Origin: a virus
Strand: one strand, 5' to 3'
Virus record (IMG/VR): IMGVR_UViG_3300045110_000270
Location: 1 to 22,756 of that record
Length of the DNA stretch: 22,756 nucleotides
Shown: one piece after another, positions 1 to 22,756 of the stretch
Position numbering within the stretch: the stretch's first letter is position 1
Layout of the letters: every line of letters starts with the position of its first letter
Translations under genes and position numbers: made by a program
Notes under the pieces: generated by a model
Seen by the model: only the letters and a program-made list of their open reading frames with translations
Databases searched by the model: none
Told to the model about the DNA's origin: nothing

Positions 1-127
1 ATCTGAGGGGAGTCGCATGTCTGCGACCGATGCAATGCTGTCACGCTTCCAGGCTGAGCTCGAGGAGCGACGCACGTTCATGGATGGGCTGATCGAGGCC
101 GCCGAGTCGGCCGGCCGCGATCTGACC
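1..127. repeat. Terminal direct repeat, left copy
   Basis: These 127 bases are identical to positions 22630-22756. An exact repeat of this length at the two ends of a contig is what a short-read assembler leaves when it closes a circular or circularly permuted molecule, and 127 is a common maximum k-mer size. It is therefore best read as proof of completeness and not as a biological terminal repeat. It contains the start of the major capsid gene. Confidence 0.95.
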
Positions 128-1219
128 ACCGAGGAAACCGATCTGTACACGCGGGCACGTGACCGGATGCGCGTCATCGCCGGGCAGATGGAACCACTGC
201 AGGAGGGCGCCCGGATCGCCATCGAGTCACGCGCTCGGACAGCGGAGCTCGTCGGCATGTACGCCAACGCCCGCAACCCGCAGGCCGCCAACGTCGAGTA
301 CCGCTCGGCCGGCGCGTACATCGCCGACATGTACTGGGATCTGCTCGGCGACACCGACGCCCGTCAGCGTCGAGAGATCTTCCACCGCGCCGCGGCCCAC
401 CAGACCACGGCCGACAACCCGGGTCTGCTGCCCGAGTCGATCGTGCAGCCGATCATCAACTTCATCGAGGTCGCCCGGCCGCTGATCGCCTCGGTCGGCC
501 CGACCGATCTCGGTCCAGGGGCGTGGTCGTATGCCCGGGTGACGCAGCACACCCAGGTCGGCAAGCAGGCCGGTGAAAAGACCGAGCTGCCGTCGCGCAA
601 GATGCTCGTCACCAAGACGCCGTTGGGTGCGGATACGTTCGGCGGCTACGTCAACGTGTCCAAGCAGGACATCAACCGGTCGTCGCCGGCGGTCCTCGAC
701 ATGATCATCAACGACCTCGCCCAGCAGTACGGCATCGAGACCGAGGACGAGATGGGGACCGTGATGACTGCCGCCGCCGTCGCGGGCCCGGTGATCCCGG
801 CCGCAGGGACGGCGCTCGACGTGTCCAAGGCGATCTGGACCGCCGCCGGTCTGTGCTTCGCTGCCACCAAGGGGCAGGGACGCACGATCATCGCCGTGTC
901 GCCCGACATGCTCGGCGTGATCGGCCCGCTGTTCCCGGCGATCAACCCGACCAACGCCATCGCGGCGATGAACGCCAGCCAGATCGCCAACGGGACGATC
1001 CCGTCGCTGTCCGGTCTCGGCTCGCTGATGTCGGCCGGGCTCGCCGCCGGCACGATCCTGGTGTACTCGACCGCAGCGGTGAAGGCGTTCGAGTACAAGT
1101 ACGGCAACCTGCAGGTCGTCGAGCCCTCGGTGTGGGGTGTCCAGGTCGGCTACGCGGGAGATTTCGACTCGGTGGTCATCGAGCCGACCGGGATCGTCAA
1201 GGTGACGGTCGGACCGTGA
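17..1219 (+). CDS. Major capsid protein, HK97 fold
   Basis: This 400-residue protein builds the icosahedral shell. Residues about 1-75 are charged and helical (many E, R and A), as in the delta or scaffolding segment of HK97-type capsid proteins that the prohead protease removes. The rest matches the HK97 fold: an extended arm, an 'NPGLLPESIV' segment near residue 133, and a C-terminal domain ending in a 'FEYKYGNLQVVEPSVWGVQVGYAG' type stretch. It lies directly after the portal and prohead protease genes once the circle is closed. The ATG at 17 follows a purine-rich GAGGGGAG about 4 bases upstream. The identification rests on order and overall pattern and is firm. Confidence 0.92.
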   Translation: MSATDAMLSRFQAELEERRTFMDGLIEAAESAGRDLTTEETDLYTRARDRMRVIAGQMEPLQEGARIAIESRARTAELVGMYANARNPQAANVEYRSAGAYIADMYWDLLGDTDARQRREIFHRAAAHQTTADNPGLLPESIVQPIINFIEVARPLIASVGPTDLGPGAWSYARVTQHTQVGKQAGEKTELPSRKMLVTKTPLGADTFGGYVNVSKQDINRSSPAVLDMIINDLAQQYGIETEDEMGTVMTAAAVAGPVIPAAGTALDVSKAIWTAAGLCFAATKGQGRTIIAVSPDMLGVIGPLFPAINPTNAIAAMNASQIANGTIPSLSGLGSLMSAGLAAGTILVYSTAAVKAFEYKYGNLQVVEPSVWGVQVGYAGDFDSVVIEPTGIVKVTVGP

Positions 1220-1461
1220 CCGACTGGTACGCACCCAATCAGCAGGCGGTGCGCGGCGACGAGTCGGGGCCGGCCGAAGAGGGCGGCGGCGGCGCACCCG
1301 ACGCGCCACCGGCGGCAGCACCGTACGACCCGGGCGCGCACACCGTCGCCGAGGTCCAGGACTACGTCACCGCGCACCCGGGCGAACGGTCGGCGATCCT
1401 CGAGGCCGAATCGACCGGCAAGAACCGCGTGTCGTTGATCGAATGGTTCGCGAGCGGCTGA
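1216..1461 (+). CDS. Small head-associated protein
   Basis: An 81-residue protein that starts with GTG overlapping the capsid stop codon (GTGA), so it is translationally coupled to the capsid gene. Residues about 12-40 are low-complexity Gly, Pro, Ala and Glu; residues about 42-80 form a compact segment ('VAEVQDYVTAHPGERSAILEA' pattern, then a 'GKNRVSLIEW' end). Small proteins with a similar C-terminal motif follow the capsid gene in many actinobacteriophages, often without a proven role. It may be a head decoration or head-to-tail accessory protein; that is inference from position. Confidence 0.7.
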   Translation: MTDWYAPNQQAVRGDESGPAEEGGGGAPDAPPAAAPYDPGAHTVAEVQDYVTAHPGERSAILEAESTGKNRVSLIEWFASG

Positions 1462-1462
1462 C

Positions 1463-1789
1463 ATGGCCTATGCCGACGCCGACCAGCTGGCCGCCGCGCT
1501 GCGGACGAGAGTGACCGCTGAAAACCAGCAGCTCCTCGACGACTGCCTCGCCGCAGCCGCCGAGGAGATCGACTTCGACCTCGACCGCGACGACCCGCTG
1601 CCGACGCCGACGCCGCTGATGGTGGTGCGGGTCAACGTCAACCGCGCCGTCGAATGGTTCAAGGCAGCCGACGTCAACGCCGGATCGATCGGCACCGAGC
1701 AGACCGGGGTGCTCACCGCACCCGACGAAGGCTTCGGGAAGTGGTCGCTGACGTTGCGACCGTTCAAGCAGAAGTGGGGTGTGGCGTGA
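1463..1789 (+). CDS. Head-tail connector (adaptor) protein
   Basis: A 108-residue protein directly behind the capsid genes, the position of the gp6-like adaptor that docks on the portal ring. It is mostly helical, beginning with 'MAYADADQLAAALR' and carrying the acidic helix 'AAAAEEIDFDLD' typical of this family, followed by a conserved-looking 'FKAAD' and a C-terminal beta segment. The ATG lies two bases after the previous stop codon. The family call comes from gene order and helix pattern, without a diagnostic motif. Confidence 0.65.
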   Translation: MAYADADQLAAALRTRVTAENQQLLDDCLAAAAEEIDFDLDRDDPLPTPTPLMVVRVNVNRAVEWFKAADVNAGSIGTEQTGVLTAPDEGFGKWSLTLRPFKQKWGVA

Positions 1790-2169
1790 ACCTGCTCGAC
1801 GCCCGCGCCAAGCTCGCCGCCGCGCTCGCCCCGATCGAGGACAGCGACCCGACCGTGCTCGTCGATCTCGTCGACGCGCTCGAGCCGCCGGCGCTGATGC
1901 TCGGCTGGGGCGAGCCGTGGCTGCTACCACAGACCGCTTGCCTGCGGACGGGCCGGCTCGTCGTAACTGCCGTGGCGGGCCGGCTCGTCCCCGGCGCCGG
2001 CATCGAATCCCTGGAGCAGCTCGTCGAGTACACGCTCGACACCCTCAGGGCCGACGCCGGCCAGTGGGCGCTCGACACGGTGTCGGGGCCGCGCGTGTTC
2101 ACCCTCTCGAACATCAACTATCTCGCAGCGCGGATCACGTTGCGGGTCCCGATTACAGGAGGTCCGTGA
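1786..2169 (+). CDS. Neck or tail-terminator protein candidate
   Basis: A 127-residue protein starting at a GTG that overlaps the previous stop codon (GTGA). An N-terminal helix ('NLLDARAKLAAALAPI') is followed by mixed strands and a helix around 'LEQLVEYTLDTLRAD'. Its place between the connector and the major tail protein fits a head-closure or tail-terminator protein that caps the tail tube. No motif settles which of the two it is. The last codons overlap the strong ribosome site of the next gene. Confidence 0.5.
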   Translation: MNLLDARAKLAAALAPIEDSDPTVLVDLVDALEPPALMLGWGEPWLLPQTACLRTGRLVVTAVAGRLVPGAGIESLEQLVEYTLDTLRADAGQWALDTVSGPRVFTLSNINYLAARITLRVPITGGP

Positions 2170-2606
2170 TGGCCGATCCAGAACCAGTCATTCTCATCAA
2201 CCCCGATCTGACCATCGACGGCCAGTCGCTGAAGTGCTTGATGTCGCACATCGAGCTCACCCCCGACGTCACCATCGTGGAGGTCAAGACCTCGTGCGGT
2301 GTCAAGGAGTACCCGGGGACGATCAAGTGGACCCTGAAGGCGTCGCTGTACCACAGCTTCGATCCGCTCGGCACCAACAAGATCTTGACCGACGCGGTCG
2401 AGGGGGCGGTCCCGGTGGACTTCACCGTGCTGCCCTCGACGAGCGCCCCGGTGTCGGCGACGAACCCGGAGTACACCGGGCAGGTCATCCCGAGGCCGTT
2501 CACCCCGATCGCCGGCGACATCGGGGACGCCTCGAGCTTCGACCTCGAGTGGTCGATCATCGGCTGGACCGCCGTCCCGATCATCAACATCGTCCCGGGA
2601 CCGTGA
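2169..2606 (+). CDS. Major tail (tube) protein
   Basis: A 145-residue, mostly beta-strand protein without cysteine-rich or membrane parts, fitting a siphovirus tail-tube subunit that polymerises around the tape measure. It has the strongest ribosome site of the structural block: AGGAGG at 2157-2162, six bases before the ATG, as expected for a protein needed in many copies. The ATG overlaps the previous stop by one base. Unusually, the HK97 gp10-like gene follows it; in many siphoviruses that gene comes before the tube gene. Confidence 0.7.
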   Translation: MADPEPVILINPDLTIDGQSLKCLMSHIELTPDVTIVEVKTSCGVKEYPGTIKWTLKASLYHSFDPLGTNKILTDAVEGAVPVDFTVLPSTSAPVSATNPEYTGQVIPRPFTPIAGDIGDASSFDLEWSIIGWTAVPIINIVPGP

Positions 2607-3007
2607 CCGCCCCGAACGTCGAGTTCGTCGGCACCGACGCGGCGATGGCCGACCTCAAACGGTGGGCCGACGATCTCAAACCACAAGTCGACAAGGCCGG
2701 CGCACCGCTCGGCCAACGGGTCGCCGGGACCGTCAGGGGCCGCGTCCCGCATCTGTCCGGGCAGCTCGCCGGGTCGGTGGAGAGCTCGACCGACGAGGAG
2801 GGCATCGTCGTGTCGCTCGGCGACGGGGTGCCGTACGCGGGGTGGATCGAGTTCGGCGGCTCACGTGGCCGCGACTACGTCCCCGAGGGCCGCTACCTGT
2901 ACCCGTCGATGCTCGACGCCCAAGACGAATACGAACAACTCGCCAACAACACGGCGGCCGACAGTATCGGGAGGTTCCGATGGTCGACACCATCAGCAGC
3001 AGCGTGA
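2603..3007 (+). CDS. HK97 gp10-like head-tail joining protein
   Basis: A 134-residue protein starting at a GTG overlapping the previous stop codon. The stretch 'VPYAGWIEFGG' near residue 75, followed by 'YLYPSMLDAQDEYEQ', is the signature of the HK97 gp10-like family (sequence 'YA..vEfGt' and then a helical C-terminus), which sits at the head-tail interface. Its 3' end overlaps the next gene by 28 bases. The family assignment is fairly safe; its position behind the tube gene is the odd point. Confidence 0.75.
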   Translation: MTAPNVEFVGTDAAMADLKRWADDLKPQVDKAGAPLGQRVAGTVRGRVPHLSGQLAGSVESSTDEEGIVVSLGDGVPYAGWIEFGGSRGRDYVPEGRYLYPSMLDAQDEYEQLANNTAADSIGRFRWSTPSAAA

Positions 3008-3330
3008 CCAGCAACGGGCACACCAGGGTGCTGCCGGAGATGATCCGGCTGACCGCCGCCGAGTCGCAGCGGATCCCGTCGCCTGGCACGCAGCGGGCGT
3101 TGAAGGCGCAGACCGGGCAGACCTGGGACAAGCTCGTCGGGCCCGATGCCGATTCGGCCGACCGGGTCCAGACGATGATCTGGATCCAGTTGCGCAAGCA
3201 GATCCCCGACCTCCGCTGGGACGAATGTGACGAGGTCGCGGTGCAGATCGAAGAGGGAGCGCTGGGCGTGGACCCTACGAACTTCGGCGGCTCCGCGAGC
3301 TTGCCGCCTTCTGCCGATTCTGGCGACTGA
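2980..3330 (+). CDS. Tail assembly chaperone, short form (G-like)
   Basis: A 116-residue protein starting at ATG 2980 with GGGAGG at 2969-2974, inside the end of the preceding gene. It lies directly before the tape measure gene, where siphoviruses encode the chaperones that bind the tape measure during tail assembly. The C-terminal tail (Gly, Ser, Pro, Asp rich) looks unstructured, as expected for the product made when ribosomes do not shift frame. A longer product is expected by a -1 shift into the overlapping frame (see the next entry). Confidence 0.75.
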   Translation: MVDTISSSVTSNGHTRVLPEMIRLTAAESQRIPSPGTQRALKAQTGQTWDKLVGPDADSADRVQTMIWIQLRKQIPDLRWDECDEVAVQIEEGALGVDPTNFGGSASLPPSADSGD

Positions 3331-3440
3331 GCCCCGACCAGGTGTACGCGATGGATGATGACACCTACCGGGCGTTCGTCGGCTATCAGCGTGAAGAGCT
3401 GAAAGCCCGCGAACGGGCGGCACGCCGCCGGAAGGGATGA
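3258..3440 (+). CDS. Tail assembly chaperone, -1 frameshift extension (T-like)
   Basis: In the -1 frame relative to 2980-3330 an open stretch runs through the G-like stop to a stop at 3438-3440, just before the tape measure start. It encodes a charged helical segment ('YELRRLRELAAFCRFW', then 'LSPDQVYAMDDDTYRAFV') typical of the T part of G-T chaperone fusions, and it has no good start of its own. The sequence GAG-GGA at 3253-3258 allows a Gly codon to re-pair one base back (GGA to GGG) and is the best slippage point I see; the exact site is uncertain. Coordinates give the extension only. Confidence 0.7.
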   Translation, partial: SAGRGPYELRRLRELAAFCRFWRLSPDQVYAMDDDTYRAFVGYQREELKARERAARRRKG

Positions 3441-3443
3441 CCT

Positions 3444-5159
3444 GTGGCATCCGGTCCGAGCATCGCGGTCAAGTTCCTCGCCGACACATCGAATCTCGTC
3501 AGCGGGGTCGACAAGGCTGCCGGTACGGCGTCGAGCAGCATCGGCGGGTTCGCGAAGAAGGCCGGCATCGCGCTCGGGGGGGCGTTCGCCGTGGGTGCGG
3601 TCGTCGAGTTCGGCAAGGCGTCCGTCGACGCCGCGGCGGCCGACGCCGAGGGCCAAGCGAAGCTCGCCCAGACGCTGAAGAACACGACCGGGGCGACGCA
3701 GGATCAGATCGCCGCCTCCGAGGACTTCATCGCCAAGCTGTCGAAACAGAGTGCGATCGCCGACGACGATCTCCGTCCGGCGATGGACAACCTGGTCCGC
3801 GGGTTCGGCAACGCTGAGGACGCCCAAAAAGCGCTCGCCCTGGCGACCGACATTTCAGCCGGCACCGGCAAGGATCTCGGCTCGGTCTCCGAAGCGCTGA
3901 TGAAAGCCGCCAACGGTCAGACCGGGGCCCTCGGCCGCCTCGGCATCGAAACGAAAGACTCGGCCGGCCACGCCAAATCGCTCGATCAGATCATGGGTGA
4001 CCTGTCCGGCACGTTCAAAGGCCAAGCGGCCGCCGCCGCGGAGACGACCGCCGGGAAGATGCGCAACGCCTCGATCCAGTTCGGCGAGTTCCAGGAGCAG
4101 ATCGGCACCGCGGTGCTGCCGGTCCTGTCGACGATGGCTTCGTTCTTGACCGGGACGTTGATCCCGGCTCTGTCCGGTGTCGCTGACTGGATCAGCGGCC
4201 ACAAGGACGTGATCGTCGCAGCGCTGATCGGCGTCGGTGTCGTCGTCGGCGCGGTCGTCATTCCTGCGTTCCTGTCGTGGGCTGCCGCCGCCGGCGCGGC
4301 CGCCTTGGCGACGGTGCTGGCCGCCGCCCCGTTCATCGCCATCGGCGCGGTGATCGCCGGCGTCGCGCTGCTGATCATCAACAACTGGGACACGATCAAG
4401 GCCGCTGCCGAGGCGACGTGGGACTTCGTCGTCGGTGTGATCAAAGGGGTGTTCAACTGGGTCAAGGACAACTGGCCGCTGTTGCTCGCCATCATCACCG
4501 GACCGATCGGCGCGGCGGTGCTGATCATCGTCAAGAACTGGGACACCATCAAGGCGGCCGCCGTCGCCGTGTGGGACTGGATCAACAACACCTGGCATCA
4601 GCTGCTCGACATCCTCACCGCACCGTTCAACGCCGCCAAGGATCTGATCTCGACGGCGCTCAACGGGATCACCTCCGCGGCGCAGGGCGTCTACGACGGC
4701 GTCAAGGGGATCTTCGACAAGTTCGCCGGGATCTTCGAGAGCATCGTCGGCGCGGTCAAGACGGCGATCGGCAGCGTCGTCGACGCCATCGTCGCCCCGA
4801 TCAACCTCGTCATCCGGGCGTGGAACGGGATCGAGTTCAAGATCCCGGAGATCACCCTGCCCGAGTTCGACACGCACATCCCCGGCGTCGGCAAGATCGG
4901 CGGCGGCCACGTCGGCGGCCAGACCATCGGCTTCCCCGACATCCCGACCCTCGCCGCCGGCGGTGTGCTCACGTCACCGACGCTGTTCCTCGGCGGCGAA
5001 GCCGGCACCGAGATCGTCGCCCCCGAGGCGATGCTGCGCGCCATCATCCGCGACGAGGCCGGCGGCAACAGCTACGTCCTCAACATGTATCCGCGCACCG
5101 CCGACTCGGCCGATGTCGCCTACGCCTTCCGGCGCCTCGAACTGATGGCCGGCGCATGA
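3444..5159 (+). CDS. Tape measure protein
   Basis: A 571-residue protein that sets tail length and is threaded through the tube. The start is GTG 3444, with GGAAGGGA about 7 bases upstream. The N-terminal third is Ala-rich and helical; residues about 250-315 are strongly hydrophobic and Gly/Ala/Val/Ile-rich, as in the membrane-active segments of tape measures. A repeated 'NWDTIKAAA' motif occurs twice (near residues 313 and 356), a pattern common in this family. By the usual relation of about 1.5 angstrom per residue, the tail would be roughly 85 nm. The C-terminus has the 'LAAGGV...GGEAGTEIVAPEAML' segment often seen at tape measure ends. Confidence 0.93.
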   Translation: MASGPSIAVKFLADTSNLVSGVDKAAGTASSSIGGFAKKAGIALGGAFAVGAVVEFGKASVDAAAADAEGQAKLAQTLKNTTGATQDQIAASEDFIAKLSKQSAIADDDLRPAMDNLVRGFGNAEDAQKALALATDISAGTGKDLGSVSEALMKAANGQTGALGRLGIETKDSAGHAKSLDQIMGDLSGTFKGQAAAAAETTAGKMRNASIQFGEFQEQIGTAVLPVLSTMASFLTGTLIPALSGVADWISGHKDVIVAALIGVGVVVGAVVIPAFLSWAAAAGAAALATVLAAAPFIAIGAVIAGVALLIINNWDTIKAAAEATWDFVVGVIKGVFNWVKDNWPLLLAIITGPIGAAVLIIVKNWDTIKAAAVAVWDWINNTWHQLLDILTAPFNAAKDLISTALNGITSAAQGVYDGVKGIFDKFAGIFESIVGAVKTAIGSVVDAIVAPINLVIRAWNGIEFKIPEITLPEFDTHIPGVGKIGGGHVGGQTIGFPDIPTLAAGGVLTSPTLFLGGEAGTEIVAPEAMLRAIIRDEAGGNSYVLNMYPRTADSADVAYAFRRLELMAGA

Positions 5160-6022
5160 CGATCATCGACGCACCCTGGATCGCGGACGACGACTGCGAG
5201 ACGCACGAGTGGCGTTCGGCGCAGGGTGAGACGATCCGCTTCGTCACCCGCACCGAGGCCGAGCAGCGGATGATGCCGCCGGTCACGATCAACTCGATCA
5301 GAGTGCCACAGTCGCAGGGCGCCAGCTTCCGAGGCGCCCGCCACGAGCCACGACTTGCGACGATCCCTGTCGTCGTCCCGGGCCCGCAAGCCGGCCGAGA
5401 CGAGCTCCGCCGATGGGCCAAGGCCCTCGACCCACTCAAGGGTGAGGGCACGCTCACCGTCGTCGTCGGACCGTGGGCCGGCCGTCAACTGGTGTGCGTG
5501 TACGAAGCCGGGCTCGAGGACTTCGCAGAGGAGTGGCCACTGCTCGGCCTCACCGTGCTCGGGTTCCGCGCCTCGGACCCGTACTGGCAGGACTCGCTCG
5601 AAAGCAGCGCGACGGCCACGATCGCCTCGACAGGGTTCACCTGGTTCCCGTTCTTTCCGCTCGTACTCGGCGCGTCCGACGTTTTCGCTCAGCTGACGAT
5701 CAACAACGCCGGCGACGTCGACGCCTGGCCGGTGATCACCGTCGTCGGCCCGGGCACCGATCTCCACCTCACCAACCTCACGACCGGCAAAGAGATGCTG
5801 CTGACCGGAGCGCTCGCCGCCGGTTCCACCGCGGTGATCGACACCCGGCCCGGTCACAAGACTGTGACCATCGACGGCGTCAACGTGTTCTCGCGGCTGA
5901 CAGCAACGTCGTCGTTGTGGCCGCTGGTGCCCGGCCCGAATCGTGTCTCCATCGGTCTCGCTACGGGCACCGCGGCGTCATCGGTTCGGTTCGCCTGGCG
6001 GAACAGGTGGCTCGCGGCATGA
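5156..6022 (+). CDS. Distal tail protein (Dit-like)
   Basis: A 288-residue protein overlapping the tape measure stop (ATGA). Proteins in this slot form the hub ring at the tail tip that joins the tube to the receptor-binding complex. Features fit the siphovirus tail-component family: an N-terminal beta domain with 'RTEAEQRMMPPVTINSIRVPQ', then 'LTVLGFRASDPYWQ' near residue 142 (the 'f.a.DPyw' motif is characteristic), and a C-terminal galectin-like beta domain ('NAGDVDAWPVITVVGPG', 'TIDGVNVFSRL'). Confidence 0.85.
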   Translation: MTIIDAPWIADDDCETHEWRSAQGETIRFVTRTEAEQRMMPPVTINSIRVPQSQGASFRGARHEPRLATIPVVVPGPQAGRDELRRWAKALDPLKGEGTLTVVVGPWAGRQLVCVYEAGLEDFAEEWPLLGLTVLGFRASDPYWQDSLESSATATIASTGFTWFPFFPLVLGASDVFAQLTINNAGDVDAWPVITVVGPGTDLHLTNLTTGKEMLLTGALAAGSTAVIDTRPGHKTVTIDGVNVFSRLTATSSLWPLVPGPNRVSIGLATGTAASSVRFAWRNRWLAA

Positions 6023-7122
6023 CCACCTGGACCCTGTATGTCGCCGACCAGCTCGGCCAACGCCAAGCACAGATAGACGTCTATCACCACTTCCAAGTGA
6101 TCGCCCGCCACAACGCGGTATCGACCTGGGCGCTCGCGATGCCGACCGATTGCGATGCCGCCGACGCGATGTTGAATCTCGAGCATCCGCGCGTCGTGCT
6201 GCGCATCGATGACCGCACCCTGCGATCCGGGCCGATGACTCACCTCGAGCGCAACATCACCAACGAGGGCGACGACCTGTCACTGACTGGTGTCGATGAC
6301 ACCGTCTGGCTGACCCGCCGTGTCGCCCACCCGCAACCGGGCACCGCTGCGCCGCCGTACGCGACCACGGCCTACGACATCCGAGCCGGCAACGCCGCAC
6401 AGATCCTCGCCCAATACATCGATGTCAACGCCGGCCCGTCGGCCGTGCCCGCCCGTCGCGTTCCCGGTCTTGTCGTCCCGGTACCGGCACCAGCCGGCGG
6501 AGCCGTCACCTGGCAGGCCCGATATGAAGGCCTTCTCGACTTCATCATGTCCAAGGCCAACGCCCTCGGTCTCGGCGTGCGCGTCGTCGACTTGTCCGTC
6601 GACGTGTTCACACCCGTCGTGCGCAACGCCGTGTTCTCACTCGAGCTCGGCACCCTCGCCGAGACCTCGTCGACGTTCGACGCCGCCGACGCCAACTTCG
6701 TGTACGTCGCCGGCCAAGGCGTCGGCGCCGCCCGCACCATCGTCGAAGTCACCGACGCCCAATCGGTGACCGACTGGGGACGGGTCGAGCAGTTCCAAGA
6801 TCGCCGCGACACCAACGACGTCGCCCAACTGACAAGCGCCGGCAACGAGACACTCGAGCGCGGCGTCACCCCACGAGTCGTCACCTACGAACCGATCGAC
6901 AGCCCGGTGCAGCAGTTCCCCCGCGACTGGTCCGTCGGTGACATCGTCCAAGTCCGAGTCGGCGACCAGATCCGCGCCGACATCGTCCGCGAGGTAGCCG
7001 TCACCCTCGACGAGGGCGAACCGGTGAAGATCACCGCCAACATCGGCGCCGGCAACGACCTCGCCATGTTCCAAGCGAGCCTCGACGCCAACCGCCGGAT
7101 CCGACAACTGGAACGAGTGTGA
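6019..7122 (+). CDS. Gp37-like minor tail protein
   Basis: A 367-residue protein overlapping the Dit-like gene (ATGA). It resembles the Gp37-like tail protein family named after Rhodococcus phage ReqiPepy6: beta-rich N-terminus, 'HPRVVLRIDDRTLRSGP', a central 'PYATTAYDIRAGNAAQI' region, and a C-terminal 'WSVGDIVQVRVG' segment followed by a helix ending 'ANRRIRQLERV'. These proteins occupy the tail-hub position next to Dit and probably form the base of the tail tip. The stop codon overlaps the ribosome site of the next gene. Confidence 0.75.
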   Translation: MTTWTLYVADQLGQRQAQIDVYHHFQVIARHNAVSTWALAMPTDCDAADAMLNLEHPRVVLRIDDRTLRSGPMTHLERNITNEGDDLSLTGVDDTVWLTRRVAHPQPGTAAPPYATTAYDIRAGNAAQILAQYIDVNAGPSAVPARRVPGLVVPVPAPAGGAVTWQARYEGLLDFIMSKANALGLGVRVVDLSVDVFTPVVRNAVFSLELGTLAETSSTFDAADANFVYVAGQGVGAARTIVEVTDAQSVTDWGRVEQFQDRRDTNDVAQLTSAGNETLERGVTPRVVTYEPIDSPVQQFPRDWSVGDIVQVRVGDQIRADIVREVAVTLDEGEPVKITANIGAGNDLAMFQASLDANRRIRQLERV

Positions 7123-7132
7123 GGAGGTCGCC

Positions 7133-8002
7133 ATGGTTGCGATGAACGTATGGCCAACCGACGCCGCCGATGGCTCGGTCGCCAACGAAGCCCGCTGGCG
7201 CAAGATGGGCCGACTGTGGACACCGACCGGCGCCGCCGCAGCTGCAGCAGGATCTGCGCTGCTGCCGACGCTGGCGTTTCCGAACCTGACCGTCAAGGCC
7301 GGCGGCTGCTGGGTCGACGGCCACTTTTGCGAGCTCCCCGGCGACCAGGTCCTCGCCGTCACTGCGAACGGGCTCGCCGTGGTCCGTTTCGACCCTGCGG
7401 CGAACACCGCCCAGCTGCTCTACCTCGACGGCGTCACGGTCCCGGCACAGTCACCGACGGGCACCTATGAGATGCCTGTCGCCAAGATCAGCGGTTCGGC
7501 GTTGATCGACGTGCGTGCCGTCGTCACCTCGACCGGGACGCTGACGTTCCCGAGTGTCGCGGCGCGCGACTTCAACATGCCCGCCGCCGGCGGCAACATC
7601 GGCGCGACCTGTGTCACCGCCGACACCGGCACCCAATGGATCGTCATTCCACTACCGACCCCCAGCTGGTCGGCGTTGCCACAGACCACACCATGGGTCG
7701 GCTTCACGTTCCAGAACGGTTGGACAAACTTCCTGGGCGGCCACATCTCGGGCGCCTACCGCAAGGTTGGCGACACCGTCCAACTGCGCGGCCTCGTCAA
7801 CGCCGGCGTCGTCGGTGGCGCAACCCCGATCGCCACACTCCCGGGCGCCTTCCGACCCGCAGCGACACACTTCTTCGGGACGGTTTCCAACGGAGTATTC
7901 GGGCTCGTATCCGTTGCCAGTGACGGCACGATCACTGCGCTCGCTCCATCGACTAACGCATACGTGTCGCTCAACGGGCTGACCTTCTCCACATCACCCT
8001 GA
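7133..8002 (+). CDS. Receptor-binding or minor tail protein candidate
   Basis: A 289-residue protein with a strong ribosome site (GAGGAGG at 7121-7127, overlapping the previous stop). Residues about 1-30 look like an attachment segment, and residues about 45-130 are beta-rich with 'GGCWVDGHFCE' (a frequent element of tail proteins where a carbohydrate or host structure is bound). The C-terminal third ('GWTNF', 'AYRKVGDTVQLRGLVNAG', 'TLPGAFRPAATHFFG') is the beta fold of many tail-fibre tips. It is the last tail gene before lysis, so it is the best candidate for host recognition. Confidence 0.7.
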   Translation: MVAMNVWPTDAADGSVANEARWRKMGRLWTPTGAAAAAAGSALLPTLAFPNLTVKAGGCWVDGHFCELPGDQVLAVTANGLAVVRFDPAANTAQLLYLDGVTVPAQSPTGTYEMPVAKISGSALIDVRAVVTSTGTLTFPSVAARDFNMPAAGGNIGATCVTADTGTQWIVIPLPTPSWSALPQTTPWVGFTFQNGWTNFLGGHISGAYRKVGDTVQLRGLVNAGVVGGATPIATLPGAFRPAATHFFGTVSNGVFGLVSVASDGTITALAPSTNAYVSLNGLTFSTSP

Positions 8003-8020
8003 CCAAAAGGAACCTCGCTC

Positions 8021-8284
8021 ATGTCCTACGCCACCATCAACCAGAACGCCAACGACTACCAGTTCCTGAGCCGGCTCACCGCCGCCCTCGCCCAAGAGGG
8101 CGCCCAGCTCCCCGACGAGGTCGTCATGCAAGTCCGCTGGCCGGTCTGCTCGGCATCCGACATCGAGGCCGCTTACGCGTTCGCGATCAACTCCGACAAC
8201 CCCAACCCCGGCGGCGACGAGACCGTCATCACCGACCAGATGATCCTCTCCGCCGTGCAAGCGCACATGTCCGCCACACCATGA
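8021..8284 (+). CDS. Small protein of unknown function
   Basis: An 87-residue protein with an AAAAGGA ribosome site about 8 bases before ATG 8021. There is no signal peptide or membrane segment. It is acidic and Ala/Gln rich with a mid-protein 'DEVVMQVRWPVC' segment. Its stop overlaps the endolysin start (ATGA), so it is co-translated with lysis genes. Small proteins often sit here between the tail tip and the lysin in actinobacteriophages; I do not recognise a function. Confidence 0.75.
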   Translation: MSYATINQNANDYQFLSRLTAALAQEGAQLPDEVVMQVRWPVCSASDIEAAYAFAINSDNPNPGGDETVITDQMILSAVQAHMSATP

Positions 8285-9126
8285 CCGGCCGCTACCTCGT
8301 CGAGCTGGCCGACGTGCTGCGCGCCGCCGGCCTCCATGTTGCCGAGGTCGACGGGTGGAAAACCCGAGCGCGCAAGTCGGGCGGTTACGCCGATTCACGG
8401 CCCTGGTGCGTCATGTGGCACCACACCGCCAGCCAAGCGTCACCGGAACACGACATCGACTACATCATCGGCTCCGACACCGCCCCCATCTCCAACCTGT
8501 ACCTCGACCGGACCGGCTGCATCCACGTCATCGCCGCCGGCGCCACCAACACCAACGGCAAAGGCGGCCCGCAGAAGTTCTCGCGCGGCACGGTCCCGCT
8601 CGACTGCATGAACGAGTACGCCGTGTCGATCGAGGCCGCCAACTCGGGTCTCGGTGAACCGTGGCCGCAGGTCCAGATCGACGCCTTCTTCACCGCGTCG
8701 ATCGCCGTGACGAACTGGCTCGGCCTCGAGCCGACCGACATCTCCAGCCACGCCGGATGGACGACCCGCAAGATCGACCCGGCCACCGCCGCCGCCGTCC
8801 AAGGACCCTGGCGCCCCGCGTCTGTCAACTCGTCCGGAACCTGGTCGCTCGACGACCTCCGCCACGAAGCCGCCCGCCGAGCCTCGTCGACGCCGGCACC
8901 AACCCCACCACCATCATCGGAGGATCACATGTACCTCGCCACACTCGCAGACGGCACCGTCGTCGTCGTCGGCTCCGCCGTCCGCCCCGTCTCCGGCGAC
9001 GAGATCGCACCGGGCGGACCGTTCGCCCACCTGCCCCGCTTCGTGCCGAACCCCACCTCGTACTGGCACCAGTGGCTCAAGGGCGGGGTGGCCGAGTACT
9101 CCGGGCGTGTCCAGCCGATCGCATGA
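8281..9126 (+). CDS. Endolysin, N-acetylmuramoyl-L-alanine amidase (Amidase_2)
   Basis: A 281-residue enzyme that cleaves the amide bond between MurNAc and the peptide stem of peptidoglycan at the end of infection. The N-terminal catalytic domain (about 1-195) shows 'MWHHTAS' (His47/His48), 'SIEAANSG' (Glu118) and 'SHAGWTTRKIDP' (His157, Asp166), the zinc ligands and conserved residues of Amidase_2. A Pro/Ser linker (about 201-215) leads to a C-terminal domain (217-281) that is likely to bind the cell wall. It has no signal peptide, so it depends on the holins. An internal start for the C-terminal domain is listed separately. Confidence 0.92.
   Translation: MTGRYLVELADVLRAAGLHVAEVDGWKTRARKSGGYADSRPWCVMWHHTASQASPEHDIDYIIGSDTAPISNLYLDRTGCIHVIAAGATNTNGKGGPQKFSRGTVPLDCMNEYAVSIEAANSGLGEPWPQVQIDAFFTASIAVTNWLGLEPTDISSHAGWTTRKIDPATAAAVQGPWRPASVNSSGTWSLDDLRHEAARRASSTPAPTPPPSSEDHMYLATLADGTVVVVGSAVRPVSGDEIAPGGPFAHLPRFVPNPTSYWHQWLKGGVAEYSGRVQPIA
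8929..9126 (+). CDS. Possible internally initiated wall-binding domain of the endolysin
   Basis: Within the endolysin gene, in the same frame, GGAGG at 8919-8923 lies five bases before ATG 8929, exactly where the linker ends and the C-terminal domain begins. Initiation here would give a separate 65-residue wall-binding peptide. Several known endolysins make such a subunit and assemble it with the full-length enzyme. The ribosome site is better than the one for the full-length start. Use of this start is inference. Confidence 0.5.
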   Translation: MYLATLADGTVVVVGSAVRPVSGDEIAPGGPFAHLPRFVPNPTSYWHQWLKGGVAEYSGRVQPIA

Positions 9127-9443
9127 TGCTCGCCGAAACCCCGACCTACACCGCCACCGAGCTCGTGACGATCATCTCGGTGATCATGGGCGGGCTCGTC
9201 ACCATCATCGGCGCCGTGTTCGCCGGATGGGCCGCGATCAAAGCAACCGCCGCGCACTCCGCCATCCGCGAGGTCGCCGGCGACGTCAAGACGATGAACG
9301 CCCTCTCGATGGGCCAGCTCGCCGACGCCGCCGAAACCCGACGCATCATGCGAGTGCCCGCCACCGAGCGCACTGCAGCCGAGCTCGAACATCTCACCGC
9401 GGTGCCACCCAAGCCAACCGGCGAGACACCGATCACGAGATGA
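9123..9443 (+). CDS. Holin-like membrane protein 1
   Basis: A 106-residue protein overlapping the endolysin stop (ATGATG; the first ATG is chosen because it gives the overlap seen throughout this operon). It has one clear membrane segment (about residues 14-39, 'LVTIISVIMGGLVTIIGAVFAGW'-like) followed by a charged helical tail. A small membrane protein right after the endolysin, followed by another, is the usual actinobacteriophage arrangement for holin and partner. Holin function is inferred from position and topology. Confidence 0.7.
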   Translation: MMLAETPTYTATELVTIISVIMGGLVTIIGAVFAGWAAIKATAAHSAIREVAGDVKTMNALSMGQLADAAETRRIMRVPATERTAAELEHLTAVPPKPTGETPITR

Positions 9444-9592
9444 TCGGCGACATCGACTGGGAGGACCTCGACGTCGCCGGCGCGTTCGTGCTCGGCACCG
9501 TCTTGGCCACTGTCGCCGTGCTGCGCGTCGTGCGCGCCGTGTCGGTGATGTTCCGACAAGAACGCCGCAAGGACCGTGACGACTCGGAGTAG
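9440..9592 (+). CDS. Holin-like membrane protein 2
   Basis: A 50-residue protein overlapping the previous gene (ATGA). An acidic N-terminus ('MIGDIDWEDLDVA') is followed by one hydrophobic segment (about 14-33) and a strongly basic tail ('FRQERRKDRDD'), the topology of small class II/III holins or holin partners. It is the last gene of the rightward structural and lysis block; its stop (9590-9592) directly abuts the stop of the convergent lipoprotein gene, and I see no U-tract terminator between them. Confidence 0.7.
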   Translation: MIGDIDWEDLDVAGAFVLGTVLATVAVLRVVRAVSVMFRQERRKDRDDSE

Positions 9593-9964
9593 CTAGCCGC
9601 CGCAGTCGGCGACCACTTGCGGATCCGCCCTGACGTCGTCGAACGACGTCGGGTGACCCTTGGCGGTCGCCCAATCGGCGAACGTCGCGTACTCGACGCC
9701 ATCGACGACCACGTTCGCCTCACCCGCGGCGTCGCGCTGCTCGGTGAGCTTGTTCCACTCGTCGACGACGGCGTTCCACTTGTCCATGACGCAGTTGTAG
9801 ACCTCGAGCGGCAACCCGTCGACGAGGACCGTGTTCCCAGGCGTCACCGTGGTCGACGGCGCCGGCGCACCCGGTTCGTCATCACCGCCACCGCCACCGT
9901 CACTGCCGCAACCCGCCAACACGACAAGCACCACCGCGCAAACGTACCGTCCGAGGATCTTCAT
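9593..9964 (-). CDS. Lipoprotein, possible lysogenic conversion or exclusion protein
   Basis: A 123-residue lipoprotein. A short basic N-terminus (MKILGRY), a hydrophobic stretch and the lipobox LAGC (Cys19) mark it for lipid anchoring on the outside of the membrane; a Gly/Asp linker follows. The mature part is acidic and has two further cysteines (58 and 121) that could pair. The start at 9964 is chosen because GGGAGG lies six bases upstream; an in-frame start further out lacks a ribosome site. It is transcribed against the lytic genes and lies next to attP, typical of genes expressed in the prophage, such as superinfection-exclusion proteins. The function is inferred. Confidence 0.8.
   Translation of the reverse strand: MKILGRYVCAVVLVVLAGCGSDGGGGGDDEPGAPAPSTTVTPGNTVLVDGLPLEVYNCVMDKWNAVVDEWNKLTEQRDAAGEANVVVDGVEYATFADWATAKGHPTSFDDVRADPQVVADCGG
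9632..9650. repeat. Perfect 8-bp hairpin at the end of the lipoprotein gene
   Basis: GACGTCGT (9632-9639) and ACGACGTC (9643-9650) pair perfectly around a three-base loop. It lies inside the 3' part of the lipoprotein gene, just past the convergent stops, where it could slow transcription from the lysis operon. There is no T-run, so a classical intrinsic terminator is not supported. Confidence 0.4.
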
Positions 9965-9989
9965 CGGGTGCCTCCCATCGCTGGATGCA

Positions 9990-10000
9990 ACTGACACTCA
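9990..10000 (+). repeat. Candidate integrase arm-type site, left copy
   Basis: The 11-mer ACTGACACTCA occurs here and again, in the same orientation, at 10191-10201, flanking the tRNA-derived attP core on both sides. Short direct repeats on both arms of attP are what the N-terminal domain of tyrosine integrases binds. This copy also borders an 11-base palindrome, CACCTTAGGTG (9999-10009). Confidence 0.45.
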
Positions 10001-10080
10001 CCTTAGGTGCTCTGTCGAGAGTGACGAGACGGGCATATGTCCTTGTAGACTCCCTGAGGTACTTGCCAGTTCCAAATTGG

Positions 10081-10125
10081 CCTTGCCAAGGTGAGGGTCG
10101 CGGGTTCGAATCCCGTCGTCCGCTC
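10081..10125 (+). other. attP core: 3' half of a tRNA-Gly(GCC) gene
   Basis: From the anticodon loop onwards this reads as the 3' part of tRNA-Gly(GCC): loop TTGCCAA with GCC anticodon (10083-10089), then a T-arm GCGGG-TTCGAAT-CCCGT (10100-10116), acceptor strand CGTCCGC (10117-10123) and discriminator T (10124). The 5' half of the tRNA is absent, and upstream of the loop the pairing of the anticodon stem already decays, which marks the left edge of host identity. Integration here would restore an intact tRNA at the host site. It lies about 105 bases before the integrase gene. Confidence 0.85.
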
Positions 10126-10126
10126 G

Positions 10127-10150
10127 AAACCCCAGGTAGATCGGGGTTTT
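10127..10150 (+). terminator. Hairpin with T-tract after the tRNA fragment
   Basis: AAACCCC (10127-10133) and GGGGTTT (10143-10149) form a seven-pair stem with a nine-base loop, followed by a short T-tract. This looks like the terminator of the host tRNA-Gly gene, carried along as part of the attachment sequence so that the tRNA is still terminated after integration. Confidence 0.65.
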
Positions 10151-10190
10151 AGTCGATAATTCGGGGCTGTGAGAGGCCGGGAAATCGACG

Positions 10191-10201
10191 ACTGACACTC
10201 A
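10191..10201 (+). repeat. Candidate integrase arm-type site, right copy
   Basis: Second copy of ACTGACACTCA, about 65 bases right of the tRNA fragment and 30 bases before the integrase start. Together with the left copy it would define the two arms of attP. Only two copies were seen, so the assignment remains tentative. Confidence 0.45.
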
Positions 10202-10230
10202 TCGTGCAAGGTCGCCGACAGGAGAATCCC

Positions 10231-11169
10231 ATGCCCACACCAGCTTCCACCCCGCTCGTCCGCTCATTTCTGAGAAATATGGGCTGGGCCGACAGCACCC
10301 AAATCTCGGCAGTCAGCGTGCTGAATCGCTGGCACGACTTCCTCGCCCGGCGCGGCCTCGAGCTCGTCGACGCCACCCGCGACGACTGCGAGTCGTACCT
10401 CGCCGAGCGCGAATCGGACGGCATCGCTGCCGCTACCCGACAGGTCGACTGGCGCATGCTGCGCGCCCTGCACAGCTGGCTCCATGACGAAGGCGACGCC
10501 GTCACCAACCCGATGGCACGGGTCAAAGCTCCACGCGTGTCGGAGACGCCGGTCAAGGTCCTCGACGAGCGCGAGTACCGGGCACTGGTCGGCGCCTGCG
10601 ACCGGCGCACGACCGGTGGACGACGAGACGAGGCGATCCTGTCGCTGCTGTGGTGGTCAGGCCTGCGCCGTTCCGAGGTGTGCGCGGTCGACCTCGAGCA
10701 GCTCGACTTGCGCGACGGCACGCTGACGATCGGGTCGCGCACCTTCACGACGAAGTCCAAGAAGGTGCGACGGGTGCCGCTCGCCGGCGAGACCGTCGCC
10801 GCCCTCGACCGCTACCTCCGTCGCCGTGGCGACGACCCCGGCCCGCTGTTCTTGTCCGAGCGCGGCGACGCCCACGACGAGCGACGGCTGCGCCCGAACT
10901 CGGTCCAGCTCATCCTGCGCCGTCGTGCCAAGCAGGCCGGCCTCACCCGCCCGATCGGCGCTCACGAGTTCCGGCGAGCGATGGCAGTCCGCCACAAGCG
11001 TCGCGGCGGCTCGGACCCGGCACTGATGGCGATCGCCGGCTGGTCGAGCATCCGCATGGTCGACCGCTACACGCGCATGGACCGCGAGGAGCTCGCCGCC
11101 GAGGAATTCCACCGGCTGATCGACGACTCGAGGCCGGCCGCTCGACGTCGCGGTCGCCGCGTCAGCTGA
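10231..11169 (+). CDS. int: Tyrosine recombinase (phage integrase)
   Basis: A 312-residue integrase that recombines attP with the host tRNA-Gly gene. Residues about 5-95 form the SAM-like core-binding domain; residues about 108-300 are the catalytic domain with Arg146 ('SGLRRSEV'), a Lys in 'TKSKKVRRVPL' (about 175-178), His245 and Arg248 ('HEFRRA'), Trp271 ('AGWSS', in place of the second His as in some family members) and nucleophile Tyr280 ('MVDRYTR'). ATG 10231 is chosen because AGGAG lies right upstream; an in-frame GTG at 10204 has no ribosome site. It is close to XerC/D in size and lacks a long arm-binding domain, which makes the arm-site proposal less certain. Confidence 0.93.
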   Translation: MPTPASTPLVRSFLRNMGWADSTQISAVSVLNRWHDFLARRGLELVDATRDDCESYLAERESDGIAAATRQVDWRMLRALHSWLHDEGDAVTNPMARVKAPRVSETPVKVLDEREYRALVGACDRRTTGGRRDEAILSLLWWSGLRRSEVCAVDLEQLDLRDGTLTIGSRTFTTKSKKVRRVPLAGETVAALDRYLRRRGDDPGPLFLSERGDAHDERRLRPNSVQLILRRRAKQAGLTRPIGAHEFRRAMAVRHKRRGGSDPALMAIAGWSSIRMVDRYTRMDREELAAEEFHRLIDDSRPAARRRGRRVS

Positions 11170-11504
11170 TCGCCCGCAGCAGACCCATGAGGTGACCGAC
11201 CACGTCGTCGGGCAGCTGCTGGGCGAGTTGGACGAGCTCGGTCATCCGGGCGTTGGGATACTCAGTCATCCGACCGTCGGCGATTCCCAGCGTGGTGCCG
11301 AGCGGAGCATCGAAGTACTCATCCAGTGCGTCTCGGACCGTCTTGTTGGGGCGCGTCACTCGGCCGTCGATCACGTTTCGCACCGTCGCTTCATTCTGTC
11401 CGATCCCGCGTATTCAGGTCGGCGGAGGTCAGTCCGCGGCTGTACATCGCCTCTCGCAGCGCCCGCGCCAGTGGCGTTGTCGGCTGCAGGTCGTCGGCTG
11501 GCAT
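11162..11504 (-). pseudogene. Cro/CI-type repressor gene broken by a one-base shift
   Basis: Reading leftward, ATG 11504 opens a frame encoding 'LARALREAMYSRGLTSADL', the first helices of an XRE-type HTH, but it stops at 11391-11393. Shifting by one base after the Leu codon at 11415-11417 (skipping 11414) continues it as 'IRGIGQNEATVRNVIDGR' and on to a stop at 11162-11164, giving an HTH repressor of about 103 residues. The second frame alone has only a GTG at 11383, inside the recognition helix. It lies between int and the early genes, the right place for the prophage repressor. The break may be a real mutation, an assembly error or, less likely, programmed frameshifting. Confidence 0.65.
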
Positions 11505-11540
11505 CGCCGTTGGAGCGTACCTAGGCAAGAAAATTCTCAA

Positions 11541-11570
11541 AAGATATCCACTGAGTTTGCGAGAAACTGA
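11541..11570 (-). promoter_or_regulatory. Candidate repressor promoter with overlapping operator
   Basis: The minus strand reads TATCTT at 11546-11541, matching the actinobacterial -10 form TANNNT, about 37 bases before the repressor ATG. Immediately upstream lies an imperfect palindrome, TGAGTTT-N5-AAACTGA (11552-11570, one mismatch), which also abuts the ribosome site of the small rightward reading frame at 11579. An operator between divergent genes is plausible; no good -35 box is visible. Confidence 0.35.
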
Positions 11571-11578
11571 AGGAGTCT

Positions 11579-11653
11579 ATGGCAACTGACAAGGAACGGC
11601 GCGACAATTCACAGGTCAGCTGGGGATTTCCGGGGGTTGTAATCCACAAGTAA
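11579..11653 (+). CDS. Possible 24-residue peptide
   Basis: ATG 11579 has AGGAG seven bases to the ribosome side (11571-11575), which is good, but the frame is only 24 codons long and has no recognisable feature. It lies at the head of the rightward early region, between the repressor remnant and the Xis-like gene. It could be a leader peptide, the remains of a gene, or chance. Confidence 0.3.
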   Translation: MATDKERRDNSQVSWGFPGVVIHK

Positions 11654-11667
11654 CCGCGACATATATG
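11637..11667 (+). promoter_or_regulatory. Candidate early rightward promoter
   Basis: TTGTAA (11637-11642) resembles a -35 box, and TATATG (11662-11667) a -10 box, 19 bases apart (CATATA at 11660-11665 gives 17). Both stand out in a GC-rich genome, and the start would fall about 30 bases before the Xis-like gene. TTGT-N5-ACAA (11637-11649) around the -35 is a short dyad that could be an operator. Confidence 0.4.
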
Positions 11668-11702
11668 GGGAACCTACCGGAGTCAGCGAGAAAGGACATC
11701 CG

Positions 11703-11909
11703 ATGGACGAGACTGAACTGTCAGAACCGGTCAAGCTGTTCAACATCCGAGTCATCGCCGAGCGCTTGGACCTGCATCCAAAGTCGGTCGAGTTGCTGAT
11801 CAGGCGTGGCGAGCTCGGCAGCGTCAAGATCGGCACCCGCGTGCTGGTTCGTGCCGACCAGCTGCAGGCGTTCATCGACGCCCACAGCGTTGCCGCCGGC
11901 GATAGCTAA
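11703..11909 (+). CDS. AlpA/excisionase-type HTH protein
   Basis: A 68-residue DNA-binding protein of the MerR/excisionase HTH type (helix_turn_helix_17): 'KLFNIRVIAERLDLHPKSVELLIRRGELGSVKIGTRVLVRADQLQAFI', with helix-turn-helix near residues 13-34 and a wing around 'GELGSVKIGTRVLV'. Such proteins bend DNA at attP as excisionase or act as early regulators. AAAGGA lies about 7 bases before the ATG. It is the first clear gene of the early region, opposite the repressor, so it may be the Cro-equivalent, Xis, or both. Confidence 0.75.
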   Translation: MDETELSEPVKLFNIRVIAERLDLHPKSVELLIRRGELGSVKIGTRVLVRADQLQAFIDAHSVAAGDS

Positions 11910-11932
11910 CGCTCGACGTAGAGCGAATCGGA

Positions 11933-11977
11933 TCTGCCGACGGCGCGCCTCTCAGGGTTGCCCGTGCCGTCGGCAGA
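11933..11977 (+). repeat. Perfect 12-bp inverted repeat ahead of the early operon
   Basis: TCTGCCGACGGC (11933-11944) and its exact reverse complement (11966-11977) are separated by 21 bases. The structure fills the gap between the Xis-like gene and the nuclease gene and ends eight bases before its AAGGAGG ribosome site. With no T-run it is not a typical terminator; an mRNA stem acting on translation or processing, or a binding site, are alternatives. Confidence 0.6.
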
Positions 11978-11996
11978 CGCCGCTAAGGAGGATCCA

Positions 11997-12392
11997 GTGA
12001 GAGCTACTGAAGCTGAATGTCAACGCACCGTCGTGGAGGCCGCCCGGCTCGGCGGGTGGCTCGTCTACCACAACCGGCCGGCGCAGAACGCCGCCGGCCG
12101 GTGGCGCACCGCGCTGCAGGGCCACCAAGGATTTCCGGATCTCGTCCTCGTCCATGCCGACGCCCGGCTGGTGTGGTTCGTGGAGCTCAAACGCCGGCCG
12201 AACAAGCTCGCCCCGGACCAGCTGGTGTGGGGCACCGCCCTCGTCGACGCCGGCGCGGACTATCGGGTGGTGTGGGTTCCCGAGGAGCTCGACGAGTTCT
12301 GCCAGACGTTGGCGAGCATGCGCCCGGTGACCGTGATCATCACCAACTGGCCGCCGCAGCCACCGCTGTTCGATCAGGAGCTCGCCCGATGA
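11997..12392 (+). CDS. VRR-NUC domain nuclease
   Basis: A 131-residue stand-alone nuclease of the VRR-NUC branch of the PD-(D/E)XK fold. It starts at GTG 11997 because a near-perfect AAGGAGG (11985-11991) precedes it; an in-frame GTG/ATG further upstream lies inside the inverted repeat and has no ribosome site. Motifs: an N-terminal helix with Glu5/Glu7, 'GFPDLVL' (Asp48), 'VELKRR' (Glu63-x-Lys65) and 'APDQLVW' (Gln75). These enzymes cut flap or Holliday-type structures and are frequent next to recombination genes in phages. The stop overlaps the next start. Confidence 0.88.
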   Translation: MRATEAECQRTVVEAARLGGWLVYHNRPAQNAAGRWRTALQGHQGFPDLVLVHADARLVWFVELKRRPNKLAPDQLVWGTALVDAGADYRVVWVPEELDEFCQTLASMRPVTVIITNWPPQPPLFDQELAR

Positions 12393-12655
12393 TGATCCAT
12401 CCCGGTCCGCCGTTCCTCGAGCGCGACCTCGTCCCCGGCGGCGTCATCCTGCGCTGCTACTCGGTCCCCGACGAGACGTTGATCTTCGAGCAGCACCTCA
12501 CCGACCCGTGTGATGTCGAGGCGATGGCCGAGCAGGGCGCGGACGCCGCTGCCGAGTACGGCGCGACCAACGTCTGCCTCGTCGCCTACGACGGCGACAG
12601 CGGCGAACGGATTCCGCTGCAGGACATCTTCGGCACCGACAGGTTGGAACCATGA
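12389..12655 (+). CDS. Small acidic protein of unknown function
   Basis: An 88-residue protein starting at ATG 12389, overlapping the nuclease stop, with AGGAG eight bases upstream; a second ATG follows immediately. It is acidic, has no membrane or signal segment and ends 'DIFGTDRLEP'. It lies between two recombination nucleases in the operon. I do not recognise a family. Confidence 0.7.
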   Translation: MMIHPGPPFLERDLVPGGVILRCYSVPDETLIFEQHLTDPCDVEAMAEQGADAAAEYGATNVCLVAYDGDSGERIPLQDIFGTDRLEP

Positions 12656-13536
12656 AGGCGAAAGCGCCGGCGACCCGGATCCAGAACTATGGCGGCGGGC
12701 ACGGCTACTTCCTCGACGGCGAGAAGGTCCCCGGTGTCACCACGATCATCGGCAACGGCCTCCCGAAGCCGGCGCTGCTCGACTGGTCGGCGAAGATGAC
12801 CGCCCAGTTCGTCGTCAACCGCCTCGCCATCCTCGACGGCCACATCATCGCCGACGACGTCGTGCGCGACGCCTACGCCTGGAACGACATCCGCACCCGC
12901 CCCGAGCGCCACAACGGCCCGCTCGACCGGCTGGCCCTCGAGAAGATCCTCAAGGACATGCGCTACTCGGACCTCGACGCCGCCAGCGGCAAGGGCACCA
13001 AGGTCCACAACCTGGCCGTCGCCATGGCCCGCGGCGAGGACGTCGAGATCCCCGACGAGCTCGTCGGGCACGTCGAGAGCTATCAGCGCTTCCTCGACGA
13101 ATGGGATCCGACCGACATGATCGTCGAGCAGGTCGTCATCAACCGCAAGCACCGCTACATGGGCCGCTGGGATCTGTCGGCCGACTTCCGGCGCGACGGC
13201 CGCGGCCTGCTCGACATCAAGACGTCCCGCTCCGGGATCTTCGGTGAGACCGCCCTGCAGCTCGAGGCCTACGACAACGCCGAAACGATGATCGCCGGCT
13301 ACGACGACGACCTCAACGCCATCGAAGAGCCGCTCCCCGAGCACGACTGGATCGGCGCCGTGTGGGTCCGCGCCGATGGCTACGACGTCTACCGGTTCGA
13401 GCGCCGCCCGGACACGTTCCGGATCTTCCTGTACTGCCTGCAGTTGTCGGAATGGCTCGACCGTGACACCGGATCCGCGGCGTCGATCCGTTCCCACAGC
13501 CTCAAAGCCCCTCCCCGAATGGAGGTCTCCACATGA
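12652..13536 (+). CDS. Cas4/RecB-like PD-(D/E)XK exonuclease
   Basis: A 294-residue nuclease of the type annotated as Cas4-family or RecB-like exonuclease in actinobacteriophages. Motifs in order: His119 ('GTKVHN'), Asp174 ('GRWDLSADF'), Asp188-Ile-Lys190 ('LLDIKTSRSG') and the QhxxY motif Gln203...Tyr207 ('LQLEAY'). The iron-sulphur cysteine cluster of true Cas4 is absent. With the RecT gene downstream it would supply resected ends for single-strand annealing, like RecE with RecT. It overlaps both neighbours (ATGA). Confidence 0.85.
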   Translation: MKAKAPATRIQNYGGGHGYFLDGEKVPGVTTIIGNGLPKPALLDWSAKMTAQFVVNRLAILDGHIIADDVVRDAYAWNDIRTRPERHNGPLDRLALEKILKDMRYSDLDAASGKGTKVHNLAVAMARGEDVEIPDELVGHVESYQRFLDEWDPTDMIVEQVVINRKHRYMGRWDLSADFRRDGRGLLDIKTSRSGIFGETALQLEAYDNAETMIAGYDDDLNAIEEPLPEHDWIGAVWVRADGYDVYRFERRPDTFRIFLYCLQLSEWLDRDTGSAASIRSHSLKAPPRMEVST

Positions 13537-13766
13537 CCATGACCCTCACCGATGTCGTCTGGCGCGAGCGCCGCTATGAGGCCGGCTGGTACGACTGCTC
13601 GGTGATCCGCCAAGGCGATCACGGCCGGCTCGCCATCGTCCTCGTCGGCGACGTCCCGGTGATCATCCACTCCGAGCTCGTCGAGTGCGAACGCGCCGAG
13701 ACCGACCGGTGGCGGGCCCGGGCCCTGGCGGTGATCACCAATCCGGATCTCCGGAGCGACGGATGA
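13533..13766 (+). CDS. Small protein of unknown function
   Basis: A 77-residue protein overlapping the exonuclease stop (ATGA), with GGAGG (13520-13524) about 8 bases before the ATG. It looks like a small beta-rich fold ('YDCSVIRQGDHGRLAIVLVGDVPVIIHSELVE') with charged ends. No family recognised. Its 3' end overlaps the next gene by four bases. Confidence 0.75.
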   Translation: MTMTLTDVVWRERRYEAGWYDCSVIRQGDHGRLAIVLVGDVPVIIHSELVECERAETDRWRARALAVITNPDLRSDG

Positions 13767-13960
13767 ATCCACAGCGCCGCCGCCAGGTCGCCGCCTATCG
13801 CGCATCGGCGGAATACCAGCGCAAGTCGCGCACCCGCTCCCGGGCGATCGCGCTGACCATCGGCTGGGTTCGCGATGAGCATCCCGACGTGTGGCGCAGG
13901 TTCCTCGATGAGGCCGCCGTCGATGTCCGCATCCGTGAGCGGATCGAGCAGCAGCGATGA
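13763..13960 (+). CDS. Small basic protein of unknown function
   Basis: A 65-residue protein starting with an ATG that overlaps the previous stop (ATGA). It is very basic in its first half ('NPQRRRQVAAYRASAEYQRKSRTRSR') with a helical, charged C-terminus ending in 'RIRERIEQQR'. The composition suggests nucleic-acid contact, but no domain is recognised. Confidence 0.7.
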   Translation: MNPQRRRQVAAYRASAEYQRKSRTRSRAIALTIGWVRDEHPDVWRRFLDEAAVDVRIRERIEQQR

Positions 13961-14079
13961 GCGCACCGATCGAGTTGGTCTGGTGGGCGATCTCACCGGC
14001 CATGGATCTCCTCGTCCTCGGCGTGCTCGCCATCGCCATCATCACCGTGTTCATCGTCTTCGGGGGCGGGTGGCGATGA
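13957..14079 (+). CDS. Small one-TM membrane protein
   Basis: A 40-residue protein that is almost entirely a membrane segment ('MDLLVLGVLAIAIITVFIVF') flanked by a short N-terminus and a Gly-Gly-Gly-Trp-Arg end. It overlaps both neighbours by four bases (ATGA at each side), which supports it as a real gene. It is the only membrane peptide in the recombination part of the operon; its role is unknown. Confidence 0.65.
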   Translation: MSAPIELVWWAISPAMDLLVLGVLAIAIITVFIVFGGGWR

Positions 14080-15095
14080 CCGGATCGGCGCTCGCCATCT
14101 ACACCCCGCAGGAACAGGTCCAACTGGCCTCGGAGGTCTGGCCGCTAGCCAACCGGCTCGCCGAGACCGAGTTCGTCCCCAAGCCATTGCGAGGCCGTCC
14201 CGAAGCGGTGATGGCATGCATGCTCAAAGGCACCGAGCTCGGCATCCCGCTGATGCAGTCGCTATCGCAGATCCACGTCATCGAGGGCCGCCCGACAATG
14301 AGCTCGGAACTGATGCGCGCCGTCGTCCAGTCACGTGGCCACGAGATCATCGTCGAGGAATCGACGTCGACGCGCTGCATCATCAAGGGCCGCCGCAACG
14401 GGGCCACCGAGTGGCAGCGGTTCACGTTCACCAAAGATGACGCCGAGCGCGCCGGGGTGCTCGGCAAGGACAACTGGAAAAAGTGGCCCGGGGCGATGCT
14501 GCTCGCCCGGGCCTCGAGCCTGCTGTGCCGCGCCGTGTTCGCCGACTGCCTGGCCGGGATCTCGTACACCGTCGAGGAACTGAACGACGGCTGGGACACC
14601 ATCGAGCCCGACGTCGCCGCGGTGATCGTCGACGAGCTCAACCCGCCGGCGCCGGCCACCGCCGCCCGCACGACCAAGGCACGCAAGCCGAGGACCCGAC
14701 CGGCGCGTCGCACCAGCGAACCGCCGGCCGTCCCGCCCTCGCTGCGACCCGTCCCTCCGCTGCCGGGCGAAGACGATATTACCGACGCCGAGATCGTCGA
14801 ACCGCAGCCGGCCACGACCACCGATCACAGCACGCCGCTGCCGGGCCCGGCGCAGATCGCCATCGCCCTCAAAGCGCACGGCGTGACGACGTCGGAGGAT
14901 CGCGGCCGCGCTGTACGCCAGCTCGTCGGCCGCCACGTCACCTCGAGCAAGGAACTGACCGTCGACGAGATCACCGCCGTGCTCGTCGCCCTCAACGACC
15001 TCGGCGACGGCGTGCCGTTCCCGTTCATCACCGACGAATCGCCGAGCGAGCCCTCGTTGCCGCTCGAGCCAGAAGGAGGACCCACCGATGACTGA
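14076..15095 (+). CDS. recT: RecT-family single-strand annealing protein
   Basis: A 339-residue protein. Residues about 30-170 carry the RecT core: 'PKPLRGRPEAVMACMLKGTELGIPLMQS', 'IHVIEGRPTMSSELMRAVV', a 'W..WP..ML..R' region ('NWKKWPGAMLLARASS') and 'GISYTVEEL'. RecT anneals complementary single strands and drives phage recombination. Residues about 180-290 are a Pro/Ala/Arg/Thr-rich linker, and residues about 290-339 a small extra domain, so this protein is longer than the usual RecT (about 270). The start overlaps the membrane peptide stop. Confidence 0.9.
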   Translation: MTGSALAIYTPQEQVQLASEVWPLANRLAETEFVPKPLRGRPEAVMACMLKGTELGIPLMQSLSQIHVIEGRPTMSSELMRAVVQSRGHEIIVEESTSTRCIIKGRRNGATEWQRFTFTKDDAERAGVLGKDNWKKWPGAMLLARASSLLCRAVFADCLAGISYTVEELNDGWDTIEPDVAAVIVDELNPPAPATAARTTKARKPRTRPARRTSEPPAVPPSLRPVPPLPGEDDITDAEIVEPQPATTTDHSTPLPGPAQIAIALKAHGVTTSEDRGRAVRQLVGRHVTSSKELTVDEITAVLVALNDLGDGVPFPFITDESPSEPSLPLEPEGGPTDD

Positions 15096-15474
15096 CACAA
15101 CCCTGAGCTACACCGGCCAGCTGATCGTCGAGGTCTGCTGGTGCGGGATCCATCATGGAGTGCCGAGCGAGCTCGTCGAGATGCAACGCCGCCAGTTCCG
15201 CGACGGTGAGAAGCAGACCGTCATCTACTGCCCGCTCGGCCACGCCTGGAGCAATGCCGGCGAGGGCCAGGCGGTCCGGTTGCAGCGCGAGCTCGAGGAG
15301 ACCAAGACCCAACTCGTCGCCACCCGAGACCAGCTGCAAGCGGCCGAACGAGAAGCCGCCCGCGCGAAAAAGCGCGCGGCCCGGGGGATCTGCCCCTGCT
15401 GCAAACGGTCGTTCGTGAACGTCGCCCGCCACGTGGCCGGCCAACACCCCACCTACGTCAAGGAGAACCGATGA
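15088..15474 (+). CDS. Zinc-finger and coiled-coil protein
   Basis: A 128-residue protein with a strong ribosome site (AGAAGGAGGA, 15071-15080), overlapping RecT by eight bases. An N-terminal Cys/His cluster (Cys17, Cys19, His22/23, Cys48, His52), a predicted coiled coil (about 60-99, Glu/Gln/Lys/Arg rich) and a C-terminal C2H2-like finger ('CPCCKRSFVNVARHVAGQH': Cys102, Cys105, His115, His120) suggest a DNA-binding homodimer. Proteins of this build are common in actinobacteriophage early operons, without a known function. Confidence 0.75.
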   Translation: MTDTTLSYTGQLIVEVCWCGIHHGVPSELVEMQRRQFRDGEKQTVIYCPLGHAWSNAGEGQAVRLQRELEETKTQLVATRDQLQAAEREAARAKKRAARGICPCCKRSFVNVARHVAGQHPTYVKENR

Positions 15475-15761
15475 GCGTCACAGTCCGTGCCAAGCTGCCC
15501 AAGGGCGACACCAACGGTCTCGCCCACCTCGAGGGATCGCTGGCCAGCGATCCCGATGCCGTCCTCGTCGTCGTCGGTCTGCTGCGTGCCGACACCATCG
15601 AGGAACGACCTCACGACGAGGACGATCCGCGGTGCGTCAAGACCGTGCTGCTGCACCTCGAGGCAGTCAACGGTGTCGACGGTGAGAAGGTCGACACGCT
15701 GCTCCGCAAGGTGTACGAGCAGCGCACCGGCAAGATCGTGCTGCCATTCGAGGGCGAATGA
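15471..15761 (+). CDS. Small protein of unknown function
   Basis: A 96-residue protein overlapping the zinc-finger gene (ATGA), with AAGGAG five bases before the start. A beta-rich N-terminus ('SVTVRAKLPKGDTNG'), an acidic middle and a C-terminal helix ('GEKVDTLLRKVYEQRTGK') are visible; there is no membrane segment or signal. The family is not recognised. It is followed without gap by the transglycosylase. Confidence 0.7.
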   Translation: MSVTVRAKLPKGDTNGLAHLEGSLASDPDAVLVVVGLLRADTIEERPHDEDDPRCVKTVLLHLEAVNGVDGEKVDTLLRKVYEQRTGKIVLPFEGE

Positions 15762-16480
15762 TTCGAGAGCCACCGCACCCACCGGCCTCGACGCCAGAGC
15801 CGCAGGCACGCTCCTCACTCCGGCGTGCGCTGCGGCCGGCGGCGGCCGCGATGATGATCGCGACCGCGATGGTCACCATCGCCGTCCCTCCAGCGACCAC
15901 CGCGGTCAACGCCCAGACCCGACCGGCCGCCACAATACGGCACACCCAAGGCGCCACAACGCGACAGGTCGACGTCGACCAAACCTTGCGCGCTCTCGAT
16001 CGACTGCATGCCTTCGGGTACACGATCAACACCCCGGCCCGCGCCGAGCGCGCCATCCGCCACTGGCAACGCGCCAACGGACTCACCATCGACGGCATCG
16101 TCGGGCCCGAAGTGCTCGCTTCACTCGGTCTCGATCGGTTGCCCCCGACAGCGTCGGTGCCGGCGGTGCGTTTGGATCCACCGCCGGCACCCGCTGCCGA
16201 TGCCGGAATGCCAGAAACAATCGAGCAGATCATCCGCGACGTGTGGCCCGACGACCTCGAGGACCACGCCCTGGCGATCGCCACCCGCGAAAGCCGACTC
16301 CAACCGACCGCCCGCAACGCCTGCTGCTACGGACTGTTCCAGATCCACTGGCGAGCCCACCGCGACTGGCTCGCGACGATCGGCGTCACCAGTTCCATAC
16401 AACTGCTCGACGCCGGCACCAACGCCCGCGCCGCGTTCGCCCTCTTCCAGCTCGACGGCTGGGCTCCCTGGTCACTGTGA
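15758..16480 (+). CDS. Secreted peptidoglycan-binding lytic transglycosylase
   Basis: A 240-residue protein. A basic N-terminus (RR at 22-23, 27) and a hydrophobic run (about 28-45) ending near 'AVNA' look like a signal peptide or anchor. Residues about 70-126 match a peptidoglycan-binding domain ('AIRHWQRANGLTIDGIVGPEVLASLG'). Residues about 155-240 resemble a transglycosylase SLT domain: Glu178 in 'ATRESRLQPTARN' as the likely catalytic acid, 'GLFQIHW' and 'NARAAFALFQLDGWAPWSL'. Such an enzyme belongs to lysis or entry, so a place between RecT and the replication gene is surprising. It overlaps its upstream neighbour (ATGA) and clearly belongs to the operon. Confidence 0.8.
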   Translation: MIREPPHPPASTPEPQARSSLRRALRPAAAAMMIATAMVTIAVPPATTAVNAQTRPAATIRHTQGATTRQVDVDQTLRALDRLHAFGYTINTPARAERAIRHWQRANGLTIDGIVGPEVLASLGLDRLPPTASVPAVRLDPPPAPAADAGMPETIEQIIRDVWPDDLEDHALAIATRESRLQPTARNACCYGLFQIHWRAHRDWLATIGVTSSIQLLDAGTNARAAFALFQLDGWAPWSL

Positions 16481-16490
16481 CCTTGTCGCC

Positions 16491-17147
16491 ATGCCGTTCT
16501 TCCGCGTCGATGACCAGTTCCACAACTCCCCGACAGTGCTGCAGGCTGGCAATGCCGCGGTTGGGCTGTGGGTGCGGTGCGGCGCCTACTCAGCCAACTA
16601 CCTGCTCGACGGGTTCGTGCCGATCGACGTCGCCCTCGCCTATGGGACACGTCGCGAGATCGACCGAGCCATCGACGCCGGCCTCTGGGCGCACGTCGCC
16701 CCGGGCGGACTCTTGATCCCGTGGGCCGAGCAGTACTCGGCAGATCAAGTCCGCGCCCAACGTGCATCTACCGCCGAGCGTCAACGGAAATGGAAGGAGG
16801 CACACGGAAACGATGCCGCTAACGGCGTTAGCAGACGGCCCCCAAAGCCCAAGCCCAAGCCCTCTGTGAACGAGCAAGCAGCAGCAGCAGACGTGCGCGA
16901 CATCAACGGCTGGCCCGCTGCTGCTGCTGTTCTCGAAGCAATCGATCTGTTCATCGCTCACAAAGTCGACCGTGACCAGCCACGACGACCCGACGCCTAC
17001 AGGCGCAAGCTGCGCGATGAGATCCCGGGCGAGTACCACGACGCGCTCAACGAGTACTCGACCGCGCACCCAACCGCGACACGAAACGACATCGCCCGCG
17101 CTGTGTTCGGCTTGTCAGTCGTCGACATCCGAAAGGCCACCCGATGA
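16491..17147 (+). CDS. Replication initiator-like winged-helix protein
   Basis: A 218-residue protein resembling the phage replication proteins of Actinobacteria: 'MPFFRVDDQFHNSPTVLQAGNAAVGLWVRCGAYSA' and 'YLLDGFVPIDVALAYG' at residues 1-55 form a winged-helix domain; residues about 95-125 are a Lys/Pro linker ('PKPKPKPS'); the C-terminal part is helical, as in DnaD-like or replisome organisers. ATG 16491 is the only start in this frame nearby and lies 11 bases after the transglycosylase stop, without a clear ribosome site. The gene body contains a striking set of repeats that may be the origin. Confidence 0.8.
   Translation: MPFFRVDDQFHNSPTVLQAGNAAVGLWVRCGAYSANYLLDGFVPIDVALAYGTRREIDRAIDAGLWAHVAPGGLLIPWAEQYSADQVRAQRASTAERQRKWKEAHGNDAANGVSRRPPKPKPKPSVNEQAAAADVRDINGWPAAAAVLEAIDLFIAHKVDRDQPRRPDAYRRKLRDEIPGEYHDALNEYSTAHPTATRNDIARAVFGLSVVDIRKATR
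16818..16929 (+). other. Candidate replication origin inside the initiator gene
   Basis: Within 112 bases the initiator gene holds a perfect 15-base palindrome (GCTAACG-G-CGTTAGC, 16818-16832), three tandem copies of the six-base unit AGCCCA (about 16845-16862, encoding Pro-Lys repeats), and a 12-bp inverted repeat made of CAG and CTG triplets (16879-16890 and 16918-16929). Both triplet arms encode Ala-Ala-Ala-Ala yet use GCA codons in one arm and GCT in the other, so the inverted repeat is not forced by the protein. Origins lie inside the initiator gene in lambda and many other phages. This is inference. Confidence 0.35.
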
Positions 17148-17680
17148 CGCCCGATGACGCTGAGGAGTACACCGCCTCGCTCGGTCAGATCGTCGCCGGC
17201 AGCTGGCGGCAGGTCGCCTGGGCTGACCGCCAGGGCATCCCCGCCGCGCTCGGCCTGACGACGCGGGAGTGGGTCGAGCGGCGGCTCGGCGGCTACGTGC
17301 GGCTCGCCATCCCCGAGCGTCGGGAGGCCGTCGCCGAGCTCACCGAGGAGGGACTGAGCCAGCGCGAGGTCGCCAACGTTCTGGGCGTCGACCAAGCCAC
17401 GGTGCAGCGTGATGCATTTGCATCACGATCCGAGGAAGAGCAGCCGGAGCAGCTTCGCGCCGATGCAGTTGCATCGCCCGAGGACCTCGAGGAGCGTCGC
17501 CGCGAGAGGGAGCGCACCGAGGCGATCGCCCGGCAGGTCAATCGGCTCCGCAACGTGATCGACGGCTGGCCGACGATCTCCAACCTTCACACCAGTCCGC
17601 TACGCACCGAGGTGCTGGCGGCTCTTGCCACCGATGAGCGACGGCTCATCCTCACCATCGAGGAGACCACCCATGCCTGA
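17144..17680 (+). CDS. HTH regulatory or partition-like DNA-binding protein
   Basis: A 178-residue protein. A helix-turn-helix at about residues 70-90 ('LSQREVANVLGVDQATVQRD') is followed by a charged linker (about 91-130) and a helical C-terminus. The linker holds two repeats, 'DAFAS' (90-94) and 'DAVAS' (107-111), whose DNA is a near-identical 14-base palindrome each time. ATG 17144 overlaps the previous stop (ATGA), with GAAAGG upstream; a 10-base tandem repeat (CCGATGACGC) surrounds the start. Proteins with this HTH in actinobacteriophages are annotated only as DNA-binding. It may bind its own gene and the site at 20575. Confidence 0.75.
   Translation: MTPDDAEEYTASLGQIVAGSWRQVAWADRQGIPAALGLTTREWVERRLGGYVRLAIPERREAVAELTEEGLSQREVANVLGVDQATVQRDAFASRSEEEQPEQLRADAVASPEDLEERRRERERTEAIARQVNRLRNVIDGWPTISNLHTSPLRTEVLAALATDERRLILTIEETTHA
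17411..17424. promoter_or_regulatory. TGCA-N2-TGCA dyad, site 1 (inside the HTH gene)
   Basis: GATGCA-TT-TGCATC, a perfect dyad apart from the centre. It uses codons rare in this GC-rich genome (GCA, TTT, TCA), which suggests selection on the DNA and not on the protein. A near-identical copy lies 51 bases downstream and a third ahead of the portal gene. Confidence 0.55.
17462..17475. promoter_or_regulatory. TGCA-N2-TGCA dyad, site 2 (inside the HTH gene)
   Basis: GATGCA-GT-TGCATC, the same dyad as site 1 with one central base changed, in the same reading frame and 51 bases further on (17 codons, about five helical turns), so both sites would face the same side of the DNA. Confidence 0.55.
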
Positions 17681-18233
17681 CGATCAAACCCTCAACGTGC
17701 TGTGCGACCACTTGCTCCGACAGTTTCGGCCCGACCGCTTCGTCGTGAGCGGCGAGGAGGAGATCACCGACGAGGATGTCATCACCAACAGCTGGCTCGA
17801 TGAGGTCGCCGCCGAGCTCGAGCGCGAGATCAGGGTCGAAGATCTGCAGCGCGTCGTCAACCGACAGCTCCGCAGGCTGGTCGCAACTCGAGAGGGCATC
17901 GCCTGCAAGCGCGTCAACGCGATGTTGCGCGACTACCACGACCGCCCGACACTCCATGATCCACGTGACCCTGAGTGGATCGGTCCGCTCCTCGACGACC
18001 CGATCTCCGTGGTCACTCGATCGAACCTCGACGGCCGGACGAAGATCCTCTACGAGCATGTTGCACTCCGAGCAGCCAGCTCCGACGACCTTCGCAGGTT
18101 CGCCATCGAGGAGCGTCGCCGTGCAGCACGCGACTTCGCATCGCGCGAGAGCAGCTGCGCTGGCGCCGAGGAGTTGGCCGATGACATGGACGCCGCCCGA
18201 GTCGCCCTCGCTGGCGAGTACCTGGCACCGTGA
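17673..18233 (+). CDS. Protein of unknown function
   Basis: A 186-residue acidic and helical protein overlapping the HTH gene by eight bases. The N-terminus ('LNVLCDHLLRQF') and the Arg/Glu-rich middle ('LEREIRVEDLQRVVNRQLRRLVATREG') suggest helical packing. It has no signal, membrane segment or clear motif. It lies between the HTH protein and the loader-like protein, so a role in replication or packaging (including an unrecognised small terminase) is possible but unsupported by any motif. Confidence 0.7.
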   Translation: MPDDQTLNVLCDHLLRQFRPDRFVVSGEEEITDEDVITNSWLDEVAAELEREIRVEDLQRVVNRQLRRLVATREGIACKRVNAMLRDYHDRPTLHDPRDPEWIGPLLDDPISVVTRSNLDGRTKILYEHVALRAASSDDLRRFAIEERRRAARDFASRESSCAGAEELADDMDAARVALAGEYLAP

Positions 18234-18637
18234 CCGGAGAGCAGGCCGCCGACATCATCGTCCGACTCGACGCGGGATGGCCCGACCGGTGGGACGCCAC
18301 CAAGGTCGACCTCTGGCTCGAGATGCTCCAGGAGCTCGACTTCGACGACACCTTCGAAGCCGTCACCGAGCTGTTCCGGATCAGCGAGAAACTGCCGACG
18401 TTCGCCACACTGCGGACCCGCGTCGAGATGGCCGACCGTCGCCGCCACCCCGGCCTGCCCGCGTCACCGTGCCTGCGCTGCAAGCATCAGCCGGCCGAGG
18501 TCGGGCGCACCCGGTGCGCGCCGTGCCAGCTGATCGTCGACGACGAGGTTGCTCGAGGGGTGGTGTCGCCGGCGATGGCGGGTGCGATCGCTGCTGCTCA
18601 TCGGTCACGGCGGGCCAAGACCGAGGTGGTGGAGTGA
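18230..18637 (+). CDS. Helicase loader/inhibitor-like protein (G40P loader family)
   Basis: A 135-residue protein starting at a GTG overlapping the previous stop. Residues about 5-65 match the small helical domain of helicase loaders and inhibitors of the SPP1 gp39 (G40P loader) type: 'AADIIVRLDAGWPDRWDATKVDLWLEMLQELDFDDTFEAVTELFRISEKLPTFATLRTRV'-like, with the 'LPT.A.LR' motif typical of these proteins. The C-terminus adds a Cys cluster ('CLRCKH...CAPC') that could bind zinc. It would recruit the host helicase to phage DNA, which fits the absence of a phage helicase. Confidence 0.7.
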   Translation: MTGEQAADIIVRLDAGWPDRWDATKVDLWLEMLQELDFDDTFEAVTELFRISEKLPTFATLRTRVEMADRRRHPGLPASPCLRCKHQPAEVGRTRCAPCQLIVDDEVARGVVSPAMAGAIAAAHRSRRAKTEVVE

Positions 18638-18703
18638 CGTCTCGTGGGGCGCGCGAGACGGGTCGGTTTTTTTGGTGGAACTTCCCCCGGGATGTCGTCC
18701 CGG
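18638..18703 (+). terminator. Tandem hairpins with T-run ending the early operon
   Basis: Directly after the loader-like stop, CGTCTCG (18638-18644) and CGAGACG (18654-18660) form a seven-pair stem; a run of seven T follows six bases later (18667-18673). A second stem, CCGGGA (18687-18692) with TCCCGG (18698-18703), comes right after. The T-run after a GC stem is the best intrinsic terminator in the genome, though the six-base spacer is long. The 150-base gap is also the natural place for a cos site just before the terminase. Confidence 0.55.
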
Positions 18704-18787
18704 CGCCTCTCTCTCCCTGGATGCAATTCGGGCTGATTCGGGCCGGATCCTGGCCGATCGTCGCCGTCCGCCGCGGATCGGGGCGCA

Positions 18788-20557
18788 ATGCCGCGGACCG
18801 GTAGCCCGTACGGTCCGCAGTATCAGCGGCGCCGGCGCCGGCTGCTGGGGCGGCCGTGTGAGCTGCGGCTGGTGTGCAGCGGTGCGCCGGCGACCGAGGT
18901 TGATCATGTTCCGCCGCTGTCGCGGCATCGCCATGTCGAGGGGTCGGGGTGTTGTCGGGAGCGGCCGGCATGCGGTCCGTGTCAGCGCCGCCAGGCCGTC
19001 AACCTGGCCAACGAGACCCGCGGCCGGCGCGGCCGTGTCGTCGACGAGCTCCTCGAGATGCCGGAGCCGGTCGGGTTCGATGTCGACGACTCGATGTGGG
19101 ATGTGGCGCCGTGGTTGGATGATCTGCGGGAGGTGCCGGCCGATGCGGTGTGGCCGCGGTTGATGACCGCGCCGCACCCTCGCGCTGTCGACTCGTTGGG
19201 TGTTGAGTTCGAGTGGTGGTGCCGCACCCATCGGCAGATCACGTTGCGGTGGTGGCAGCGGCTCGTCGCGCGCCGGCTGCTCGAGGTCGACGTCGAGGGC
19301 CGGCTGGTGTGGCTGGTGTTGATCTTGACGTTGGCCCGCCAGCTCGGCAAGTCGTGGCTGCTGTGGTTGATCTTGTCGTGGCGGCTGCATCAGGGGGAGC
19401 GGTTCGGGCGGCCGCAGCGGCTGGTGCACATGTCGATCCAGATGTCGCAGGTCCGTGATGTGATGGCCCGCGAGCTCGGCTTCGCGGATGCGCGCCCGGA
19501 TCTGTATGCGACGTTGGACAACAACAACGACACGTCGATCGAGTGGCTGCGCGACGGGTCGAAGTGGGTGCGGGTGGTGCGCGGCACCGCGCGGGCCGGC
19601 GGCGCCTACGGCCAGTCGGAGGTCGCGGTCGGTGTCGTCGACGAGGCCTGGTCGATCCCGGCGGCGGTCGTCGACGACGGCCTCGAGCCGACCATCGTCG
19701 AAAGCGAGCAGCCGTGGCTGGTGCTGATGTCGACCGCGCACCGCATGTCGACGGCGCTGATGCTCGACCGGCGCAGCTCGGCGCTCGACGACATGTGGGC
19801 GCCGCAGCTGCCGGTGCTGATCGTCGAGTGGTCGACGCCGCGCTACTACGGCCTCGACGACGTCGACGGGTGGCGGCTGGCGTCACCGGTGTGGTCCGGG
19901 CAACGCGAGCAGCTGATCGGCATGCGCGTCCAACGGGCGCTTTCCGGGTTCGCGTCGGAGGATCCGAACGAACCGGACCCGGTCGAGTCGGTGCGCGCCC
20001 AGTGGCTGAATCAATGGCCGATCAAGCTGACCGTTCAGGGCAAGGTCGAAGCGTTGCTCGGCGGCGACCGGTGGGGTGGGTTGACGTCGCACGGCGAGAT
20101 CCCGCGGCGGGTGTGGGTCGCGGTCGCGGACAACTTTGGGCGCGGCGCCGGCGTCGTCGCGGTGGCCGACATCGGCGGTGACCGGTTCGAGGTCGACGGG
20201 TGGACGTGCCCGGATCGTGTCGCGGCGCTGGCCGCGGCCCGGTTGACGGTGCGCACGTTGGGTGTGCCCGGGCGGATCGTTGTCGAGCCGGCGTTGGCGA
20301 CGGTGGCGCCTCGAGCAGACAAGGCCAAACCAGAGGATGTGCGCTTCGGGCTGCCGTTGCTGCGCGAGCTCGTCGACTCCGGGCGGGTGGTGCACGACTC
20401 GACACCGGAGCTCGATGTGCAGCTCGCCGAGTGCCGTGTCCGCGCCGTGCAGGGCGGCCTGGCGTTGGCGTCCCCGGCCCGCTCGGATCTGGTCCGGGCG
20501 GCGGCGTTGGCGACCCGGGCCGCGGTGGTTCACCGGCCACAGCCCGGCATCCACTGA
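18788..20557 (+). CDS. HNH endonuclease fused to terminase large subunit
   Basis: A 589-residue protein joining two usually separate packaging proteins. Residues about 15-75 form an HNH nuclease: Cys24, Cys30, Asp39-His40 ('TEVDHVPPLS'), Cys62-x2-Cys65 and Asn72, the C-C-DH-CxxC-N order of phage HNH proteins found next to terminases. Residues about 130-589 are TerL: ATPase with Walker A-like 'ARQLGKSW' (Lys187), Walker B 'VGVVDE' (Asp285, Glu286) and motif III 'MSTAH' (314-318), then an RNase H-like nuclease beginning near 'VVAVADIGGD' (Asp461). The reading frame is unbroken across the junction (about residues 80-130). ATG 18788 has only a weak ribosome site. Confidence 0.9.
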   Translation: MPRTGSPYGPQYQRRRRRLLGRPCELRLVCSGAPATEVDHVPPLSRHRHVEGSGCCRERPACGPCQRRQAVNLANETRGRRGRVVDELLEMPEPVGFDVDDSMWDVAPWLDDLREVPADAVWPRLMTAPHPRAVDSLGVEFEWWCRTHRQITLRWWQRLVARRLLEVDVEGRLVWLVLILTLARQLGKSWLLWLILSWRLHQGERFGRPQRLVHMSIQMSQVRDVMARELGFADARPDLYATLDNNNDTSIEWLRDGSKWVRVVRGTARAGGAYGQSEVAVGVVDEAWSIPAAVVDDGLEPTIVESEQPWLVLMSTAHRMSTALMLDRRSSALDDMWAPQLPVLIVEWSTPRYYGLDDVDGWRLASPVWSGQREQLIGMRVQRALSGFASEDPNEPDPVESVRAQWLNQWPIKLTVQGKVEALLGGDRWGGLTSHGEIPRRVWVAVADNFGRGAGVVAVADIGGDRFEVDGWTCPDRVAALAAARLTVRTLGVPGRIVVEPALATVAPRADKAKPEDVRFGLPLLRELVDSGRVVHDSTPELDVQLAECRVRAVQGGLALASPARSDLVRAAALATRAAVVHRPQPGIH

Positions 20558-20574
20558 ACCCATTCGCGACGGTT

Positions 20575-20588
20575 GTTGCATTTGCAAC
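20575..20588. promoter_or_regulatory. TGCA-N2-TGCA dyad, site 3 (operator candidate before the portal operon)
   Basis: GTTGCA-TT-TGCAAC shares the ten-base core TGCATTTGCA with site 1 inside the HTH gene. It lies in the short gap after the terminase and touches the candidate -10 box at 20589, where a bound protein would block RNA polymerase. In my reading these are the only three full TGCA-N2-TGCA dyads in the window. Confidence 0.55.
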
Positions 20589-20594
20589 TAGTGT
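20589..20594 (+). promoter_or_regulatory. Candidate leaderless promoter (-10 TAGTGT)
   Basis: TAGTGT matches the actinobacterial -10 form TANNNT and ends seven bases before ATG 20602, the spacing expected when the transcript starts at the A of the start codon. No clear -35 box is seen. If real, it would drive portal, protease, capsid and tail genes. Confidence 0.4.
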
Positions 20595-20601
20595 CGCGGC
20601 G

Positions 20602-20667
20602 ATGCATGCCACCCCGGTTGAGCCAGAGCCTGTCGAACCCGACGAGCCCGTCACGCCAGACGACTGA
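20602..20667 (+). CDS. Small acidic peptide of unknown function
   Basis: A 21-residue peptide, MHATPVEPEPVEPDEPVTPDD, made of Pro, Glu, Asp and Val repeats, ending four bases before the portal start. It has no ribosome site, but its ATG has the correct distance from the TAGTGT box for leaderless translation. It may be a short leader that delivers ribosomes to the portal gene, or merely untranslated leader. Confidence 0.35.
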   Translation: MHATPVEPEPVEPDEPVTPDD

Positions 20668-20671
20668 TCTG

Positions 20672-21961
20672 ATGGAACGCCCGCCGTCGAGTGGCCGGTA
20701 CGCGGCCCTCGGTCTCGGTCGGGTGGAACAACGCTCTCTGAACCCTCAGAACATCACGCCGAACGACACGGTGCCGCCGGCGTCGGATCCGGGGACGGTC
20801 GGCGTGATCGACACGGTGATCCCCGGCGACCCGGACGGTGTCGAGTTCGTCGACGAGGGTCCGGGCGGGTCGTGGCCGCCGTCGATCATCCGCCCTTCGG
20901 CGTGGTCCGGGTGGCCGGCTGAGTGGTCGACGCCGAACTGGTGGGGGCGGCTCGAGACGTTGACCGACACGGCGTGGACGTGTCTCGATCTCAACTCGTC
21001 GCTGTTGGCAACGATGCCGCCCTATCTCGTCGGGGCGTCGCCGTCGCTGCCCGATGACTGGCTCGACAACCCTGACCCGGCCAAGTATGCATCGTGGGAG
21101 GAGTTCGCCAAGCAGCTGTTTTGGGACTACCAGCTCGGCGAGGCCTTCGTCCTGGTGACCGCCCGGTATTCGAACAACTTCCCGGCCCGCTTCCATGTCG
21201 TCGAGCCGTGGTTCGTCAACGTCGAGATGGTCGGCGGTGAGCGTCGCTATTCGATCGGCGCCATCGACGTCACCGCCGACATGTTGCACATCCGCTACCA
21301 GGGCGGCGCCAATGACGCTCACGGCCACGGACCCCTCGAGGCCGGCCGCTCCCGACTGATCGCGGCGTCGGTGCTGACCCGCTACGGCACGAACATGGCT
21401 ACGAGCGGCGGGATCCCCAACGCCGTCCTCAAGCATCCCGACGAGCTCACCTCCGACCAGGCGACCGCCTTACAGAACGACTGGATCACCGCCCGGCTGT
21501 CGACGATGGGTCTGCCGGCGGTGCTGTCGGGTGGCATCACGTTCGAGACGCTGCAGATCTCGCCCAAGGACATGGCGTTGACCGAGCTGCTGGAGTTCAA
21601 CGAGTCACGGATCGCCGTGCTGCTGCGGGTGCCGCCGTTCCTCGTCGGCCTGCCCTCGGGTGGTGATTCGTTGACGTACAACACGGTCTCGATGGCCCTC
21701 GACTACCACTGGCGCGCCGGGCTGCGACCCAAGGCGCAGACGGTGATGGCGGCCCTGTCGTCGTGGCTGACACCGCGCAGCACCCGCATCGAGGTCAACC
21801 GCGACGCCTACGTGCAACCCGAGCCGCTGATCCGTGCACAGACGTGGGACATTCTGATCCGCATCGGTGTGCTCACCGTCGAGCAGGTCCAGGCGATCGA
21901 GCGGTACGGGGCCGGCGACGCGTCCGGCGTCGACGACATGATGACGGGGGCAGCCCTATGA
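20672..21961 (+). CDS. Portal protein, HK97 family
   Basis: A 429-residue portal, the dodecameric ring through which DNA enters and leaves the head. The start is set at ATG 20672 because an upstream in-frame start would run through the candidate operator and promoter. Family features: 'NWWGRLETLTDTAWTCLDLNSSLLATMPPYLV', 'HVVEPWFVNVEM', 'ISPKDMALTELLEFNESRIAVLLRVPPFLVG' and 'DSLTYNTVSMA' are the characteristic HK97-portal stretches. Its last bases overlap the protease gene (ATGA). The first 60 residues are poorly conserved. Confidence 0.92.
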   Translation: MERPPSSGRYAALGLGRVEQRSLNPQNITPNDTVPPASDPGTVGVIDTVIPGDPDGVEFVDEGPGGSWPPSIIRPSAWSGWPAEWSTPNWWGRLETLTDTAWTCLDLNSSLLATMPPYLVGASPSLPDDWLDNPDPAKYASWEEFAKQLFWDYQLGEAFVLVTARYSNNFPARFHVVEPWFVNVEMVGGERRYSIGAIDVTADMLHIRYQGGANDAHGHGPLEAGRSRLIAASVLTRYGTNMATSGGIPNAVLKHPDELTSDQATALQNDWITARLSTMGLPAVLSGGITFETLQISPKDMALTELLEFNESRIAVLLRVPPFLVGLPSGGDSLTYNTVSMALDYHWRAGLRPKAQTVMAALSSWLTPRSTRIEVNRDAYVQPEPLIRAQTWDILIRIGVLTVEQVQAIERYGAGDASGVDDMMTGAAL

Positions 21962-22530
21962 ACGAACCGATGATGGGTCCGATCGAGTACCGATCGGCGA
22001 CCACGCTCGAGGTGCGCCACGCGCAACGGATGATCGACATGATCGCCGTCCCGTACAACGAACCGACCCAGGTGCTGCGCCGCGGCCGGCTGGTGACCGA
22101 AGAGTTCGACCCGCTGGCCTTCAACGGTGTCGATGGTGACGTCACCGTGAACCGGGCCCATGACCTCGAGCAGCCCCTCGGTCGGGTCACCTCGTTCCAT
22201 CCGAACGACCCGCGAGGCCTTCGTGTCGAGCTGCGGATCTCGAAGACCAGCGGCGGCGACGAGGTCCTGGAGCTCGCCGACGACGGCCTCCTCGCTCCCT
22301 CGGTCGGGTTCGCGGCGCTTCCCGGCGGTGAGCAGTGGACGGCCGATCGGCGGAAGGTGCGGGTCACCCGGGCGAAGCTGTTCCACATCGGCTTGACCGG
22401 CGACCCGGCGTACAAGGGCGCCAAGGTGCTCGCCGTCCGCTCCGCCGATGAGCCGACGGTACATGCGCCGACGCCGAACCTCGACCGGCTCCGACTGGAG
22501 ATGCTTGTCGAGCGCGCCCGGCTGACGTAA
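21958..22530 (+). CDS. Prohead protease (HK97 type)
   Basis: A 190-residue serine protease that matures the capsid by removing the N-terminal scaffold segment. Visible motifs: His68 in 'NRAHD', Ser115 in 'LAPSVGF' and the conserved 'FHIGLTGDPAY' (about 142-152), which corresponds to the E-vSLv--PAy strand of the family. It overlaps the portal stop (ATGA) and precedes the capsid gene, the standard portal-protease-capsid order. Confidence 0.92.
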   Translation: MNEPMMGPIEYRSATTLEVRHAQRMIDMIAVPYNEPTQVLRRGRLVTEEFDPLAFNGVDGDVTVNRAHDLEQPLGRVTSFHPNDPRGLRVELRISKTSGGDEVLELADDGLLAPSVGFAALPGGEQWTADRRKVRVTRAKLFHIGLTGDPAYKGAKVLAVRSADEPTVHAPTPNLDRLRLEMLVERARLT

Positions 22531-22645
22531 CCTCGCGCCCAACCAGTCGAGGAGACCCTCGGGCGAGCGGCCAGTGCCGCCGGACCGAGCGAGCGATGTC
22601 ACCGGACTCGGAACATCTACCCGTTTCGAATCTGAGGGGAGTCGC
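22531..22645 (+). other. Intergenic leader of the major capsid gene
   Basis: A 115-base non-coding stretch between protease and capsid gene (16 bases of it repeated at the window start). It holds a weak hairpin (CTC-GC-GCCC against GGGCGAG, 22532-22567, with a two-base bulge) and the capsid ribosome site GAGGGGAG. A long leader here may serve an extra capsid promoter, but I see no convincing -10 and -35 pair. Confidence 0.45.
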
Positions 22646-22756
22646 ATGTCTGCGACCGATGCAATGCTGTCACGCTTCCAGGCTGAGCTCGAGGAGCGAC
22701 GCACGTTCATGGATGGGCTGATCGAGGCCGCCGAGTCGGCCGGCCGCGATCTGACC
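22630..22756. repeat. Terminal direct repeat, right copy
   Basis: Exact copy of positions 1-127, showing that the contig closes on itself. The unique genome length is therefore 22,629 bp, and 22629 joins to 1. Confidence 0.95.
22646..22756 (+). CDS. Major capsid protein, repeated 5' end (partial)
   Basis: The first 37 codons of the capsid gene, duplicated by the terminal overlap of the contig; the full gene is at 17-1219. This is not a second capsid gene. Confidence 0.95.
   Translation, partial: MSATDAMLSRFQAELEERRTFMDGLIEAAESAGRDLT

Follow-up and report, generated by a model that had tools for sequence, protein, structure and literature searches.

An in-frame HNH-large terminase fusion adjoining an inferred cos site in uncultured phages

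An uncultured phage encodes an HNH nuclease domain and its large terminase (TerL) as one polypeptide, and this fusion probably acts as a single-chain cos terminase whose HNH domain would cut DNA beside its own gene. The one-chain architecture and the location of cos are well supported, and the role of the HNH domain as main nuclease is what we infer from the residues kept and lost in the two nuclease domains.

The fusion gene lies in a 22,756-nt stretch of viral DNA, referred to as the window, which was analyzed over its whole length (Table 1). An exact terminal repeat of 127 bp, in which positions 1 to 127 equal positions 22630 to 22756, indicates a closed genome of 22,629 bp; although the genome is closed, the contig break falls between the protease and capsid genes. 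Elsewhere in the window, an open reading frame (ORF) at 10204 to 11169 looks by eye like a tyrosine integrase, which suggests a temperate phage. Another, of 134 aa on the minus strand (9593 to 9997), runs against the orientation of nearly all other window genes and has, by eye, the look of a small lipoprotein with a signal ending in LAGC. Scans of the window for tRNAs and Rfam families gave no matches.

Table 1. Positions of the fusion gene, its parts, its neighbors, and the inferred cos elements in the window
Feature	Coordinates	Strand	Basis or remark
Major capsid protein gene	17..1219	+	phrog_2263, E 2e-54; after the protease gene across the circular join
Intergenic gap holding the inferred cos	18638..18787	+	cos-to-fusion interval without any gene
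T7-GGTGG element, conserved upstream part of cos	18667..18678	+	contig-end motif of relatives
Inferred cos cut region, hyphenated palindrome CCGGGA-TGTCG-TCCCGG	18687..18703	+	homology with contig ends of relatives
Pyrimidine tract TCTCTCTCCCT, conserved downstream part of cos	18708..18718	+	motif in relatives
HNH-TerL fusion gene	18788..20557	+	589 aa; one open frame
HNH domain, type A, residues 1-78	18788..19021	+	D39-H40, H47, H49, C55, C56, C62, C65
Linker, residues 79-122	19022..19153	+	predicted model; 79-89 low confidence
TerL ATPase part, residues 123-435	19154..20092	+	Walker A K188, Walker B D285-E286
TerL RNase H-like nuclease part, residues 436-589 plus stop	20093..20557	+	positions 500 and 567 mapped partly by motif
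Portal protein gene	20672..21961	+	PF04860, E 5e-37; next after the fusion
Prohead protease gene	21958..22530	+	PF04586, E 3e-11

Architecture and distribution of the fusion

A single open frame of 589 codons carries both domains, as the first-pass annotation had proposed. The whole protein matches the TerL profile phrog_9 (E 4e-14), and the closest PDB fold to its predicted structure is HK97 TerL (6z6d; Foldseek E 2e-19 over 523 columns). The Walker A (residues 183 to 190) and Walker B (281 to 286) motifs fall where that annotation had placed them; K188 and D285 align with HK97 K60 and D153, and both residues are invariant across the fusion family. The nuclease region, which had been put at about residue 461 onward, starts nearer residue 441, and one acid of the HK97 triad is missing from it. 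The HNH domain bears the signature D39-H40 and C62xxC65. Residues 1 to 121 of the window protein match the HNH profile phrog_2323 weakly (E about 0.01; 0.008), and the same domain in relatives matches PHROGs HNH profiles at up to E 8e-8 for one HNH type (type A) and 1e-18 for the other (type B).

An AlphaFold2 model of the fusion, built with 67 relatives, has a mean pLDDT of 88.9. It places a beta-beta-alpha unit in the HNH part at residues 37 to 77 (strands 37 to 41 and 57 to 61, helix 63 to 77), with elements mostly at pLDDT 83 to 93, then falls below 50 across residues 79 to 89 of the flexible linker. The HNH domain modeled alone was poor (pLDDT 71), a PDB fold search with it gave no match, and the model was left unused. 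By profile and predicted fold, the fusion is a member of the TerL family and, by profile, of the HNH families.

Two main HNH types occur among 67 fusions. Type A (40 of 67, including the window) also matches HNH and endonuclease VII profiles, and D39, H40, P42, H47, H49, C55, C56, P60, and C62 are invariant in its 38 aligned members. Type B (27 of 67) reads CxRCG-WDLGHxDGDRSRY-GPEH-CNR, and its 1e-18 match is to the HNH profile phrog_1808. Position 66, the third catalytic position of the HNH helix, for which Asn or His is typical, is Asn in most relatives, Gln in the clade of the window, and Ala or Ser in a few.

The fusion recurs well beyond the window. In-frame fusions were found in other IMG/VR contigs at 98, 78, 60, 57, and 40 to 46% identity, and broad contig scans returned 159 and then 367 contigs encoding relatives, the 367 from one scan. 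Among 134 distinct TerL sequences inspected, 129 had an open frame reaching 95 residues or more ahead of the ATPase part, and in 127 of these HNH is in frame with TerL. The two exceptions are Nocardioides contigs. One, L147, has a third HNH-like type that lies outside the scoring of the HNH models used; the other, L148 from Nocardioides alcanivorans, has an HNH-like ORF and TerL in different, overlapping frames at 5456 to 7443, a state reflecting a frameshift, decay, or an unfused form.

Differences between the window and its relative L002 are biased to third codon positions (1, 0, and 15 at positions 1, 2, and 3 in the HNH part; 0, 0, and 6 in the linker), which shows purifying selection on the HNH part. 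Because HNH and TerL are in frame in nearly all distinct relatives and the HNH part is under selection, the fusion is not a sequencing error. The first-pass annotation had itself raised the prospect that two genes were joined by error or that translation of a separate TerL starts at the internal ATG of residue 91. Such an origin is hardly credible: the ATG is present, the L148 frames do differ, and other TerL families have a separate HNH gene just upstream, yet the frame shared by 127 distinct sequences, which come from many metagenomes, refutes the error, and residue 91 varies (Glu in 35 of 67), its Met codon being preceded by no evident ribosome-binding site.

In a further alternative, a selfish element such as a homing endonuclease entered terL at its start, was tolerated there, and is now seen as the HNH part. 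HNH homing genes are often found near terminase genes (PMC10448857). In a quick TerL-core tree, moreover, the HNH type labels need four changes, one of them forced by well-supported branches, so an exchange of HNH types between fusions is possible, as such an element might produce. Nevertheless, we regard this origin as very unlikely, since the HNH is present in practically all of a diverse clade rather than patchily, always at the N terminus, with no empty-site relatives of this TerL clade; it is also under strong purifying selection, and its stand-alone relatives adjoin cos.

Among isolated phages, a type-B relative used as query matched 692 records, none covering 80% of the query. A tblastn search of isolated phages with the window protein found nothing at 1e-5, and at loose limits the same target gave only TerL-core matches at 23 to 26% identity. 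No Pfam or NCBIfam model covers the HNH-TerL fusion. A genome scan with a narrow alignment found nothing, and one with a broad alignment found four bacterial contigs, one from an Acidimicrobiia metagenome-assembled genome (MAG) and three from Nocardioides. Because these are the only bacterial records found, actinobacterial hosts are likely for the clade and may be presumed for the window. The first-pass annotation knew of no well-described case: this stands for the open-access literature searched, where no fused HNH-TerL was found, but not for uncultured contigs, hundreds of which carry the fusion; database homologues, which that annotation would have counted against its claim, are many (the 367 contigs above). 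A paper on cluster AN (PMC5679792) was considered as a prior description and rejected, as it reports no fusion.

The cos region upstream of the fusion gene

The contigs of relatives show a large excess over chance of breaks just before the fusion gene. A break falls 0 to 150 nt before the fusion start in 16 of the 38 contigs that reach 10 kb, against 0.3 expected, and in 69 of the 134 distinct sequences. The broken ends share a motif consisting of T6-7, about 20 nt, the cut, and a pyrimidine tract, and in six contigs both ends fall within it. Right ends lie 19 to 21 nt past a T6 run in five contigs (G003, G016, G027, G030, and G031) and 32 nt past a T7 run in G032; a run of T5 or more 15 to 35 nt before a random end occurred in 0.1% of trials. 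Left ends lie 24 to 30 nt after the T-tract, a scatter of six bases. In contigs that read through, a T-tract followed after 25 to 70 nt by a pyrimidine tract was present at 18 of 34 loci versus 0.3% of random segments.

Two contigs from two metagenomes, L067 and L069, start at one identical base, and L071, which is identical to them in the terL region, reads through the break. Compared with L071, exactly 11 nt, CCCCGTTCCTC, are missing between the two ends of G027 (the same contig as L067), a gap that a lost 3' overhang would fit. In standard practice, library end repair removes single-stranded 3' ends, and this step may have produced the gap in G027. A separate observation concerns G003 (28,204 bp; L085 at its start and L086 at its end), whose two ends have 11 bp, TGGAGCCCGGA, in common where cos lies. 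This overlap is the opposite of the G027 gap, and a simple 3' overhang does not explain it.

For the window, the cut region is predicted by homology with six contigs (G003, L008, G016, G027, G030, and G031). The only run of T6 or longer on the given strand is at 18667 to 18673, and the full motif spans 18667 to 18718, within the interval that the first-pass annotation had proposed for cleavage (18638 to 18787). Purely by homology, the right end would be at 18692 to 18694 and the left end at 18697 to 18703. The cos is thus shown in relatives, and predicted in the window, to lie in the gap directly upstream, about 85 to 95 nt before the ATG at 18788, which would make the fusion the first gene after cos. 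That unique physical genome ends adjoin the terminase gene is well supported, for relatives by contig ends and for the window by homology. In uncultured phages, the places where contigs end can reveal physical genome ends, and hence cos sites.

Candidate nucleases and the search for a small terminase

The catalytic center of HK97 TerL comprises D302, D388, and D471, and the HK97 HNH protein gp74 promotes cos cleavage in vitro (PMC9410871). At the three TerL positions, the window has Ala447 (with Asp448 adjacent), Glu500, and Asp567, a pattern shared with L004. Glu-Gly-His occupies these positions in 50 of 67 members and Glu-Gly-Asp in 10 of 67, and none of the 67 has all three acids at the aligned positions, the mapping being approximate: motif and secondary structure in part guided the matching of the second and third positions, and the nuclease positions as a whole rest on a wider alignment because the profile comparison with HK97 TerL alone was weak. 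The TerLs of Mycobacterium phage Charlie, Arthrobacter phage BrayBeast, and L303, which have separate HNH genes, likewise lack the first catalytic acid, and the alignment with Charlie and BrayBeast (L149 to L152) suggests that HNH-bearing phages may generally rely on HNH.

The core HNH residues are kept across the clade, and no second HNH of type A or B was found in 35 records. Because the TerL acids are incomplete, the HNH core is kept, and no other HNH of these types is present, the evidence favors the view that HNH does the cutting in most of the clade. The case is weaker for the window itself: its HNH carries Gln66, two acids remain in its TerL, and the TerL nuclease of the window may still work. 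The idea that decay of the HNH and of the TerL nuclease is reciprocal was dropped, as L007, L009, and L010 have both Gln66 and Gly500.

The same residues bear on a reading in which the HNH is only an accessory, with the TerL RNase H-like nuclease doing the cutting and the fused HNH stimulating it or helping to bind cos DNA. The HK97 HNH protein has been described as promoting cleavage by terminase (PMC9410871), and the window, with Asp448, Glu500, and Asp567 in TerL and Gln66 in the HNH helix, would suit such a role. Across the clade, however, Glu-Gly-His prevails and no member has three acids, while the HNH residues are kept, and we consider an accessory HNH unlikely.

Searches with PF05119, PF03592, and phrog_1459 recognized no small terminase (TerS) in the window and 15 related long records, in agreement with the first-pass annotation. 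The intervals from cos to the fusion and from the fusion to portal are too short to hold a gene, and the only families common to all 20 genomes compared are portal, HNH-TerL, and capsid. Three candidates upstream were rejected: the product of 17144 to 17680 is a helix-turn-helix DNA-binding protein (phrog_664) without a terminase profile; the 186-residue protein at 17673 to 18233, which had been put forward for comparison with small terminases, has no convincing profile match; and that of 18230 to 18637 has a weak helicase-loader match and no terminase profile. Small terminases diverge fast, and therefore the result means that none is recognizable rather than that none exists. As far as can be tested, the fusion would fall outside the two-subunit TerS-TerL definition of a terminase. 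Elsewhere, phrog_4581, a profile of 395 positions labeled small terminase, matches the HNH domain near its C terminus (E 0.006, from L046:28-300), hinting at TerS-HNH fusions.

Comparison with known systems and proposed function

The parallel with HK97-like cos cleavage drawn in the first-pass annotation fits. HK97 resembles the window in TerL fold, in the order TerL, portal, protease, in the presumed involvement of an HNH at cos, and possibly in a 3' overhang. It differs in having three separate genes (TerS gp1, TerL gp2, and HNH gp74), with TerS beside TerL, whereas the window has one HNH-TerL chain and no recognized TerS.

Type B is 47 to 66% identical to stand-alone HNH genes at the right genome ends of Mycobacterium and Arthrobacter phages. 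In Charlie and BrayBeast, this homologous, phrog_1808-like HNH is the last gene, just left of cos, and a small first gene stands between cos and TerL; their cos sequence is similar (TGACCCCGCC...GTCA...pyrimidines), and the ends of the Charlie record resemble the cos layout of the clade. Arthrobacter Korravirus WonderBoy has the same gene order with a more distant HNH. WonderBoy and Corynebacterium phage BFK20 have the nearest isolated TerLs (23 to 30% identity in the ATPase part) and cos near the left end, but no fused HNH, and their separate small gene 1 has a small-terminase-like or unknown profile. In the uncultured L269, L297, and L303, a stand-alone type-B HNH immediately precedes TerL with no intervening gene, at the place where a small terminase usually sits; here the two frames overlap or abut, and the TerLs belong to other families. 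These gene pairs are plausible unfused forerunners of the fusion. One can readily picture neighboring HNH and TerL genes becoming one, the separate genes presumably coming first.

The best reading by analogy is that the fusion would work as HK97-type cos packaging with an HNH partner does, in single-chain form. The TerL part would dock on the portal and pump DNA. With the complex on cos in a concatemer, the tethered HNH would make the strand cuts or, in another division of labor, just those cuts that the eroded TerL nuclease no longer can, and the outcome would be a short 3' overhang. Fusion would keep the cutter at the motor in a 1:1 ratio and replace the separate HNH partner of HK97-like phages. 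Because no small terminase was recognized, cos may be recognized by the fusion itself, perhaps through the HNH part as the first-pass annotation suggested, or by another protein. Only tentatively would we go further, to a version in which HNH has replaced the TerL nuclease, the fusion recognizes cos without a small terminase, one protein recognizes, cuts, and pumps, and HNH types have been swapped on the motor.

How HNH and TerL divide the work of cutting cos in HK97-like phages is unsettled. The clade offers a natural experiment, because it unites HNH and TerL in a single chain, has its cut site adjacent to the gene, and shows decay of the nuclease residues in TerL. A single purified protein with a short DNA substrate could tell which of the two nucleases cuts and if a small terminase is required. 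Packaging of this kind normally takes a machine of several proteins, and the fusion would be its one-chain version, spread through a large group of uncultured phages.
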